From NCBI RefSeq assembly GCF_027622855.1, contig NZ_JAPZVR010000005.1, positions 62,001 to 126,000 on the forward strand: a stretch of 64,000 nt of DNA. Direction: 5' to 3'. Source of the DNA: Glycomyces algeriensis (lineage in GTDB: Bacteria > Actinomycetota > Actinomycetes > Mycobacteriales > Micromonosporaceae). The translations under genes and the position numbers were made by a program. Numbering within the stretch: the stretch's first letter is position 1; each line of letters starts with the position of its first letter. Shown here piece after piece: positions 1-64,000 of this stretch. The notes beneath the pieces were generated by a model. The model was given only the letters and a program-made list of their open reading frames with translations, was not told where the DNA came from and did no database searches.

Positions 1-704
1 CAGGAGACGAGGATGTCGAGGCCCGCGGTGAGGGTGATGGCGTTGAGCAGCGCATCGTGGGACGCGTCGCTCAGGCCGCCCGCAAAGAGAGAAGAGACCG
101 GCGAGGACCACTCCGGGACCTTGTCGAGCGCCACTTGGAAGGTGCGGACCGCCATGTGCGAGAGGACGATCGTGAAGATCGTCGCCTCGATGTAGAAGGC
201 CATCCACTGGCGCGATCCTTCGAACCTGGACGAGGAGCGCCGCTGCCCGGCGTCCGAGGCGGTGCCCTGCGGCGGCACCCGGTTCGCGCGGGGCTGCCTG
301 ACCAGGCGGACGACGAAGAGCGCGAAGATGGCCAGTCCCGTGAGGACGGTGAGGACCTCCGCGAACAGGAGCCACGGCCCCCAGTGCCCGACGATCGGCA
401 GGCCCCACTCGGGGTTGAGTACCTCGAAGTACGACTGCGCCAGGGCCGGGGCCAGCAGGAAGAACCCGAAGAACACGGCCCAGTGCGCGAGGCCCACCCC
501 CGTCCACTGGAGCATCCTGGTGTGCCCCAGGGTCTCCCGCAGCATGGTCTTCACCCGCGTCCCGCGGGCGCCCTTGCGGGTCTTGTCGGGCGCGCCGAGC
601 CTTATGAGCTCGAGCATCCCCAGTCCGGCCCGGACGAACAGCCCGATGGCGACCGCGGTGTACGCGAACGCGATCGTGGCCGTGACGATTTGGACGACTC
701 CCAT
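1..704 (-). CDS. EtfD-like membrane iron-sulfur oxidoreductase, 5' part only
   Basis: This gene runs off the left edge of the window, leaving about 234 N-terminal residues. The start ATG (702-704) follows a good AGAGG ribosome site. The protein begins MGVVQIVTATIAF and has several hydrophobic segments broken by charged loops, with the GHTRM and GLAHWAVFFGFF signatures. That is the nitrate-reductase-gamma-like membrane domain at the N-terminus of actinobacterial (Fe-S)-binding reductases such as mycobacterial EtfD (Rv0338c). Those proteins pass electrons from acyl-CoA dehydrogenases, through electron-transfer flavoprotein, to the quinone pool. The cysteine clusters that would confirm it lie outside the window. 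A different heterodisulfide-reductase-like protein with the same membrane domain is the main alternative. Confidence 0.72.
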   Translation of the reverse strand, partial: MGVVQIVTATIAFAYTAVAIGLFVRAGLGMLELIRLGAPDKTRKGARGTRVKTMLRETLGHTRMLQWTGVGLAHWAVFFGFFLLAPALAQSYFEVLNPEWGLPIVGHWGPWLLFAEVLTVLTGLAIFALFVVRLVRQPRANRVPPQGTASDAGQRRSSSRFEGSRQWMAFYIEATIFTIVLSHMAVRTFQVALDKVPEWSSPVSSLFAGGLSDASHDALLNAITLTAGLDILVS

Positions 705-763
705 GGCGACCTCTCGACGTGCTGTCTTCACGACAGTGCGGTGTTCCCGATCACGATACATGT

Positions 764-775
764 TACTGGTCAGTA
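764..775. promoter_or_regulatory. short inverted repeat upstream of etfD-like gene
   Basis: TACTG-GT-CAGTA is an inverted repeat about 60 bp upstream of the etfD-like start, next to a possible minus-strand -10 (TATCGT at about 753-758). The form resembles TetR-family fatty-acid-catabolism operators of actinobacteria. The regulator is not in this window. Confidence 0.4.
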
Positions 776-865
776 GCCATCTGGTTGCACCGGCCCCGTC
801 GCCTCGGGCAGTCCGAAAGCGGAACGATCCCGCCTCGGATTCCGGTGACTTCCAGGTGAACTCCC

Positions 866-897
866 TGCAACCGGTATCTCGCAGTGCGCGTGTAAAC
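866..897 (+). promoter_or_regulatory. promoter-like motif pair of first FG-GAP gene
   Basis: TGCAACCG (866-873), 13 bases, then CGCGTGTAAAC (887-897), about 60 bp before the start codon. The same pair with the same spacing stands before the second FG-GAP gene (4076-4107). An AACC box and a CGTG box 16 bp apart is the layout of ECF sigma promoters, so an extracytoplasmic-stress type sigma factor is inferred. Confidence 0.5.
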
Positions 898-957
898 AGC
901 ACTGGATCTTTCCGGTTCCATAACCCCAGCTCAACGGCTAACTGAACAAGGAGCCCC

Positions 958-3900
958 ATGTCCCCTGATTCCCCCAGGGCCCGCCGGGCAGGCTTGCGCC
1001 TGCTCGCCGCAGCAGCGGCGGGATGCACCGCGGCGGGCGCATTCGCGGTCCCCGCGGCCGCGGTCGACATCCCCGGCATCGAAGGCGACCCGGTCGCCAG
1101 CGTCCAGCTCGCGCCCGACCTCGACGGCACCGAGATGGTCTCGAGCTCGATGACCGTCGACTACACCCCGGCCGTCTCCGGCGACACCGCGACGCACGCG
1201 GTGGTCACCGAACTCGTGTTCGACGACCCTTACGGCGTCCTCGACATCACCACCGCCGACCCGGCCTGCGACGTCTCCACCCCTGCGTCGATCACCTGCA
1301 CCGCCGACTCCGGGTCGCACACGGAGTTCCTGTTCAACGCCCTCCCCGCGTTGAGTGCGGAAGACGGCACCATCGGCTACACCTTCAAGGCCACCGTCGA
1401 CGGCACTGAGGTCAAGAACGCCACCGGTGACTACGCGGTCGTCGCCGACTACGACGTCCATCACCCGTACGCGCACGGCGACGTTGTGCGCACCGACGTC
1501 ACCAGCGGGGCGAGCAGTACTTTCGTCACGGTGAACCCGGTGATCTACCAGGACTTCGACCTGGCCCCCACTGCCGCGGCGGCAGTCGTCACGTTCACCC
1601 ACCCGACGACGCCTGTGAACGGGATAGACACCACTGACCTGATTACGTCGAGCACCCACTACGGGAACTGCAGGGCTGCTTACGAAGGCTCCGGCACTGC
1701 GCGAGTGCGCGTCGGCGTCTCCTGCGTCATCACCGACCTCCCGGACGCCAAGGGCCAGTACCTGACCCTCACCAAGAACCTCAACTACTTCATGGATCAA
1801 GAACTGGTGGGTCCCCTGGAGCTGTGCGGGTGCACCTACAGCATCGAGACGATCGACGCTGCCACGCTCGCCTCGGAATACGACAACCTTTCATGGGTCT
1901 CGCCCACCGCATCGAAGATCGGGCTGACCACGACCACCGCTGGTTGGGAAGGCGCCGAGGACTCGATCGAGTACTACTCCGGCGACGTCTCCCTCACCAC
2001 AGTGGACAACACCTACGATCTCGACCTCGATGAGACCGTCATCAGCGGCGTGGTCGGCAACACCGTCACCATCACCACCGAGGTGGAGAACTCCGGCCTG
2101 GCCGTTGCCTCCGACCTGAACCCAGATGGCGCCGGATACCTGTTCCGCGGGCAACTGCCTGAAGGGATCGAGCTGATCCAGGCCAACAGCAACAACCGGG
2201 CGGCGTGGGACTGCTACAGCCCCGACGAACTCGCCGCAGTCTACGCTGAGACCTCCGATACGCTGCTCGACCACTTCGACTTCGCCTGCGCGCTCACCAG
2301 CGTCTCGACCAGCCGCGCTATCGCATTCACCTTCACTGCGAAGATCGCCGACACCGGAGCCGTCCAGGGCGCGATCGAGATCGGCGCGATCGACGCCGGT
2401 GCTGAGTACGAGGCTGACGTCGCCACCGACTTCGCAGTCATCTCCACCGACCTCACCGAGACCCGGTACGACTACAACCAGGACTACAACGAAGACCTCT
2501 TCGTGATCCGCAAGTCCGACGGTGCGCTGCGTTTCTACGCAGGCACGGACGCCGGGGCCCACGCGTCGGCTGTCACGGTCGGATCTGGCTGGGGCAAGAT
2601 GGACATCGTCATGGCCGGCGACCTCACCGGGGATGGCCTGTCCGACCTGCTCGTCCGCGACAACCAGACAGGGACCCTCTATACCTACCCGGGCAAGGGC
2701 GACGGCACCCTCGGCTCCCGAATCACCGTCGGCACTGGCTGGGGCAAAATGGGGCAGATCGCCGTCGGCAACTACGACGGCGACGGCAAACCCGACCTCC
2801 TCGCCACCGCTTTCTCAGACGGCAACATGTACCTCTACCCAGGTCTGGGGAACGGCAAGTTCGCCGCCCGCACCCTGTGGAGCGAGTGGTGGGACGGCAT
2901 GGACGTCATCACCACCGCCGGTGACGTGGACGGCGACGGCTATGACGAGTTCCTGACCCGTTGGAACTTCACCGGTTACTACTACCTCGTCTCGCTGACA
3001 AGTGAGACCGTGATATTCGACCAGAGCATGGGCAACCATGCCGAGCTTCGCCGGTATGACCAGGTGATCGGTGCTGGCGACCTGAAGCGCGATGGCATGC
3101 TCGACTTCTTGACGGTCGAACTCAGCACCGGGAGGCTGCTGCGACAGACCCTCATGAGCGGCAGCTACACGGTGGACAACGCAATCGGGAACTCAGGCTG
3201 GAACTCTGTCCGCCTCCCCGTCGTGAACCTCGACCGGACCTACGACTACGACGGCGACGGGTTCTCCGACTTCATCGCCCAGCGCAAGTCCGACGGCGAC
3301 CTCCGCCTCTACTTCGGCACAGGCAACGGCCACGCCACGCCCTGGGTCTTCTGCGCCGACTGCGACGGCATCACCGGGCTGTCCGCGGGCGGCGACTACG
3401 ACTCGGACGGCCGCCTCGACGTGGTGTACCGCGCCTACACGGGCGGGCTGTACGTCATCCAAGGAGTCGACGACGGCGAGCACTACGGTTTCGACGGCAC
3501 GGACATCTACGTCGGCTCGGGTTGGAACGCCATGGGCGACATCAGCGGCGGGCACGACTACACAAGCGACGGCAGGGACGACCTCGTCGCCCGCCACGCC
3601 GCGACCGGGACTCTGTACGTGTATCCGGGCAAGGGCGACGGGACCTTCGGGACGAGGATCAAGGTCGGCACCGGCTGGAACGGCATGCGGGAGACCAGCG
3701 CGGTCGGCGACCTCGACCACGACGGCTATGCCGACCTGCTCTCGATCTCGAAGTCCGACAGCTGCCTCTACCTTTATAAGGGCAACGGCAACGGTACGTT
3801 CAAGTCGAGGGTCAAGATCAGCTGCGGTTGGGGCGGCTACGACGCCATCACCGGCGTGGGCGACTTCAACCGCGACGGCCATGCCGACTTCATCACCCGC

Positions 3901-4005
3901 CGCAAGTCCGACGGGGCGCTCTTCCTGTACCCGGGCAACGGCGCCGGCGGCACCGGGGCGCGCAAGCAGATCGGTACCGGCTGGAACTCGATGATGATCG
4001 CCTGA
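958..4005 (+). CDS. secreted protein with ten FG-GAP/VCBS repeats
   Basis: A 1015-residue exported protein of unknown role. The ATG follows an AAGGAG ribosome site. Residues 1-35 form a signal peptide (basic start, Ala/Leu core, cleavage likely after VPAAA). Residues about 36-490 hold beta-rich regions; the part around 350-480 looks like a DUF11/isopeptide-type surface domain. From about 495 to the end are ten repeats of about 50 residues, each with a calcium-binding DxDxDGxxD loop followed by an LYxYPGxGxG strand and a GWxxM turn: a beta-propeller of the FG-GAP/VCBS class. Repeats 8, 9 and 10 have special features (a HD start; a Cys pair with GWGGY; the ending GTGWNSM) shared with the next gene, so the ten-repeat tail is an inherited unit. 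Extracellular binding or scaffolding is plausible; no catalytic motif was seen. Confidence 0.85.
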   Translation: MSPDSPRARRAGLRLLAAAAAGCTAAGAFAVPAAAVDIPGIEGDPVASVQLAPDLDGTEMVSSSMTVDYTPAVSGDTATHAVVTELVFDDPYGVLDITTADPACDVSTPASITCTADSGSHTEFLFNALPALSAEDGTIGYTFKATVDGTEVKNATGDYAVVADYDVHHPYAHGDVVRTDVTSGASSTFVTVNPVIYQDFDLAPTAAAAVVTFTHPTTPVNGIDTTDLITSSTHYGNCRAAYEGSGTARVRVGVSCVITDLPDAKGQYLTLTKNLNYFMDQELVGPLELCGCTYSIETIDAATLASEYDNLSWVSPTASKIGLTTTTAGWEGAEDSIEYYSGDVSLTTVDNTYDLDLDETVISGVVGNTVTITTEVENSGLAVASDLNPDGAGYLFRGQLPEGIELIQANSNNRAAWDCYSPDELAAVYAETSDTLLDHFDFACALTSVSTSRAIAFTFTAKIADTGAVQGAIEIGAIDAGAEYEADVATDFAVISTDLTETRYDYNQDYNEDLFVIRKSDGALRFYAGTDAGAHASAVTVGSGWGKMDIVMAGDLTGDGLSDLLVRDNQTGTLYTYPGKGDGTLGSRITVGTGWGKMGQIAVGNYDGDGKPDLLATAFSDGNMYLYPGLGNGKFAARTLWSEWWDGMDVITTAGDVDGDGYDEFLTRWNFTGYYYLVSLTSETVIFDQSMGNHAELRRYDQVIGAGDLKRDGMLDFLTVELSTGRLLRQTLMSGSYTVDNAIGNSGWNSVRLPVVNLDRTYDYDGDGFSDFIAQRKSDGDLRLYFGTGNGHATPWVFCADCDGITGLSAGGDYDSDGRLDVVYRAYTGGLYVIQGVDDGEHYGFDGTDIYVGSGWNAMGDISGGHDYTSDGRDDLVARHAATGTLYVYPGKGDGTFGTRIKVGTGWNGMRETSAVGDLDHDGYADLLSISKSDSCLYLYKGNGNGTFKSRVKISCGWGGYDAITGVGDFNRDGHADFITRRKSDGALFLYPGNGAGGTGARKQIGTGWNSMMIA

Positions 4006-4026
4006 CGGCCAGATCATGAGTGAGCA

Positions 4027-4062
4027 ATGAGGGGAGCCCCGCGTCAGCGGAGCTCCCCTCAT
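4027..4062 (+). terminator. hairpin terminator after first FG-GAP gene
   Basis: An 11-bp stem (4027-4037 with 4052-4062) continues, after one C-A mismatch, into CCGC/GCGG around a GTCA loop. It lies 20 bp after the stop codon, with no U-tract, as is usual in high-GC actinobacteria. Confidence 0.75.
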
Positions 4063-4075
4063 GTCGTCGCAAGTG

Positions 4076-4107
4076 TGCAACCGTTTCCAAGTGAATCGCG
4101 TGTAAAC
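4076..4107 (+). promoter_or_regulatory. promoter-like motif pair of second FG-GAP gene
   Basis: TGCAACCG (4076-4083), 13 bases, CGCGTGTAAAC (4097-4107): identical boxes and spacing to those at 866-897, while the 13-base spacers differ. This suggests that one sigma factor or activator controls both paralogs. Confidence 0.5.
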
Positions 4108-4162
4108 GAAGCCGGTACACGGCCGAAAGCTCGACACCCCTTGAACCCCCCTGGATACCTAA

Positions 4163-7100
4163 ATGAATGACGCCTCCCCCGAGAAGCCCCGCCGCCGCAG
4201 GCACGGCCGACTGGCGGCCGCCACCGCGGCAGCACTTGGCGCGACGCTCCTCGTCTCCCCCGGCGGCACCGCCTCCGCTCAGACCGGCGTCGACTGCGAC
4301 GCGCTCGGAGACGACCCGCTGGATCACAGCATCGCGGGCGCCTTCGACATCGCCGTGGCCTGCGGCGTCGAAGTCCGCATCGCCAACCGCTCGGAGCCCT
4401 ACTCGACGATGTACGTCACGTCGGCCGGACAGCTCCACGTCGTCGCCACAGCCGCCCCGGCCGGCGCCATTCGCGAAGACGGCACACCCGACGCGACATT
4501 GATGGAATGGGACGGCGGACTGACGCTGACCGAATCCCCCTGGTCGTTCTGGCTTTCCCACACCGACAAGACGCAGCCGCTCTTCTTCACTTGGGGCGGC
4601 GCGCTGGACTGGGCGGGCGAGGTACCGACGCCTACCTACGCGGACACCACGGCCGTCTACGAGGACCTGGCGGCAGGCCTGGACCTCAGCGTCGACATGG
4701 ACGTGGCCTCAGCCGAGCTTCGCTTCACGGTAGACAGCGCCGACGCCTGGCAAACGCTCGCGACCGGCATGGCTCTCGACGCCGAGGTCGACCCCGTCCT
4801 CGAAGACGGCGCTCTGAGCATGCCGCTGAGCGTCTACGGCGAGGACTACGAAGTCCGCACAGCTCCGTTCTCAGCCCTCGACGCAGCCGGCGAGTTCAAC
4901 GCAGTCGGCCTCGACCTCGACGGTGACGACACTCTCACCCTCAGCCTGCCCGAGGGTGCGCTGGAGGACGCGGTCTTTCCGCTGACCGTCACGACTCAGT
5001 GGGCCTACAGCGGATACGGCATCGGCGAATGGGGCGTCGTCTCTTCAGCCGCTCCCGACCTCGCCGCTTACCGCGGCACCGGAGCGGGGACGGAGTCGAG
5101 CTTCCTCGAACACTCGGGCGCGAGTGGCGACGCCGGGGTCGGTCCCTACTGCGACCGATTCGCGGGCCCTGACTGCGCCACCACATCGGAAGCGGCCTCG
5201 TACTGGAGCTTCCGATCGGTCCTGAGGACCGACACCCTCAGGAAACCCGACTACAACTACGAGTGGTCCTTCCCCATCGACGAAGCGACGTTCTCGATCG
5301 ATCTCGCTGCCGATGAGCACGGCATGTTCGCCTGCGCCACCCCCGACCTGGTTCCAGTCGCGGGCTACAGCCCGGCCGTCACCTGGAACGACCGGCCCGG
5401 TGCCATCGGCGACGCCGCACCCGCGGACTGCGAGGACGAGGTCGTCACCTATGACGTCACCGGACCTGTGAGCAGTGCATGGGCCGACGCCTCGGCCTCG
5501 TCCGAAGTCGCTTTCGGTATGACCGAGAGCGCCGAGGCGGTGCGTTTCCACGGGGCCTCGGCTCGGCTCGATGTCTACTTCGACATCGTGGGACTCATCG
5601 CGAACACCCTCTGCTCCAAAGACGCCGCCGATCCTTCCGTCAGCTCCTCCCTCAGCAGCGCGGTCTGGACCAGGATCTGGCGCGACGATGTGCTGGACCT
5701 CGACTTCAACTGGTCGGCCGTGATCCGAGACCAGGCTTCCGGCGAGGTTGTGCTGACGACCGAACCCGCTCCCCTCCCGTTCCAGGGCGGACCGATCGGG
5801 GCCCTGCCGAACACCCTCCCCGACGGCCGCTACACCGTGGTCCACACGATCGAATCCGGTGCCTCCGGATATACGCGCACCTCGCCGACCTGCTACTTCG
5901 TGGCGGACCGCGCTACCCCGGAGATCGTCGGCATCGAAGTTGAGCCGGGCCCGCACCTGGTCGGCGACACCGTGGACGTGACGGTGACCGTCGCCGACAA
6001 CGGGTTCCCGGACGGCTTGAGTGAACTCGACGTCTTGCTGCGCTACGCCCACGACGACATGCCCGTCGTCGACCAGGCGACACTGACCAGCGGCACCTCC
6101 GCCGAACTGCAGGTGAAGCTGACCGAGACCGCGTACCGGTTCTTCGTCCAGGTCACGGACCAAGGGCACAACAAGGGCACCCTCGCCTATGAGGGATACG
6201 TACCCGCCACTTACTCGCACAACGACTTCGACGGCGACGGGCACCAGGACACCGTCGCCGTCCGCAAGTCCGACGGTGCGCTGATGCTCTACTCGGGCAA
6301 CGGGGACGGGACCTTCGACGCCGGCGTCTCGAAGGGCGGCGGCTGGGGCGGGACCGACGTCGTCATGGCCGGCGACCTGACCGGCGACGGTCGGCCCGAC
6401 CTCCTCGCCAGGGACACCCGGAACGGCGAACTGTGGACCCACCCCGGCAACGGCGCGGGAGGCCTCGGTTCGCGCATCCTCGTCGGCGGAGGCTGGAACG
6501 CCTTGGGTGCCTTCACTTCCGGTGGTGACTTCGACGGCGACGGCAAGATCGACCTGCTCGCCGTGAACAAGGCGAGCGGAACGCTCGACCTCTATCCCGG
6601 CCTGGGGAACGGGACGTTCGGCTCACGCTCCGCGGCCGGCACCGGGTGGGGCGCCATGGACACCCTCGCCGCAACCGGAGACCTGAACGAGGACGGCAAT
6701 ACCGACCTCCTGGCCCACGACTCGCGCAACGGCCAGTACTACCTGTACCTGGGCGACGGCAACGGGGGGCTCTATGGAAGGTCCGGCATCGCGGCATCGC
6801 TGGACGGCTCGGGTTCCGACCGCTACAACCAGGTGATGGCCGTCGGCGATGTGGACGGCGACGCCAAGGAAGACCTCGTCGCCGTCGACTCCCGCACAGG
6901 CGAGCTGGAACTCCACTCGCTCAACGGGAACGGCACCGCCGTGCACGCGGGCAGGGTCATCGCGACCGGCTGGGGCGGCAACCGCCTCGCAGCCGTCAAC
7001 GAGGAACGCGCCTACGACTACAACGGCGACGGCGCTTCCGATTTCATCGCCCGGCGCAACTCCGACGGCATTACCTACCTGTACCCGGGCAACGGCTCCG

Positions 7101-7771
7101 GCAGCCACGGGACCCGCACTTCATGGGGGACGGTCCTCAAGGGCATGACCCTCATCGCGACCGCAGGCGACCTGAACGGCGACGGATTCTCCGATGTCCT
7201 GGCCCGCACCTCGGGCGGCACGCTGTACCTCTACCCGGGCACCGGCTCGGGCGCACTCAACGCCGCGGGCCGGATCACCATCGGCTCGGGCTGGAACACG
7301 ATGAGCACCATCAGCGGCGGACACGACCACAACTCCGACGGGAAGGCCGACGTCGTCGCGGTCGCCTCCGACGGCACGCTGTACCTCTACCCGGGCAAGG
7401 GCAACGGCACGTTCGGTGCCCGAAAGGTGATCGGCTCGGGCTGGACCTCGATGAAAGAGGTCACCGCCGTCGGCGACCTCGACCACGACGGCCACGCCGA
7501 CCTGCTCGCGGTCCGGAACGCCGACGGCTGCCTGTACTTCTACGGCGGCACCAGCACCGGCGCGTTGAAGAGCCGCGTCAAGGTCAGCTGCGGCTGGGGC
7601 GGCTACGACCAGATCACCGCGGTGGGCGACTTCAACCGCGACGGCCACGCCGACTTCCTCACCCGCCGCAAGTCCGATGGGGCCTTCTACCTCTACCCGG
7701 GCAACGGCTCAGGCGGCACCGGGTCTCGCACGCAGATCGGTACCGGCTGGAACACCATGACCATCGCCTAG
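4163..7771 (+). CDS. secreted protein with ten FG-GAP/VCBS repeats, paralog 2
   Basis: A 1202-residue exported protein. It starts with a twin-arginine-like basic stretch (KPRRRRHGR), then a hydrophobic core and a likely cleavage after TASA (about residue 39). The start ATG has no strong ribosome site; it was chosen because the signal peptide begins there. Residues 40-680 differ from the neighbour and resemble N-terminal regions of actinobacterial LamG/DNRLRE-type secreted proteins (a segment ending FPLTVTTQW, then a WxDRPG segment). The last about 510 residues are ten FG-GAP repeats in the same register as those of the upstream gene, including the Cys pair in repeat 9 and the final GTGWNTM. 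Different heads on a common calcium-binding propeller suggest different targets with a shared display or binding module. No catalytic residues were identified. Confidence 0.84.
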   Translation: MNDASPEKPRRRRHGRLAAATAAALGATLLVSPGGTASAQTGVDCDALGDDPLDHSIAGAFDIAVACGVEVRIANRSEPYSTMYVTSAGQLHVVATAAPAGAIREDGTPDATLMEWDGGLTLTESPWSFWLSHTDKTQPLFFTWGGALDWAGEVPTPTYADTTAVYEDLAAGLDLSVDMDVASAELRFTVDSADAWQTLATGMALDAEVDPVLEDGALSMPLSVYGEDYEVRTAPFSALDAAGEFNAVGLDLDGDDTLTLSLPEGALEDAVFPLTVTTQWAYSGYGIGEWGVVSSAAPDLAAYRGTGAGTESSFLEHSGASGDAGVGPYCDRFAGPDCATTSEAASYWSFRSVLRTDTLRKPDYNYEWSFPIDEATFSIDLAADEHGMFACATPDLVPVAGYSPAVTWNDRPGAIGDAAPADCEDEVVTYDVTGPVSSAWADASASSEVAFGMTESAEAVRFHGASARLDVYFDIVGLIANTLCSKDAADPSVSSSLSSAVWTRIWRDDVLDLDFNWSAVIRDQASGEVVLTTEPAPLPFQGGPIGALPNTLPDGRYTVVHTIESGASGYTRTSPTCYFVADRATPEIVGIEVEPGPHLVGDTVDVTVTVADNGFPDGLSELDVLLRYAHDDMPVVDQATLTSGTSAELQVKLTETAYRFFVQVTDQGHNKGTLAYEGYVPATYSHNDFDGDGHQDTVAVRKSDGALMLYSGNGDGTFDAGVSKGGGWGGTDVVMAGDLTGDGRPDLLARDTRNGELWTHPGNGAGGLGSRILVGGGWNALGAFTSGGDFDGDGKIDLLAVNKASGTLDLYPGLGNGTFGSRSAAGTGWGAMDTLAATGDLNEDGNTDLLAHDSRNGQYYLYLGDGNGGLYGRSGIAASLDGSGSDRYNQVMAVGDVDGDAKEDLVAVDSRTGELELHSLNGNGTAVHAGRVIATGWGGNRLAAVNEERAYDYNGDGASDFIARRNSDGITYLYPGNGSGSHGTRTSWGTVLKGMTLIATAGDLNGDGFSDVLARTSGGTLYLYPGTGSGALNAAGRITIGSGWNTMSTISGGHDHNSDGKADVVAVASDGTLYLYPGKGNGTFGARKVIGSGWTSMKEVTAVGDLDHDGHADLLAVRNADGCLYFYGGTSTGALKSRVKVSCGWGGYDQITAVGDFNRDGHADFLTRRKSDGAFYLYPGNGSGGTGSRTQIGTGWNTMTIA

Positions 7772-8035
7772 CAGTGACGATCGACAGGGGCCGGCCTGTA
7801 TTTCTACGCCGGGAAGACCTACGGGCACTTCGAAACCCGCGTCAAGGTCGGATGCGGGTGGAGCGGGTACGACGCGATCACCGCTGTGGGCGACTTCAAC
7901 CGCGACGGCCATGTCGACTGGATGGCCCGCCGCAAGTCCGACGGCGTGGTGTTCCTCTACCCGGGGGACGGCGCCGGCAACCACACGGCCCGCCGGACCT
8001 TCGGTACGGGCTGGAACTCGATGACGATCGCCTGA
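7772..8035 (+). pseudogene. remnant of a third FG-GAP paralog (repeats 9-10)
   Basis: After the TAG of the preceding gene the same reading frame continues with CAG TGA and then, from about 7793, encodes the end of repeat 9 (with its GCGWSGYD motif) and all of repeat 10, finishing GTGWNSMTIA and TGA, followed by a terminator. The fragment has no start codon or leader of its own. It is clearly homologous to the ends of the two upstream genes but not identical. It looks like the tail left when a third tandem paralog lost its front, probably by recombination between similar repeats. A read-through extension of the upstream protein is the alternative, but two stops lie between. Confidence 0.8.
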
Positions 8036-8044
8036 CGGCAAGCG

Positions 8045-8078
8045 AAAGGGCCCGGCTCCTGAAGGAGCCGGGCCCTTT
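8045..8078. terminator. strong bidirectional hairpin
   Basis: A perfect 15-bp stem, AAAGGGCCCGGCTCC paired with its complement across a TGAA loop, ending in TTTT on the plus strand and with AAA on the other side. It lies between the convergent FG-GAP remnant and cebR and can serve both strands. Confidence 0.9.
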
Positions 8079-8089
8079 TCGTATGGGGT

Positions 8090-9163
8090 CTAGGCGGATT
8101 CGCGGACGACGATTCTCGTGCCGAGGATCGTCACCAGGGGTCCGGCCTCTTCGCCGCGGATGCGGCCGCAGAGGAGGCGGGCCATCTCTCGGCCCATGGT
8201 CTCGGTGGGTTGGTGGACGGTGGTGAGCGGCGGTTCGGCGACCTCGGAGAGCGGGGAGTCGTCGAAGCCGACGAGCGCCAGGTCCTCGGGGACGCGGATG
8301 CCGCGCTCGCGGGCGACGCGGAGCGTCGCGATCGCGAGGGGGTCGGAGTGCGCGAAGACCGCGTCGAGGTCGCCGGCGGTGTCGAAGAGGTGCCGGGCGG
8401 CCTTGATTCCGCTGGCCTCGTCGAATCCTTCGGCGACCGAGACGAGGGACTCCTCGACGGGCAGCCGGTGGCCGCGGAGGCCGTCCCGGTAGCCCGAGAG
8501 GCGGTCGACGCCCACGGCCATGTCCTGCGGGCCGGCGATGAGGCCGATCCGCTTGTGGCCCTTCTCGGCCAGGTACTCCACGGCCTGCCGGGCGCCCGAG
8601 CGGTTGTCGCAGTCGACGTACGCGATGGGGCGGAATCCGGCGGGCGTGCCGCACAGGACGATGGGGATGCCGGCGTCTTCGAGCCGCTCCGGCAGCGGGT
8701 CGCCGGAGTGGCTCGAGACCATCATGACGCCGTCGACGTGCTGCCCGAGGAGGTACGCCTCGAGGTCGGCCCGGCTGCCGTCGCGCGGGGCGAAGGTCAG
8801 CATGAGCCGCATGTTCTCCTCGGCGAGCTGCTCGGTGATGCCGCGCAGCACGCCGGCGAAGAACGGCTCCGACCAGAGCCACTCCTGCGACTCCGTCACG
8901 ACCAGTGCCACGGTGTCCGTGCGCTGGGTGACGAGGGTCCGGGCCGCCTGGTTGGGGACGTACCCCAGTTCCTTGATCGCGGCCAGGACCGCCGCCCGGG
9001 TGTCCTCGGCGACCTTGGGGGAGCCGTTGATGACGCGCGAGACCGTGCCCCGGCCGACGCCCGCGTGGCGGGCGACGGTGTCGAGGGTCGGCCGGCCGCC
9101 GGAGCGGCGGCGGCGTTCGCTCTTCAAGGGCTCGCCTGGCGCCTCAAGCTGGGTCTCGGTCAT
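8090..9163 (-). CDS. cebR: LacI-family repressor, CebR/CelR type
   Basis: A 357-residue LacI/GalR regulator. An N-terminal basic tail precedes the helix-turn-helix (residues about 26-72, TLDTVARHAGVGRGTVSRV), followed by the periplasmic-binding-protein-like sugar domain. It ends the cluster cebE-cebF-cebG-bglC-cebR, the order seen in the cellobiose loci of Streptomyces, where CebR represses the operon until cello-oligosaccharides bind. Candidate operators close to the known CebR/CelR palindrome (two GGGAGC arms) stand upstream of cebE and of the GH48 gene in this window. It may be transcribed with bglC (34-bp gap). The target assignment is by context; the family is certain. Confidence 0.88.
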   Translation of the reverse strand: MTETQLEAPGEPLKSERRRRSGGRPTLDTVARHAGVGRGTVSRVINGSPKVAEDTRAAVLAAIKELGYVPNQAARTLVTQRTDTVALVVTESQEWLWSEPFFAGVLRGITEQLAEENMRLMLTFAPRDGSRADLEAYLLGQHVDGVMMVSSHSGDPLPERLEDAGIPIVLCGTPAGFRPIAYVDCDNRSGARQAVEYLAEKGHKRIGLIAGPQDMAVGVDRLSGYRDGLRGHRLPVEESLVSVAEGFDEASGIKAARHLFDTAGDLDAVFAHSDPLAIATLRVARERGIRVPEDLALVGFDDSPLSEVAEPPLTTVHQPTETMGREMARLLCGRIRGEEAGPLVTILGTRIVVRESA

Positions 9164-9196
9164 CGTGCATCACCTCGGGCAACGGTTGGTGTGGGT

Positions 9197-10618
9197 CTAT
9201 TCTGCCTCACGGTTCGCACGGGCCCGCCGCACCAGGTCGCCGTACCAGCGCCCGGAGTCCTTGACCGTGCGTTCGCCGGTCTCGAAATCGACGTACACCA
9301 GTCCGAACCGCTTCGTGTATCCCCAGGCCCACTCGAAGTTGTCCGCCAACGACCAGGCGAAATACCCCACGAGCGGGACGCCCGCGTCGACGGCGTCGGC
9401 GCACGCGGCCAGGTGGGCGCGAGCGTAGTCGAGCCGCTCGGGGTCGTGGATCTGGCCGTCCTCGATCTTGTCGGGGAATGCCGAGCCGTTCTCCGTGACC
9501 GCGAGTTTCACCTCGGGGTGGGAGGCGTGCAGGCGGGTGAGGGTCTCGGTGAGCCCGGCGGGGTCGATCTCCCAGCCCATGTCGGTCACGGGGAGCCCGG
9601 AGGAGACGAACCCGATGTGCTCGTTGGCCGGCCAGGCCGATCCGGCGCCCGTGGGGGCGGCGGAGGCCGAGGTCGCGCCCCCGTTACCGGTAACGGTGAA
9701 GCGGCTGTAGAAGTTCACCGAGAGCACGTCGACGGGTGCGTTGATGACCTCCATGTCGCCGTCCTCGACGAACGAGAAGTCGCTGATCGCCTTGAAGTCC
9801 TCGACGATGTCCTCGGGGTAGGCCCCGCGCAGGGCCGCCTCGGTGAACCAGCGGTTCTGCACGCCGTCGACGCGGCGCGCGGCGTCGAGGTCGACGGGGG
9901 TGTCGGTGGCGGCGTGGATCGGGTAGAAGTTCAGCCCGACGCTCACGACGGCCTCGGGGTCCGCGGCCTTGATGGCGCGGGCGGCGAGGCCGTGGCCGAG
10001 CATGAGGTGGTGGGCGGCGGCGATGGACGCGGCCGGCTCGCGGCGCCCGGGGGCGTGCTCGCCGGAGGCGTAGCCGAGGAACGCGGCGCACCAGGGCTCG
10101 TTCACGGTGATCCAGTGCTTGACGCGGTCGCCGAGGGCCGCGTGCGCGATGGACGCGAACTGCCCGAAGCGCTCGGCGGTGGCCCGCACGGGCCACCCGC
10201 CGGCGTCTTCGAGGGTCTGGGGGAGGTCCCAGTGGTAGAGGGTGATCCAGGGGGTGATGCCCTCGGCGAGGAGGGCGTCCACGAGGTTGGAGTAGTAGGC
10301 GAGGCCCGCCTCGTTGACGCGGTCGTCGCCGTCGGGGCAGATCCGGGGCCACGACAGCGAGAAGCGGTACGCGCCCAGCCCGAGGGCCTTGATGGTGGCG
10401 ACGTCCTCGGGGATGCTGCGGTAGGAGTCGATCGCGGTGTCGCCGTTGGAGCCGTCGACGACCCGTCCCGGCTCGTTCACGAACGCGTCCCAGATGGACG
10501 GGCCGCGGCCGTCGGCGCCGGTCGACCCCTCGACTTGGTAGGAGGAGGTCGCCGCGCCCCAGGTGAACCCGGTTGGGAACCGCGCCGCGAGCGCGGCGGT
10601 TTCGATTTCGTTGGTCAT
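9197..10618 (-). CDS. bglC: family 1 beta-glucosidase
   Basis: A 473-residue GH1 enzyme that should hydrolyse imported cellobiose and cello-oligosaccharides in the cytoplasm (no signal peptide). It starts FPTGFTWGAATSSYQVEG, the usual GH1 opening. The acid/base Glu is about residue 174 in TVNEPW and the nucleophile Glu about 376 in TENG. The ATG (10616-10618) shares its A with the TAA stop of cebG, so translation is coupled. Longer upstream starts would run through cebG and are rejected. Length is normal. A perfect 16-bp palindrome (CCGTTACC plus its complement, about 9681-9696) lies inside the gene. Confidence 0.95.
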   Translation of the reverse strand: MTNEIETAALAARFPTGFTWGAATSSYQVEGSTGADGRGPSIWDAFVNEPGRVVDGSNGDTAIDSYRSIPEDVATIKALGLGAYRFSLSWPRICPDGDDRVNEAGLAYYSNLVDALLAEGITPWITLYHWDLPQTLEDAGGWPVRATAERFGQFASIAHAALGDRVKHWITVNEPWCAAFLGYASGEHAPGRREPAASIAAAHHLMLGHGLAARAIKAADPEAVVSVGLNFYPIHAATDTPVDLDAARRVDGVQNRWFTEAALRGAYPEDIVEDFKAISDFSFVEDGDMEVINAPVDVLSVNFYSRFTVTGNGGATSASAAPTGAGSAWPANEHIGFVSSGLPVTDMGWEIDPAGLTETLTRLHASHPEVKLAVTENGSAFPDKIEDGQIHDPERLDYARAHLAACADAVDAGVPLVGYFAWSLADNFEWAWGYTKRFGLVYVDFETGERTVKDSGRWYGDLVRRARANREAE

Positions 10619-11550
10619 TACTTGCCAGAACCTTCCATGATGCCGTGCACGATCTGCCGCCCGAACACGACGAACAGGACCGCAATGGGAATGATCGAGA
10701 TCAGGGTGCAGGTGAAGACCATCGACATGTCCGCGGCGAACATGGCCGTCGACGCTTGCTGGATCGCGAGCTGGATCGTGGGGTTCTGCTCGCTCAGGAC
10801 CATGAAGGGCCAGAGGAACTCGTTCCAGTTCAGCATGAACGTCAGGAGTCCCAGGACGACCATGGCCGGGCGCAGCGCCGGCATGACGATACGCCACCAG
10901 ATCCCGAGGGTGCTGGCGCCGTCGATGCGGGCGGCCTCGATGATCTCGTCGGGCACGGCCTGCTCCACGTACTGGCGCATGAGGAAGATCCCGAACCCGT
11001 TGATGAGGAACGGCAGGATCACGGCCTGGAGGGTGTCGAGCCATTCGAGTTCGACCATGATGATGTACAGCGGCACGATGCCCAGCTGCTGGAGCGGCAC
11101 CATCATGGAGAACAGGACGGTGCCCATGAGGATCTTCGAGCCGCGGAACTTCAGCTTGGCGAACGCGAACCCGCCGAGGGTGGAGATGAGCACCACCGAG
11201 AGCGTGACGGTGCCGGTGATGATGAAGGAGTTCCGCAGGCCCAGCAGGAGGTCGGCCTCGGGGTGGGCGAAGGCGGCCTGGATGTGCTCGCCGAGGTTGC
11301 CCCCGGGCAGGAGCGCGGGCGGGAAGCCGGCGGCGTCGGCGGTGCTCCGCGACGCGATGACGACCATCCAGTACAGCGGGAAGACCGACAGGATCGAGAC
11401 GCCGATGAGCCCGATGCGGGTCATCATGGTGGGCGCGAAGACCCCTGCGGACTCGTTGGCGCCGTGCTGCTTCTTCTTGCGCGGAGGCTTCGGCGGGTTG
11501 GCCTTCGGGGCGGCCGGGACGGTGCTGCGCGGCGCGGTGGCGGTGCTCAT
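10618..11550 (-). CDS. cebG: cello-oligosaccharide ABC permease, inner
   Basis: A 310-residue carbohydrate ABC permease of the MalG class. It has a Pro/Lys-rich cytoplasmic head (about 35 residues), six predicted membrane helices, and the ATPase-docking EAA loop (IIEAARIDGAS) near residue 210. The start overlaps the cebF stop as ATGA. It works with CebF and CebE; no ATPase gene lies here, so a shared MsiK-type ATPase elsewhere is expected, as in Streptomyces. Substrate is inferred from bglC, cebR and the neighbouring cellulase. Confidence 0.92.
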   Translation of the reverse strand: MSTATAPRSTVPAAPKANPPKPPRKKKQHGANESAGVFAPTMMTRIGLIGVSILSVFPLYWMVVIASRSTADAAGFPPALLPGGNLGEHIQAAFAHPEADLLLGLRNSFIITGTVTLSVVLISTLGGFAFAKLKFRGSKILMGTVLFSMMVPLQQLGIVPLYIIMVELEWLDTLQAVILPFLINGFGIFLMRQYVEQAVPDEIIEAARIDGASTLGIWWRIVMPALRPAMVVLGLLTFMLNWNEFLWPFMVLSEQNPTIQLAIQQASTAMFAADMSMVFTCTLISIIPIAVLFVVFGRQIVHGIMEGSGK

Positions 11551-12488
11551 TTGTTCCCCTGGATGCGGTTGACGACGAGGAAGTTGAGGGCCGCGACGAC
11601 CCCGATGACGAGGAACAGCAGCCAGCCGGCGGCCGAGGAGATGCCGTAGTTGCCGTGGGTGCGCAGGATGTCGACCAGGACCATGGCGGTGGTCTGGAAC
11701 TGGCCGGTCGTGCCGCCGCCCAGGGCGCCGGTGCCGGGGGCGAACATGAGGGGCTCCACGAAGAGCGTCATGCCGCCGACGGAGGAGACGAAGACGGTGA
11801 AGATGAGGATCGGCTTGAGCTGCGGGACGGTGATCTTCCAGAACTGCTGCCGGGGCGAGGCGCCGTCGACCGTGGCCGCCTCGTAGAGGCTCTTCGGGAT
11901 GGTCTGCATCGCGGCCAGGAAGATGAGCGCGTTGTAGCCCATCCAGCGCCAGTCGACCATGGAGGAGATGGCGAACCAGGACTCGAGCCGGCCGCCCTGC
12001 CAGTTGACGGCGTCGAGGCCGATGAGCTCGAGGGCGCCGTTGACCATGCCGTACTCGTTGCCCCAGATGCGGGCGAAGATGACGCCGACGGCGACCACGG
12101 AGGTGACGATCGGGGCGAGGATGAGCATGCGCCACAGCAGCGGGCGGCGCAGGCGCTTGTTCAGGGCGTTCGCGACCATCATGGCGCACACGATCTGCGG
12201 CACCGTGGCCATGACGAACATGCCGAGGGTGTTGACCACGGACCAGTTGAACCGGTCGTACTCGGTGAGCAGGAACGTGTAGTTGTCCAGCCCGACGAAC
12301 TCGCGCGTGGGGTTGCCGATCTTCCAGGCATGGAGCGACGCGTACAGCGTGTAGCCCATGGGGAAGACGCCGAAGACGGCGAAGAGGATGAAGTACGGGG
12401 ACACGAGCGCGTACGGCATGGCCTTGACGTCGATGCGTGTCAACCGCTCGCGCCAGGTCAGGCGCGGTGCGGTGTGCTGGGTGGTCAT
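11547..12488 (-). CDS. cebF: cello-oligosaccharide ABC permease, outer
   Basis: A 313-residue MalF-class permease with six membrane segments and the EAA loop (YEAATVDGAS). The start ATG at 12486-12488 was chosen because AAGGAAGG lies just upstream; an earlier in-frame start 11 codons back has no such site. It forms the membrane channel with CebG. It is separated from cebE by an unusually long 350-bp gap with GC-rich hairpins, which can keep permease levels below those of the binding protein. Confidence 0.92.
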   Translation of the reverse strand: MTTQHTAPRLTWRERLTRIDVKAMPYALVSPYFILFAVFGVFPMGYTLYASLHAWKIGNPTREFVGLDNYTFLLTEYDRFNWSVVNTLGMFVMATVPQIVCAMMVANALNKRLRRPLLWRMLILAPIVTSVVAVGVIFARIWGNEYGMVNGALELIGLDAVNWQGGRLESWFAISSMVDWRWMGYNALIFLAAMQTIPKSLYEAATVDGASPRQQFWKITVPQLKPILIFTVFVSSVGGMTLFVEPLMFAPGTGALGGGTTGQFQTTAMVLVDILRTHGNYGISSAAGWLLFLVIGVVAALNFLVVNRIQGNK

Positions 12489-12839
12489 TGAGAGCCTTCC
12501 TTGCCGAGTAACGGCTCGCAAGCTTCGCCGAGAAGGGGACGGTCGCGGTGACGCCGGCCGAGCCGTCGGGCTCGTCCTCGGGTCGGATCTTGCTGCGTGC
12601 GGGGGCGGGACGGGGGGGGGGCGCCGCCCCGCCGCGGGTTGGGGCGCGGCGGGCCGACATGGTGCCGCCTGGAGGGACCGGGTCCTGGGGGGTTGCGCCG
12701 AACGGATGCTGGGAGGCGTTCGGCGCCGGTCCCTCGCTGGGCGGCACTGGATCCGGGCCCCCGGCTCGGGGCCGGGGCGGGTCCGGGCCTTTGGCCCGGA
12801 CCGGCGGAGGCAGGTTCCGCCGATCCGGGCCGCCGGGGG
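12489..12839 (-). other. cebE-cebF intergenic region with GC-rich hairpins
   Basis: No convincing gene. It contains two back-to-back hairpins: GGTCCGGGCC/GGCCCGGACC with a TTT loop (12780-12802) and CGGCGGA/TCCGCCG (12802-12822), both just after the cebE stop. There is also a ten-G run (12612-12621). The hairpins probably stabilise the cebE message or attenuate transcription into cebFG, a common device where the binding protein is needed in excess. Confidence 0.6.
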
Positions 12840-14180
12840 TTACATGCCGGCGCCGGCCAACTGGATCGCTTCTTCAGCGGCCGAGGCGATGGCGTCGCGG
12901 GCGTCGGCCGGGGCGATGGAGCCGTCGACGATGCCGTTGATGGTGGACTCGACCGCGCCCTTCACCGGCGGGTGGTAGTACGAGTACTCCAGAGCCGGGA
13001 ACGACTGGATCGAGGCGGACAGGATGGCACCGACCGGCGCGTCGCTGAAGTACGGGCTGGTCTTGTCGGCGACTCGCGGGTCCGCCTGCGCGGTGGGCGA
13101 GGACGGGAAGTTGCCGACGGCTTCGTAGACGAGGATCTGCTGCTCGGGCTGGGTCAGCCAGTCAGCGAGGGCAGCGGCTTCCTCGGGGTGCGGGCCCGCG
13201 GCGGGGACGGCCAGGAACGAACCGCCCCAGTTGCCGGCCACACCGGGTGCGGCGGCCATGTCCCACTTGCCGGCGTTGTCCGGGCCGGAGGTGGGCTCGA
13301 TGATGGCGGAGGCCATCCAGCCCGGGCACGGCATGACGGCGAAGCCGCCGTCGGCCATGGCCGCGTTCCACTCTTCGCCCCAGGTCGGGAAGTTGCCGAC
13401 GGCGCCCATCTCGTTGAGTTCGAGGACGAGGTCGAGCGACTGGGTCGCTGCGGCGGAGTCGAGGGTCAGGTTGCCGTCGTTGTCGACGTACATCGCGCCG
13501 TCGCCCAGACCGGCGAACTGGCTCAGCATCACGTTCTGCAGCTGGGTGCCGTTGTCGATGAAGGCGGTGCCGGTGTCGGCGTCGACGTACTGCTGGGCGA
13601 GGGCCTTGAAGCCGTCCCAGTCGGACCACGCCGCGGCGACCGCGTCGCGCTCGGTGGGAAGTCCGGCGGCCTCGAACAGGTCGGAGCGGTAGCACATGGC
13701 CAGGCCGCCGATGTCGGTCCCGAGGCCGACGAGCTTGTCGTCGGGGGTGTGGCCCAGGTTCCAGGTGTTCTCGGTGTAGTCGGCCGAGCGGGCTTCGTAG
13801 GCGCTCAGGTCGTACCAGAGGTCGCCGTTCTGGAAGAGCTGCGGCGTGGCCTGCTCGTCCATGGCGACGACGTCGCCGAAGCCGGAGCCGGCGTCGAGCG
13901 CGGTCTCGAGGGCGGGACGGTACACGTCGTCGAAGCCGACGCCGTCGCCTTCGAAGACGACGTCGATGTTCGGGTTCGCGTCTTCGTACATCTTCTCGAA
14001 GCCGGCCTGGACGTAGCCGAACGTGTTGAAGGTGGAGACGGTCAGCGTGATCTTGCCGTCTTCACCGGTGGCGTCGTCGCCGCCGTCACCGTCGCCGCTG
14101 CACGCGGACGTGACCGCGAGCGCGCCTGCGGCGAAGGCCGCGAGGGCGATCCTGCCGTTCTTGCGATTGAGGAAATGCAT
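12840..14180 (-). CDS. cebE: cello-oligosaccharide-binding lipoprotein
   Basis: A 446-residue extracellular solute-binding protein (family 1). It starts MHFLNRKNGR after a GGAAGGA ribosome site; upstream in-frame codons read as non-coding. Signal peptide and lipobox LAVTSAC give a lipidated Cys at about residue 29, followed by a flexible Gly/Asp linker and a two-lobe binding domain. It should capture cello-oligosaccharides released by the divergent GH48 cellulase and hand them to CebFG. A CebR-like box lies about 150 bp upstream. Exact ligand length is not visible from sequence. Confidence 0.92.
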   Translation of the reverse strand: MHFLNRKNGRIALAAFAAGALAVTSACSGDGDGGDDATGEDGKITLTVSTFNTFGYVQAGFEKMYEDANPNIDVVFEGDGVGFDDVYRPALETALDAGSGFGDVVAMDEQATPQLFQNGDLWYDLSAYEARSADYTENTWNLGHTPDDKLVGLGTDIGGLAMCYRSDLFEAAGLPTERDAVAAAWSDWDGFKALAQQYVDADTGTAFIDNGTQLQNVMLSQFAGLGDGAMYVDNDGNLTLDSAAATQSLDLVLELNEMGAVGNFPTWGEEWNAAMADGGFAVMPCPGWMASAIIEPTSGPDNAGKWDMAAAPGVAGNWGGSFLAVPAAGPHPEEAAALADWLTQPEQQILVYEAVGNFPSSPTAQADPRVADKTSPYFSDAPVGAILSASIQSFPALEYSYYHPPVKGAVESTINGIVDGSIAPADARDAIASAAEEAIQLAGAGM

Positions 14181-14330
14181 CTTTGCTGGTTCCTTCCGGG
14201 CGCCTCGGCGGCGCTTTGTGTTTCCAGAGGGGTTTGAGGGACTCGTCTTGCCTTGGCGCCCGTGGCGGCGGCGCGCGGACCGCCGTGGGTGCACGGCGGC
14301 CCGCGGCTGAACCGCCGAGGCGATCGCCCT

Positions 14331-14344
14331 TGGGAGCGATACCA
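14331..14344. promoter_or_regulatory. CebR-like operator of the ceb operon
   Basis: TGGGAGCGATACCA matches 12 of 14 positions of the CebR/CelR palindrome known from Streptomyces and Thermobifida. It sits upstream of cebE. Confidence 0.75.
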
Positions 14345-14582
14345 GGATCGTACGGGAGCGTGTTCCACAGCGCAAGTCCGGGTGTGAGGGTCGTTACTCG
14401 GTTGTTACAGCGCCGCCCACGGCCGGAAAATCGAAGGTCGCAGATCTATAACTGTGCAAACGACATAACGGGCCGCTGAGCTGGAAAAATGTTTGCCAAT
14501 TAGCGGTGTTACCGCCGGTCCAAGCAGAAATTTAGAGATGTAAATGTATTGACATCAGGGCCCTGCGGTTGGCAGCATGACT

Positions 14583-14596
14583 TGGGAGCGCTTCCG
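14583..14596. promoter_or_regulatory. CebR-like operator 1 of the GH48 gene
   Basis: TGGGAGCGCTTCCG matches 12 of 14 consensus positions. It lies just downstream of the TTGACA element, where a bound repressor would block initiation. Confidence 0.78.
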
Positions 14597-14647
14597 CAAA
14601 CCGGTCCGATTCGTTCCACTCGTGCGGTTCGAAAGGGGCCATCCCGG

Positions 14648-14661
14648 CATGAGCGCTCCCA
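14648..14661. promoter_or_regulatory. CebR-like operator 2 of the GH48 gene
   Basis: CATGAGCGCTCCCA matches 11 of 14 consensus positions, with an intact GAGCGCTC core. It lies 65 bp after operator 1 (about six helical turns), a spacing compatible with two repressors acting together. Confidence 0.6.
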
Positions 14662-14695
14662 CGAAAACGGACACACCACCCACAGGAGTAGCCAA

Positions 14696-17308
14696 ATGGA
14701 TCTCGACAACCTGGCCCCGCCGCGGCGCGCCAAGCGCCGATGGCGCCGCGCTGCAGCGGTGACGCTGCCGGTCGCCCTCGTGGGCGCCCTCGCAGTAGTG
14801 GCCGCCCCTCAGGCCTTCGCCAATCCGACCTGCGGCGGCTTCGAATACAAAGTCATCTCCACCTGGGGCGGCGGCTTCCAGGCCAACGTGAGCCTGACCG
14901 GCGGCACCGCCGGGCTCAACGGCTGGGACCTCGAGTGGACGTTCCCCGCCGGGACCTCGGTCTCCAACGCGTGGAACGTCGACTGGAGCCAGAGCGGCTC
15001 CACCTTCAAGGGCGGCGACGTGGGCTGGAACGGCACCGTCGCGTCCGGCCAGAAGCGGGAGGTGTTCGGATTCATCGGATCCGGCGCGGCCACCGCCCCC
15101 ACCGGCGTCAAGGTCAACGGTGAGACCTGCGGCAGCGTGACCCCGGTCGAGCCCGACCTCGCGGTCTCGCGCACCAACGTCGTGGTCGACGCGGGCGCCA
15201 CCGCCTCGATCGACGTCGGCTTCTCCGCGGCCACCACCGCGGCCGCGACCGTGACCACCGCGCGCACCGCCGGCTCGACCGCCATCTCGGTCGCCTCCGG
15301 CGGTTCGCTCAGCTTCGCCGCGGGCGCGACCGCGACCAAGCCGGTCGTCTTCAGCGCCGCCGCGAACGCGGCCCCGGGCGACTCGGCGACCTTCACGGTC
15401 TCCTCGCCCGGCTTCGACCCGCTCCAGGTGGTCGTCACGATCGCCGACCTCGGCGAGGTCACGGAGAACGAAGAGCGCTTCCTCACGATGTACGACCAGC
15501 TCGCGGGCGCGGAGTCCCCGTACCTGCACCAGACGGGCGTCCCCTACCACTCGGTGGAGGAGCTCATCGTCGAAGCGCCCGACTACGGCCACGAGACCAC
15601 CTCGGAGGCTCTGAGCTACCAGATGTGGCTCGAGGCGGCCTACGGCCAGGTCACGGGCGACTGGTCCGGTTACAACCAGGCCTGGGAGACCACCGAGCAG
15701 TACGCGATCCCGGACCTCAACCCGACCAACTACAACCCGAGTGCGCCGGCCTCCTACGCGCCGGAGTCGGACGACATCACCGACTACCCGACGCAGCTGA
15801 ACTTCAACGCGCCCGTGGGCGACGACCCGCTCGGCGCCGAGCTGCGCAACACCTACGGCAACAACCAGGTGTACGGGATGCACTGGATCCTGGACGTCGA
15901 CAACGCCTACGGCTTCGGCGAGTGCGGTGACGGGACCACCGAGCCCGCGTACATGAACACCTTCCAGCGCGGCTCTTCCGAGTCGACGTGGGAGACCATC
16001 GCCCACCCGTCGTGCGAGACCTTCGACTTCGGCGGCGAGAACGGCTTCCTGGACCTGTTCGTGGGCGACTCGGCCTACTCCCAGCAGGAGCGCTACACCG
16101 CGGCCCCCGACGCCGACGCGCGCGCCGTCCAGGTCGCGTGGATGGCCCAGCAGTGGGCCGCCGAGCAGGGTGCCGAGTCCCAGATCTCCGGATCGCTGGA
16201 GAACGCCTCGAAGATGGGCGACTTCCTGCGGTACGCGATGGCGGACAAGTACTTCAAGCAGATCGCGGGCGACTGCATCGGGATCAGCACCTGCCCCGAC
16301 GGCAGCGGCAAGAGCTCGTTCCACTACCTGATGAGCTGGTACTACTCATGGGGCGCCGGCATGAACGGCGACTGGTCGTTCCGCATCGGCGGTTCCGGTG
16401 TCCACCAGGGCTACCAGAACCTCATGGCCGCTTACGCCCTCTCCGAGGGCGGCCTGGCCCCCGAGTCGCCCACCGCGGACGACGACTGGGCCAAGAGCCT
16501 CGACGCTCAGCTGGACTTCCTGGAGTGGCTCCAGGTCCCGGCCGGGGCTGAGGGCGCCGGCGCCATCGCCGGTGGCGCGACGAACAACTGGGGCGGCAAC
16601 TACGGCAGCCCGACGACCAGCGCCGAGCACGCCGGCCTGTACTACGACGAGCAGCCCGTGTGGCACGACCCGCCGTCGAACCGCTGGTTCGGCTTCCAGG
16701 TCTGGGGCATGGACCGCGTGGCGCAGTACTGCCACGAGACCGGTGACGCCCGTGCCTGCGACATGCTCGACAAGTGGGTCGCCTGGGCGCTCTCCGAGTC
16801 CGACATCAGCGCCACCGACTACAGCCTGCCGGGCGACCTCGAGTGGAACGGCGAGCCGGGGGCGGGCCTGTCCGCTTCGGTGCTCACCATGTCGAAGGAC
16901 CCGGGTGTGGCCGGCGCGTTCGCCAAGATCCTGTCGTACCACGCCGCCGCCAGCGGCGACACGGCTTCGCAGACCGCGGCGTCGAACCTGCTCGACGGCC
17001 TCTGGGCGATCAACGACGGCATCGGCGTGACGCAGACCGAGGGCCGGGCGGACTACTGCCGCTTCGGCGACGAGGTCTACATCCCCGAGGGCTGGACCGG
17101 GACCATGCCGAACGGCGACGTGCTGGAGAACGGGGTCACGTTCATCGAGACCCGCTCCTTCATGAAGGAGTTCGAGGGCTGGGACCAGGTCCAGGCGTAC
17201 ATCGACGGCGGTTGCACCGGCCCCGCGCCGGAGTTCGACTACCACCGCTACTGGCACCAGGTCGAGGTGGCCACGGCCTTCCAGACCTACGCCGCGCTCT
17301 TCGAGTAG
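14696..17308 (+). CDS. GH48 cellobiohydrolase with N-terminal CBM2
   Basis: An 870-residue secreted cellulase that releases cellobiose processively from cellulose chain ends. The start ATG follows AGGAG; a longer frame upstream would cover the operators and is rejected. Order: signal peptide (cleavage about residue 42, QAFA before NPTC), CBM2 cellulose-binding domain (43-140; NPTCGGF, GWNGTV, paired Cys), an Ala/Thr-rich bacterial Ig-like linker domain (about 145-245), then the GH48 domain (about 255-870). The GH48 part begins ERFLTMYDQL and carries the HETTSEALSYQMWLEA active-site region with the catalytic Glu. Length is normal. Two CebR-like boxes lie upstream, and the product feeds the divergent CebEFG importer. 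Confidence 0.95.
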   Translation: MDLDNLAPPRRAKRRWRRAAAVTLPVALVGALAVVAAPQAFANPTCGGFEYKVISTWGGGFQANVSLTGGTAGLNGWDLEWTFPAGTSVSNAWNVDWSQSGSTFKGGDVGWNGTVASGQKREVFGFIGSGAATAPTGVKVNGETCGSVTPVEPDLAVSRTNVVVDAGATASIDVGFSAATTAAATVTTARTAGSTAISVASGGSLSFAAGATATKPVVFSAAANAAPGDSATFTVSSPGFDPLQVVVTIADLGEVTENEERFLTMYDQLAGAESPYLHQTGVPYHSVEELIVEAPDYGHETTSEALSYQMWLEAAYGQVTGDWSGYNQAWETTEQYAIPDLNPTNYNPSAPASYAPESDDITDYPTQLNFNAPVGDDPLGAELRNTYGNNQVYGMHWILDVDNAYGFGECGDGTTEPAYMNTFQRGSSESTWETIAHPSCETFDFGGENGFLDLFVGDSAYSQQERYTAAPDADARAVQVAWMAQQWAAEQGAESQISGSLENASKMGDFLRYAMADKYFKQIAGDCIGISTCPDGSGKSSFHYLMSWYYSWGAGMNGDWSFRIGGSGVHQGYQNLMAAYALSEGGLAPESPTADDDWAKSLDAQLDFLEWLQVPAGAEGAGAIAGGATNNWGGNYGSPTTSAEHAGLYYDEQPVWHDPPSNRWFGFQVWGMDRVAQYCHETGDARACDMLDKWVAWALSESDISATDYSLPGDLEWNGEPGAGLSASVLTMSKDPGVAGAFAKILSYHAAASGDTASQTAASNLLDGLWAINDGIGVTQTEGRADYCRFGDEVYIPEGWTGTMPNGDVLENGVTFIETRSFMKEFEGWDQVQAYIDGGCTGPAPEFDYHRYWHQVEVATAFQTYAALFE

Positions 17309-17317
17309 CAAGTAAGG

Positions 17318-17347
17318 GCGGCGCCCGGTGACCAAACCGGGCGCCGC
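17318..17347 (+). terminator. terminator of the GH48 gene
   Basis: A perfect 12-bp stem (GCGGCGCCCGGT and its complement) with a six-base loop, 10 bp after the stop codon. Confidence 0.85.
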
Positions 17348-17368
17348 AACCACCAATACGCAGTGAAC

Positions 17369-17401
17369 GGCGCGATCGGTTGCATGGCATCCGATCGCGC
17401 C
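17369..17401. terminator. second hairpin between GH48 and the DUF1349 gene
   Basis: A perfect 11-bp stem (GGCGCGATCGG and its complement, loop of 11). It lies between convergent genes and may end transcription from the minus-strand DUF1349 gene. Nothing else is seen to 17575. Confidence 0.55.
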
Positions 17402-17575
17402 GCCGTGTTCGCCTCGCTTGCTGCGCTTGCAGTTCCGGGTCGCTGCTGAGCACACAGGTCGGGTCCGCCGGACGGGGATCGCTGGGCCCACCGGGCCCGA
17501 CCTCTATGCTCAGCGCCTGCTGGCCCCCACCGCCAGAGCGCTGAATTCAGTTGTGGCAGTCCGATTCCGGTGAGT

Positions 17576-18112
17576 TCAATCGACGTCGATGTCGAGGTCC
17601 TGCGCGGCGTCCCAGAAGCTCTCGTGGACGGGGCGCGTGCTGGCGATGCCGGCCATGACCGGGACGCCGCCGGGGAGGTAGGTGGAGGCGATGGTGGTGT
17701 AGTCGACGCCGTCGTCGGCGTGGGCCACGGTGATGGTGCCGCCGGCGCGGATGAGCCGCAGCCAGATCTCGTCCGATTCGGTGTCCACAGGAGACAGCGA
17801 CCAGTTGGTGTGCTCACGGGTGGTCACCGTTGAGACGAGGTGTTGGCCCCCAAGGTATTCGGCCCCGGTCTTGATCCAGTTGGACTCGTCGACGCGGATG
17901 GTGAGGGAGGCTTCGGCGTGCTGGTGGCGGTGCTCGGGGCGGAAGCGCATGGCGATCTCGCCGTCGCCTTCCAGCTCGAGTCCGTAGATGTAGACGTGTT
18001 CGCGGAGCTGTTCGCTGCCGGCGCTGCGGGTGAAGGTGGTCTTGATCTCGAAGTAGGGAGTGATCAATCCACCGTCAACCGTCCATTGTACTTCTTCTGA
18101 AGGAGACTGCAT
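17576..18112 (-). CDS. DUF1349 (concanavalin-like) protein
   Basis: A protein of about 178 residues with the DUF1349 pattern: WTVDGG at the start, a central beta-sandwich, and the SDEIWLRLIRAGG and ADDGVDYTTIAS strands near the end. The family has a jelly-roll, lectin-like fold and often sits by carbohydrate genes; its activity is unknown. No signal peptide, so cytoplasmic. Start placed at 18110-18112 by homology, with only a weak AGGA in front; the frame continues upstream but loses coding character. The stop is at 17576-17578. The gene lies alone beside the cellulase locus. Confidence 0.75.
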   Translation of the reverse strand: MQSPSEEVQWTVDGGLITPYFEIKTTFTRSAGSEQLREHVYIYGLELEGDGEIAMRFRPEHRHQHAEASLTIRVDESNWIKTGAEYLGGQHLVSTVTTREHTNWSLSPVDTESDEIWLRLIRAGGTITVAHADDGVDYTTIASTYLPGGVPVMAGIASTRPVHESFWDAAQDLDIDVD

Positions 18113-18607
18113 AATCCTATGATGCCACACGTGATCGGGGCGTTTTCGGGCAAAACGGACGTCGTAACCCAAAGTTAATCCAGTCTTCGAGTCCGTCACA
18201 TTCTTGAAATCCCAGCTCAACCAGGATATGCAGCCCAGAGTGCGGCTTCCGTTACGCTCCTTGGAGAGCGCCGGTCCGGCGCTCCGACCTTGCGCCGGAA
18301 CGCTTGTCGCCCAAAGCATCGCGGCTTCGGCTGCCGCGCGCGGGCCGTGTGGACGGCTTTCTGCGCGCTAATGCGGGCGATGCGCCCCAGGCTACCTCCA
18401 ATGCGCGAGAATGCAAACGCGGAAACGGAAGTGACTTTCGTGTTGCGTGTGATCCGGAATGGCTCGCGAGTTCGCCTCCGCATCCCTCCGTGCCAGGCGG
18501 ACTAGAGTGCCGAGTGCTCATACCCGTGTCCTCGCGGCCCGCTCGACCGTTAACCCGTTAGAGAGGCGTACGCAGTGCACGGAAGCGAAGGCGAATGAGG
18601 AGATAGC
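18113..18607. other. gene-free stretch with lower GC
   Basis: About 495 bp with no supportable gene. Base composition is visibly lower in GC and has no third-position bias. It contains a perfect 19-base hairpin with one central base (GAGCGCCGG-T-complement, 18266-18284). The promoters of the flanking genes must lie here. It may be decayed coding sequence. Confidence 0.5.
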
Positions 18608-19045
18608 GTGAGCATGCAGCATTCAGCGAGGCAGGCGCCGCACGACACCGACGCGCCGGAGCCGGGTCGCGCCCTGCCGCGCCAGGAGCGCAGCGCACCG
18701 CCCCGCCGCTCGCGACATACTGCGGAGACCGCCTCGGCCGCGTCCGATCCGGCCTCGATGGTGGTGCCGATCCCCGCCCGCTCGCGCCGTTCCCGCCGCG
18801 AGGAGCCCTCGAAGCTCTTCTCGCTGGAGGAGCCGCCGCCGCTCGACGCGCCCCTGGGGATCACCGAGATCATGGGCTGGTCCCTCGCCGCCGCGATGTG
18901 GCGCGACCACCTGCCCGAGCAGCTGCTCGGCATCGACTGCGCCTCGTGCGACCAGGCCTGGCCGTGCGACACGTGGAAGATCGCGGACGACCTCCTCACC
19001 GAGTGCTGCGAAGCCGCCGGCGAGGCCGCCGTCAAGGCCCGCTAA
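18608..19045 (+). CDS. small protein with C-terminal cysteine cluster
   Basis: A 145-residue protein not assigned to a named family. It starts at GTG after a GAGGAG site (the ATG two codons later is possible). The first about 70 residues are Arg/Ser/Pro/Ala-rich and look disordered. The C-terminal half is compact, with CASCDQAWPCDTW and TECC, six Cys in about 30 residues, suggesting a metal site or disulfides in a cytoplasmic protein. It lies directly upstream of the dnaK control region in the same direction. No function is proposed. Confidence 0.7.
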   Translation: MSMQHSARQAPHDTDAPEPGRALPRQERSAPPRRSRHTAETASAASDPASMVVPIPARSRRSRREEPSKLFSLEEPPPLDAPLGITEIMGWSLAAAMWRDHLPEQLLGIDCASCDQAWPCDTWKIADDLLTECCEAAGEAAVKAR

Positions 19046-19085
19046 GCCCCGCAAGGCCCCGCGCATGCTGACCCCGCGCAATCGA

Positions 19086-19112
19086 AAAGTTGAGTCGACC
19101 CGACTCAACTTT
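19086..19112. promoter_or_regulatory. HAIR-type HspR operator, distal
   Basis: Perfect inverted repeat AAAGTTGAGTCG-N3-complement. The inner TTGAGT-N7-ACTCAA matches the HAIR element bound by HspR upstream of actinobacterial dnaK. Confidence 0.88.
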
Positions 19113-19143
19113 CGTGCGTTTCATCACATTTCCCATGATCCAC

Positions 19144-19172
19144 TTGACAGTAGATGCCTGCCGTTCGAACAT
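19144..19172 (+). promoter_or_regulatory. dnaK operon promoter
   Basis: TTGACA (19144-19149), a 17-bp spacer and GAACAT (19167-19172). The proximal HAIR box begins at the end of the -10, fitting repression by HspR. Confidence 0.65.
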
Positions 19173-19190
19173 TGAGTCTATCCGGCTCAA
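19172..19190. promoter_or_regulatory. HAIR-type HspR operator, proximal
   Basis: TTGAGT-N7-GCTCAA, one mismatch from the symmetric form, about 85 bp downstream of the distal box and overlapping the transcription start region. Confidence 0.8.
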
Positions 19191-19278
19191 CTTGGTTCGG
19201 GGTTCCCGCCCGGCCGCTTGAGACAGAGACTCGTCTCCAATCCCGGAGACATCTGTTCGACTACGTCAGGAGATCAAC

Positions 19279-21120
19279 ATGGCACGTGCGGTCGGTATCG
19301 ACCTCGGCACGACGAACTCCGTGGTCAGCGTCCTCGAAGGCGGGGAAGCCACGGTCATCACCAATGCTGAGGGGGCCAGGACCACCCCGTCCATCGTCGC
19401 GTTCGCGAAGAACGGCGAAGTGCTCGTCGGCGAGGTGGCCAAGCGTCAGGCGGTCACGAACCCGGACCGCACGATCCGCTCGGTCAAGCGCTACATCGGC
19501 ACGGACTGGGCCGTCGACATCGACGGCAAGTCCTACACCGCGCAGGAGATCAGCGCGCGCATCCTCATGAAGCTCAAGCGCGACGCCGAGGCGTACCTGG
19601 GCGAGAACGTGACCGACGCGGTCGTCACCGTGCCGGCCTACTTCTCGGACGCGCAGCGCACCGCCACCAAGGAGGCGGGCGAGATCGCGGGCCTCAACGT
19701 CCTGCGCATCATCAACGAGCCCACTTCGGCGGCCCTCTCCTACGGCCTCGACAAGGGCGAGGAAGAGCAGACGATCCTCGTCTTCGACCTCGGCGGCGGC
19801 ACCTTCGACGTGTCCCTGCTGGAGATCGCGGACGGCGTCATCCAGGTCAAGGCCACCTCCGGTGACAACCACCTCGGCGGCGACGACTGGGACGACCGGG
19901 TCATCCAGCACCTGGTCAAGACCTTCAACGGCCAGTACGGCGTGGACCTGTCCAAGGACAAGATGGCCATGCAGCGCCTCAAGGAGGCCGCCGAGAAGGC
20001 CAAGATCGAGCTCTCCAGCGCCACCAACACCTCGATCAACCTGCCCTACATCACGGCGGGCCCCGACGGGCCGCTGCACCTCGACGTCTCGCTCTCGCGC
20101 GCCGAGTTCGAGCAGATGACCTCCGACCTCCTCGACCGCTGCAAGAAGCCGTTCGAGCAGGCCGTGAAGGACGCCGGGATCAACGTCTCCGAGGTCGACC
20201 ACGTCATCCTCGTCGGCGGCTCGACCCGCATGCCGGCCGTCTCGGACCTGGTCAAGCGCCTCATCGGCCGCGACGCGCACAAGGGCGTCAACCCTGACGA
20301 GGTCGTCGCCGTCGGCGCGACCCTCCAGGCCGGCGTCCTCAAGGGCGAAGTCAAGGACGTGCTGCTCCTCGACGTCACGCCGCTGAGCCTCGGCATCGAG
20401 ACCAAGGGCGGGATCTTCACCAAGCTCATCGAGCGCAACACCACGATCCCGACCAAGCGCTCGGAGGTCTTCACGACCGCCGACGACAACCAGCCGTCGG
20501 TGCTCATCCAGGTGTTCCAGGGCGAGCGCGAGATCGCGGCCTACAACAAGAAGCTCGGCACCTTCGAGCTCACCGGTCTGCCGCCGGCGCCGCGCGGCGT
20601 CCCGCAGATCGAGGTCACCTTCGACATCGACGCGAACGGCATCGTGAACGTCTCCGCGAAGGACTCCGCGACCGGCAAGGCCCAGTCGATGACCATCTCG
20701 GGCGGTTCCAGCCTGGCCCAGGACGACATCCAGCGGATGATGGCCGAGGCCCAGGAGCACGCCGAGGAGGACCGGCAGCGCAAGGAGGAGGCCGAGGCCC
20801 GCAACATGGGCGAGTCGCTGGTCTACCAGACCGAGAAGCTGCTGGCCGAGAACGGCGACAAGGTCCCCGAGGACCTCAAGGGCCGCATCAACGACGCCAC
20901 CGGTTCCCTGAAGGGCGCCTTGGGCGGCAGCGACATCGAGGCGATCAAGACCGCCACGGAGGAGCTCTCCAAGGTCAGCCAGGAGGCCGGGCAGGCCATG
21001 TACGCGGCCGCCCAGGCGGAGCAGGGCACGCAGCCCTCCGCCGCGCCGAACGCCGACGCCCAGGACTCCGAGACGATCGTCGACGCCGAGATCGTCGACG
21101 ACGACAAGGACCAGAAGTGA
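19279..21120 (+). CDS. dnaK: Hsp70 chaperone DnaK
   Basis: A 613-residue Hsp70. It binds and releases unfolded segments in an ATP-driven cycle with DnaJ and GrpE in the cytoplasm. The start ATG follows AGGAG. ATPase domain 1-360, with GIDLGTTNS at the start, [10 protein letters not shown] at about 170 and GGSTRMP at about 313; substrate-binding beta domain about 365-480; helical lid; acidic tail ending DDDKDQK. First gene of a coupled operon with two HAIR boxes; its TGA overlaps the grpE GTG. Confidence 0.99.
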
Positions 21121-21893
21121 CGGACGAAGGCAACAAGGACGCCGAAGACGAGCGTCCCGGCGACTCCGACGCGCAGTCGGGCGACGCCGAGGACGAGCTG
21201 ACCGTGGACGACATCCTCGCGGCCGCTTCGGACGACGGCCAGGCCGCGGACGACGCGGTGGCCGTCCTCCAGTCGACGGTCGAGGAGCGCACGCGGGACC
21301 TGCAGCGGATCACCGCCGAGTTCCAGAACTACCGCAAGCGCGTCGAGCGGGACAAGGCCCGCTCCGGCGAGCTCGCGACGGCCGCGGTGCTGCAGAGCCT
21401 GCTGCCGGTGCTGGACGACATGGACCGGGCGCGGGACCACGGGGACCTCAACGGCCCCTTCGGTTCCGTGGCCGAGCAGCTTGTCAACGCGCTCGCGAAG
21501 CACGGCCTCGAGTCCTTCGGGACCAAGGGCGACGCGTTCGACCCGCAGATCCACGAGGCCGTGGCGCACATGCAGATGCCGGGAGTCGACGGACCGACCT
21601 GCATCGACGTGATGCGCTCGGGCTACCGGCTCGGCGACAAGCTCCTGCGCCCCGCCCTCGTGGCGGTCGCGGAGCCGACGGACGACCCGGAACCCGCCGC
21701 GGCCGAAGAGCCGGAGACCATCGAGGCCGAGGCCGAAGTGGTGGAGGCGGCAGCGGACGACACCGCGGGCGACGAGCCCGAGGAGTCCGCCGAGGAGACC
21801 GCGGCGGCCGCCGAGGCCGAACCGTCCGAGGGCGACGAGCCCGCGGGCAAGACCAAGAAGAAGAAAGACAAGGGCGACAAGGACTCCTAGGTC
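21117..21893 (+). CDS. grpE: nucleotide exchange factor GrpE with long C-terminal tail
   Basis: A 257-residue protein whose stop is TAG at 21888-21890. It starts at GTG inside the dnaK stop (GTGA). An acidic head (1-40) is followed by the GrpE coiled coil ([16 protein letters not shown]) and beta-wing domain to about 185, including [15 protein letters not shown]. The last about 70 residues are unusual: an acidic, Ala/Glu-rich stretch ending in a Lys-rich run ([13 protein letters not shown]). GrpE releases ADP from DnaK; the tail has no known function and is probably disordered. Confidence 0.96.
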
Positions 21894-21929
21894 CCCGCCC
21901 GAACGATAAGCAGGTAGAGGAGGCGTCCC

Positions 21930-23063
21930 GTGGCATCGCAGGAATGGCTTGAGAAGGACTTCTACGCCATACTCGGCGTGCCGCAGGACGCCTCCAAAAA
22001 GGACATCGAGCGGGCGTACCGCAAGCTCGCGCGCGAGCTGCACCCCGACCACAACCCCGACCCGGCCGCCGAGGAGCGCTTCAAAGGCGTCTCGGAGGCC
22101 TATTCGGTGCTCCACGACGACAAGGCGCGCAAGGAGTACGACCAGATCCAGTTGATGAAGTCCGGCAGGGGCGGCTTCGGCGGGATGCCGGGCGGCTCCG
22201 GCGGCGTCAACCTCGAGGACCTGTTCGGCAACACGGGCAGTTCGGGCGGTTTCTCGGACATCTTCGGGGACCTGTTCCGCGGCGGCGGCAGCGGCGGGGC
22301 CCATCGGCGCCGCAGCGGCGCCCAGCGCGGCAACGACCTGCGCACCCACATCACCCTCGACTTCGCCGACGCCGTGAAGGGCACCACGACCGAGCTGCGG
22401 ATGCGCGCGCCGGGCGAGTGCGGCACCTGCCACGGCTCGGGCGCGAAGCCCGGTTCGGCGCCGAGCACCTGCTCCCGCTGCAACGGCCGGGGCCTGATCA
22501 CCGAGAACCAGGGCGCGTTCAGCTTCGCGCAGCCCTGCCCCGAATGCGAGGGCACGGGCACCGTGGTCACCGACCCGTGCCCCGACTGCGGCGGCACGGG
22601 TGCGACCACGCAGGACCGCATCATCACCGTGCGCGTCCCGGTGGGCATCGGCGACGGCCAGTCGATCCGGCTGGCGGGCCGCGGCGCCCCCGGCGAGCGC
22701 GGCGGACCTCCGGGCGACCTGCTCGTGAAGGTGGCCGTGCGGACCCACCCCCTGTTCGCCCGCGACGGCGACAACGTGACCGTGCGACTGCCGGTCTCCT
22801 TCCCCGAGGCCGCCATGGGCGCCAAGGTGAAGGTGCCGACGCTCGACGGCCCCGTGACGCTGAAGGTCCCCGAGGGCACCCCGACCGGGCGCGTGCTGCG
22901 CGTCAAGGGCCGCGGCGTGCCCGGCAAGGGCGACCTGCTGGTCACCGTGGACGTCGAAGTGCCGCATGCACTCTCGCCCGAGGCCCGCGAGGCCCTGGAG
23001 AAGTACGCGGCCGCCGCCCCGCCGGTCGACCGCTCCAAGCTGGAAGAGCTGACGGGCCAATGA
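21930..23063 (+). CDS. dnaJ: co-chaperone DnaJ (type I)
   Basis: A 377-residue J-protein that brings substrates to DnaK and triggers ATP hydrolysis. J domain 8-75 with the HPD motif; Gly/Phe-rich linker with GGSGG runs to about 135; four zinc-binding CxxCxGxG repeats (CGTCHGSG, CSRCNGRG, CPECEGTG, CPDCGGTG) about 155-220; C-terminal substrate domain. It is 39 bp after grpE with an AGGAGG site. Its TGA overlaps the ATG of the next gene (ATGA), which here is not hspR but the repeat protein described next. Confidence 0.98.
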   Translation: MASQEWLEKDFYAILGVPQDASKKDIERAYRKLARELHPDHNPDPAAEERFKGVSEAYSVLHDDKARKEYDQIQLMKSGRGGFGGMPGGSGGVNLEDLFGNTGSSGGFSDIFGDLFRGGGSGGAHRRRSGAQRGNDLRTHITLDFADAVKGTTTELRMRAPGECGTCHGSGAKPGSAPSTCSRCNGRGLITENQGAFSFAQPCPECEGTGTVVTDPCPDCGGTGATTQDRIITVRVPVGIGDGQSIRLAGRGAPGERGGPPGDLLVKVAVRTHPLFARDGDNVTVRLPVSFPEAAMGAKVKVPTLDGPVTLKVPEGTPTGRVLRVKGRGVPGKGDLLVTVDVEVPHALSPEAREALEKYAAAAPPVDRSKLEELTGQ

Positions 23064-24016
23064 TCTCCCTGGCGCGGCAAGCGAACCGCAGCCCGGCGCG
23101 AGAGCGCCGGGAGGTTCCGGGTGCCGCGCGAACGGCCCGCCCGGAAGCGGGCGTTGCTTCGCCGAACGCGGGCAACCGCCCTGAGACGAATGCCAATACG
23201 CGGGTGGCGTCGCAGCACGCGAAACGCGACGCGGCACCCGCGAACGGAGTGCTCCGCGCCGCCGCCTGGGCAGTGCGCCTCGCAGCGATTGCTCCGGCGC
23301 CGAAATCGGATGACCGCACCAAGCTGACTGCGACCGACGCGCCCGCTCGGCGCGCGAACCGCGACTCGACGCGGGTCCGCTCGTCGTCTGCGAATGCCGA
23401 TCGCACGGTACGCCCGGAGACGATCGTGCCGGTACCGAATGCGGGCGGGCTAGCGACTTCGAGTCGAACCGGCTCGCCGTCGAACTCATTGGCACACAAC
23501 GAGTCTCACGACTCGACGCGCGTGCGCTCGACCTCGCGGATCGCCGCTCGGCCGACCCGCCCGGCGGCGGTCGCTCCTGCGCCGGAGGCGGGCGGCCCCG
23601 CGACTTCGAGTCGAACCGGCTCGCCGTCGAGGTCGTCGGCATGGAACGAGATCCACGACCCGGTGGGCGTGCGACCGACCTCGCGGAGTACCGCGCGAAC
23701 GGCACGCCCGGAAGCGGGAGCCCTTGCACCGAGGACAGGCGACCGCACGACGCGGCAGGCGAACCGCGACGCCGCACCGCCCCGCCGAGTGCTTCGCGGC
23801 ACCGTTCGGGGGGTACGTCTCTCACTGGGCGTTACGACGCCGCCGGCGGGCGACCGCACGATGTCGTCTGAAGCATCGGCGGCTCGGAACGCGAACGGCG
23901 ACTCTACGCGTGACCGCCGTTTGCGTAGCGACGCCACACGGTTCGGCCGCTCGGCGGTGCTTCTTCCCAGTTCGCTGCCGAACGGCCCGATGCGGGAAGC
24001 GAGGGCAGGGCGATGA
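23060..24016 (+). CDS. repeat protein inside the dnaK operon (unknown)
   Basis: A 318-residue open frame that starts in the dnaJ stop (ATGA) and ends in the start of the next gene (ATGA). After MISLA it can be divided into seven degenerate repeats of 37-49 residues (residues 6, 52, 97, 146, 195, 232 and 275 onward). They follow a common pattern: an ANRDSTRVRS-like opening, an R-rich middle, RPxxxxPxP, AGG, then a Ser/Thr/Gly tail; repeats 3 and 4 share ATSSRTGSPS. It is very basic, without membrane segments or a signal peptide, and likely disordered. GC at third positions is lower than in its neighbours. All repeat lengths keep frame, which favours coding on this strand; the antisense frame is interrupted near 23500. 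No homolog is recognised. Decayed or spacer DNA is the alternative. Confidence 0.6.
   Translation: MISLARQANRSPARERREVPGAARTARPEAGVASPNAGNRPETNANTRVASQHAKRDAAPANGVLRAAAWAVRLAAIAPAPKSDDRTKLTATDAPARRANRDSTRVRSSSANADRTVRPETIVPVPNAGGLATSSRTGSPSNSLAHNESHDSTRVRSTSRIAARPTRPAAVAPAPEAGGPATSSRTGSPSRSSAWNEIHDPVGVRPTSRSTARTARPEAGALAPRTGDRTTRQANRDAAPPRRVLRGTVRGVRLSLGVTTPPAGDRTMSSEASAARNANGDSTRDRRLRSDATRFGRSAVLLPSSLPNGPMREARAGR
23075..24013 (+). repeat. seven degenerate repeats of 111-147 bp
   Basis: Units begin near 23075, 23213, 23348, 23495, 23642, 23753 and 23882. The clearest pair is units 3 and 4, which share a stretch starting GCGACTTCGAGTCGAACCGG and continuing through CTCGCCGTCGA. Units 2 and 6 share the arrangement GCGAA-CGCGACGC-GCACC, then GTGCT-CGC. 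Every unit is a multiple of three bases. Confidence 0.75.
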
Positions 24017-24864
24017 AGGTGCCAGGAGTGCAGCGCGTGCGGGACCGCTTCGCGCGCCCGCCGCGTGAGGAAGCCGAGATCCGCGTGCCCGTACGCTTCC
24101 GGGTCGCGAGAGCGGTCGGCACGGCCGCTAGCGCCATCCCCGAGTCCCGCGCCGTGAAGATGGGGACCGCTGTGGCCACGGTCGTCGCGGCGCACCCCAA
24201 CATCGTGCGCGCCGGACTCACCGCCGCCAGCGCCGTCCCGGTGCTGCGCCCGTATGTGAAGGTCGCGGTCGCCGCGACGAGCGTCATCGCGGTGGCGCGG
24301 CGCCTCGCGGAGGCGAGGTCCGCGGCGACGGACGTCGTCGCGACGCTGCGCAGCCGCCCCGGTTCGCCCGGCATGGCCTACGCGGGCAACGAATTCGGTC
24401 TCGGCTCCGCTGCGGAGCCGATCGTCCTGGAGAGCGAGAAGGCCGCGTTGCCGGCGAGCCCGGCCGCGTCCGCTGAGCCGGTGGTCCCCGCCGCGCAGCC
24501 CGCTGACCCGGCCGCCGCCGCGCCTCCCGTGGTCCCGGCGCCATCCGCGGAACCGACGGCGGTCCCTGGGCAATCCGCGAATCCGTCGGCCGACACCGGC
24601 CGGTTCGCGAACCCCGCGTCCTACCTTTCCCGGTCCGCAGGCCCGGTGCCCGACGCCGCCCGGTACGCGAACCCCGCCGCTTTCCGCGCCCAGTCCGCAA
24701 GCCCGGCGATTCCCGCTCAAGCGAGCGACAGCACAGCCGCCGAACCGGACCGGCCGGAAGAAGCCGACCGCCCGACGTTGTTGCAACGAATGCACCGGCG
24801 AATGCCGCGTGCGTCCCGCGGCACGGACGCGGCGACGACCACCGAGCGAGGGAGGGAACCGTGA
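24013..24864 (+). CDS. Ala/Pro-rich protein between dnaJ and hspR (unknown)
   Basis: A 283-residue protein coupled on both sides: its ATG lies in the stop of the repeat gene (ATGA) and its TGA in the GTG of hspR (GTGA). Residues 1-120 are ordered-looking, basic and rich in Ala/Val, with helical stretches such as AVATVVAAHPNIVRAGL and VKVAVAATSVIAVARRLAE that could be amphipathic or membrane-associated. Residues about 130-255 are Pro/Ala-rich with loose repeats around RFANPASYLSRSAGP and RYANPAAFRAQSASP. The end is charged. Third positions are very GC-rich, so it is convincingly coding. No family is recognised. The place in the operon suggests expression with the chaperones and a role beside them, which is inference. 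Confidence 0.78.
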   Translation: MKVPGVQRVRDRFARPPREEAEIRVPVRFRVARAVGTAASAIPESRAVKMGTAVATVVAAHPNIVRAGLTAASAVPVLRPYVKVAVAATSVIAVARRLAEARSAATDVVATLRSRPGSPGMAYAGNEFGLGSAAEPIVLESEKAALPASPAASAEPVVPAAQPADPAAAAPPVVPAPSAEPTAVPGQSANPSADTGRFANPASYLSRSAGPVPDAARYANPAAFRAQSASPAIPAQASDSTAAEPDRPEEADRPTLLQRMHRRMPRASRGTDAATTTERGREP

Positions 24865-25382
24865 CCGCTTCGAACCGCACCGGCGGCCCCGACGATCGCG
24901 CTGCCGGCCGTGCCGCCGACATGAGCGCGCGCCCGCAGGTGCGCATCGAGATCGCCTACCACCGGCGCCTCCCCGGGGGCGGCGCCGACGAGATCGACTA
25001 CGACGCCAAGATCCTCGCGATCTCGGCCGCCGCGGAGATGGCCGGGATGCACCCGCAGACCCTCCGCCAGTACGACCGCCTCGGGCTCGTCGAGCCCGCC
25101 CGCACGCCGGGCGGCGGCCGCCGCTACTCCGTCCGCGACGTGACGCGGCTGCGGGAGGTCCAGCGCCTGTCCCAGGACGAGGGCGTGAACCTCGCGGGCA
25201 TCAAGCGGATCATGGACCTCGAGCGCGAGGTCCAGGCCGTGCGCGCCGAAGCCGGTGCCGCTGTGGAGGAGCTCGCGCGCGAGCTCCAGCGGGCCCGCGC
25301 GCAACTCGCGGAGCTGCAGGCGATGGCCGGTCCGTTCGGCCGCTCAACTGACATCGTCTTGTGGCGGGGCGAACAAAGATGA
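24861..25382 (+). CDS. hspR: MerR-family heat-shock repressor HspR
   Basis: A 173-residue HspR. A non-conserved head (1-50) is followed by the MerR winged helix (residues about 50-115, with AISAAAEMAGMHPQTLRQYDRLGLVEPART) and a coiled-coil region. It normally binds HAIR sites with DnaK as corepressor and shuts off dnaK; two HAIR boxes stand upstream of dnaK here. It starts with GTG inside the preceding stop; an ATG 20 codons on (24921) is possible. Last gene of the operon. Confidence 0.96.
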   Translation: MTASNRTGGPDDRAAGRAADMSARPQVRIEIAYHRRLPGGGADEIDYDAKILAISAAAEMAGMHPQTLRQYDRLGLVEPARTPGGGRRYSVRDVTRLREVQRLSQDEGVNLAGIKRIMDLEREVQAVRAEAGAAVEELARELQRARAQLAELQAMAGPFGRSTDIVLWRGEQR

Positions 25383-25421
25383 CCGCTTTCCCCGCCCTTC
25401 CGTCCCGTTAAGATCGGCCCC

Positions 25422-25553
25422 ATGCGACGAAGAAGACGACGCTCGGTCGTGGCGCGCAAGCCGCGCCGCAGCCGACATCGAAGTCCCCGGCCTGGTGCGG
25501 GCGATCCGCTCCGGGCCTCCGGTCCGCACCTGAGGCGTGATCGATGCTCATAG
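25422..25553 (+). other. possible leaderless Arg-rich small ORF
   Basis: ATG at 25422 lies 7 bp after a -10-like TAAGAT (25409-25414), the layout of leaderless actinobacterial messages. It encodes 43 residues starting MRRRRRRSVVARKPRRSRH and overlaps the start of the CNNM gene by 10 bp. It could be a leader peptide, or simply open frame in the 5' region of the CNNM operon. Confidence 0.25.
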
Positions 25554-26914
25554 TCACCGGCCTGGTCATCATCCTGGCCGTCACCGCGGCCACGGGCTTC
25601 TTCGTGGCGCTCGAATTCGCCTACACCGCCGTCGACCGGTCCCGCCTCGAGGACATCGCGAACGACGGCGACGCCCGCCGCGCCGCCCGGGCCCGCCGGG
25701 CGCTCAAGATCTGCTCGTCCCTGTCGTTCGCGCTGTCGGGCGCGCAGCTGGGCATCACCGTCACCGCGCTCTTCGTCGGCTTCTTCGCCGAGCCGTACCT
25801 CGGCCAGGGCCTCGCCGACCTCCTCGGCGTCGTCGGCGTCCCCGCGGGCGTCTCGGTCACCATCGGCGTCACCTTCGCGTTCCTGTTCGCGAACGTCGTC
25901 CAGATGATCCTCGGCGAGCTCGGCCCCAAGAACCTCGCGATCGCCCGCACCGAGGCGCTCGCGCTCTCCCTCGCGGCGCCCACCCACGCGTACCTCACGA
26001 TCTGCGGACCGATCATCCGCTTCTTCGACGCCGCCTCCACGAAACTGCTGGGGCTCTTCGGCATCCAGCCCGTGGAGGAGCTCGAGCACAACGCCACCCC
26101 CGAAGACCTGCACCGCATCATCGACGTCTCCCGCGACGAGGGCGCCCTCGACCGGGGCCTCTCCGAACTCCTCGACCGCGGCCTCGACTTCTCCGCCACC
26201 GTGGCCGACCAGGCCATGACCCCGCGCGTCAACGTCCAGACCCTCCCGGCCGAGGCCACTGTGGCCGAAGCGGTCGAGGCGCTCGCCGGGGGCCACTCGC
26301 GCTTCCCGGTCGTGGGCGACGACGTGGACGACCTGCGCGGCGTGGTCGGCCTCAACCAGGTCATCGGCGTCCCCCGCGAGGACCGCGGCACGGTCCGCGT
26401 CGGCGAGATCGCCGACCCGGCCCTCCTTGTGCCCGCCTCGCTTCCGCTGCCCACGCTGCTCGAGCGCATGCGGAGCCAGCACCGCCAGTTCGCGTGCGTC
26501 GTCGACGAGTTCGGCGGCTTCGCCGGCATCGTCACCCTCGAAGACCTCGCCGAGGAGCTCGTGGGCGAGATCCGCGACGAGCAGGACCGCTTCGAGGCCG
26601 TCCCGGTCTCGCTCGCGGGCGGCGCCTGGCTCATCCCCGGGCGCTGGCGCATCGACGAGGTCGCCGACGCCACTGGCCTCCAACTTCCTGAAGGCGAGCA
26701 CTACGAGACGATCGCCGGGCTCGTCATGTCCCAGCTCGGCCGCATCGCCCACCCCGGCGACACGGTCGATGTGGACACCGTGCCCCAGGTCGGCGACGAC
26801 CCGGCGGGCGCCGAGAACGCGCCCCGCCGGGTGCGGATGGTCGTCGTCTCCTGCTCCCGCCATGTGCCGCAAGCGGTCGAGCTGCGGCCCGAGCCCGTGG
26901 AGGTGGACGCGTGA
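25544..26914 (+). CDS. CNNM/CBS membrane protein (HlyC/CorC family) 1
   Basis: A 456-residue protein. CNNM (DUF21) membrane domain about 1-195 with four hydrophobic segments and the GELGPKNLAI motif; a pair of CBS domains about 205-335; CorC/HlyC transporter-associated domain about 350-435. The family is linked to magnesium, cobalt or other ion efflux and is often called hemolysin-like without evidence of lysis. Overlaps the next gene as GTGA. Third positions favour C, unlike the second half of the following gene. Confidence 0.9.
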   Translation: MLIVTGLVIILAVTAATGFFVALEFAYTAVDRSRLEDIANDGDARRAARARRALKICSSLSFALSGAQLGITVTALFVGFFAEPYLGQGLADLLGVVGVPAGVSVTIGVTFAFLFANVVQMILGELGPKNLAIARTEALALSLAAPTHAYLTICGPIIRFFDAASTKLLGLFGIQPVEELEHNATPEDLHRIIDVSRDEGALDRGLSELLDRGLDFSATVADQAMTPRVNVQTLPAEATVAEAVEALAGGHSRFPVVGDDVDDLRGVVGLNQVIGVPREDRGTVRVGEIADPALLVPASLPLPTLLERMRSQHRQFACVVDEFGGFAGIVTLEDLAEELVGEIRDEQDRFEAVPVSLAGGAWLIPGRWRIDEVADATGLQLPEGEHYETIAGLVMSQLGRIAHPGDTVDVDTVPQVGDDPAGAENAPRRVRMVVVSCSRHVPQAVELRPEPVEVDA

Positions 26915-27930
26915 GCACCGGTCCCGCACTGCTGATCTCCGCACTCCTCCTGGCCGCCAACGCCTTCTTCGTGGCCGCCGAGTTCGCTCTCGTGGCCTCC
27001 CGGCAGCACCGGCTCGAACAGGACGGCTCGCGCGCCGCCCGGGCCGCCCTGCGCGGCACCAGGAACCTCTCGCTCATGCTCGCGGGCGCCCAACTGGGCA
27101 TCACCGCGTGCACCGTCGGCCTGGGCGCGCTCGCCGAGCCGGCGCTGGCGCACGCGATCGAGGTCCCGCTGGAGGCCATGGGCCTCGAACGGGCGGCGCA
27201 TCCGATCGCGTTCACGATCGCGCTGCTCATCGTCGTGTTCCTGCACATGGTGGTGGGCGAGATGATGCCGAAGTCGTGGGCGATCACCCACCCGGAGGCG
27301 TCGGCGATGGCGCTGATCTGGCCGTTCACCGGGTACGTGTGGCTGACGAAGCCGATCCTGCTGGGGCTCAACCACGGTGCGAACGCGATCCTCAGGGCGC
27401 TCAAGGTCGAACCGGCCGACGAGAAGGCCCAGGCGCACTCGCCGGAGGAGCTGCGGTACCTGCTGCGGTCCTCGGCCGAGGCGGGGATGCTCGGCGAGCC
27501 GGAGCACCAGATGCTCACGCACGCCATCGAAGTGCAGCGCCGCCCGGTGGGCGAGCTGTCGATCCCGTGGCCGGAGGTCGTGACGATCGCGGCCGGGTCG
27601 ACGGCGGTGCAGGCGGAGGAGCGCAGCCGGGACACGGGCCGCTCGCGCCTGGTCGTGGTGGACGCGGAGGAGCGCCCGGTCGGCCTCGTCCACGTGCGGG
27701 AGGCCGTACAGGCCGAGCCGGGGGCCGCGGTCGCCGACATGGCCGCCGCGCCGCTGCTGGTCGACGCCGAGACCACGGTCGCCGCGGCCGTGACGCTCAT
27801 GCGGCGCCAGCGCGCCCAGCTCGCGCTCGTCACGGGCCCGGACCGCGAGGTCACCGGTCTGGTCGCCATGGAGGACCTCTTGGAGGAGATCATGGGCGAC
27901 TTCGAGGACGAGACCGACCGGGCCCGCTAA
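26911..27930 (+). CDS. CNNM/CBS membrane protein 2
   Basis: A 339-residue partner of the previous gene. CNNM domain about 1-190, with GEMMPKSWAI replacing the usual GELGPKNLAI, and CBS pair about 205-335. It lacks the C-terminal CorC domain that its neighbour has. Paired, coupled genes of this type are common in actinobacteria, and the two products probably act together in the membrane. It starts at GTG within the upstream stop. Confidence 0.9.
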   Translation: MSTGPALLISALLLAANAFFVAAEFALVASRQHRLEQDGSRAARAALRGTRNLSLMLAGAQLGITACTVGLGALAEPALAHAIEVPLEAMGLERAAHPIAFTIALLIVVFLHMVVGEMMPKSWAITHPEASAMALIWPFTGYVWLTKPILLGLNHGANAILRALKVEPADEKAQAHSPEELRYLLRSSAEAGMLGEPEHQMLTHAIEVQRRPVGELSIPWPEVVTIAAGSTAVQAEERSRDTGRSRLVVVDAEERPVGLVHVREAVQAEPGAAVADMAAAPLLVDAETTVAAAVTLMRRQRAQLALVTGPDREVTGLVAMEDLLEEIMGDFEDETDRAR

Positions 27931-28108
27931 CGGTTCGAACACTGTAGAGGGCCTCGCCGGAACTCCCATTCCGGTTGAGGTCTGTTCGTATGCTGCTTCT
28001 CTAGACGTTTTTCGGCGCGACACGCGGCGCGGGCGTGTTCGTCTCCGGTTTCAGGCCCTTCAGGCGTGATGATGACTCATCAACCGTTTCCTGTGACTCT
28101 GGAAGACC

Positions 28109-29461
28109 ATGTCGAAATTCTTCGAGGAATCCGGACCCGAATTCGCTGTCGCCATGCGCGGCTACGACCGCAATCAGGTCGAAGAGTTCACTTCCCGGCT
28201 GTACCAGAACATCAAAGCCCACGAGCAGCACCGCGACGAGGCGTCGCGGGCATTGGAGGCCGCGGAACAGCAGCTGCGCCGCGCCGAGGAGCGCATTTCC
28301 GCTCTGGAGCGCCGCGTCGCCGATCGGGCGACGCAGATAGCCGAGGCCGAGGCGCCGACCCTGGCGGGGCTCGGCGCGCGCGTCGAGAAGATCCTGCGCG
28401 CCGCCGAGCAGGACGCGGGCGTCCAGAAGGCCGACGCGAAGCGCCAGGCCGCGTCGATGCTGACCGAGGCGCGCGCCGAGGCCGAGACGATGATGCGAAC
28501 GGCGCACTCCGAGGCCGCGGAGATCACCGCGACCACCGACCAGGACGTCACCGAGATCCGCGCCCGAGCGGTGAACGAGACGACCGAGCTGCGCGAGAAC
28601 GCCCGCCGCAGCCACGACCTGGCCCTTGCCGACGCGCACCGCGAGGCGCAGACCGCGCAGGGCCAGTCGCGGGCCGAGGCCGAGAAGCGGCGCTCGCACG
28701 CCGAGCGTGAGATCGCGGTCCAGCGGGCCACGGCCGAACGCGAGGTCACCGAGCTCAAGGCGCATGCCGCCCGCGAGTCGGACGAGCAGCGCAACGCCGC
28801 CCAGCGGCTGCTCACGGAGGCCTCCGAGCACCGCAAGCGGAAGACGCAGGAGCTCATTCTCGCCGAGGCCGACCGGCGCGAGCGCGCCCAGAAGGAGGAG
28901 GCCGACCGGCACCAGCAGGCCATCGCGACCGCGCAGCGGATCGTCTCGGAGGCCGAGGACCGGCTGGCGCTCGCCGAGGAGCGGGCCCGCAGCGCGGAGA
29001 ACCGCTCGGTGGAGCGCCGCGAGGAGGCCGACCAGCAGGCGAAGGACGCGCTGCACCGCGCGGTCGAGCAGTCGAAGATCGTCAAGGCCGATGCGGCGAA
29101 GGAGGCGGAGCGCCTGCGCCGCGCCGCGGAGGAGCGCGCCGCCGAGCGCGTGCAGCCGCTCGCCGAAGAGGTCGAGGCGCTGTCGCGCCAGCGCGACAGC
29201 GCGGGCTCGAACCTGACGGACCTGCGCCGCCAGCTGGGCCTGGTCTCGGGCGAGGAGGAGCCGACGCTCGCCTCGTCCTCGTCGTCCTCCTCGCTGGGCT
29301 CGTCGAGCGGGTCGAGCTTCGACCTGCCTTCGGCGGGCAGCGGGTACGAGTCCCCGTCCTCGCTGGGGGTGTTCGAGTCCGAGTCGGCGCCGCTGCTGAT
29401 CAACAAGCAGCGGGACGGTTCGGACATGGACCGCACCCAGCAGCTGCCGGTGATCCGGTAG
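28109..29461 (+). CDS. DivIVA-like long coiled-coil protein
   Basis: A 450-residue protein. Residues 1-40 (FFEESGPEFAVAMRGYDRNQVEEFTSRLY) match the DivIVA N-terminal membrane-binding motif. Residues about 45-380 are an almost unbroken, highly charged Ala/Glu/Arg coiled coil. The end is a Ser/Gly-rich tail. Such proteins (DivIVA, Scy and FilP in Streptomyces, Wag31 in mycobacteria) organise polar growth and the cytoskeleton. It differs from true DivIVA in length, so a specialised polarisome or filament role is likely. Weak GGAAGA ribosome site. The stop codon is inside a 41-bp tandem duplication. Confidence 0.82.
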   Translation: MSKFFEESGPEFAVAMRGYDRNQVEEFTSRLYQNIKAHEQHRDEASRALEAAEQQLRRAEERISALERRVADRATQIAEAEAPTLAGLGARVEKILRAAEQDAGVQKADAKRQAASMLTEARAEAETMMRTAHSEAAEITATTDQDVTEIRARAVNETTELRENARRSHDLALADAHREAQTAQGQSRAEAEKRRSHAEREIAVQRATAEREVTELKAHAARESDEQRNAAQRLLTEASEHRKRKTQELILAEADRRERAQKEEADRHQQAIATAQRIVSEAEDRLALAEERARSAENRSVERREEADQQAKDALHRAVEQSKIVKADAAKEAERLRRAAEERAAERVQPLAEEVEALSRQRDSAGSNLTDLRRQLGLVSGEEEPTLASSSSSSSLGSSSGSSFDLPSAGSGYESPSSLGVFESESAPLLINKQRDGSDMDRTQQLPVIR

Positions 29462-29538
29462 GCCGGAGCGCCAGAACTCCATAGGCGATGCCGCGCGGGT
29501 AGGCCGGAGCGCCAGAACTCCATAGGCGATGCCGCGCG
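29457..29538 (+). repeat. perfect 41-bp tandem duplication over a stop codon
   Basis: Two identical 41-bp copies (29457-29497 and 29498-29538), beginning GGTAGGCCGGAGCG and ending GATGCCGCGCG. The first copy holds the TAG stop of the DivIVA-like gene; the second reaches into the terminator stem. Perfect identity implies a recent event. Confidence 0.92.
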
Positions 29539-29594
29539 CCGCGGTCGGCCGGAAGAGAGCGAAAACGCTCTCCGCACTGGCCGACCGCGGCGCG
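29535..29594 (+). terminator. two-tier terminator hairpin
   Basis: Outer 16-bp stem (29535-29550 with 29579-29594) and inner GAGAGCG-AAAA-CGCTCTC (29555-29572), followed by an AT-rich stretch. It ends the DivIVA-like gene. Confidence 0.9.
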
Positions 29595-29598
29595 GCCC

Positions 29599-29618
29599 TA
29601 TATTATAAATAAACTGAA
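29599..29618 (+). promoter_or_regulatory. AT-rich putative promoter of GH20 gene
   Basis: A sudden AT-rich block (TATATTATAAATAAACTG) 100 bp before the GH20 start, in an otherwise GC-rich region. Likely promoter or operator core; no clear -35 was assigned. Confidence 0.4.
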
Positions 29619-29718
29619 CTAATTCGGTGGGGACGTGACACCGCCCCCGCGCACCCCCCGCGGCCCGCGAAGCCACGCGAGCCGGACAGCACCACGACCA
29701 CCACAGGAGCCCCCGCAC

Positions 29719-31350
29719 ATGCAGCGCCGCATCTCGCTGATCCCGCAGCCGCAGCAGCTCACCGCCGCCGACGGCGAACTCGACCTGAGCATCCTCAGCG
29801 CCATCGCCGCAGCGCCCGAGCTGCACCCCCTGGCCTGGCTCCTGTCGGACAGCCTCAACCGCGGCACCGGCCTGCGCCTCCCCGTCGTGCAGAGCACCCC
29901 GGGCGACCCGGGCGACGGCCGCGTCCTGCGCCTCGCCCTCGAAGGCGACCGCCCCGAGGACTTCACCACCGCCGCCGAGGCCTACCGCCTCGACGTCACC
30001 CCCGCAGGCGTCGACCTCACCGCCGCCCACCCCGCCGGCATCGCCCGCGGCATCGCCACCCTGCGCCAGCTCCTCCCCGCCGACGCCCTCCGCGAGGCCC
30101 CCGCCGCCGACCCGGTCCTGCCGCTCGTCGGCATTGTCGACGAGCCGCGCCTGCGCTGGCGCGGGGTCATGCTCGACGTCGTGCGGCATTTCCAGCCCAA
30201 GGACTTCGTGCTCAAGATGATCGACCGGGCCTGGCTCCACCGGCTCAACGTCGTCCACTTGCACCTCACCGACGACCAGGGCTGGCGCTTCGAGGTGCCC
30301 TCGCGGCCGAAGCTCACCGAGATCGGCTCCTGGCGCGCCGAGACGAAGGTCGGGCACGCCCGCGACGAGGAGTCCGGCTACGAGCCGACCCCGCACGGCG
30401 GGTTCTTCTCCGTCTCGGACCTGCGCGAGATCGCCTCGTACGCGCGCGAGCGCCACATCATGATCGTGCCGGAGGTGAACCTGCCCGGGCACGCCCGCGC
30501 GGTGCTCGCCGCCTACCCCGAACTCGGTGCTGGGCAGAACAAAGCTGTGTGCCCGACGTTCGGCGTGTTCGAAGAGGTGCTGGAGCCGACGCAGGCCGCG
30601 CTCGACTTCGCGCTCGAGGCGTACACGGCGATCGCCGAGGTTTTCGAGGGCCCCTTCGTCCACATCGGCGGCGACGAAGTGCCGATGGCCCAGTGGGAGT
30701 CGTCCCCGATCGCCCGCGAGCTCATGGAGCGCGAGGGCATGGAGGACGTGCGCGGCGTGCAGGCCTGGTTCACGCGCGCCTTCTGCGACCACCTGACCAA
30801 GATGGGCAAGCGGGTCATCGGCTGGGACGAGATCCTCGACGGCGGCGCGCCGGCCGAGGCCGCCGTCCAGGTCTGGCGCACCCAGGCGTATGTGGAGAAG
30901 GCGCTGGAGGCCGGGCACGAGGTGCTGGTCAGCCCGCAGACGCACGTCTACTTCGACCACTACGAGAGCGACGACCCGAGCGAGCCGCTGCGCATCCACG
31001 GGCTCACCCCGATCGAGAAGGTCGCGGCGTGGGAGCCGGCGCCGGACGGGATCGACGAGACCCGCATCCTCGGTGTGCAGTGCCAGCTGTGGTCGGAGTA
31101 CCTGCCGAACCCGCGCGACGTCGAGTACGCCGCGTTCCCGCGCCTGGCCGTCTTCGCCGAGGTCGCGTGGACCAACCCCGATGTGCGCCAAGCGGACCCG
31201 GTCTTGGACCGGCTCCCGGTGCACTTGGAGCGCTTGCACGCCATGGGTATCGGCTACCGCCCGCTCGAGGGCCCGAAGCCGTGGCAGCAGGGCGGCACCG
31301 GCCGCTACCGCCGCTTCGACTGGGACTTCACCGAGCCCGAGGCCGAGTAG
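29719..31350 (+). CDS. family 20 beta-N-acetylhexosaminidase
   Basis: A 543-residue GH20 enzyme that removes terminal GlcNAc/GalNAc, probably from imported chitobiose or cell-wall fragments: no signal peptide, so cytoplasmic. The ATG follows CAGGAG; the longer frame upstream is Pro/Arg-rich and non-coding in look. N-terminal GH20b-like alpha/beta domain 1-140, TIM barrel from about 145. The substrate-assisted pair D319-E320 is in HIGGDE, with HLTDDQGWR at about 182. Length is normal. Third positions shift from C to G after about codon 135. Confidence 0.93.
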   Translation: MQRRISLIPQPQQLTAADGELDLSILSAIAAAPELHPLAWLLSDSLNRGTGLRLPVVQSTPGDPGDGRVLRLALEGDRPEDFTTAAEAYRLDVTPAGVDLTAAHPAGIARGIATLRQLLPADALREAPAADPVLPLVGIVDEPRLRWRGVMLDVVRHFQPKDFVLKMIDRAWLHRLNVVHLHLTDDQGWRFEVPSRPKLTEIGSWRAETKVGHARDEESGYEPTPHGGFFSVSDLREIASYARERHIMIVPEVNLPGHARAVLAAYPELGAGQNKAVCPTFGVFEEVLEPTQAALDFALEAYTAIAEVFEGPFVHIGGDEVPMAQWESSPIARELMEREGMEDVRGVQAWFTRAFCDHLTKMGKRVIGWDEILDGGAPAEAAVQVWRTQAYVEKALEAGHEVLVSPQTHVYFDHYESDDPSEPLRIHGLTPIEKVAAWEPAPDGIDETRILGVQCQLWSEYLPNPRDVEYAAFPRLAVFAEVAWTNPDVRQADPVLDRLPVHLERLHAMGIGYRPLEGPKPWQQGGTGRYRRFDWDFTEPEAE

Positions 31351-31368
31351 CGCCTGCAGCCCGGGCTC

Positions 31369-31480
31369 CGCGTCTCGCGTCTCGCGTCTCGCGTCTCGCG
31401 TCTCGCGTCTCGCGTCTCGCGTCTCGCGTCTCGCGCCTCGCGCCTCGCGCCTCGCGCCTCGCGCCTCGCGCCTCGCGCCT
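31369..31480 (+). repeat. heptanucleotide array, 9 x CGCGTCT then 7 x CGCGCCT
   Basis: Sixteen uninterrupted heptamers, 112 bp. The array has two homogeneous blocks differing by one T/C change (63 bp, then 49 bp). Such arrays vary in length by slippage. Confidence 0.97.
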
Positions 31481-31524
31481 CGCGCTGCGGGATCCTACAG
31501 GATATATCCTATACGATTTCAACG

Positions 31525-31596
31525 ACGAGGCCCGTACGGCCGGAATCGTAGATCCTATTTCCTATAGGATCGCGGCTCCAGTCGTACGGGCCTCGT
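31525..31596. terminator. large bidirectional inverted repeat
   Basis: Outer 14-bp stem ACGAGGCCCGTACG (31525-31538) with its complement (31583-31596); inner GATCCTAT-TTCCT-ATAGGATC (31551-31571). Placed between two converging genes, so a two-way terminator is likely. Confidence 0.75.
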
Positions 31597-31729
31597 TCGC
31601 TGAGGTCTCAGTCCCCGGCAGCGCCACCGGCGCATTGCGGGTCAGCAGCAGGGTCAGCAATCGGGATCGCCGGTGCCGCCGCCGGGGGGTCTGCGTCCCG
31701 GGCCCCACCAGGCCCGGGCGGTACTCGCG

Positions 31730-32674
31730 TCAGGGACGGCCGTAGCCGTCGATGCCCATGATGTCGATGTCCGCGATCTTCACCACGGTGGTCGAGTTCG
31801 GGGCGTGGATGATCTGGTCGTTGCCGATGTAGATGGCGACGTGGCTCAGTCCGTTGTAGAAGACCAGGTCGCCTTCCTGCAGCTCGTCGCGGGAGATCCG
31901 CGCGGTCTCGTTCCACTGCATCTCGGTGTTGTGCGAGAGCGAGGTGCCCACCGAGCCCCACGCGCCCTGGGTCAGGCCCGAGCAGTCCCACTCGTCGGGG
32001 CCGTCGGCGCCGTACACGTACTGGTCGCCGAGCTGGTCGTACGCGAACTGCACGACGCCGGACGAGCCGGAGTAGTCGCCCCAGTCGCGCGATTCCTCGG
32101 GGTTCTCCTCGGCGTACGCGTCGTCGTACTCGTCCTCGAGGGAGTCGATCTCGTCCTCGATCGCTTTCTGCTGGTCCTCGATCTCGCCGAGGATGTCGTC
32201 GGCGCTCGCCTTGAGGGTCTCGAGCTCGGTCTTGCGGGTCTCGAGCTCCTCGACCTGCGCCAGGTTGGCCGCGAGCTCGGCGTTCTCGGCGGCCGTGAGG
32301 CTCTCGAGGTACATGAGGCGGTCGGCGAAGTCCCCGGGGTCGCCGTCGAGCACGGAGTTGACCATCGCGAAGTCGCCGCCGGCGTAGGCCGAGGCGGCGT
32401 AGTCGGCCAGGGCCTCGTTCGCCGCGACGGAGGCGGCCTCGAGCTCCGGCAGCTGCGCCTCGATCTCCTCGATGAGCTTGTTGGCGTCCTCGAGTTCTTC
32501 GCGCTTGGCGTTGTAGTCCTCGATGACCTTCTCGAGCTCGCTGTGCCGCTCGTCGATCTCGGCCTGGATCTCCTCGCTCGACTGCGCGTTCGCAGAGGAC
32601 GAGGTGAACAGGGCGGCGGTCAGCGGGACCAGGGCTGCGGCGGCTAGGGCGGCAGTGATTCGCCGGGTACGCAC
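31730..32674 (-). CDS. secreted NlpC/P60 peptidoglycan hydrolase
   Basis: A 314-residue exported endopeptidase of the RipA/RipB type. Signal peptide 1-30; long acidic coiled coil 31-190 (regulatory region of such hydrolases); NlpC/P60 catalytic domain 200-314 with C231 (DCSGL), H278 (HVAIYIG) and H290. It cleaves peptide stems of peptidoglycan during growth or division. The long leader carries a cyclic-di-AMP riboswitch, the usual control for this family in actinobacteria. Confidence 0.93.
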   Translation of the reverse strand: MRTRRITAALAAAALVPLTAALFTSSSANAQSSEEIQAEIDERHSELEKVIEDYNAKREELEDANKLIEEIEAQLPELEAASVAANEALADYAASAYAGGDFAMVNSVLDGDPGDFADRLMYLESLTAAENAELAANLAQVEELETRKTELETLKASADDILGEIEDQQKAIEDEIDSLEDEYDDAYAEENPEESRDWGDYSGSSGVVQFAYDQLGDQYVYGADGPDEWDCSGLTQGAWGSVGTSLSHNTEMQWNETARISRDELQEGDLVFYNGLSHVAIYIGNDQIIHAPNSTTVVKIADIDIMGIDGYGRP

Positions 32675-32684
32675 CAGGGAGGCG

Positions 32685-32890
32685 CTCCTTCCTTTGGCCG
32701 CCTACCGGGTTAGCTGTCGGGTTCGGGCGGAAGGAAGGGTCGCCCTACGCGTCCGTTCGACGCGATTCACCCCGTCGGCGCTGCGTGGAATGCCGACTGC
32801 TGGTTCCCCGGTTCGGAAAGCTGGGGGCTTCCGACTCGGCGGTGCCGCGCGGCGGGTGCGGGGTGCCCCCGAGTTTCCGACGCGACGGGT
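32685..32890 (-). ncRNA. cyclic-di-AMP riboswitch (ydaO-yuaA class)
   Basis: Read on the minus strand, the leader contains CGAACCCGACAGCTAACC followed by GGTAGGCGG, and further upstream GAACCGGGGAACC and GGGGTGAATCGCG. These are hallmark conserved blocks of the ydaO class found upstream of NlpC/P60 and Rpf genes in actinobacteria. The downstream part runs into the AAGGAAGGAG ribosome site. High c-di-AMP would lower hydrolase expression. The edges are approximate. Confidence 0.88.
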
Positions 32891-32998
32891 TCACGTTAGA
32901 GGCCCTTGTGGCCCTTGACAAGGGCGGGGGGAGAATATTTCACACAATGGCACGGAATACTACGGGCCGCTGCACCGGGCTAACGAGCAGTTGCCGAG

Positions 32999-33015
32999 AT
33001 ACCCCTGAGGGGTAT
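32999..33015. promoter_or_regulatory. CsoR operator
   Basis: ATACCCCT-G-AGGGGTAT, a perfect 17-bp palindrome of the CsoR type, 40 bp upstream of csoR; autorepression relieved by Cu(I) is expected. Confidence 0.88.
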
Positions 33016-33055
33016 ACACTGGCGACTGGAGGACCGAGCACACGAAAGGTGTGAC

Positions 33056-33415
33056 ATGAGCGAGCAGACCGACCGCACCGGAGTCGCCGGCGACACGCCC
33101 CCGGCACCGGAAGCGCACGGCCACGACGGACACTACTGGTACCACGGGGACAAGGCCGCGCTCACCCGCCGCCTCAAGCGCATCGAAGGCCAGATCCGGG
33201 GCATCGAGCGGATGGTCGAGGGCGATGAGTACTGCATCGACATCCTGACCCAGATCTCGGCGTCCACCAAGGGGCTCCAAGCCGTCGCGCTCAACCTTCT
33301 CGAAGGCCACCTGGCCCACTGCGTCGCGGAGGCGCAGACCTCGGGTGACCCGACCGCCGCCCAGGCCAAGGTCAAAGAGGCCTCGGACGCGGTGGCCCGA
33401 CTGCTCAGAACCTGA
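33056..33415 (+). CDS. csoR: copper-sensing repressor CsoR
   Basis: A 119-residue CsoR/RcnR-family protein with a His-rich head (HGHDGHYWYHGD). The all-helical core contains RLKRIEGQIRGI and the Cu(I) ligands C (EYCIDIL), H and C (EGHLAHC). Cu(I) binding releases it from its palindromic operator just upstream. Followed by a copZ-like gene, which supports a copper rather than nickel role. No CopA ATPase is present in the window. Confidence 0.94.
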   Translation: MSEQTDRTGVAGDTPPAPEAHGHDGHYWYHGDKAALTRRLKRIEGQIRGIERMVEGDEYCIDILTQISASTKGLQAVALNLLEGHLAHCVAEAQTSGDPTAAQAKVKEASDAVARLLRT

Positions 33416-33499
33416 ACACCCGCGCCGAGCCGCCTGCCGGCTCGCGCGCATCTCCCACCGAGCCGCCGGCAGGCTCGCAAGCACGCCTTAGGAGTAGCC

Positions 33500-33712
33500 A
33501 TGGAAACCGTGTACGAAGTCAAAGGCATGACCTGCGGCCACTGCGTCGGCAGCGTCACCCAGGAACTCTCGGCGCTTCCCGGCGTCAAGGGCGTCGACGT
33601 CGTCCTGGAGACCGGCAAGGTCACCGTCAAGAGCGAGGCCGCCCTCACCGAGGACGCGGTCCGCGAGGCGGTCGACGAGGCCGGCTACGAGCTCGTCGGC
33701 GTCGCGAACTAA
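33500..33712 (+). CDS. copZ: heavy-metal-associated copper chaperone
   Basis: A 70-residue HMA-fold protein with the metal motif GMTCGHC near the N-terminus and the usual beta-alpha-beta-beta-alpha-beta length. It carries Cu(I) to efflux ATPases or to CsoR. ATG after TTAGGAGTAGCC. The 84-bp gap from csoR holds two GC-rich hairpins with related arms (GAGCCG/CGGCTC and GAGCC/GGCTC), perhaps attenuating or stabilising the message. Confidence 0.93.
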   Translation: METVYEVKGMTCGHCVGSVTQELSALPGVKGVDVVLETGKVTVKSEAALTEDAVREAVDEAGYELVGVAN

Positions 33713-33835
33713 CGGCGAACCGGCACCGCGAGGCTCCTCATAGAACCGATCGCCATGGCCCTGAGCACCCGTTCACCGGGTGTTCAGGGCCTCGTCCTTG
33801 CCGCTCGGGCGGCCCGCTGCGATAAGGTCGAGGGC

Positions 33836-34036
33836 ATGGCAGTCTCCGACGACGAACGCCCCGTCTCCGACGATCTCCGCGCTGTGGAGCTCGACGAGGA
33901 CTTCTCGGTGCTCCCGGACCAGACCTCCGACGACACCGACCGCGGCTGGGGCGAGGCCCCCGTGCGCCGCTCCCGCAAGGCCGAATTCTCGGCCCGCGAC
34001 CTCGACCTCCTGGCCGAGCGCCCTCCGCACTGGTAG
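33836..34036 (+). CDS. small acidic protein (unknown)
   Basis: A 66-residue cytoplasmic protein beginning MAVSDDERPVSDDLRAVELD. The acidic N-terminal half (DEDFSVLPDQTSDDTDRGWGE) is followed by a basic hinge (RRSRKAEF) and a short end (LLAERPPHW). The ATG was chosen over one 27 codons earlier because AAGGTCGAGGG precedes it and the upstream part looks non-coding. The pattern resembles small uncharacterised proteins seen in many actinobacteria; no function is known. Confidence 0.7.
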   Translation: MAVSDDERPVSDDLRAVELDEDFSVLPDQTSDDTDRGWGEAPVRRSRKAEFSARDLDLLAERPPHW

Positions 34037-34136
34037 GCCGCGTCAGGGCGCCCGCCGCGTCCAGGACCCCTCGGGCTCGCCGCGTTCACGGCCGTGATCG
34101 CGCTGCCTACCGCCGCGCCGCCGTGAGCGGCCTCGC

Positions 34137-34484
34137 TCAGAAGTTCGGGTTGTACTTGGTGTAGCAGGTGTGCGCCGTACCGGCTTCGGTTTCGGCGTAG
34201 GACCATTGGCCCGCTTCGGCGACGCCGCGGATGGAGCCGCCGCCCATGATCGCGGTCGAGCTGTGGCGGTTGGTCGGGTGGTAGTAGTTCGAGATGCATT
34301 TGGTCGACCACCAGTTCGACCCCGAAGCGGTGCCCTGGCACCAGGTGCCGCCGTCGACGTCCTTGCAGACCACGCTCTCTTGAACGAACCCGGGCGCCGC
34401 GGCCTGGGCGGTCGTGGCGGTCCCGGTGACCAGCATGGTCGCGGCCGCGAGGACCACGAGGACGTTGCGTGTCGTGCGCTGCAT
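34137..34484 (-). CDS. lactococcin 972-like secreted peptide
   Basis: A 115-residue precursor. Signal peptide 1-28 (cleavage after AQA). The mature part follows the lactococcin 972 family: GGTWCQG, then CISNYYHPTNRHSSTA, AGQWSYA, and the end CYTKYNPNF, matching the SNYHH-HSAT, AGxW and terminal YY pattern of the type bacteriocin that blocks lipid II. Four Cys (40, 49, 63, 107) would allow two disulfides, which the type peptide lacks. Strong AAAGGAG site. The ABC exporter and immunity membrane protein often found with this family are absent; the MFS gene downstream is not known as a substitute. An inhibitory role is inference. Confidence 0.78.
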   Translation of the reverse strand: MQRTTRNVLVVLAAATMLVTGTATTAQAAAPGFVQESVVCKDVDGGTWCQGTASGSNWWSTKCISNYYHPTNRHSSTAIMGGGSIRGVAEAGQWSYAETEAGTAHTCYTKYNPNF

Positions 34485-34789
34485 TGCGCATGCTCCTTTG
34501 CTCTCGTTCGCCCCTGTGGCGCAAGCCGATCGAAGCTAACACTTGTGGTGATGCGACATTCACGTTCTGTGAAAACCCGGCTCGTCCGAATTCCGACACT
34601 TCCGCCGAACGCCGAGAGGGGGCGCCGCCAAGCGGGGGGCCCCCACGGCCGGTTACCCCCGTGCTCAGTTGGGTGGCACCGATACACCTGTACTGCCAAC
34701 CCCCCCCCCCGCCGAACCCCGCAACACCCGCCTACGGCCGAGAGGGGCCGACGCATTGCGTCGGCCCCTCTCGGCAGTTTCCCCCTGTG
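34485..34789. other. gene-free stretch with partial duplication
   Basis: No gene. The part around 34605-34690 loosely repeats that around 34735-34815: both have GCCGAGAGGGG, then a C-run, GTGCT-A-TTGG and a GAT-CACC segment, as if the 3' end and terminator of the MFS gene had been copied. An 11-C run is at 34700-34710. Confidence 0.45.
34737..34775. terminator. terminator of the MFS gene
   Basis: A perfect 18-bp stem (GCCGAGAGGGGCCGACGC and its complement) with an ATT loop, 15 bp past the stop of the minus-strand transporter gene. Confidence 0.92.
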
Positions 34790-36361
34790 CTACTTGGCTT
34801 CGACCAGATCCACCGCCGCTGTCTCAGGTGCTTCGGCCGGGGCGGCGTCGGTCGGGGCCACGTGCCTCAGGGTCTTGAGTGTGAGGACGATGGCGACGAC
34901 CGCGAGGGCCGCGGCGACGATGCCGACGGTGTTGAGGCCGCTGGTGAAGGCGCTCTTGGCGGTCTCGACGAGCGGTCCGGCGGTGTCGGCGGGCAGTGCG
35001 GCGGCGACCTTGAGGGCCCCCGGGAGGGTCTCGGCGGCCTGCTCGGCCTGGTCGGCGGTGAGGCCGTCGACCGCGCCTTCGGCCTTGAGGCCGTAGACGA
35101 CCGAGCCGATGCTGCCGAGGACGGCCACGCCCAGGGCGGTGCCGAGGTCGCTCGCCGTGGAGTTCACGGCCGAGGCCGCGCCGGCCTTCTCTGGCGGGGC
35201 CGAGCCGATGACCAGGCCGGGCGCCAGTGCCATGGCCGGGGCGATGCCCGGGTAGAGCACGTAGAACCCGGCGATGAGCAGCGGCAGGCCGCCCGTGCTG
35301 TCCACCAGGGCGATCAGCACGTAACCCACGGCGGAGAGGACGAGTCCGCCGCTGATGACGTACGCCGGGCGCACTTTGCGGGCGATGATCGGCGTGAGCG
35401 TCGAGACGACCACCAGGGCGACGGCGGCGGGCAGGATCCACAGGCCCGCTTCGAGCGGCGACTGGTCGGCGACCAGCTGCAGGTACTGCGTGAACAGCAG
35501 GTACACCCCGCCGAGGGCGACCGCGGAGAGCAGGAACATGCCGAGCGCGCCGGAGAAGGTGCGGTCGCTGAACAGCCGCACGTCGAGCAGCGGCTCCTCC
35601 AGGCGCAGCTGGCGCCGGGCGAACGCGATGCCGAAGCCGATGCCCGCGAGCAGGGTGACGACCGAGGTCGCGTCGATGCCGGTCTCGGCGAGGTGCTTGA
35701 CCCCGTAGATGAACGGCAGCAGCGTGGCGAGGGAGAAGACGACGCTGAGCAGGTCGACGCGTCCGGCGTTCGGGTCGCGGTACTCGGGGACCAGGAACGG
35801 CACGGTCACCAGGACCAGGGCCATGACCGGGACGCCGATGAGCAGTGCCGCGCCCCACCACAGGGTCTCCAGGAGCAGGCCGCCGATGAGCGGGCCGAGG
35901 GCGACGCCGGCGGAGATCGCCGAGGCCCACAGTCCGATCGCGACGCCCTTCTGGCGTGCGTCGGCGAACATGTTGGTGATCAAGGAGAGCGTGGCGGGCA
36001 TGATGGCCGCCGCGCCGAGGCCCATCAGCGCCCGGCCCGCGATGAGCAGTTCCGGGCCCGGCGCATAGGCCGAGAGTGCGGAGGCCGCGCCGAAGAGGGC
36101 GGCGCCGGCGAGGAGGAGCCTGCGGCGTCCCAGGCGGTCGCCGAGGGTGCCGAAGGTGACCAGGAAGCCGGCCATGATGAACCCGTAGATGTCGTTGATC
36201 CACAGGACCTGCGCGCCGCTGGGGCGCAGGTCGGCGGCGATGTACGGGGTGGCGAGGAACAGTACGGTCATCGCCAGGAACAAGAGGGTGGTGGGCAGCA
36301 GGAGCACTGACAGGCCCAGCCATTCGCGTGTCCCCGCGCGCGGGGCGGTCGCAGTCGTCAT
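34790..36361 (-). CDS. DHA2-family MFS drug-efflux-type transporter
   Basis: A 523-residue membrane protein with about 14 hydrophobic segments, typical of DHA2 (EmrB/QacA) proton-coupled exporters. The loop-2 motif is GTLGDRLGRRRLLL; the motif C-like segment is LGPLIGGLLLETL. Start ATG at 36359-36361 after AAAGGC. It lies 92 bp after an SDR gene on the same strand, so the two are probably an operon facing a BTAD regulator. Substrate is unknown; multidrug or quaternary-compound export is the usual role. Confidence 0.9.
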   Translation of the reverse strand: MTTATAPRAGTREWLGLSVLLLPTTLLFLAMTVLFLATPYIAADLRPSGAQVLWINDIYGFIMAGFLVTFGTLGDRLGRRRLLLAGAALFGAASALSAYAPGPELLIAGRALMGLGAAAIMPATLSLITNMFADARQKGVAIGLWASAISAGVALGPLIGGLLLETLWWGAALLIGVPVMALVLVTVPFLVPEYRDPNAGRVDLLSVVFSLATLLPFIYGVKHLAETGIDATSVVTLLAGIGFGIAFARRQLRLEEPLLDVRLFSDRTFSGALGMFLLSAVALGGVYLLFTQYLQLVADQSPLEAGLWILPAAVALVVVSTLTPIIARKVRPAYVISGGLVLSAVGYVLIALVDSTGGLPLLIAGFYVLYPGIAPAMALAPGLVIGSAPPEKAGAASAVNSTASDLGTALGVAVLGSIGSVVYGLKAEGAVDGLTADQAEQAAETLPGALKVAAALPADTAGPLVETAKSAFTSGLNTVGIVAAALAVVAIVLTLKTLRHVAPTDAAPAEAPETAAVDLVEAK

Positions 36362-36453
36362 GAGATTGCCTTTCGATACGTGGTGGTCGGTGCGGTCGGG
36401 GCCCTCGCGGGGAGTTATGACGATCACGGCGAGGGCCCCGGGCTCGGGGGCGG

Positions 36454-37215
36454 CTAGTGGGGGACGGCGATGCCCTGCGCGAAGCCGCCGTCGACGGGCA
36501 GTTCGGCCGCGGTGGTGTAGGTGGCGTCGAAGGCGAGGAAGAGGGCCGCTTTGGCGACCTCCTCGACTGTGCCGTGGCGTTTGAACGGCGTGGTCGCGTT
36601 GCCCTCCCGCTCGAACGCGGCGCGTTCGGCGGCGGTGAGTCCGGCGACGCCCATGGTCGGCGTCTTGATGTAGCCGGGGGCGACCGAGTTGACGCGGATG
36701 CGGCGGGGCAGGAACTCGGCGGCGAGGACCTTCGCGATCGCCTGCAGCGCTTCCTTGGAGCCGGAGTAGTTGCTCAGGCCCGGGTAGATCAGGTCGTTCG
36801 CGACGGTGGTGAGGACGAACGCGCCCTCGTCGCGGACCAGCGGGGCGAGCGCCTTGACGGTGAACAGCGCCCCTTTGGTGTTGATGTCGAAGTGGCGGTC
36901 GAAGGACGCTTCGGTGATCTGGTCGAGCGTCTCGATCTCGGCGATGCCGTGGTTGAGGAACACCGCGTCGAGCGTCCCGAGCCGCTCGGCGGCGAGCTCG
37001 CCGAGCGCGGCGATGTCGGCCAGGCTGGCCGCGTCGGAGCGGACCGCGTGGACGGCCCGTCCGGCGAGGCGGGTGCGGGCCGCCTCGAGCTTCTGCTCGT
37101 TGCGTCCGGTGGCGATCACCTCAGCGCCGCCGTCCAATAGCGCTTCCACGATCGCCAGGCCCATGCCGTGGGTCCCGCCGGTGACGACTGCCTTCCTACC
37201 TGCCAGGTCGCTCAT
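36454..37215 (-). CDS. short-chain dehydrogenase/reductase
   Basis: A 253-residue classical SDR. Nucleotide-binding TGGTHGMG at about 14, LNHG at about 90, active-site YSGSK with Tyr and Lys correctly spaced. The residue 13 before Tyr, normally Ser, appears to be Thr. The C-terminal PVDGGFAQ is typical. It should oxidise or reduce a small alcohol/carbonyl with NAD(P)H. Strong GAGGAGG site. First gene of a pair with the DHA2 exporter. Confidence 0.9.
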   Translation of the reverse strand: MSDLAGRKAVVTGGTHGMGLAIVEALLDGGAEVIATGRNEQKLEAARTRLAGRAVHAVRSDAASLADIAALGELAAERLGTLDAVFLNHGIAEIETLDQITEASFDRHFDINTKGALFTVKALAPLVRDEGAFVLTTVANDLIYPGLSNYSGSKEALQAIAKVLAAEFLPRRIRVNSVAPGYIKTPTMGVAGLTAAERAAFEREGNATTPFKRHGTVEEVAKAALFLAFDATYTTAAELPVDGGFAQGIAVPH

Positions 37216-37279
37216 GGTGTTCCTCCTCTGTGGATTGGGAGTTTCGTTCTCCCGCTTGCCTGAGGACAACCATGGGCCC

Positions 37280-37324
37280 GCCCGCTTGCGGTCCGCTGGA
37301 GCTCGACTGGAGGCCCGCTTGCGG
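37280..37324 (+). promoter_or_regulatory. direct repeats upstream of the BTAD regulator
   Basis: GCCCGCTTGCGG occurs at 37280-37291 and 37313-37324, 33 bp apart (three helical turns), in the divergent SDR/BTAD region. A -10-like ATACGCT follows 10 bp before the ATG. Direct repeats are the binding form of AfsR/SARP proteins, so autoregulation or control of the SDR operon is possible. Confidence 0.45.
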
Positions 37325-37345
37325 CCGCCCGGATACGCTTGCCGC

Positions 37346-40300
37346 ATGCGATTCGGAGTGCTCGGCCCGCTGCTCGTGGAGGCCGCGGGCGGCGACCCCG
37401 TCACCGTCCCCGAAGCCAAGGTCAGGACCCTCCTCGCGGCCCTCCTCACCGACCCCGGACGCACGGTCTCCGTGGACCGCCTCGTCGACCTCCTGTGGGC
37501 CGGCGAGCCCCCGGCCGACCCGAGCGGCGCGATCCAGACCCGCGTATCGCGCCTGCGCAAGGCCCTCGCCGCGGCAGGAGGCACCGGCCTCGTCGTCTTC
37601 CGGGCCGGCGGGTACGCCCTGGAGGCCGGGCCCGACGCGATCGACGCGTCCCGCTTCACCGCGCTCACCGCCGAGGCCCGCCGCACCGCCGACGCCCGCG
37701 CCCGCCGCGCGCACCTCACCGCCGCCCTCGACCTGTGGCGCGGCCGGCCGTTCGCCGAGTTCGCCGACGACCTGTACTTCCAGCCCGCCGCCGTCCGCCT
37801 CGCCGAGCAGCGCCTCACCGCCCTCGAAGACCTCGCGCAGACGCGCCTCGACCTCGGCGAGCACGCCGCGCTGGCCGCCGAGCTCGGCGAGCTGGTGGCG
37901 GAGCATCCGCGGCGCGAACGGCTCCGAGCCGTCCACATGCGAGCGTTGTACCTCGCCGGCCGCCAGAGCGAAGCGCTCGATTCCTACCATGCGCTGCGCC
38001 GCCATCTCGGGGAGGAACTCGGGCTCGACCCGGCCCCGGAGCTGGTCGAGCTGTACGGCGAGATCCTGCGGCAGACACCCGCGACCCGCTTCACCGGCAG
38101 CCCGGACACCGTGGACGAAGCGCATCGCGGCAACGTGCCGCGCGCCCTCGTCGACCTCATCGGGCGCGACGAATGCCTTGCCGACGTGCGGGAAGCGATG
38201 CGCGCCAACCGGCTCACGACCCTCACCGGCACCGGCGGTGTGGGCAAGACCAGCCTGGCGCTCGCCGCGGCGGGGGAGCCGAGCGCCGAGCACCCCGACG
38301 GCACGTGGCTGGTCGAGCTCGCCGGGCAGGCCGAGACCGCGACGCCCGCGCAGATCGCCGACGCGGTCGCGGGGGTGCTGCGCCTGCGCGACGAGCAGGC
38401 CGCACCGGTCGGTGACGAACTCGCGCGGCTCGCGGAAGCGATGCGTCCCAAGCGGATCCGTCTCGTCATCGACAACTGCGAGCACGTCGCCGCCGCTGCC
38501 GCCGCGGTGGTGGACGCGCTGCTGCGCGGGGTCCCGGGCCTCACGGTGCTCGCCACCAGCCAAGAGCCCCTCGGGATCCCGGGGGAGCGGCTCATCGCCG
38601 TCCCACCGCTCGACGACGCGGGCGCTGCCGCCCTGTTCAAGGCCCGCGCCGAGAACGCCGCCCCCGGCCTGACGCTCACCGCGGAGGACGCCGCGGTCAT
38701 CGCCGAGATCTGCCGCCACCTCGACGGCATCCCGCTCGCGCTCGAACTGGCGGCCAACCGCATCCGCGTGCTCGGCCTGCGGGAACTGGCGCAGCGCCTC
38801 GACGACCGCTTCGGCCTGCTCACCGGCGGCCGACGCGAGGCACCCGCCCGGCAGCAGACGCTGCGCGCGATGCTCGACTGGTCGTGGGACCTGCTCACCG
38901 CCTCGGAGCGGATCGTGCTGCGCCGCTTGGCCGTCCACGCCGAGGGCTGCACGCTCCCCGCCGCGGAGGCCACGTGCGCCGCACCGGGGGTGGAGCCGCG
39001 CGCGGTCCTGGACCTGCTCGCCAGGCTCGTCGACCGGTCGCTGGTCACCGTCGTGTACGGCGACCAGGGGCCGCGCTACCGGCTGCTCGAGTCGGTGAGC
39101 GTCTACTGCGCCGAGCGCCGCCGTGAACTCGGCGACGACGTCGCCGCGAAGGCCGCCCATGCCGCGTATTACGTCGCGCTGGCGGAAGCGGCGGATGCCG
39201 CGCTGCGCGGGCCGGACCAGCTGCGGTGGCGGTGCGTCCTGGACGCCGAGGACGCGAACCTGCGCGCCGCGCTCGACTTCGCGGCGAGCGGTGTTGGCGC
39301 TCAAGACGATGCCAGGGGTGGCGCTGCTGCGAACGGCGCCAGTGCAGCACGCGTCGCGGCAGGTCAATCGGCAGTGAGCGGGCCCGTGCCGGACCGCGTC
39401 GCCGGTGGCGCAAGTGCCCTCGGCGGCAGAGCGATTGCGAGCGGGGGCGATTCGATCGTCGTCGACACCGGTGGGGGCGGGATGGACGCCAGCCCCGCCG
39501 GTGTTGCGGCCGGGCGGTCTGCGGACCGGTCGGCCCCGAACCGGATCGTCGCCGAGGAGGCCGCCGCGTCGGGCCGCGTGCTCGAACTGCGGCTCGTCAA
39601 CGCGCTCAGTTGGCACTGGTTTCTGCGCGGGCGGCTCACCGAGCCCAAGCGCCGGATCGCGCAAGCGCTTGCGCGGGTCGCCGAGTCCGAGCCGACGATG
39701 CTCTGCGCGGAGGCGGCCGTCACCGGGACCGCACTCAAGCTCCTCTCCGGGGATACGGAGGTCCTCACCGAGTCCGTTCGGGCCGAACTCGACACGCATC
39801 TTGAGGCGATCGAGGACCCGTCGCGGCGGATTCGCAGCCGCTGGTTCCTGGCCCTCACCTTCACCACCTACGGTGATCCGGCGACGGCCGAGCATTTCGC
39901 CGCCACCGTCGATGCGGCCCTTGACGACACCGACGACTGGGGTCGTGCCGCCGCGGACTTCACCGGGGCGTACCTGCGGTTCAACCGCGGCGACCTCATG
40001 ACCGCCCGGGCCCGTGCGGCACGTGCCCTGGACCGGTTCCGCGACGTAGGCGACCGCTGGGGTCAGGCCCAGGCGGAAGCGCTCCTGGGCCGCCTCGCGG
40101 AGGCCCGCGGCGACTACGCCGAGGCCGCCGCGCACCACCGGCGGGGGCTCGACGCGGCGGAGGCGTTCGACTTGCAGGCCATGGCGACCGGCGCGTTGAG
40201 CGAGCTCGGTCGGATCGCGCTCCTCGAGGGCGATTTCGAGCGCGCCGACGACCACCACGGCCGTGCGCGGCGCCGCGCGATCGAGCACGCCGACCTGCCC

Positions 40301-40795
40301 GCGCAGGAGTTCGCCGAGGTCGGGCTGGCGTTGAGCGCCCGCCGCCGCGGCGATCTCGACCGGGCCGAGACGTTCCTGCGCCGCTGGTACGACTGGAATT
40401 CGGGTCTCGACACCGAACTGGGCCTCACCTTCATCGCCGCCGAACTCGGGTTCACCGCCGAGCTGCGCGGTGACGCGGACGCGGCCCTGAAGCGCCACAC
40501 CGAAAGCCTCGAGTCCGGGCAGCGCACGGGCAATCCGCGCGCGGTCGCGCTCGCGCTCGAAGGCCTCGCGGGTGCGCACGCCCTCGCGGGCCGCCACGAG
40601 CACGCCGCGCGCCTCCTCGGCCAGGCCACCGCGGCCCGCGCGGCCCTCGGCGCGCCCCTGCCCGCGGCCGAACGCGGCGACGTCGACCGCATCGAGCAGC
40701 GCCTGCGGGCCGCCCTGGGCGACGACGCGTTCACTCGACACGCCACAGTGGAGTCACCGGACCTCTTCGCGCCGGACCTTGCCGAGCCCCGCTGA
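37346..40795 (+). CDS. AfsR-like BTAD/NB-ARC/TPR transcriptional regulator
   Basis: A 1149-residue regulator. OmpR-like winged helix 1-95 (RTVSVDRLVDLLW); BTAD domain about 97-245; NB-ARC ATPase about 270-560 with Walker A GTGGVGKTS; winged-helix/linker region to about 640; TPR-rich end about 740-1130. Start ATG at 37346, close to a -10-like sequence, so perhaps leaderless. Between the ATPase and TPR parts (about residues 650-740) is an insertion rich in Ala, Gly, Ser and Arg with weaker GC3 bias. The family activates secondary-metabolism or stress genes; the divergent SDR and exporter are the likely targets (inferred). Confidence 0.9.
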   Translation: MRFGVLGPLLVEAAGGDPVTVPEAKVRTLLAALLTDPGRTVSVDRLVDLLWAGEPPADPSGAIQTRVSRLRKALAAAGGTGLVVFRAGGYALEAGPDAIDASRFTALTAEARRTADARARRAHLTAALDLWRGRPFAEFADDLYFQPAAVRLAEQRLTALEDLAQTRLDLGEHAALAAELGELVAEHPRRERLRAVHMRALYLAGRQSEALDSYHALRRHLGEELGLDPAPELVELYGEILRQTPATRFTGSPDTVDEAHRGNVPRALVDLIGRDECLADVREAMRANRLTTLTGTGGVGKTSLALAAAGEPSAEHPDGTWLVELAGQAETATPAQIADAVAGVLRLRDEQAAPVGDELARLAEAMRPKRIRLVIDNCEHVAAAAAAVVDALLRGVPGLTVLATSQEPLGIPGERLIAVPPLDDAGAAALFKARAENAAPGLTLTAEDAAVIAEICRHLDGIPLALELAANRIRVLGLRELAQRLDDRFGLLTGGRREAPARQQTLRAMLDWSWDLLTASERIVLRRLAVHAEGCTLPAAEATCAAPGVEPRAVLDLLARLVDRSLVTVVYGDQGPRYRLLESVSVYCAERRRELGDDVAAKAAHAAYYVALAEAADAALRGPDQLRWRCVLDAEDANLRAALDFAASGVGAQDDARGGAAANGASAARVAAGQSAVSGPVPDRVAGGASALGGRAIASGGDSIVVDTGGGGMDASPAGVAAGRSADRSAPNRIVAEEAAASGRVLELRLVNALSWHWFLRGRLTEPKRRIAQALARVAESEPTMLCAEAAVTGTALKLLSGDTEVLTESVRAELDTHLEAIEDPSRRIRSRWFLALTFTTYGDPATAEHFAATVDAALDDTDDWGRAAADFTGAYLRFNRGDLMTARARAARALDRFRDVGDRWGQAQAEALLGRLAEARGDYAEAAAHHRRGLDAAEAFDLQAMATGALSELGRIALLEGDFERADDHHGRARRRAIEHADLPAQEFAEVGLALSARRRGDLDRAETFLRRWYDWNSGLDTELGLTFIAAELGFTAELRGDADAALKRHTESLESGQRTGNPRAVALALEGLAGAHALAGRHEHAARLLGQATAARAALGAPLPAAERGDVDRIEQRLRAALGDDAFTRHATVESPDLFAPDLAEPR

Positions 40796-40842
40796 CGGCG
40801 TAGAGGGCCTGGTCGCAGCGGGAAGCCCGGGCCGCTCACCTA

Positions 40843-40872
40843 AAACCCTATAGGATATATCCTATAGGGTTT
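40843..40872. other. perfect 30-bp AT-rich palindrome
   Basis: AAACCCTATAGGATA followed immediately by its exact complement, flanked by CCGCT/AGCGG arms (40832-40836, 40880-40884). It has no loop, so it would form a cruciform or very tight hairpin. It shares 15 identical bases (AGGATATATCCTATA) with 31499-31513. It may be the terminator of the BTAD gene or a protein-binding site. Confidence 0.85.
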
Positions 40873-41016
40873 CGCTAGTAGCGGGAGCGGTCCGGCTTGT
40901 AAGGGCCTTCGACCGGCACGAGTCACCGTGCGGCTCGGCGTCGGTCCGGGGACGCCGAGACCCTGCGCGGCGAACACGGCGCCGGTATCGCTGGTTGCGG
41001 CGGCGTACGGTGAAGG

Positions 41017-41250
41017 ATGGTCTGGTTCTCCTGGGTGCTGGTCGTCGGCGGTTCCCTGCTCGTCTTCGCTCTGCTCCTGGCGCTGTGGCTCTCCCGCCAC
41101 AACACCGCTGCCGTGACGCGCTCGCACACCGGGCGGTGCGATGAGCGCGCCGAAGGCGCCTTCGATTCCTGCCCGTCGCCGGCCGTCGAGCACCTCGGCG
41201 GCCGCGACAGGTGCGCCCGGCACGCGGAGCTGTACCGCTACTACGGATGA
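41017..41250 (+). CDS. small single-pass membrane protein with Cys/His tail (unknown)
   Basis: A 77-residue protein. Residues 3-27 form one membrane helix (VWFSWVLVVGGSLLVFALLL). The tail contains C-x10-C-x12-C-x2-H (RCDER, DSCPS, RDRCARH), a possible metal site. The ATG follows GGTGAAGG closely and a TACGGT -10-like motif, so the message may be leaderless. It stands alone between a palindrome and a terminator. No family is recognised; probability of being real is moderate. Confidence 0.5.
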   Translation: MVWFSWVLVVGGSLLVFALLLALWLSRHNTAAVTRSHTGRCDERAEGAFDSCPSPAVEHLGGRDRCARHAELYRYYG

Positions 41251-41287
41251 GCGCCCCGCCTCGACGGCCGAACGGGTGCAGCGCAAA

Positions 41288-41328
41288 GGCCCGGACCGCG
41301 GAGAGGGAGGCTCTCCTTGGTCCGGGCC
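41288..41328. terminator. bidirectional hairpin before malG
   Basis: GGCCCGGACC (41288-41297) pairs with 41319-41328, with an inner GGAGAG/CTCTCC stem. It can end the small membrane-protein gene and the malEFG operon from the other side. Confidence 0.8.
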
Positions 41329-41384
41329 CTTGAGCACCTGCCAGTGGACAGGTGCTCGTGTCGAGCAGTGGTCTCTCGTAACCC

Positions 41385-42302
41385 CTAGCCCTTCACGGCT
41401 CCGCCCGTGAGGCCGGAGACGATGTAGCGCTGCAGGCTCATGAACACCGCGACGGTGAGCACCGAGGTCAGCAGCGTGCCCGCCGCGAAGATCCCGAAGT
41501 AGCTCGCCGGGGAGTTCTCCGCCGTCAGCGTCTTCAAACCGACCGCGAGCGTCATCTCGGGCCGGTCGGTGAGGAACAGGCTCGCCAGCACGAAGTCGTT
41601 CATGGTGCCGACGAACGCGAGGATCCCCGAGATCGCGATGATCGGGGCCGCGAGCGGCAGGATCATGCCGAAGAAGATCTGCGCGTGCGTCGCGCCGTCG
41701 ATCGTGGCGGCCTCGTCGAGCTCCTTCGGGATGGTGTCGAAGAAACCCTTCATGAGCCACGTCGAGACGCCGAGCGCCCCGCCCATGTAGACGAGCATCA
41801 GGCCGAGCCGGGTGTTGAGCCCGACGACCGGGTAGAACTCGCCGAGGTTGCCGAAGATCAGATACAGCGCCACCACCGCGAGGAACGCGGGGAACATCTG
41901 GATCAGCAGGAGGAACAGGAGCATCGGGCGGCGGCCCTTGAACCTGAAGCGGCTGAACGCGTACGCCGCGAGCGAGGAGATGAAGATCGAGATGAACGCG
42001 GCCGGGATGGCGATCATCAGCGAGTTCATGAACCAGGACGCGAACGGCACGTTGTCGTCGGTGAACAGCTTCTGGAAGTTGTTCAGGCTGAACGAGGTCG
42101 GCAGCAGGTTGGTGGAGGACATGGTGCCGTTGGGGTTGAACGCCGCCGAGACCACGTAGATGATCGGGACGAGCCCGAAGACCAGGACCGCGATCGCGAC
42201 CACGTGCCGCCAGCCGGTGTCCATGGCCCACTTCACGAAGAGCGGCTTCCGCCGGCGCGCCGCGGGCCGCTGCGCGGCGGCGGTGTCGGGTGTCCGCGTC
42301 AT
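41385..42302 (-). CDS. malG: maltose/maltodextrin ABC permease MalG
   Basis: A 305-residue MalG-type permease. Cytoplasmic Arg-rich head, six membrane helices, EAA loop (LDEAATIDGAT) at about 195. The start overlaps the malF stop (ATGA). With MalF and MalE it imports alpha-glucans; the ATPase is not encoded here, so a shared MsiK-type protein is expected. The adjacent LacI regulator and alpha-glucosidase support the substrate. Confidence 0.92.
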   Translation of the reverse strand: MTRTPDTAAAQRPAARRRKPLFVKWAMDTGWRHVVAIAVLVFGLVPIIYVVSAAFNPNGTMSSTNLLPTSFSLNNFQKLFTDDNVPFASWFMNSLMIAIPAAFISIFISSLAAYAFSRFRFKGRRPMLLFLLLIQMFPAFLAVVALYLIFGNLGEFYPVVGLNTRLGLMLVYMGGALGVSTWLMKGFFDTIPKELDEAATIDGATHAQIFFGMILPLAAPIIAISGILAFVGTMNDFVLASLFLTDRPEMTLAVGLKTLTAENSPASYFGIFAAGTLLTSVLTVAVFMSLQRYIVSGLTGGAVKG

Positions 42303-43846
42303 GAGTACACGTCCTCCTGGTTGCGGGTGAAGCGGAACATGAACGCCGAGATGGTGGCGACGATGAGGAAGATGAACACGCTGATGGCGCTGGCGAAGCC
42401 GTAGTCGGCGCTGGAGGAGCCGAAAGCCTGGCGGAACGCGTAGGTGATGAGGATGTCGGTGCCGCCGACCGCGTCGCCGGCCATGAAGGGGTTGCCGCCG
42501 CTGAGGAGTTCGATCGCGTTGAAGTTGTTGAAGTTGAACGCGAACGAGGAGATGAGCAGCGGGGTGAGGGCGATGAGCAGGAGCGGCAGGGTGATCTTGC
42601 GGAACGCGGTCATGCCGGTCGCGCCGTCGATCTTGGCCGCTTCGAGGGAGTCCGCCGGGAGGGCCTGGAGGGCGCCGAGGCAGATGAGGAACATGTAGGG
42701 CCAGCCGAGCCAGGTGTTGGCGATGAGGACCATGGCGCGGGCGGACCAGGTGCCGCCGTACCAGTTCACGTCGAGATTGAACAGGTCGTTGATGAGGCCG
42801 AAGTCGCGGTTGAACATCTGCGCCCAGACCAGGAGCATCGCGAAGGACGGCATGGCGTACGGCAGGATCATGAAGGTCCGGTAGAGCTTGGTGCCGCGCA
42901 TGGACTCCTTGTTGAGGGCCATGGCGGTGCCGAGGCCGATCGCGAAGGTGAAGAGGACCGATCCGGCCGCGAACATGACGTTCCAGGTGAAGACGCCGAG
43001 GAAGGGCCCGCGGATGTCGGGGTCGGTGATCACGTCGAGGTAGTTCTCGGCGCCGATGTTGACGCGCCAGCCGACGAGGGCGGCCTTGCCGTCCTCGTCG
43101 AGGAAACTGCCGCGGTCGTCGTCGGCGGTCCAGACGGTGCCGGTCGCGGAGTCGGTGATGCAGTCGCAGGTCTCGCTGTATGAGCGGGTGGACTGGCCTT
43201 CGAACGCGGAGAGGCCCTGGAGTTTGATGCCGGTCTCGGGGCCGGTGGGGACGGCGAGGGCGGTGAGTTCGGCCTGGCGCTCGTTGAGCTCGGCGAGGTC
43301 CCAGACGGTGTAGCCGGGGGCGGCGGTGACGCGGCCGGTGTCGTCGAGGGTGGCGCCGTCGAGTTCGGTGAGGCCCGCTTCGGTGCCGGCCCAGGTGGAG
43401 CCGTCCGCCTGGTCGGTGAGGAGGAGGGTGAGTTCACCGGCGGGGTCTTCGCCGATGGCGACGAGGTAGGTGGTGCCGCCGGGGGTCTGCTGGACGCCGG
43501 CGGCGATGATCGCCTCGGTGGCCTGCTCCTTGTCGACCCGGTGCCCGTCGCCGTAGTTGGTGAACGAGGTGCCGATGGTCATGACCACGGGCAGGATCTG
43601 GAATGCCAGCAGCAGCATGGTGCCGGGGATGAGGTATTTGAGCTGGATCGCCCGGCGCTGGAGGTAGACGTAGAAGATGACGACGACTACGGCCGCCTCC
43701 AGGGCCAGGCCCCACCAGGCCTCGGCGGCAATGAGCGGCGACGCCGCCCAGACGGCCAGCGCCGCGACCACCGCGAGCACTGCGATCTTGATGATCAGAC
43801 CCGCGGCGGTGGCAGAACCGGCCGTCCGGGAACGTTGGTCGAGCAC
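42299..43846 (-). CDS. malF: maltose/maltodextrin ABC permease MalF with large extracellular loop
   Basis: A 515-residue permease. Two helices near the N-terminus, a third, then an extracellular P2-type domain of about 170 residues (about 95-270) containing CDC, and the core helices with EAA loop LEAAKIDGAT at about 405. The P2 domain touches MalE in enteric MalF, which fits the maltose assignment rather than a generic sugar permease. It lies 39 bp after malE. Confidence 0.92.
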   Translation of the reverse strand: MLDQRSRTAGSATAAGLIIKIAVLAVVAALAVWAASPLIAAEAWWGLALEAAVVVVIFYVYLQRRAIQLKYLIPGTMLLLAFQILPVVMTIGTSFTNYGDGHRVDKEQATEAIIAAGVQQTPGGTTYLVAIGEDPAGELTLLLTDQADGSTWAGTEAGLTELDGATLDDTGRVTAAPGYTVWDLAELNERQAELTALAVPTGPETGIKLQGLSAFEGQSTRSYSETCDCITDSATGTVWTADDDRGSFLDEDGKAALVGWRVNIGAENYLDVITDPDIRGPFLGVFTWNVMFAAGSVLFTFAIGLGTAMALNKESMRGTKLYRTFMILPYAMPSFAMLLVWAQMFNRDFGLINDLFNLDVNWYGGTWSARAMVLIANTWLGWPYMFLICLGALQALPADSLEAAKIDGATGMTAFRKITLPLLLIALTPLLISSFAFNFNNFNAIELLSGGNPFMAGDAVGGTDILITYAFRQAFGSSSADYGFASAISVFIFLIVATISAFMFRFTRNQEDVYS

Positions 43847-43885
43847 GTATGCGTTCCTTCGCTCGTCGAGGCTTACCGGGCGGTG

Positions 43886-45127
43886 CTAGGAGGCGGCGAC
43901 GGCGTCGCGGATCGCCTGGGCGGCGGTCGTGGCGGCCTCTTCGCCGGTGGCGGCCTGGTCGATGGCGTCGGCCTGGGCGCGGCCGAAGGGCTCCCAGACG
44001 GCGTTCATCGCGGGGATGTTCGGCATGGGGACGCCGTTCTCGCCGGCGAGGGCGAAGCCCTGGACGTCGGCGTTGTCGGCGGCGTAGGTCTCGGCCGCGG
44101 CGGTGAGCGCGGGGAGGCGGCCGCCGGCTTCGGCGAGCTTGAGCTGGAGGTCCTCGGTGAGGACGTAGTTGGTGACGAACTCCTGGGCGAAGACGGCGTT
44201 CGCGGCGGTCGCGGAGACGTAGAAGCCCTGGACGCCGAGGAACGGCGAGCAGGGGCCCTGGCCTTCGAAGCCGGGGATGGCGGTGACCTCGTAGTTGAGG
44301 CCGGCGGTCTGGACGTCGGTGAGCGCCCAGGGTCCGGAGATCATGATCGCGGTCTTGCCCTCGACGAAGAACGGGATGGTGTTGGTGGCGTCGATGGTGG
44401 TCTTGAGGACGCCGTCCTTGCCGAGCTCGGCGAACTTCTCGAACGCGGCGATGCCGCCTTCGGAGTCGACGCCAACGTCGTGGGGGTCGAGGGTGCCGGT
44501 GCCGTCGTCCTTGAAGAGGTAGCCGCCGAAGGAGGAGAACAGGGGGTAGGCGTTGTAGGCGTTGCCGTCGACGCCGGTCTCGACGGTGAGGACCTCCTGG
44601 GTGCCCGCGGCCTTGCCGGCCTCGATGAGCTCCTCGAAGGTGACGGGGGCGTCCGGGACCAGGTCGGTGTTGCGGATGAGGCCGATGTTCTCCATCGCGT
44701 AGGCGACACCGTAGACGTTGCCGTCGACGGTGAAGGCCTTGACGGCGGTCTCGTTGAGGGAGGCCTTCTGGTCGTCGCTGAGGGTGACGGGGGCGATGAC
44801 GCCGTCGGCGGCGAGCTGACCGGACCAGTCGTGGGCGCCCACGAGGATGTCGGGGCCCTGGCCCTGCTCGGCGGCGGCGAGGAAGTCCTCGCGGAGGGTC
44901 TCGACGTGCTCTTCGACGGTGACCTTGACGCCGACCTTGGCCTCGAAGTCCGCGACGAACTCCTTGAGCACGGGGGTGCGGGTCTCGTCGGCCCAGATGA
45001 CCAGTTCGCCGGAGAACGCGGGGGCGGTCGCGTCCTCGCTGCCGGAGTCGCTGTCGTCGCCGCAGGCGGCGGCCGCGCCGAGGGCGGCGGCCGATACTGC
45101 GGTGATTCCCAGGGTCCTTCTACGCAT
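43886..45127 (-). CDS. malE: maltose/maltodextrin-binding lipoprotein MalE
   Basis: A 413-residue solute-binding protein. Start ATG (45125-45127) after GGAGAG; the 28 upstream codons are not coding. The short signal peptide ends in GAAAAC, giving a lipidated Cys near residue 22, then an Asp/Ser linker and the two-lobe MalE fold, with NIGLIRNTDL and PFFVEGKTAIMISGPWA segments typical of maltose-binding proteins. It faces outward and delivers malto-oligosaccharides to MalFG. Confidence 0.93.
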   Translation of the reverse strand: MRRRTLGITAVSAAALGAAAACGDDSDSGSEDATAPAFSGELVIWADETRTPVLKEFVADFEAKVGVKVTVEEHVETLREDFLAAAEQGQGPDILVGAHDWSGQLAADGVIAPVTLSDDQKASLNETAVKAFTVDGNVYGVAYAMENIGLIRNTDLVPDAPVTFEELIEAGKAAGTQEVLTVETGVDGNAYNAYPLFSSFGGYLFKDDGTGTLDPHDVGVDSEGGIAAFEKFAELGKDGVLKTTIDATNTIPFFVEGKTAIMISGPWALTDVQTAGLNYEVTAIPGFEGQGPCSPFLGVQGFYVSATAANAVFAQEFVTNYVLTEDLQLKLAEAGGRLPALTAAAETYAADNADVQGFALAGENGVPMPNIPAMNAVWEPFGRAQADAIDQAATGEEAATTAAQAIRDAVAAS

Positions 45128-45213
45128 GGCTGTTCTCTCCTCATTGAGGGGCCCCGGGGCGGGGGCCGGTGACCGGGGGCTCTCGCCCCGAACTCCCTCG
45201 AAGGTTAGCAAGA

Positions 45214-45226
45214 TGTTTCAGAAACA
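45214..45226. promoter_or_regulatory. LacI-type operator between malE and malR
   Basis: TGTTTC-A-GAAACA, a perfect 13-bp palindrome in the divergent region. A second repeat-like segment (TTGCAA-N7-GTTGCCAA) follows at about 45235-45255. Either or both may bind MalR. Confidence 0.6.
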
Positions 45227-45280
45227 GGAAACCCTTGCAACCAAACTGTTGCCAAATTTCAGATAGGCTACGCTGTCATC

Positions 45281-46279
45281 ATGCGGCTTCGACTCTCTGA
45301 CATCGCCCGGCAGGCCGGGGTCAGTGAGGCCACGGTGTCCCGGGTCCTCAACGACAAACCCGGCGTCGGTCAGCAGACCCGACAGTCCGTCCTCACTGCC
45401 CTCGACGTGCTCGGATACGAACGGCCCCAGGCACTGCGCAAGCACGCCATCGGCCTCATCGGCCTCGTCGTGCCCGAACTGGAGAACCCGATCTTCCCGC
45501 TCTACGCGCAGACGATCTCCAACGTGCTGGCCGGCTCCGGCTACACCCCCGTCCTCTGCACCCAGACCCCCGGCGGCGTCTCCGAGGACGAATTCGTCGA
45601 AATGCTCCGCGAACGCGCCGTCGCCGGCATCATCTTCGTCTCCGGCCTCCACGCCGACACCACCGCCAGCACCGAGCGCTACCAGGAACTCAAGGACAAG
45701 CGCCTCCCCGTCGCCTTCGTCACCGGCCACCCCGAAGGCGTCGAAGCCGCCTCCTTCTCCTGCGACGACGCCGTCGCCGCCCGCATCGCCGTCGACCACC
45801 TCGCCGGCCTCGGCCACAAGAAGATCGGCCTCGTCTCCGGCCCCGACCGGTACTGGCCCGTACGCCGCAAGATCTCCGGCTACCGCGCCGCCATGCAAGG
45901 CGTCGGACCCGAACTCATCGAACTCACCCTCTTCGGCGAGCAGGGCGGCCACGCCGCCGCCTCACGCCTCATCGACCGCGGCGCCACCAGCGTCGTCTGC
46001 GGCTCCGACATGATGGCCCTCGGCGCCATCCGCGCCGCCGAAGAACGCGGCCTCAACGTCCCCCAAGACTTCTCCGTCGTCGGCTACGACGACTCCCCCC
46101 TCATCGCCCACACCAACCCCCCACTCACGACCGTGCGGCAACCGGTGCGCGACATCGCCACCGCCGCCGCCCGGGCACTGCTCGACGAGATCGCCGGGCA
46201 ACCCACCCCGAACTCGGAATACCTCTTCCGACCCGAACTCGTCGTACGCGGTTCCACCGGTGCGGCACCCCGAGACTGA
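45281..46279 (+). CDS. malR: LacI-family maltose regulator
   Basis: A 332-residue LacI/GalR protein with the HTH at residues 3-50 (LSDIARQAGVSEATVSRVLN) and a sugar-binding domain. It is divergent from malEFG and 14 bp ahead of the alpha-glucosidase, the arrangement of MalR in Streptomyces, which represses until maltose or maltotriose is present. Codons end mostly in C. Confidence 0.9.
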   Translation: MRLRLSDIARQAGVSEATVSRVLNDKPGVGQQTRQSVLTALDVLGYERPQALRKHAIGLIGLVVPELENPIFPLYAQTISNVLAGSGYTPVLCTQTPGGVSEDEFVEMLRERAVAGIIFVSGLHADTTASTERYQELKDKRLPVAFVTGHPEGVEAASFSCDDAVAARIAVDHLAGLGHKKIGLVSGPDRYWPVRRKISGYRAAMQGVGPELIELTLFGEQGGHAAASRLIDRGATSVVCGSDMMALGAIRAAEERGLNVPQDFSVVGYDDSPLIAHTNPPLTTVRQPVRDIATAAARALLDEIAGQPTPNSEYLFRPELVVRGSTGAAPRD

Positions 46280-46293
46280 AAGGTTTTGCACCC

Positions 46294-48093
46294 ATGAGTG
46301 AAGCACCGGTGAGTGCAGCCCCCCAGTGGTGGCGCGACGCGGTCATCTACCAGGTGTACCCCCGCTCGTTCGCCGACGCGGACGGCGACGGCATGGGCGA
46401 CCTCGAGGGCATCCGCTCCCGCATCCCCTACCTCGCCCGCCTCGGCGTCGACGCCATCTGGCTCTCCCCGTTCTTCGCCTCCCCGCAGAACGACGCCGGC
46501 TACGACGTCTCGGACTACCGCGCCATCGAACCCCGCTTCGGCGACCTCGACGACTTCGACCGGATGCTCGAGACCGCCCACGCCCACGGCATCCGCCTCA
46601 TCGCCGACCTCGTCCCCAACCACACCTCCTCCGAACACGAGTGGTTCAAGGCCGCGCTGGCCGCGGGCCCGGGTTCGCCCGAGCGGGCCCGGTACTGGTT
46701 CCGCGACGTGGACGCGGCGGCCCCGGACACGCCGCCGAACAACTGGCAGTCGATCTTCGGCGGCCCGGCGTGGACGAAGACCGAGGACGGGAAGCAGTGG
46801 TACCTGCACCTGTTCGACGCGACCCAGCCGGACCTGAACTGGGAGAACCCGGAGGTCCACGAGGAGTTCCAGTCGGTGCTGCGGTTCTGGCTGGACCGGG
46901 GCGTGGACGGGTTCCGCATCGACGTCGCGCACGGCATGGTGAAGGCCGAGGGGCTGCCCGACACGGGCGGCGACGGGACGATCGAGATGATCGGCACCAC
47001 CTTGGCTCCGTTCTTCGACCAGGACGGCGTGCACGACATCTACCGCACGTGGCGGCCGATCATCGAGGAGTACGAGGGCGACCGGATCTTCGTCGCCGAG
47101 GCGTGGACGGACTCGGCCGAGCGCCGCGCCCTGTACCTGCGCCCCGACGAGCTCCACCAGGCGTTCAACTTCGACCTGGTCCTCGCCCCGTTCAAGGCGG
47201 CGGAGTTCCGCAAGGCGATCGATGCGGAGATCGCGAACAACGCGGGCGTGGGCGCGCCGTGCACGTGGGTGCTGTCGAACCACGACGTGCAGCGGCACGT
47301 GACCCGCTACGGCGGCGGCGAGATCGGCCTGGCCCGCGCGAAGGCCGCGACGCAGCTGCTGCTGTCGCTGCCGGGCGTCGTGTACGTCTACCAGGGCGAG
47401 GAGCTGGGCCTGAACGAGGTCCTGGACCTGCCGGCGGAGGTCCGCGAGGACCCCACGTTCTTCCGCACGAACGGGGAGCAGATCGGCCGCGACGGCTGCC
47501 GCGTCCCGCTCCCGTGGACGCGCGAGGGCGACTCGCTCGGTTTCGGCGCGGGCGGGTCCTGGCTTCCCCAGCCCGCGGACTGGGCCGAGCGCTCGGTCGA
47601 GGCCGAGGACGGCGTCGAGGGCTCGACCCTGGAGTTCTACCGGGCCGCGATCAACCTCCGCAAGGGCCTGCGCGGAAGCGTCACGGGCCTGACCTGGCTG
47701 GGCGACCCCGGGGACGACGCGTTCGCGTTCGACAACGGCGCGCTCGTGTGCGTCGTGAACTTCAGCGACGAGCCGGTGCCCGTCGCGGGCTACGGCACCG
47801 AGGTCCTGCTCGCCAGCACCCCGCTGGAGAACGGCACCCTCCCGGCCGGTCCGCCCGACGGGTTCCCACACTCGCACGCGGGCCACGCCGGGGCCCCGCG
47901 GCTTCCGCCGCGGGGCCCATGCTTCACACGCTTGCAGGTCTACCAGTTGCCTTCGAGCTTGGCGTTGACTTTGATCGGCTCATCCAGTGCCACTCGACCG
48001 TACTGCTCGCTCACCAGCTGGTATTCGCCCGCGTCGAGCCGGTACAGGTGCAGTACCGGCAGGCCTTCCGCCGCCTCCGAGATGCGGAGGTAG
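46294..48093 (+). CDS. aglA: GH13 alpha-glucosidase with abnormal 3' end
   Basis: A GH13 enzyme that cleaves imported maltose/isomaltose-type sugars in the cytoplasm. Catalytic residues D210 (FRID), E269 (VAEAW) and D331 (SNHD) are present and the barrel and beta-sandwich are complete to about residue 520 (VLLASTPLENGTLPAG). There the family normally ends within a few residues (LPADTAVWL-like). Here the frame runs on for about 70 Pro/Ser-rich residues, through a terminator hairpin and 154 bp into the opposite-strand Uma2 gene. The natural end was probably lost by a deletion or frameshift near 47855. Third positions change from C- to G-ending near 46655. The enzyme is likely still functional. 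Confidence 0.88.
   Translation: MSEAPVSAAPQWWRDAVIYQVYPRSFADADGDGMGDLEGIRSRIPYLARLGVDAIWLSPFFASPQNDAGYDVSDYRAIEPRFGDLDDFDRMLETAHAHGIRLIADLVPNHTSSEHEWFKAALAAGPGSPERARYWFRDVDAAAPDTPPNNWQSIFGGPAWTKTEDGKQWYLHLFDATQPDLNWENPEVHEEFQSVLRFWLDRGVDGFRIDVAHGMVKAEGLPDTGGDGTIEMIGTTLAPFFDQDGVHDIYRTWRPIIEEYEGDRIFVAEAWTDSAERRALYLRPDELHQAFNFDLVLAPFKAAEFRKAIDAEIANNAGVGAPCTWVLSNHDVQRHVTRYGGGEIGLARAKAATQLLLSLPGVVYVYQGEELGLNEVLDLPAEVREDPTFFRTNGEQIGRDGCRVPLPWTREGDSLGFGAGGSWLPQPADWAERSVEAEDGVEGSTLEFYRAAINLRKGLRGSVTGLTWLGDPGDDAFAFDNGALVCVVNFSDEPVPVAGYGTEVLLASTPLENGTLPAGPPDGFPHSHAGHAGAPRLPPRGPCFTRLQVYQLPSSLALTLIGSSSATRPYCSLTSWYSPASSRYRCSTGRPSAASEMRR
47891..47918. terminator. hairpin inside the extended alpha-glucosidase frame
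   Basis: Perfect 11-bp stem GGGCCCCGCGG/CCGCGGGGCCC with a six-base loop. Its place, soon after the expected protein end, supports the view that the original stop lay upstream. Confidence 0.8.
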
Positions 48094-48503
48094 TGCGGTA
48101 TGCCGCCCATCGCGTAGATCCTAGGTTTGAGCAGGCGGTCCCGCTCCTCGGATTCAGGTGACTCGACTTCGACCGCCAGACGGACGTGCGCGGGGTGGAA
48201 CCAGCGGGTGTCGCGGCCGTATTCGGGGCGGTCTTCGACGATGAGGAGGTCCGGCTCGGGTCGGTTCTTGCGGTTGATGCGGATGGTCATCTCTTGCTCG
48301 ATCCGCAGGTCGCTGGGGACGGCACGGTCGAGGACCATTCTCAACCTGAACATGACTTCGTGGTGCCAGGAGCGCTGGGGGCTCATCATGACTTCGAGGG
48401 CTCCGTAGATGAGTTCGACGTGATCTGGAAGGTCGTACATGTCCAGATCGTCGGATTCCCAACCGGAGTCGCGCGGCGGCGGTGGGAGCAGGATGTCGAG
48501 CAT
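47940..48503 (-). CDS. Uma2-family (DUF820) putative endonuclease
   Basis: A 187-residue protein of the Uma2 family, a PD-(D/E)XK-like fold common in multiple copies in actinobacteria and cyanobacteria. It has the ELIYGAL strand, the RPEPDLLIV segment and the AVEVESPESEERDR motif carrying likely acidic catalytic residues. Start ATG at 48501-48503 after GGAGG. Biological role is unknown. Its 3' end is overlapped by the extended alpha-glucosidase frame. Confidence 0.85.
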   Translation of the reverse strand: MLDILLPPPPRDSGWESDDLDMYDLPDHVELIYGALEVMMSPQRSWHHEVMFRLRMVLDRAVPSDLRIEQEMTIRINRKNRPEPDLLIVEDRPEYGRDTRWFHPAHVRLAVEVESPESEERDRLLKPRIYAMGGIPHYLRISEAAEGLPVLHLYRLDAGEYQLVSEQYGRVALDEPIKVNAKLEGNW

Positions 48504-48613
48504 CAGGCCTCCTTCGCTGTGCACGGGGACAGGTACGAGCATACCCAGGTAACGAGCATCGGCGGAAGCCGAAACCGTCTACCCCGAAGGAGTGACAGGC
48601 CTCGCATGGACGC

Positions 48614-48648
48614 AGCAGGGCCCGGCCGCATCGCGGCCGGGCCCTGCT
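48614..48648. terminator. terminator of fba
   Basis: A perfect 16-bp stem (AGCAGGGCCCGGCCGC and its complement) with a three-base loop, 22 bp after the fba stop. Confidence 0.92.
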
Positions 48649-48669
48649 CGTTCGCCTTGCGGTGGTTGC

Positions 48670-49692
48670 TTACTTGATCTTGTTGCCGGCGGAGCGGAGC
48701 TGCTGGCAGGCTTCGACGATGCGGGCGGCCATGCCGGCCTCGGCGAGCTTGCCGTAGGCGCGCGGGTCGTAGGCCTTCTTGTTGCCGACCTCGCCCTCGA
48801 CCTTGAGCACGCCGTCGTAGTTGCGGAAGATGTGGTCGACGACGGGGCGCGTGAACGCGTACTGGGCGTCGGTGTCGATGTTCATCTTGATGACGCCGTG
48901 GTCCACCGCGTCGCTGATCTCCTGCGCGGTCGAGCCGGAGCCGCCGTGGAAGACCAGGTCGAAGGGCTTGTCCTTGCCGACCTTGGCGCCGACCGCGTCC
49001 TGGATCTCCTTGAGGATCTCGGGGCGCAGGTGCACGTTGCCGGGCTTGTACACGCCGTGCACGTTGCCGAAGGTCAGGGCCGTCATGTAGCGGCCCTTCT
49101 CGCCGGCGCCGAGCGCTTCGACGGTGGCGAGGCCGTCTTCGACGGTGGTGTAGAGCTTCTCGTTGATCTCGGCCTCGACGCCGTCCTCTTCGCCGCCGAC
49201 GACGCCGATCTCGATCTCGAGGATGATGTGGGCCTTGGCGGTGCGGGCGAGGAGCTCCTGGGCGATCTCCAGGTTCTCCTGCATCGGCACGGCCGAGCCG
49301 TCCCACATGTGGGACTGGAAGAGCGGGAGCTCGCCGCGGGCCACGCGCTCTTCGCTGATGGCGAGGAGGGGCCGCACGAACGAGTCGAGGTTGTTCTTCG
49401 GGCAGTGGTCGGTGTGGAGCGCGACCTTGACCGGGTAGTTCTTGGCGATCTCGTGGGCGGCGGCCGCGAGGGCGACCGAGCCGGTCACCTTGTCCTTGAT
49501 GGTCGGGCCGGAGAGGTACTCCGCGCCGCCGGTGGAGACCTGGACGATGCCGTCCGACTCGGCCTCGGCGAACGCGGCCAGTGCGGCGTTGAGCGTCTGG
49601 GTCGAGGTCACGTTGATGGCCGGGTAGGCGAAGGAGCCGGCCTTCGCCCGGTCGAGCATCTCGTTGTATTCCTCGGGTGTTGCGATAGGCAT
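48670..49692 (-). CDS. fba: class II fructose-bisphosphate aldolase
   Basis: A 340-residue zinc-dependent aldolase, interconverting fructose 1,6-bisphosphate with dihydroxyacetone phosphate and glyceraldehyde 3-phosphate in glycolysis. It has the zinc/His motif VALHTDHCPKNN, EIEIGVVGGEEDG, the phosphate-binding VFHGGSGS and NIDTDAQYAF. Length and start (after GGAGCTGGCAGC) are normal. Stands alone as a housekeeping gene. Confidence 0.97.
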   Translation of the reverse strand: MPIATPEEYNEMLDRAKAGSFAYPAINVTSTQTLNAALAAFAEAESDGIVQVSTGGAEYLSGPTIKDKVTGSVALAAAAHEIAKNYPVKVALHTDHCPKNNLDSFVRPLLAISEERVARGELPLFQSHMWDGSAVPMQENLEIAQELLARTAKAHIILEIEIGVVGGEEDGVEAEINEKLYTTVEDGLATVEALGAGEKGRYMTALTFGNVHGVYKPGNVHLRPEILKEIQDAVGAKVGKDKPFDLVFHGGSGSTAQEISDAVDHGVIKMNIDTDAQYAFTRPVVDHIFRNYDGVLKVEGEVGNKKAYDPRAYGKLAEAGMAARIVEACQQLRSAGNKIK

Positions 49693-49879
49693 GCTGCCAG
49701 CTCCTTAGACAAGTCGTTGATTGCTCCCCGACCGGGGGCGGGACCCAGACGCCGCTGTCTGAATGGCCTCGAACTATTGCGTCGAGATGAAGTATTGCCC
49801 ACAGCCGTGTGAAGGCATAACTCAGGCTACCTGGTGGTTCGCTGGCCGGGCGGGCTCGGGCGCGTCTACGGTGGGTTAT

Positions 49880-50083
49880 ATGAACTATCACCAGGAATGG
49901 GCGGACGAGAGCGGCGAGTTGTCCGAGTTCGACCTGGCGTCGTCGGCGGATCCGCCGGCCGAGGACGACCCGGAGGAGGCCGTGCAGGTGCCGGAGGGGC
50001 TGGTCCCGGACGAGGTCGACCCGGCGGACGCGGCCGAGCAGCGCCGCGAGGTCCCCGACGAAGAGGACGAGCGCCCGGAGTAG
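49880..50083 (+). CDS. small, very acidic protein (unknown)
   Basis: A 67-residue protein beginning MNYHQEWADESGELSEFDLA and ending in a Glu/Asp/Pro-rich tail. No signal peptide or membrane segment; probably disordered. The start is the ATG after GGTGGGTTAT; an earlier in-frame ATG lies 39 codons upstream, where coding character is lost. Divergent from fba and convergent with the oligopeptidase gene. Confidence 0.62.
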   Translation: MNYHQEWADESGELSEFDLASSADPPAEDDPEEAVQVPEGLVPDEVDPADAAEQRREVPDEEDERPE

Positions 50084-50114
50084 CCGGGGTGGACGTGCCG
50101 GAGGCCCCGGGCCC

Positions 50115-50160
50115 GGGGGGGGGGGGGGGCGGGGGCGCGGGGGGGGGGCGGGGGGGGCGC
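50115..50160 (+). repeat. G-homopolymer tract
   Basis: Runs of 15, 5, 10 and 7 G broken by single C or CGC. It is in the 3' region of the small acidic gene. It may form quadruplexes, or be a consensus error in a GC hairpin. Confidence 0.85.
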
Positions 50161-50200
50161 CCCGGGTGGCGGGGGCCCGGTGTCGCGGGGGGGCCCGTGC

Positions 50201-50239
50201 CGGAGGCCCGGCCCGCGGTGAGCCGGGGCCGGGCCTCCG
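50201..50239. terminator. terminator of the oligopeptidase gene
   Basis: A perfect 14-bp stem CGGAGGCCCGGCCC with its complement, 11 bp past the minus-strand stop. Confidence 0.88.
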
Positions 50240-50249
50240 TTTCGCCGTG

Positions 50250-52334
50250 TTACGCGATGCCGAACGTGTCGAGGAGCCACGCCAGGTTGAACGACTCCTC
50301 TTCCCACGCGCCGTACCGGCCGGAGCGGCCGCCGTGGCCGGCCTCCATCTCGGTCTTGAGCAGCACGTCCGAGTCCGGGCTCTCGTGGCGCAGCTTCGCG
50401 ACCCACTTCGCGGGCTCGTGGAAGCCCACCCGGATGTCGTTCAGGCTGGTCACCGCCAGGATCGACGGGTAGCGCACGCCGGTGACGTTCTCGTACGGGG
50501 AGTACGACTTCATGTACTCGTAGACCTCGGCCGACTCGAGCGGGTTGCCCCACTCCTCCCACTCGCCGGCGGTGAGCGGCATCGTCGGGTCGAGGATGGT
50601 GCTGAGCGCGTCCACGAACGGCACCTCGGCGAGGATGCCCGCGAACCGCTCTGGGGCCAGGTTCGCGACGGCGCCCATGAGGAGGCCGCCGGCCGAGCCG
50701 CCGCGCGCGATGATCTTGTCGGGGGCGGCCCACCCGGACTCGGCGAGCCGGTCGGCGCTCGCCGTGAAGTCGGTGAACGTGTTCTTCTTGTGCAGGAGCT
50801 TGCCCTGCTCGTACCACTGCCGGCCCATCTCGCCGCCGCCGCGCACATGCGCGATCGCGAAGACCACGCCGCGGTCGAGGAGGCTCAGGCGCGGGATCGA
50901 GAAGTACGGGTCGATCGACGCCTCGTAGGAGCCGTACCCGTAGAGCAGGCACGGGGCCGTCCCGTCGGGTTCGACGCCGGCCTTCGCGACGATCGAGATC
51001 GGCACCTTCGTGCCGTCCGCGGCGACCGCCCACTCGCGGTACTGCCGGTAGTGCGAGGGGTCGAAGTCGCCGAGGACCGGGGTGCGCTTGCGCAGCAGCA
51101 GGTCCGCGTTGTCGATGTCGTAGTCGTACACCGACGCCGGGGTGATCAGCGAACCGTAGGAGAGGCGCAGGTGGCGCGACTCGTAGTCGGGGTTGGCCCC
51201 GATGCCCACGGTGTAGATCGGCTCGTCGAACGCGATCTCGTTGAGCGCGCCCTCGCGGTCGAGGATCGCGACCTGGGAGAGCCCGGCGCGGCGCAGCGAC
51301 ACGACGACGTGCTCGGCGAACGCGTCGGCCGACTCGAGCCTGACCTCCGGGTGGTGCGGGATGACCTCGTGGAACTGGGTCGTGTCCTCGACCGGGGTCC
51401 ACCCGAGCGTGAAGTTCTCGGCGTCCCTGTTGTGCAGTACCCAGAACCGGTCGCCCTGGTGGTCGATCTCGACCTCGACGCCCTGCTCGCGGCCGTTGTT
51501 GAACAGCGTGAACTCGCCGGTCGGGTCCGTGGCGTCGAGGTACCGGTACTCGGTGGTCGTGGTCGAACCGGAGCCGATGATCAGGTACCGCTCGGAGCGG
51601 GTGAGGGCGATCCCGACGCGGAACCGCTCGTCGTCCTCCTGGTAGATCAGCGCGTCCTCGTCCTGCTTGCCGAGGAGGTGCCGCCAGATCTGGAACGGGC
51701 GCCAGGCGTCGTCGATCTTCGTGTAGAAGAACGCCGCGCCGTCCGCCGACCAGGCGCCGCCGTAGAGGACGCCCTCGATCGCGTAGGGGAAGTCCTCGCC
51801 GGTGCGCAGGTCCTTGAACTTGAGCGTGAACGTCTCGTTCCCGGTGTAGTTGACGCCGTAGGCGAGGAGGTTCCCGTCCGGGGAGATGTCGTAGACGCCC
51901 AGGAGGAAGAAGTCGTGCCCGGCCGCCAGCTCGTTGTCGTCGATGACGACGGTCTCGCCCTGGACGGGGACGCCGGGCTCCACCGTCGGCGGCGTGTCGC
52001 CGGTGGCGGCGACGCGGCAGCGGATCGGGTAGTCCTTGCCCTCCTCCGTGCGGCTGTAGTACCACCAGGCGTCCTTGCGGTAGGGAACCGAGAGGTCGGT
52101 CTCCTGGGTTCGGTCCTTGATCTCGGCGTAGATCGTCTTGCGCAGTTCGGCCAGATGACCGGTGCGCGATTCGGTGTACTCGTTCTCCGCGTTGAGGTAG
52201 GCGAGGACCTCGGGGGCCTTCTCCTCGTTGCGGTCGTTGAGCCAGGCGTACGGGTCGTTCACGGTGTCGCCGTGGTGTGTGCGCGGGTGGTCGCGGCGGG
52301 GAGCCGCTGGTTTCGCTGCTTGCGTTTCCGACAT
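50250..52334 (-). CDS. ptrB: oligopeptidase B (S9A prolyl-oligopeptidase family)
   Basis: A 694-residue cytoplasmic serine peptidase. N-terminal segment and seven-bladed beta-propeller (about 70-405) that limits substrates to short peptides, then the alpha/beta-hydrolase domain. Catalytic triad S547 (GGSAGG), D633 (TSLNDIRV) and H667 (AGHGG). HVRGGGEMG is typical of oligopeptidase B, which cuts after Arg/Lys. Length is normal. Starts 150 bp from the divergent ABC ATPase gene. Confidence 0.95.
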   Translation of the reverse strand: MSETQAAKPAAPRRDHPRTHHGDTVNDPYAWLNDRNEEKAPEVLAYLNAENEYTESRTGHLAELRKTIYAEIKDRTQETDLSVPYRKDAWWYYSRTEEGKDYPIRCRVAATGDTPPTVEPGVPVQGETVVIDDNELAAGHDFFLLGVYDISPDGNLLAYGVNYTGNETFTLKFKDLRTGEDFPYAIEGVLYGGAWSADGAAFFYTKIDDAWRPFQIWRHLLGKQDEDALIYQEDDERFRVGIALTRSERYLIIGSGSTTTTEYRYLDATDPTGEFTLFNNGREQGVEVEIDHQGDRFWVLHNRDAENFTLGWTPVEDTTQFHEVIPHHPEVRLESADAFAEHVVVSLRRAGLSQVAILDREGALNEIAFDEPIYTVGIGANPDYESRHLRLSYGSLITPASVYDYDIDNADLLLRKRTPVLGDFDPSHYRQYREWAVAADGTKVPISIVAKAGVEPDGTAPCLLYGYGSYEASIDPYFSIPRLSLLDRGVVFAIAHVRGGGEMGRQWYEQGKLLHKKNTFTDFTASADRLAESGWAAPDKIIARGGSAGGLLMGAVANLAPERFAGILAEVPFVDALSTILDPTMPLTAGEWEEWGNPLESAEVYEYMKSYSPYENVTGVRYPSILAVTSLNDIRVGFHEPAKWVAKLRHESPDSDVLLKTEMEAGHGGRSGRYGAWEEESFNLAWLLDTFGIA

Positions 52335-52484
52335 GCCTCAACTGTAAGGGCCGCGGGCGGGACGCGCCGGTCACAGCACGGCCGCCTGACTCCGCACATA
52401 AGTTACCCGTGAGTAACATTCTTCTGGTCATCAACCCGCGCAATCGCCCGAAACCGGGCGCACCGGCCTGTGAGGATAGTGTCC

Positions 52485-53714
52485 ATGAGCGACAGGAGCG
52501 ACGAAACGGGGCCAGCGCCCGAAACGCCCGGCAGCGAAAACCAAGCCGCCCACGGCAAAACGGCCCCCAATCCCGCCCGCCACCACACCCCGCCCCCCGG
52601 CCCCGCAGGCGACCCGGAGGCGACCGCCGAGCCGAACCTGGACGACGCCATCGCACTCCCCGCCGACGCCGTCACCGTGCGTCCGACCGACGGGACCACC
52701 GCACCACCGAGCGCCGGGACGCCGACCAGCGCCCGCGAGACCAGCGCCATGACCTCCCACGACACCGAGACCAGCGGCACCGAGCCCGCCGCACCTGCCG
52801 CGAACGAAGCCGCCGCACCGACCACCAAAGGCGCGCCCGACCACGACACCACCCGATTCCACCCAGCAACCCCCGCAACCGAACTCGCGCCCCCGAGCGC
52901 CACCCCCGCAGCGCAGCCCGAGCCCCAGAACCCCGCTTCCACAGCCGATCCCGAACCCGCCGGCGCAGCCGACACAGCGCACCGGACCACCGAGCAACGC
53001 CACGCCCCGCTCCAACACACCATCGCCTTCGACCGGCCCGGCGGCACCCCGTTCCTCACCGCGACCGGACTCACCGCCCACGGCCGACAAGGCCCCATCT
53101 TCACCGACATCACCGTCAACGCCGGCCTCGGCCAGCTCGTCGCAATCTGCGGCGACGGCGGCGAAGGCCGCACCTCACTCCTCCTCGCACTCACCGGCCG
53201 CTTCCCCCACCGCACCGGCACACTCGCCGTCGACGCCCAGACCAAACCCGGCCAGATCCGCCGCCGCTTCACCATCGCCCAAGCCGGACCGCCGATCCGC
53301 TTCGAGCCCTACGCCACCGTCAGCGCCTGCATCAAAGAGACCACCACCGTCTCCAAGGGAACCGCGACCCGCGCCAACATCAACGCCTGGCTCGACCGCC
53401 TCGCCGTCAGCATCGACACCGGCGACACCTTCGGATTCCTGCCCCGCATCGACCAGATCCGCTTCGCCATCGCATGCGCCGCCGCGAGCCGCACCCCCGC
53501 CATCGCCGTCGACGACGCCGACACCGGCCTCGACCGGTGCGGCTCCGCACTCGTCTTCGAAGCCCTGCGCACCGTCGCCGACGCCGGACAACTCGTCCTC
53601 GCCGTCTGCAGACGCTCCGACCCGCCCGCCGACACCGTCGTCGACCTCCGCGCCCAACCCGCACCCGACACCAGCACGCTCCACGCGAGCGACCGAAACG
53701 GAGGCCACCGATGA
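52485..53714 (+). CDS. degenerate ABC ATPase with long disordered head
   Basis: A 409-residue protein. The first about 175 residues are Pro/Ala/Thr-rich and disordered. The rest is an ABC ATPase fold with altered motifs: the Walker A is GDGGEGRTS (Arg229 instead of Lys), the LSGGQ signature is replaced by a FLPRIDQIRF segment, and Walker B reads AIAVDDADTGLD with Asp for the catalytic Glu. Nucleotide binding may persist but hydrolysis is doubtful. Its stop overlaps the start of a YhgE/Pip protein, a pairing seen in other actinobacteria. Start ATG at 52485 after GAGGA; an in-frame ATG five codons earlier is less likely. Confidence 0.8.
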   Translation: MSDRSDETGPAPETPGSENQAAHGKTAPNPARHHTPPPGPAGDPEATAEPNLDDAIALPADAVTVRPTDGTTAPPSAGTPTSARETSAMTSHDTETSGTEPAAPAANEAAAPTTKGAPDHDTTRFHPATPATELAPPSATPAAQPEPQNPASTADPEPAGAADTAHRTTEQRHAPLQHTIAFDRPGGTPFLTATGLTAHGRQGPIFTDITVNAGLGQLVAICGDGGEGRTSLLLALTGRFPHRTGTLAVDAQTKPGQIRRRFTIAQAGPPIRFEPYATVSACIKETTTVSKGTATRANINAWLDRLAVSIDTGDTFGFLPRIDQIRFAIACAAASRTPAIAVDDADTGLDRCGSALVFEALRTVADAGQLVLAVCRRSDPPADTVVDLRAQPAPDTSTLHASDRNGGHR

Positions 53715-55570
53715 TGAGCCCCTTCAGACTCGCCGCCGCCGAACTGCGCCGCTTCCGCGGCCACCCCATCCGCACCGCCGCACTCGTCGCCATCGTCCTC
53801 ATCCCGCTCGTCTACGGCGGCCTCTACCTCTGGTTCGCCTGGGACCCCTACGGAAAACTCGACCAGATGCCCGTCGCCGTCGTCAACGAAGACACCGGCG
53901 CCAGCGTCGAAACCGACGGCGAGACCACCCCCATCAACGGCGGCGACCAGCTCGTCGAACAACTCAAGGAAGACCGCATCTTCGACTGGCAGTTCGTCGA
54001 CGCCGACGAAGCCGCCCGCGGCCTCCAAAACGGCGACTACTACATGGTCATCACCGTCCCCGAAGACTTCTCCACCCGCCTCGCCAGCCTCTCCGGCACC
54101 GACCCCGAACAGGCCACCGTCGAATTCGACCTCAACGACGCCAACGGGTACGTCGCCGGCATCATGGCCTCCACCGTCGAATCCGAACTGCGCAACCAGA
54201 TCAACACCGCCGTCTACGTCACCTTCGCCACCACCATCTTCGGCGACCTCACCGACCTCAACCAAGGCCTCACCGAAGCCGCCGACGGCGCGAACCAGCT
54301 CGCCGACGGCATCGGCACCGCCCAAGACGGCGCCGAAACCCTCGAAAACGGCCTCAGCGACCTCAACACCGGCGCCCAGCAAGTCGCGAACGGCGCCGAC
54401 CAGGTAAGCGACGGCGTCGACCAAGCCGTCGGCGTCGCCCAACCCGTCGTCGAAACCCTCGCGGACAACTGGAGCCAAATCCAGACCGGCGCATCCTCAG
54501 CCGCCGACCTCTCCGACCGCGCCAACAGCGACCTCAACACCGTCTACACCACCCTCTGCGCCGCCGACACCGCCGACGCCGACGCATGCGCCCAACTCCA
54601 GACCTACATCGACGACGCCAACAGCGTCAACGACGACATCCAATCCACCAACGCCACCGTCCAGAGCACCACCACCGACACCCTCGACCAAGCCTCGAAC
54701 GACCTCACCGCCCTCCAGACCGGCGCCGCCGACGTCGCCACCGGCGCCCAACAGGTCGCCGACGGCGCCTCCAACGCCCAGACCGGCGCAGGCGACCTCG
54801 CAACCGGTCTCACCGAACTCCAAGACGGCGCAACCACACTCGCCAACTCGCTAACCACCGCCGCCGAAAGCGTCCCGAGCACCAACCCGGCCGACGACGC
54901 CGACAACGCCGAGGCCTACGGCAGCCCCGTCACCATCGACGAAGACAACCGCAACGCCGCTGGCACCTACGGACGCGGCCTCGCCCCGTTCTTCATCGCC
55001 ATCGCACTATGGGTCTTCGGCCTCATGGGCTACCTCGTACTACGTACGGTGAACAGCCGGGCGCTGGCCGGGCCGCTGCGCTCGGTCCCGATCGCCATCG
55101 GCGGCTGGCTCCCCGGCGCGTTCCTCGGCGTCCTGTCGGCGCTCGTCCTCTACCTCGCGGTGGAGCTGGGCCTCGGCCTCAACCCGCGGGACGCCCTCGA
55201 CACGGTCGGGCTCTCGATGCTTGTGATCCTGACGTTCACGGCCATGGCGCACCTGCTGAAGCTCGCGTTCGGCACGGCCGGGAGCCTGCTGCTGGTCGTG
55301 CTGCTGATGCTGCAGTTGACGAGCGCGGGCGGCCTGTACCCGGTGGAGACGACGCCGAAGTTCTTCCAGGTGCTGCATCCGCTGCTGCCGATGAGCTATG
55401 TGGTCGATGCCCTGCGCGTGACCATCAGCGGCGGCGAGACCTCGCATGTGGTCAGGGCGCTGCTGGTCCTCGCGGCCTACCTGGTGGGCTCGCTGGCGCT
55501 CTCATCGCTGGTCGTGGCCGCCCGCCGCCGGTGGAAGCCCGACAGCCTCAACGTGCCCCTCCAGGTCTGA
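53711..55570 (+). CDS. YhgE/Pip-family membrane protein
   Basis: A 619-residue protein. One N-terminal membrane helix (about 22-42), then an extracellular region of about 390 residues beginning PVAVVNEDTG. It is followed by heptad-like, Ala/Gly/Asp-rich repeats (LADGIGTAQDGAETLENGL and relatives), the YhgE/Pip signature with repeated ADGA-QVADG units. Five or so membrane helices lie at the C-terminus (about 425-605), as in ABC-2 exporters. Family members include phage-infection protein Pip and YueB. Coupled to the degenerate ATPase by overlapping ATGA; the two probably form one complex. Codon style changes sharply near 55040. Confidence 0.88.
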   Translation: MMSPFRLAAAELRRFRGHPIRTAALVAIVLIPLVYGGLYLWFAWDPYGKLDQMPVAVVNEDTGASVETDGETTPINGGDQLVEQLKEDRIFDWQFVDADEAARGLQNGDYYMVITVPEDFSTRLASLSGTDPEQATVEFDLNDANGYVAGIMASTVESELRNQINTAVYVTFATTIFGDLTDLNQGLTEAADGANQLADGIGTAQDGAETLENGLSDLNTGAQQVANGADQVSDGVDQAVGVAQPVVETLADNWSQIQTGASSAADLSDRANSDLNTVYTTLCAADTADADACAQLQTYIDDANSVNDDIQSTNATVQSTTTDTLDQASNDLTALQTGAADVATGAQQVADGASNAQTGAGDLATGLTELQDGATTLANSLTTAAESVPSTNPADDADNAEAYGSPVTIDEDNRNAAGTYGRGLAPFFIAIALWVFGLMGYLVLRTVNSRALAGPLRSVPIAIGGWLPGAFLGVLSALVLYLAVELGLGLNPRDALDTVGLSMLVILTFTAMAHLLKLAFGTAGSLLLVVLLMLQLTSAGGLYPVETTPKFFQVLHPLLPMSYVVDALRVTISGGETSHVVRALLVLAAYLVGSLALSSLVVAARRRWKPDSLNVPLQV

Positions 55571-55970
55571 GTGCCGGTCGGGGTGCGGCTCCGGAATCGA
55601 CCGGTCTGGGACCGAGCGCCGGTTCGGTTCCGGCGGGGATCGACCGGTCTGGGACCGAGCGAAGGTTCAGGGCTGAACCCTCGGTCGGTGCTCGGCGTCT
55701 GGCCGGGATCGGCCGACCCGCGCCCGCCGTGACGGTGGGTTCCCGTCGCGACATCGCGGTCGACGGCGACCACGAGCACGGCATTGCGGCCACCCAGGGC
55801 AGCCGACGCACACCGCTAGGCGATGGCGCAGACCCATACCCATGCGTACTTGACCGGCCCGAGAGTCCTTGCGGACTGTCGGGCCGGTCGCGTTACACCG
55901 TTCTGTCGCTCGACGCCGCCGCTTACCGCTCGACGTCTCTCCCCTTACTGCTCGACGTCACTCGTTCGCC
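55571..55970. other. gene-free stretch with direct repeats
   Basis: No gene. A 22-bp direct repeat starting TCGACCGGTCTGGGACCGAG occurs at 55597-55618 and 55640-55661. A hairpin, GGTTCAG-GG-CTGAACC, follows at about 55665. The convergent terminator is at 55852-55889. From 55901 on, four copies of a CGCTCGACG-type unit lead into the TetR stop. Confidence 0.7.
55852..55889. terminator. bidirectional terminator between YhgE and TetR genes
   Basis: An 11-bp stem GACCGGCCCGA with its complement and an inner AGTCC-TTGC-GGACT stem, 38 bp in all, between converging genes. Confidence 0.88.
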
Positions 55971-56717
55971 TTACCGCTCGATGAGCGCCGCGAGGCCGTC
56001 GAGGGTCCGCGCAAGCCCGAACGCGAACGCGTGCTCGGCGTTGTACGCGGCGTCGTGCGCCTCGCCCGCGGCCTGGCCGACGCGGACGGCAGTCGGGTAC
56101 CGCTCGGGGTCCAGGACCTTCGCGAGCAGGGGACCGTTGGCCTCCCACCACTCCTGATCGTCCATGCCGCTCGTGGCGCGCTCGGCCTCGGACTGGGCCG
56201 CGTCCTGCGCGGCCGTGCGCACGAAGGCGAGTAGGTACGCCAAGGCGTCGTCCATCTCGACATCGCTGAGCCCCAGGCCTTCCAGGGCCTGGAGCTCGTG
56301 CTCGTACTTGGCGCACTGGCCGGGCCCGAGCGGCGGGCGGCTCGGCGAGGCGGCCGCGGCCCAGGGGTGCTCGCGGTAGAGCCCGTAGTTGCCCCGCGCG
56401 ACGGCGGTAAGCCGCTCGCGCCAGGCGCCGGTGGTGGGGGACCGCTCCATGCCCACGAAGAGCGCGTCGAGCATGAGCGCGACGAGCTCGGTCTTCCCCG
56501 GCACGTAGGTGTAGAGCGTCATCGGGGCCTTCCCGAGCTCCTGGGCGAGGCGGCGCACCGTGACCGCTTCCAGCCCTTCGGCATCGGCTAGCGCGATTGC
56601 GGCGGTGACGACCTCGTCCACGGTCAGGCCCTTGCGGGGCCCGCGCCCGCTCTCGGGGGCGGCCCTCCAGAGGAGCTCGAGCAGATTCGGCTTCGGTGTT
56701 TCAGTGGTGGCACTCAC
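55971..56717 (-). CDS. TetR-family repressor
   Basis: A 248-residue TetR protein of the large TetR_C_1 subgroup (tetracycline-type). The HTH is at about 33-80 (TVRRLAQELGKAPMTLYTYVPGK), with a Pro/Arg head and an all-helical ligand domain. It starts at GTG. Divergent from a VOC-family gene, with an extended palindrome between them. It should repress itself and the VOC gene until a small molecule binds. Confidence 0.9.
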   Translation of the reverse strand: MSATTETPKPNLLELLWRAAPESGRGPRKGLTVDEVVTAAIALADAEGLEAVTVRRLAQELGKAPMTLYTYVPGKTELVALMLDALFVGMERSPTTGAWRERLTAVARGNYGLYREHPWAAAASPSRPPLGPGQCAKYEHELQALEGLGLSDVEMDDALAYLLAFVRTAAQDAAQSEAERATSGMDDQEWWEANGPLLAKVLDPERYPTAVRVGQAAGEAHDAAYNAEHAFAFGLARTLDGLAALIER

Positions 56718-56739
56718 AGGAGAATCCTAACGCGCGAAG

Positions 56740-56768
56740 TTGTACGCCGTACGACGTACGCTGTACAA
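56740..56768. promoter_or_regulatory. 29-bp interrupted palindrome, TetR operator
   Basis: TTGTAC-N2-CGTACG-A-CGTACG-N2-GTACAA, symmetric around 56754. The right end overlaps a consensus-like -10 (TACAAT, 56764-56769) of the VOC gene, so binding would block transcription. Confidence 0.82.
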
Positions 56769-56798
56769 TATACAACGTACGAAGAAAAGGAGCCGCAC

Positions 56799-57194
56799 AT
56801 GCGCATCACCTCATCCGCCGTCTCGCTCAATGTCGCCGATCCGATCGCCTCCGCCGAGTTCCTCAAGCGCCACTACGGCTTCACCGAGGACATGGCCGCC
56901 GAGGGCTTCGTCTCGCTCTCGCGCCCGGACGTCGGCTTCAACGTCATCTTCCTCAAGACGGGCCTGTCCACGTTCAAGCCCGAGAGTGCCAAGGGCCACG
57001 CCGACGGCCTCCTGCTGGCCTTCGTCGTCGAGGACATCGACGCCGAATACGCCCGCGTCCAAGCTGAGGGCGTCGCCATCACTACGCCGATCGAGACCGA
57101 AGAATGGGGCGAGCGCTACTTCCAGACCGCCGACCCCAACGGCGTGATCATTCAACTCGTCCAGTGGATGACAGACCCGACAGCAGCGGCCTAA
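56799..57194 (+). CDS. VOC-family (glyoxalase/bleomycin-resistance fold) protein
   Basis: A 131-residue protein with paired beta-alpha-beta-beta-beta modules. It begins AVSLNVADPIASAEFLKRHYGF and ends TADPNGVIIQLVQWM, as in glyoxalase/dioxygenase-superfamily proteins. Start after AAAAGGAG. The fold covers lyases, dioxygenases and drug-sequestering proteins; regulation by the divergent TetR suggests response to a toxic small molecule. Confidence 0.88.
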   Translation: MRITSSAVSLNVADPIASAEFLKRHYGFTEDMAAEGFVSLSRPDVGFNVIFLKTGLSTFKPESAKGHADGLLLAFVVEDIDAEYARVQAEGVAITTPIETEEWGERYFQTADPNGVIIQLVQWMTDPTAAA

Positions 57195-57229
57195 CCCACA
57201 GCCGCCCCGCTGCGCGACTCAACCCGGCT

Positions 57230-57310
57230 CGGGGGGGGGGGCCCCCCCCGGGGGGGGGGGGCCGGCGGGGGGGGGGGCCCCCCCCCCCCCCCGGGGGGGG
57301 GCCCCCCCCC
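57230..57310. repeat. alternating G and C homopolymers
   Basis: Runs of 8 to 16 identical G or C alternate with almost no other bases. They follow the VOC gene where a terminator would be expected and are suspicious as an assembly product. Confidence 0.85.
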
Positions 57311-57392
57311 GCGACTTGCCCGCCCCGCCCCGCCCGGCCGCAGATGCAGTCGACGTGACTCCCCACCTGCGGAATCACGGCAATGCACAGAG

Positions 57393-57544
57393 TTATCCAC
57401 AAGAAGGAAACTCACGGTTGTCGGTCAAGTGCAACCCGTGACACCGTTGCTGCATGCGCCAAACGAACCACAAGACCACCACCGCTGCCGCTATCCACAG
57501 GGCGCTGTCCAGCATGGAAGCAGCACTGCCGGAAGTTATCCACA
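57393..57544 (+). promoter_or_regulatory. cluster of three DnaA boxes
   Basis: TTATCCACA at 57393-57401 and 57536-57544 (both perfect consensus), and CTATCCACA at 57491-57499. No dnaA, dnaN or gyrB is near, so a DnaA-titration or regulatory site is more likely than oriC. Confidence 0.7.
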
Positions 57545-57593
57545 GGCGGCAACTTTCTGTTGCGGGTCAACTCCACGGCGTGTCAGCCTTGAT

Positions 57594-57624
57594 ACAAAAA
57601 AGCCATCTGGCCTTGCGGGATGGC
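57594..57624 (-). terminator. U-tract terminator on minus strand
   Basis: On the minus strand, GCCATC and GATGGC arms (57602-57607, 57619-57624) are followed by TTTTTT (57596-57601): a classic rho-independent form, rare in this window. Confidence 0.7.
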
Positions 57625-57661
57625 GGCGACACAAGGGGATTCGCGAACGTCGCCATACCGA

Positions 57662-57693
57662 GACCGCGCGCGGGAACCCACCCGCGCGCGGTC
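57662..57693. terminator. perfect GC hairpin
   Basis: GACCGCGCGCGGG and its complement around a six-base loop; second of three hairpins past the methyltransferase gene. Confidence 0.65.
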
Positions 57694-57726
57694 CCCGCAC
57701 GGGCCACACCTCCTCCGCGGGGGCTC

Positions 57727-57762
57727 CATGGGCGGCCGGACACACCAGTCCGGCCGCCCATG
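57727..57762 (-). terminator. terminator of the methyltransferase gene
   Basis: A perfect 15-bp stem (CATGGGCGGCCGGAC and its complement) with a six-base loop, 13 bp past the stop. Confidence 0.88.
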
Positions 57763-57774
57763 CATTCATCAGAC

Positions 57775-58581
57775 TCACTTGACGGCGGTGACGAGGTAAT
57801 AGTCGATCCAGCCGTTCTCGTAGCAGCGCAGCCAGTTCCGGCCCCAGGAGTCGCGGTACTCGGTCTGGGCCACCCACTGGTCGAACTGGCGCCACACGTG
57901 CTCGCCGATCGGAGTCGCGGTGGCACCGTCGAACCCGGCCGCGGTGAGGTCGGCGGTGAACTCCCCCACTGGCGTGATCACATCGACGCCGGAGGCGACC
58001 GTCTCGATGAGGTCGGCGACCTGCGCGGTGTCGGCGCCGTCGGGCGCGAAGAACGTCGCGGTGGCGAACCGCCCGCCGGGCTTGAGGACTCGGTGCGCTT
58101 CGCGGGCCACCAGGGCGAGGTCGTCCACGTGCTGGAGCATCTCGACCGCGTACACGCCGTCGAACGTCTGGTCGTCCCAAGGGATCTCGGTGACCGAGCC
58201 GCGGTGGTACGAGAGCCGCCCCGGTAGTGCCTCGAGCGTCTCGGCGTTGGCCCTGCCGGCGCGGGCGAGCTGCGCGGATGAGCGGTCGAGACCGGTGACG
58301 CTCACGTCGAACTCCCGGGCGACGAGCGCCGCGCCGACGCCGATGCCCGATCCGAGCTCCAGGAGGTGCGCACCCGCTCGCGGTTCGAGCCGGGCGACGA
58401 CCTGCCGGTAGAGCTCGGCCTGGCTGGCGGTCCGATCCTCCTCGGTGAGTTCGCGGTCCGGCTCGGGCTCGGCCCAGTAGCCGTAGTTGATGAACGATCC
58501 CGAGAAGATCGTGAGGGAGCCGAGGTCGAGTTCCCCGTACATGAAGTCGCGCTGCGCCTGCACTTCGGTGTCACGTTCCAT
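57775..58581 (-). CDS. class I SAM-dependent methyltransferase
   Basis: A methyltransferase of about 268 residues with SAM motif I HLLELGSGIGVG near residue 75, the acidic residue in VTGLDRSS, and the motif around EMLQHVDD. The N-terminal segment (YGELDLGSLTIFSGSFINYGYW) resembles small-molecule and sterol/macrolide-type methyltransferases of natural-product clusters, but the substrate cannot be read from the sequence. Start set at ATG 58579-58581; a GTG six codons upstream is possible. Confidence 0.87.
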   Translation of the reverse strand: MERDTEVQAQRDFMYGELDLGSLTIFSGSFINYGYWAEPEPDRELTEEDRTASQAELYRQVVARLEPRAGAHLLELGSGIGVGAALVAREFDVSVTGLDRSSAQLARAGRANAETLEALPGRLSYHRGSVTEIPWDDQTFDGVYAVEMLQHVDDLALVAREAHRVLKPGGRFATATFFAPDGADTAQVADLIETVASGVDVITPVGEFTADLTAAGFDGATATPIGEHVWRQFDQWVAQTEYRDSWGRNWLRCYENGWIDYYLVTAVK

Positions 58582-58615
58582 ACCAACCGATTCTGACACG
58601 AACCGCGCGAGCGGT

Positions 58616-59629
58616 TCAGGCGCCGCCCTCGGCCCGGTCCTCGATCAGCGCGGCCAGGGCCGCGGCGGTGCGGGCGAGCGTGCGGTCGGCGTCGGCGGTC
58701 AGGCCGTGCAGCAGTGGGAGGGCGAACGCGTCAGGCAGTTCGGCGAGGGCTTGGACCAGCCGCATCCGCACCGGGTGGTCCGCGGCGGGCGCTTCCAGTT
58801 CGGCGGCCAGCGCTGCCTCGATCGGGGCCGCGAGTTCCGGGTCGGCGGCCAGGGTGCCGAGTACTTCGGACGCTTCGACATCGTTGGTGCCGGTGACGAT
58901 CATGTTGACGAGGACCGGTGCCGCTTCGGGCCTGCGGCGCGTGCCCAGGGCGAGTGCGGCGCGGGCGCGGACGTGCGGGTCGGGGTCGGCGAGGGCGTTG
59001 GTGAGGAGGTCGGCTGCGTCGTCGCCGGGGATCTCGGTGAGCATTTGTACCGCGCGGCGGCGGACGTCGGGGTCGTCGCTCGTGAGGCCGGGCTCGAGGT
59101 TGGCCGCGACGTCGGCGCCGGCTCGGGCGAGGGCCCAGCGGAGGGCTCCGGCGACGTGTGGATCGGTCTCGGTGAGGACGGCCTCGGCCAGGACGGGGGC
59201 GGGCATGTCCGATTCGGGGGCGAGGACGGTTTGCTGTCGTGTTGCGGCGCTGGGCGAGGCGAGGCCGCGCAGGAGTTCGACGATGCGCAGGACCGCTTCC
59301 CAGCCGGCGGGCTCGGATGCGTCGACGGCGCGGAGGCGCTTGAGGAGTTCTCGTTCGCGGGCCAGGCGGCGCTCGGTCTCGCGGATGAGGTCGCCGATGA
59401 GGTCGGTGGGGGCGAACCCCGGGTCGTCGAGGACCTGTCCGATTTGGCGCAGCGACAGGCCCAGGGTTCGCAGGCTCTCCACGTGGAAGATCCGCTGGAT
59501 GTCCGGTTCGGCGTATTCGCGGTAGCCGCCGACGGTGCGACCGGTGGGTCGCACGAGCCCGAGGGACTCGTAGTGCCTGAGCATTCGGGCGCTTACGCCC
59601 GAGCGGCGGGCGACCTCACCGATCAGCAT
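58616..59629 (-). CDS. MerR regulator fused to HEAT repeats
   Basis: A 337-residue fusion. MerR winged helix 1-70 (MLIGEVARRSGVSARMLRHYESLGLV), coiled-coil dimer helix to about 110, then HEAT-like helical repeats from about 120 to 330 (units such as DPDPHVRARAALALGTRR). The repeats replace the usual effector domain and suggest protein-protein control. Four bases after the stop of the upstream HEAT gene, so cotranscribed. The target is probably the MerR-type palindrome at 60317-60341. Confidence 0.88.
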   Translation of the reverse strand: MLIGEVARRSGVSARMLRHYESLGLVRPTGRTVGGYREYAEPDIQRIFHVESLRTLGLSLRQIGQVLDDPGFAPTDLIGDLIRETERRLARERELLKRLRAVDASEPAGWEAVLRIVELLRGLASPSAATRQQTVLAPESDMPAPVLAEAVLTETDPHVAGALRWALARAGADVAANLEPGLTSDDPDVRRRAVQMLTEIPGDDAADLLTNALADPDPHVRARAALALGTRRRPEAAPVLVNMIVTGTNDVEASEVLGTLAADPELAAPIEAALAAELEAPAADHPVRMRLVQALAELPDAFALPLLHGLTADADRTLARTAAALAALIEDRAEGGA

Positions 59630-59633
59630 CGCG

Positions 59634-60296
59634 TCAGCCCTGCCTTTCGGTGCCGAGGGCGTAGATCCGCTTGGCCTCCTTGACGGCGGGTTCGAACGCG
59701 GCGTCGGGGTCCTCGAGGAGCCGTTGGGTGGCGGCGGCGTGGGCGGTGACGATCGGGTCGCCGCTGTCCAGCGCCCGTTGGAGGACCGGTTCGACGACTG
59801 CGCCGAGCGCGACCAGGGCTCGGCTGAGGCTGAGTTGGACTTCGCGTCCGCCGCGGCCGAGCTGGGTCGCCAGGGTTTCGGCGAGGTCGCGTTCGCGGCC
59901 TTCGGGGACGACGGCTTCGGCGGCGCGCCAGGCGGCGCGGGCGACCTCGTCGTCGGGGTCGCGCAGCAGGGCCGGGGTCATCGCGGGCCAGGCGCGGGCG
60001 TCCCCGATCTTGGACAGGGTGTGCAGGGCCTGGCTGCGGGCTTGCGAGCGGTCCGTTTCGAGTTCGGCGAGCAGGCGCGGGACGGTGAGGTCCGGCGAGA
60101 GCCGGGTGAGGGCCCAGGTGAGCATGTCGCGCACGTAGAAGTCGGGTTCGGTGCCGCAGCGGGCGACGAGGGCTTCGAGCAGGGCTCTGTCGGGGTCGGT
60201 GCCGATGGCGAGCGCGGCCTGCAGTCGCTGGGACGGGGTGTGGGCGGCGAGGGCCGCGATGAGCTGTGTGTTGCGTTCCGTGTGGATGGGAACCAC
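59634..60296 (-). CDS. HEAT-repeat protein
   Basis: A 220-residue cytoplasmic protein made of HEAT-like helix pairs (DPDDEVARAAWRAAEAVVPE and relatives). Start assigned to GTG at 60294-60296, although its AGGAGG site lies almost on top of the start. First gene of a two-gene operon with a MerR-HEAT fusion; both share the repeat type, so hetero-association is plausible. Function unknown. Confidence 0.78.
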   Translation of the reverse strand: MVPIHTERNTQLIAALAAHTPSQRLQAALAIGTDPDRALLEALVARCGTEPDFYVRDMLTWALTRLSPDLTVPRLLAELETDRSQARSQALHTLSKIGDARAWPAMTPALLRDPDDEVARAAWRAAEAVVPEGRERDLAETLATQLGRGGREVQLSLSRALVALGAVVEPVLQRALDSGDPIVTAHAAATQRLLEDPDAAFEPAVKEAKRIYALGTERQG

Positions 60297-60316
60297 CTCC
60301 TGGATCCCAGTGAACG

Positions 60317-60341
60317 CCTTGACACTGTGTCAGTGTCAAGG
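60317..60341. promoter_or_regulatory. 25-bp perfect inverted repeat, MerR-type operator
   Basis: CCTTGACACTG-TGT-complement. It holds a TTGACA on each strand and lies 20 bp before the HEAT gene start, the usual place for a MerR protein that twists the promoter spacer. Confidence 0.85.
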
Positions 60342-60358
60342 TTCGGGTGATGTACGCG

Positions 60359-60796
60359 TCAGACGAGTGTGAAGCCGCGGAGTTCGGCGACGGCGGCCTG
60401 TTCTTTGTCTCGGGAGGCGAACGCGTAGGGCTCGCCGGCGGCGAGGTCGGGGAGCAGGAGTGTGGCGGTGGCGATGTGCCAGGCGTCCATGGCGCGGATG
60501 CCGTGGGTGGCGACGATTTCGAAGGCTTCGCCTTCGACCTGGTCTTGTGGGGCGGAGATGACGGTGATCGGGCCGTCGGGACCGGTGTCGGCGCGCCAGA
60601 TGTCGAGCAGGGCGTCTTTGTCGCGGCGTTTGGCCCGGGCGGTGCGGACGAGGGCTCCGGCGACCTCGATGCGGGTCCATGAGCCGGTGACCACGAGGAT
60701 TTCGGGGTCGCGGAGGAGCTTCAGGGCCTCGGCGTGGCCGCGTTCGTCGGGCAGGTACGAGCGCGCGAGCACCGAGGAGTCGGCGTAGACGATCAC
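60359..60796 (-). CDS. vapC: PIN-domain toxin VapC
   Basis: A 145-residue PIN-domain ribonuclease. Acidic residues typical of the active site: D6 (VYADSS), E about 44 (RIEVAGAL), D about 103 (RAMDAWHIATA) and a later Asp (ASRDKE). VapC toxins cut RNAs such as tRNAs when free of antitoxin. The GTG start overlaps the stop of the antitoxin gene (GTGA), the standard toxin-antitoxin coupling. Confidence 0.9.
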   Translation of the reverse strand: MIVYADSSVLARSYLPDERGHAEALKLLRDPEILVVTGSWTRIEVAGALVRTARAKRRDKDALLDIWRADTGPDGPITVISAPQDQVEGEAFEIVATHGIRAMDAWHIATATLLLPDLAAGEPYAFASRDKEQAAVAELRGFTLV

Positions 60797-61113
60797 AGGA
60801 GGCGGTCCCGGTCTTCCTCGAACATCTGGTCGAGGATGGGTCCGACGCCGCGCATCGAGTCGAGGACGCGGGCGCGCAGGGCTTCGACGTCGTGGAGCGC
60901 GGTGGGTTCCTTTGCGACTTTCAGCGGCGGGGCGAGCATGCCGAGGGCCGCGGCCTTGGCGCGGACTTTCTCGGTCGCGGTGCGGCCGTCCGTTTCGCCG
61001 ATGACGGAGAGGATCTCGTTGGCGATCGCGTTGACCGAGCGGTGTTCGCGCTTGGCCCGCTCGGTGAGGCGGGCGTGGAGGTCGTCGTCAACGCGGAGTA
61101 GGAGCTGCTTCAT
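60793..61113 (-). CDS. vapB: ribbon-helix-helix antitoxin of the VapB/FitA type
   Basis: A 106-residue protein. N-terminal ribbon-helix-helix (KQLLLRVDDDLHARLTERAKREHRSVNAIANEIL) binds DNA and represses the operon; the C-terminal half would wrap the toxin. Precedes vapC and overlaps it. A short palindrome, CTGATATCAG, lies upstream at about 61139-61148, at the end of miaB, and may be its operator. Confidence 0.88.
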   Translation of the reverse strand: MKQLLLRVDDDLHARLTERAKREHRSVNAIANEILSVIGETDGRTATEKVRAKAAALGMLAPPLKVAKEPTALHDVEALRARVLDSMRGVGPILDQMFEEDRDRLL

Positions 61114-61145
61114 CCCTCGATGATAGCACTTGAAGAGGACTGATA

Positions 61146-62675
61146 TCAGCAGGCGCAGCCAGGGGTTTCGGCCTTCGGGAGGGGCTTCCTGCCGATGCCT
61201 GGCATGCCGAGGCTGACGCCGGGGAGCTTGGTGGCCTTGCCCGCGGCCCAGGCGTCGCCGGCCTTCGTCGCGCGGTGGGTCAGGACCCCGCCGTCCGCGA
61301 CGAGGTGGTGCGGGGCGCCGTAGGTGACGACGGTGGTGACCACGTCGCCGGGGCGCACGCCTTCGGCGTTGCCGGTCGGGTCGGTCGCGCTGGGGGTCAC
61401 GGTGAAGTGGACGAGGCGGCCGTCGCGGGCGCGGCCGGAGAGGCGGCCGGTGGCGGCGTCCTTGCGGCCGTCCCCCACGGTGACGAGGACTTCGACCTCG
61501 GTGCCTTCGAGCTTGCGGTTCTCTTCCCAGGAGATGCGCTCCTGCAGGGCCACGAGGCGCTCGTACCGCTCCTGGACGACGGCCTTGGGGATCTGGTCCG
61601 CCATCGTCGCGGCGGGGGTGCCGGGGCGGATGGAGTACTGGAAGGTGAAGGCGCTGGAGAAGCGGGCCTGCTCGACGACGTCGAGGGTGGCCTGGAAGTC
61701 CTCTTCGGTCTCGCCGGGGAAGCCGACGATGATGTCGGTGGTGATGGCCGCGTCGGGCATGGCCTTGCGGACGTCGTCGATGATGCCCAGGTACTTCTCG
61801 GAGCGGTAGGAGCGGCGCATCTCCTTGAGGACCTTGTCCGAGCCGGACTGGAGCGGCATGTGGAGCGAGTGGCAGACGTTCGGGGTCTCGCTCATCGCGG
61901 CGATCACGTCGTCGGTGAAGTTCTTGGGGTGCGGGCTGGTGAAGCGCACGCGCTCCAGGCCCTCGATCTGGCCGCAGGCGCGCAGGAGCTTGCCGAAGGC
62001 GAGCTTGTCGCCGAACTCGACGCCGTAGGTGTTGACGTTCTGGCCCAGGAGGGTGACCTCCGAGACGCCCTCGTCGACCAGGGCCTGGACCTCGGCGAGG
62101 ATCTCGCCGGGGCGGCGGTCCTTCTCCTTGCCTCGCAGGCTCGGCACGATGCAGAACGTGCAGGTGTTGTTGCAGCCCACGGAGATCGAGACCCAGCCGG
62201 AGTAGGTGGAGTCGCGCTTGGTGGGGAGGGCGGAGGGGAACGTCTCGAGGGTCTCGAGGATCTCGACCTCGGCCTCCTGGTTGTGGCGGGCCCGCTCCAG
62301 GAGCACCGGCAGCGAGCCGATGTTGTGGGTGCCGAACACCGCGTCGACCCAGGGGGCGCGCTTGACGATCTCGCCGCGGTCCTTCTGCGCGAGGCAGCCG
62401 CCGACGGCGATCTGCATGTCGGGGTTCTCGCGCTTGGCGGGGGCGAGGTGGCTGAGGTTGCCGTACAGCTTGTTGTCGGCGTTCTCGCGCACCGCGCAGG
62501 TGTTGAACACGACGAGGTCGGGCGCGGCGTCGGCCGCGACCGGCACGTACCCGGCCTCTTCGAGCAGGCCCCCGATGCGCTCGGAGTCGTGCACGTTCAT
62601 CTGACAGCCGTACGTCTTCACCTGGTACGTCTTCACTGCTTGGTCAACCACCCTCCCAGGATAGACGCGAGTCAC
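61146..62675 (-). CDS. miaB: tRNA-2-methylthio-N6-dimethylallyladenosine synthase MiaB
   Basis: A 509-residue radical-SAM methylthiotransferase that modifies A37 of tRNAs reading U-starting codons. UPF0004 domain with cluster Cys ([22 protein letters not shown]), radical-SAM CNNTCTFC at about 175, TRAM domain near the end. An extended tail ends in CAC. Annotated GTG at 62673-62675; in-frame GTGs at 62651 and 62636 are equally possible, the first right after a GGGAGG sequence. Confidence 0.95.
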
Positions 62676-62696
62676 GTCACAGCCCGAGGGCCGGTC

Positions 62697-62825
62697 TCAG
62701 GGCCCCTCGGTCCACGTCTGGAGCTTCTCGGGGTTGCGGACCGCCCAGATCCGCGCGATCCGGTCTCCGGCGACGTCGAAGGCCGCCACTGTGACCGTGG
62801 TGCCGCCGCGCCGGGCGATCAGGCC
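62697..62825 (-). pseudogene. 3' remnant of a SigJ/ECF41-type sigma factor gene
   Basis: About 42 codons ending RIARIWAVRNPEKLQTWTEGP then TGA. This is the end of the SnoaL-like C-terminal domain of SigJ-type ECF sigma factors. The sigma domains are missing; sequence before it has no match to the family. It starts at a probable deletion scar. Confidence 0.75.
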
Positions 62826-62939
62826 CGAAGTCGCGGATGAGGTCGGGCCGGACCGCTGAGGCGGCGGGCCGCGCGCTTCGCGCACGCGGCGGCGGGCCGA
62901 GGACGCGAGCTTGCGGCACGCGCTTATCGGCCACCGGGG

Positions 62940-63200
62940 GTGATCACGTCGGCGGGGCTGGTGCTGGCCGGGACGTTCGCGGCGGTGGCGTCGCTGCCGC
63001 TGGTCTTCGCTGCTGAGCTCGGGTTCAATGTGGCGTTCGGCGTGCTGCTCGACACGCTTGCGGTGCGGTCGGCGCTGGTGACTGCGTTGACTGTGGACGC
63101 GGGCCGGTGGATGTGGTGGCCCGGCAGGTTGTTCCGGGAGCGCGGCGCGTCGGGGGTGCTCGTCGAGGAGGGGAAGGTGCCTGCGCTCGCGGGCGGGTAG
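62940..63200 (+). pseudogene. 3' remnant of an MMPL-family transporter gene
   Basis: An 86-residue open frame from GTG, reading ITSAGLVLAGTFAAVASLPL, then GVLLDTLAVRS and WWPGRL: the last membrane helices and end of an MMPL lipid/RND-type exporter, usually 700 or more residues. The expected preceding residues (ATGG) are present but one base out of frame. Not likely to function. Confidence 0.82.
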
Positions 63201-63207
63201 GAGCCTG

Positions 63208-63235
63208 GGGCCCGGCACCGTTCGGTGCCGGGCCC
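63208..63235. terminator. bidirectional terminator
   Basis: A perfect 13-bp stem GGGCCCGGCACCG with its complement around TT, between the MMPL remnant and the convergent reductase gene. Confidence 0.88.
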
Positions 63236-63243
63236 GGCCCGCG

Positions 63244-64000
63244 TCACTTGCCGGAGGGGACGATGGGCGGGTTGAGGCGGGCGAAGCCCTCTTGGGCTTC
63301 GTACGGGTAGTACGGGTAGGGCGCGATGCGGCCGCTGGCCTTGTCGAGGCGGGCGACTTGGTCGGTGGTGAGTTCCCAGCCGATCGCGCCGAGGTTGTCC
63401 TGGAGTTGGCGCTCGTTGCGGGCGCCGATGATGACGGAGGCGACGGTGGGGCGGCGCAGGAGCCAGTTGAGTGCGATCTGCGGGATCGTCTTTCCGGTCT
63501 CCTGGCTGAGGTCGTCGAGGACGTCGACCACGTCGTAGAGGAGTTCGTTCTCGACGGCCGGGCCCCATTGGGCGGTCTCGTGGAGGCGGCTGCCTTCGGG
63601 GAGGGGTTGGCCGCGGCGGATCTTGCCGGTGAGGCGGCCCCAGCCGAGGGGGCTCCAGACGACCGCGCCGACGCCTTGGTCGTGGCCGAGCGGCATGAGC
63701 TCCCATTCGTAGTCGCGGCCGACGAGGGAGTAGTAGACCTGGTGGGCCGCGTAGCGGGTCCAGCCGTGCGCGTCGGCGGCGGCGAGGGACTTCATGAGCT
63801 GCCAGCCGGCGAAGTTGGAGACGCCGATGTAGCGGAGTTTGCCGGATTTCACGAGGTCGTCAAGGGCGCTGAGGGTCTCCTCGACGGGGGTGCCCGCGTC
63901 GAAGGCGTGGAGCTGGAACAGGTCGATGTAGTCGGTGCCGAGGCGCTTGAGGGCGGCCTCGACGGTGGTGATGAGGCGGGCGCGGCCGGTGCCGGCGTCC
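63244..64000 (-). CDS. aldo/keto reductase, 3' part only
   Basis: The gene runs off the right edge; 252 C-terminal codons are present. TIM-barrel features of the aldo/keto reductase family: DYIDLFQLHAFD with the active-site His, GKLRYIGVSNFAGWQ, and near the end VASVIIGARNERQLQDNL. It should reduce carbonyls with NADPH. The catalytic Tyr/Asp region is outside the window. Ends NPPIVPSGK. Substrate unknown. Confidence 0.92.
   Translation of the reverse strand, partial: DAGTGRARLITTVEAALKRLGTDYIDLFQLHAFDAGTPVEETLSALDDLVKSGKLRYIGVSNFAGWQLMKSLAAADAHGWTRYAAHQVYYSLVGRDYEWELMPLGHDQGVGAVVWSPLGWGRLTGKIRRGQPLPEGSRLHETAQWGPAVENELLYDVVDVLDDLSQETGKTIPQIALNWLLRRPTVASVIIGARNERQLQDNLGAIGWELTTDQVARLDKASGRIAPYPYYPYEAQEGFARLNPPIVPSGK

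Follow-up and report, generated by a model that had tools for sequence, protein, structure and literature searches.

A probable translated relay between dnaJ and hspR in Glycomyces, with an orphan core in one clade

The actinobacterial dnaK-grpE-dnaJ-hspR operon is controlled by HspR through HAIR sites, and the locus of the soil bacterial genus Glycomyces resembles it in gene order, in the presence of HAIR upstream of dnaK and in its terminal MerR-type HspR. It differs in the spacing of its last two genes: dnaJ and hspR are 40–1797 nt apart in Glycomyces, whereas the junction was direct (hspR starting –30 to +10 nt from the dnaJ stop) in 95 of the 120 junctions scored outside the genus. The outside sample comprised 122 loci, two of which were unscorable; 62 were among the matches listed and 60 were chosen by hand from the order genomes that gave a match (151 of 160). 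Termination-reinitiation coupling at NTGA or TGATG is a second relevant system, and it too involves 4- or 1-nt overlaps between co-directional operon genes, as found at every joint from dnaJ to hspR in the window (the whole 64,000-nt stretch of Glycomyces algeriensis DNA analyzed here). The difference is that the middle 'gene' of Glycomyces mostly encodes no conserved protein and ranges from 15 to 467 codons over the genus (318 + 283 in the window). A third is provided by mycobacterial MIRUs: according to part of a review (PMC12548453), a MIRU ORF sits at the start codon and is coupled with 4-nt spacing, serving expression rather than its product. The internal ORF of Glycomyces likewise overlaps flanking stop and start codons. 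However, MIRUs are described in that part of the review as repetitive and apparently mobile, whereas the Glycomyces linkers tested are single-copy and their growth looks like tandem duplication. A MIRU-like mobile repeat was therefore rejected for the three linkers tested (ORF1 of the window, G005 and G006), each of which is single-copy, short matches apart.

The window retains the gene order of the HspR-controlled dnaK operon, with grpE assigned by synteny. Its features are as follows.

19090..19108, + strand: perfect HAIR-type inverted repeat, TTGAGT-N7-ACTCAA, upstream of dnaK
19172..19190, + strand: another HAIR-type site, 82 bp further downstream, with one mismatch
19279..21120, + strand: dnaK (Pfam HSP70, E 2.5e-245)
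21117..21890, + strand: grpE, an ORF named from synteny; position and junction conserved; GTGA overlap with dnaK
21930..23063, + strand: dnaJ (Pfam DnaJ, DnaJ_C, CXXCXGXG); last codon and stop CAA-TGA, which yield an ATGA start
23060..24016, + strand: ORF1, 318 codons, first part of the putative relay frame; no coding signal and no protein-level homologue found
24013..24864, + strand: ORF2, 283 codons, second ORF of the putative relay; orphan protein
24861..25382, + strand: hspR (Pfam MerR_1, E 8e-19); GTG start overlaps the ORF2 stop as GTGA

Both inverted repeats were called with a consensus that we take to be that of HAIR. With at most one mismatch allowed, a scan of 18 genus loci recovered both sites in 16 and one or more in 17; the upstream DNA is missing from the remaining locus. 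A consensus scan of the dnaJ-hspR interval of the window returned no promoter-like site and no + strand terminator-like site, no Rfam RNA element reached gathering scores in 18900-25600, and the 3' end of the interval folded little better than shuffles (z –1.34). Given the two HAIR sites and an interval free of promoter-like and + strand terminator-like sites, the proposal of the first-pass annotation that these genes form a single unit under HspR control is plausible. That annotation had also described ORFs of 318 and 283 codons joined by ATGA, ATGA and GTGA; the coordinates confirmed both ORFs and all three joints, each a stop/start overlap of four bases. One ATGA joint alone means little, because the sequence is 71–76% GC, the ORF1 frame stays open further upstream, through dnaJ (22418-24016), and the hspR stop is likewise overlapped. 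Rather, it is the unbroken start-stop overlap that is a meaningful feature of the chain.

We compared the interval in 21 Glycomyces genomes with both genes; one of 22 was left out since its contig begins inside the interval. The 21 intervals had 19 distinct lengths. The ORFs of the window, earlier viewed as inserted genes, are indeed present; they do not represent a fixed insertion but rather the far end of a 45-fold range in interval length within the genus. A start codon overlapped the dnaJ TGA in all 21 genomes (18 ATG, 3 GTG), and in all 21 one frame, or a chain of two, terminated at the hspR start or no more than 20 nt from it. The last stop overlapped the hspR start as GTGA in 17 of the 21 (14 with one frame, three with two chained ORFs); among the other four, it lay 3 nt before the hspR start in two, and 17 or 20 nt before in G. 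harbinensis and G. buryatensis. Every joint from dnaJ to hspR was within 10 nt in 19 of the 21 chains. The last codon of dnaJ ended in A in 18 of the 21; for comparison, of 16 ORFs in the window that end in TGA and were selected by their GC pattern, dnaJ included, 4 did so.

Moreover, interval length was 1 mod 3 in 16 of 21 (binomial p 7e-5; 14 of the 19 distinct lengths, p 4e-4), although all p-values are optimistic, because shared ancestry alone can skew length classes, as seen in the uneven hspR-CNNM gap (classes 0/1/2: 1/8/10). In 16 of the 21 intervals, a single frame began at the dnaJ stop and closed no more than 10 nt from the hspR start. When intervals were shuffled with 0–2 nt trimmed at random, the mean was 6.6 single relays and none of 300 shuffles reached 16; with length fixed, the mean was 12.0 and 5 of 300 reached 16. 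An open frame is expected from composition in short intervals; in those longer than 150 nt, 7 of 10 had a single relay vs. a shuffle mean of 1.3 (0/300). The genus-wide pattern exceeds chance and, with length fixed, does so only modestly.

The two neighboring gaps served as controls in the same genomes. The grpE-dnaJ gap (35–158 nt, length classes 0/1/2: 6/5/7 in 18 loci) carried an overlapping start in 1 of the 18 loci and no relay-like frame. The hspR stop carried an overlapping start in all 19 genus loci (12 ATG), and frames begun there reached the start of the next gene in none of the 19. These controls, and the joint excess of length phase and openness over shuffles in the genus, speak against a compositional by-product, in which open frames would be GC-driven and the overlaps would be relics, now without a role, of an ancient dnaJ/hspR overlap. 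We regard such an origin as quite unlikely, even though ORF1 has no codon signal and a frame that continues across dnaJ, the length-fixed shuffles occasionally match the count, dN/dS was 0.61–1.98 in four short-linker pairs, and gap lengths in linkers were a multiple of 3 at chance level (45 of 131, from pairwise DNA alignments that were poor).

An SD-like AGGGAGGG precedes the GTG start of the window hspR, and by eye a GGAG-type SD stands before hspR in all 21 genomes; hspR could therefore be translated independently. This observation bears on an anti-polarity spacer, that is, an interval translated only to stop Rho from ending the transcript before hspR, which would use its own SD. Long open frames and the lack of a + strand terminator-like site would also be expected of such a spacer; a portion of PMC2687793 mentions polarity in the dnaK operon of S. 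coelicolor, and a portion of PMC12548453 mentions Rho-dependent polarity. Nevertheless, anti-polarity needs neither the stop overlap with the hspR start nor a shared phase in intervals of 40–127 nt, and the grpE-dnaJ gap lacks such a frame. We consider this explanation unlikely.

Instead, the Glycomyces dnaJ-hspR interval is probably a translated relay that holds hspR coupled to dnaJ and that bears an orphan core in one clade. A ribosome ending dnaJ would re-initiate at the overlapping NTGA start, read the linker ORF (the two linked ORFs in the case of the window), stop at the GTGA overlapping the hspR start and be passed to hspR. Such a relay would tie repressor synthesis to chaperone synthesis, like the direct dnaJ/hspR overlap in most other actinobacteria tested. 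The amino acid sequence of the linker would be mostly free, and therefore the linker could lengthen or shorten by local duplication provided that some frame reaches hspR; we infer the direction of this growth from sequence. In the clade that comprises G. algeriensis, G. niveus and G007, the linker carries a 105-residue orphan core that would now be under protein-level selection.

How strictly coupling depends on spacing is described differently in the literature. In a portion of PMC10666635, reporter work is presented in which coupling is nearly lost at gaps of about 20 nt, and two models, ribosome handover and scanning, are set in contradiction. Work cited in a portion of the review mentioned above (PMC12548453) saw coupling unaffected by spacing up to +25 nt, hence the relay may not be needed. 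If the relay reading is correct, Glycomyces provides a set of natural variants in which one coupled gene pair is separated by 19 different spacer lengths (40 to 1797 nt), and this set would directly test coupling by handover vs. scanning.

Outside Glycomyces, a relay-like ORF leading to the chosen start was found in 9 of 25 gapped junctions vs. a shuffle mean of 7.3 (51 of 300 shuffles reached 9). A few Nocardia and Mycolicibacterium loci had given the impression of relays; this was dropped because the wider outside set is not beyond chance, and relays as a general actinobacterial feature were rejected.

Next to the frame itself, the encoded proteins need to be considered. The first-pass annotation regarded ORF1 and ORF2 as two extra coupled genes and looked to related genomes for conservation. 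Over the relatives, it is the frame that is kept genus-wide; the ORF2 core occurs in three species and no protein relative of ORF1 was found. One further feature lies within ORF1:

23362..23655, + strand: tandem pair of 147-nt units (49 codons each, 74% identity), in frame with ORF1

The ORF1 product is rich in R/A/S/P/T (pI 12.0, net charge +30). GC by codon position was 0.69/0.71/0.76 for ORF1 vs. 0.70/0.53/0.94 for dnaJ, and a protein search against the linkers of relatives in three frames (E 1) gave no match; as a gene, ORF1 thus largely falls short on conservation. By blastn against the same linkers there were many short matches on both strands, the best being to G007 (24 nt, E 1e-4, and 66 nt on the minus strand, E 4e-4). 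A collinear 93-nt match (69%, E 4e-4) joins the linker starts of ORF1 and G007, and the first ~90 nt of ORF1 may share ancestry with the beginning of the G007 linker. Within its own genome, ORF1 DNA occupies a single place, short matches apart. The two ORFs are not two ordinary genes: ORF1 is not confirmed as a gene, and what stands of the original claim is the ORF2 core, with purifying selection in one pair. ORF2 contains the following parts.

24085..24402, + strand: conserved core, residues 25-130, common to Glycomyces niveus (G002) and Glycomyces G007
24544..24693, + strand: 30/60-nt tandem repeats encoding the Pro/Ala tail
24775..24864, + strand: 3' end, similar to the short linkers seen in other species; TTGCA ~80 nt ahead of hspR; translation ...ERGREP*

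The N half of ORF2 is rich in Ala/Val (GC3 0.90), and a Pro/Ala tail follows. A profile search found the ~105-residue core in 3 of 354 family genomes. Of eight other, weak profile matches, five have the GC pattern of a gene antisense and three have no coding pattern, two of these with an internal stop. ORF2 had no match in Pfam, NCBIfam, PHROGs, PDB sequences, viral contigs, plasmids or phages, and a scan of genome contigs gave no homologue. For the two closest copies, G. niveus and G007, dN/dS of the core was 0.07 (dnaJ of the same pair: 0.17); against the window copy it was 0.28 and 0.40. Sister species have short or unrelated linkers in place of the core, with no alignable ancestor. A structure model of the core had a pLDDT of 49.6, and for this reason no fold search was made.

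In its three-species spread, in having no homologue found elsewhere and in the purifying selection of one pair, the core resembles bacterial de novo or orphan genes; it differs in that it would have arisen within a translated relay frame of a conserved operon. On sequence grounds it appears lineage-limited within the collections searched and, in one pair, selected at the protein level, both of which are features of de novo genes. Tentatively, a coupling spacer may act as a gene nursery: since hspR could be made only if the frame remains readable, any sequence inserted would immediately be translated under heat-shock control, and in one Glycomyces clade this would have given rise to a new protein domain that is now strongly selected. 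Were this so, it would be a route by which new bacterial proteins are born already expressed, in a frame kept open for another reason. ORF2 might instead be a regular operon gene specific to the lineage, having a heat-shock role of its own and acquired from an unsampled source, the upstream frame being incidental. The low dN/dS of the closest pair and the GC3 of the N half are consistent with such a gene, which is possible yet doubtful: no homologue turned up beyond the three family genomes or in the other collections searched, and such a gene would not account for the frame rule in the 18 species that lack ORF2. The roles first suggested for both products, as chaperone clients or partners, condensate formers or HspR tuners, found no supporting evidence. 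Their position in an HspR operon fits such roles, but ORF1 is unconserved at the protein level, no domain was found and the core model is of low confidence; we judge these roles highly improbable.

The likeness of the ORF2 3' end to the short linkers of other species is our interpretation. We noted that the TTGCA motif, for which we argue no function, recurs in linkers.

On the forward strand of the window, dnaK, grpE, dnaJ, ORF1, ORF2 and hspR follow one another with 4-base overlaps at dnaK/grpE, dnaJ/ORF1, ORF1/ORF2 and ORF2/hspR; grpE and dnaJ lie 39 nt apart. The layout described in the first-pass annotation, two ORFs with overlapping joints between dnaJ and hspR, is exact by ORF coordinates. 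Two HAIR-type sites (inverted-repeat sites of HspR) lie upstream of dnaK. A scan of 18 Glycomyces loci, allowing at most one mismatch, recovered both sites in 16 and one or both in 17; the sequence of the 18th (L066) does not include the upstream DNA. We also noted a second HspR-like protein elsewhere in the window's genome (G000:C2:10857-11132, L002; 49% identity over 93 residues). The features are as follows.

23060-24016, + strand: ORF1, 318 codons
24013-24864, + strand: ORF2, 283 codons
24085-24402, + strand: core, the conserved part of ORF2 (residues 25-130)
25544-26914, after hspR: CNNM/CBS-type gene 1 (Pfam)
26911-27930, after gene 1: CNNM/CBS-type gene 2 (named by position)

The CNNM/CBS-type pair lies 3' of hspR in 19/19 Glycomyces loci, and the 4-nt overlap between its two genes is conserved.

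dnaJ and hspR are on one stretch in 21 of 22 Glycomyces genomes; G019, whose contig starts inside the interval, was left out. The shorter intervals measure 40, 74, 76, 76, 85, 98, 100, 115, 118, 127 and 127 nt, and the longer ones 214, 220, 331, 337, 519, 596, 793, 1108, 1396 and 1797 nt. A start codon overlaps the dnaJ stop in all 21 (18 ATG, 3 GTG). In 14/21, one frame opened by this start codon runs precisely to the hspR start, where its stop forms GTGA; in 2/21 it stops 3 nt short of the hspR start. In 3/21, including the window, the linker consists of two ORFs in a chain, connected through ATGA, TGATG or a 10-nt gap, and the second of them ends on GTGA. In the other 2/21 the frame ends 17 or 20 nt before hspR. 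We refer to such a linker frame, from a start on the dnaJ stop to the hspR start, as a relay, a proposed ribosome handover.

A start codon on a stop codon is not special by itself; a start also overlaps the hspR stop in 19/19 loci. Frames running from the hspR stop to the next gene's start were found in 0/19 loci, with the next start badly placed in L073; with this locus omitted, Fisher's test of 16/21 vs 0/18 gave 1e-6, species being treated as independent. The single relay, present in 16/21 intervals, was compared with shuffled interiors, which yielded a mean of 12.0 when length was fixed (5/300 reached 16) and 6.6 when 0-2 nt were trimmed at random (0/300). Among intervals longer than 150 nt, 7/10 have a single relay, vs 3.0 (1/300) and 1.3 (0/300) in the respective shuffles. 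Interval length is 1 mod 3 in 16/21 (p = 7e-5 if species are independent). Lengths of the grpE-dnaJ gap fall into classes 0/1/2 as 6/5/7 (18 loci); the hspR-CNNM gap is an uneven control, because its classes are 1/8/10 (19 loci). Counting against a relay, only 45/131 gaps in the linker alignments are multiples of 3.

Outside Glycomyces, 122 loci were examined, two of which could not be scored. hspR starts within -30 to +10 nt of the dnaJ stop in 95 of the 120 scored, and the gap is larger in 25. Relay-like ORFs occur in 10/25 of these larger gaps with any start and in 9/25 with the chosen start. The latter compares with a shuffle mean of 7.3. Of four further family genomes read separately, three have no relay (G028, 20 nt; G033, 84 nt; G025, 92-149 nt). 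No relays beyond chance are thus shown in the loci examined outside Glycomyces. The fourth family member, G034 (L058), may carry a relay: its interval is 170-257 nt, depending on start choice, and holds a 56-codon frame with GTG on the dnaJ stop, which stops 3 nt short of the earliest start that hspR could use. Intervals longer than about 260 nt were confined to Glycomyces among the loci examined.

In a dnaJ + hspR tree, seven short-interval species (40-118 nt) group together, and the longest intervals fall in the window's clade. The linker has likely grown from a short ancestor, judging from this tree, although growth is not proven because the split uniting the seven species has a support of only 0.52. 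Local duplication accounts for at least part of the linker's growth in the window: the linker contains tandem units of 147, 27, 30 and 60 nt, all multiples of 3, as well as shorter 19- and 29-nt arrays. Protein sequence is common to the linkers mainly of close species pairs. dN/dS is 0.61, 0.70, 0.87 and 1.98 for short-linker pairs (n = 4), 0.52 and 0.64 for the Glycomyces niveus (G002)/G007 linker outside the core, and 0.37 for the second ORF of G. luteolus vs YM15.

At codon positions 1/2/3, dnaJ has a GC of 0.70/0.53/0.94 and hspR one of 0.78/0.52/0.91. The values are 0.69/0.71/0.76 for ORF1, and 0.74/0.58/0.90 and 0.75/0.72/0.81 for the N and C halves of ORF2. Searches of Pfam, NCBIfam and PHROGs at E 1 gave no match for either ORF. 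Nothing seen in ORF1 points to a real protein; it aligns over its first ~90 nt only, with the linker start of G007, a Glycomyces genome with the ORF2 core (69%, E 4e-4). Of the "two extra coupled genes" proposed previously, ORF1 is not borne out, its codon-position GC carrying no coding signal, and the proposal probably holds for the ORF2 core, for which one pair, G. niveus vs G007, has 95% identity and a dN/dS of 0.07 (0.17 for dnaJ of the same pair).

Relatives of ORF2 were found by sequence search in 2/60 other genomes, and a profile search (E 0.001) matched 11/354 family genomes. The strong matches (E about 1e-68 or better) are the window genome and the two relatives already found by sequence; of the eight weak ones (E 4e-5 to 9e-4), the GC pattern of five is as expected for a gene's antisense strand, and three have no coding pattern. 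Given its matches in two relatives, the low dN/dS in one pair and the codon-position GC, the ORF2 core is probably a real protein. It had no match among PDB sequences, and an AlphaFold model from two sequences is helical with low confidence (pLDDT 49.6). ORF2 was not found in viral contigs, plasmids or phages, and a scan of the genome contigs with ORF2 gave no match. The window core is about 70% identical to those of G. niveus and G007 (dN/dS 0.28 and 0.40), with a dS of 0.56-0.78 vs both relatives, compared with about 0.3 for dnaJ. The dnaJ/hspR tree nevertheless groups the window and G007 together, at a support of 0.87. This divergence beyond the expectation from the dnaJ tree hints at recombination or faster change of the window core.

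How might such an interval be tolerated? Huber et al. (PMC10666635) report that, in six native gene pairs, little coupling is left once the genes are some 20 nt apart. By contrast, the review PMC12548453 cites work in which spacing of up to +25 nt had no effect on coupling; it also describes short ORFs that "deliver" the ribosome to the gene downstream, and mycobacterial interspersed repetitive units (MIRUs) that insert at start codons, where a 4-nt spacing couples their ORF. The dnaJ-hspR interval of Glycomyces resembles these cases, as a spacer that would be tolerated only if read through; reading through by the ribosome would keep dnaJ and hspR coupled. HspR represses its own operon, and the chaperone-to-repressor ratio may need fixing, which may be why coupling would matter. 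Alternatively, the linker might be translated merely to protect the transcript from Rho, a possible reading since hspR has an SD of its own. The underlying principle of a relay is already known. We found no papers with "Glycomyces" and "hspR", and no report of this interval among the matches listed on hspR/dnaJ, coupling, de novo genes, relays and MIRUs; as far as these show, a single-copy, length-variable, genus-wide relay with an orphan domain inside is undescribed.

Upon inspection of the intervals, we noted TTGCA in 16/21 (at 24781 in the window). In 11 it forms linker codons 3-4 (ATG-NNN-TTG-CA), and the remaining copies are mostly 56-80 nt before hspR; TTG is uncommon as a Leu codon (30/865), yet TTGCA recurs. 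Lastly, the frame from the start on the hspR stop (25379-25410 in the window; corresponding site in L062-L079) ends 29 or 32 nt on in 15/19 loci and may be a conserved mini-ORF, about 10 codons long, between the hspR and CNNM genes.
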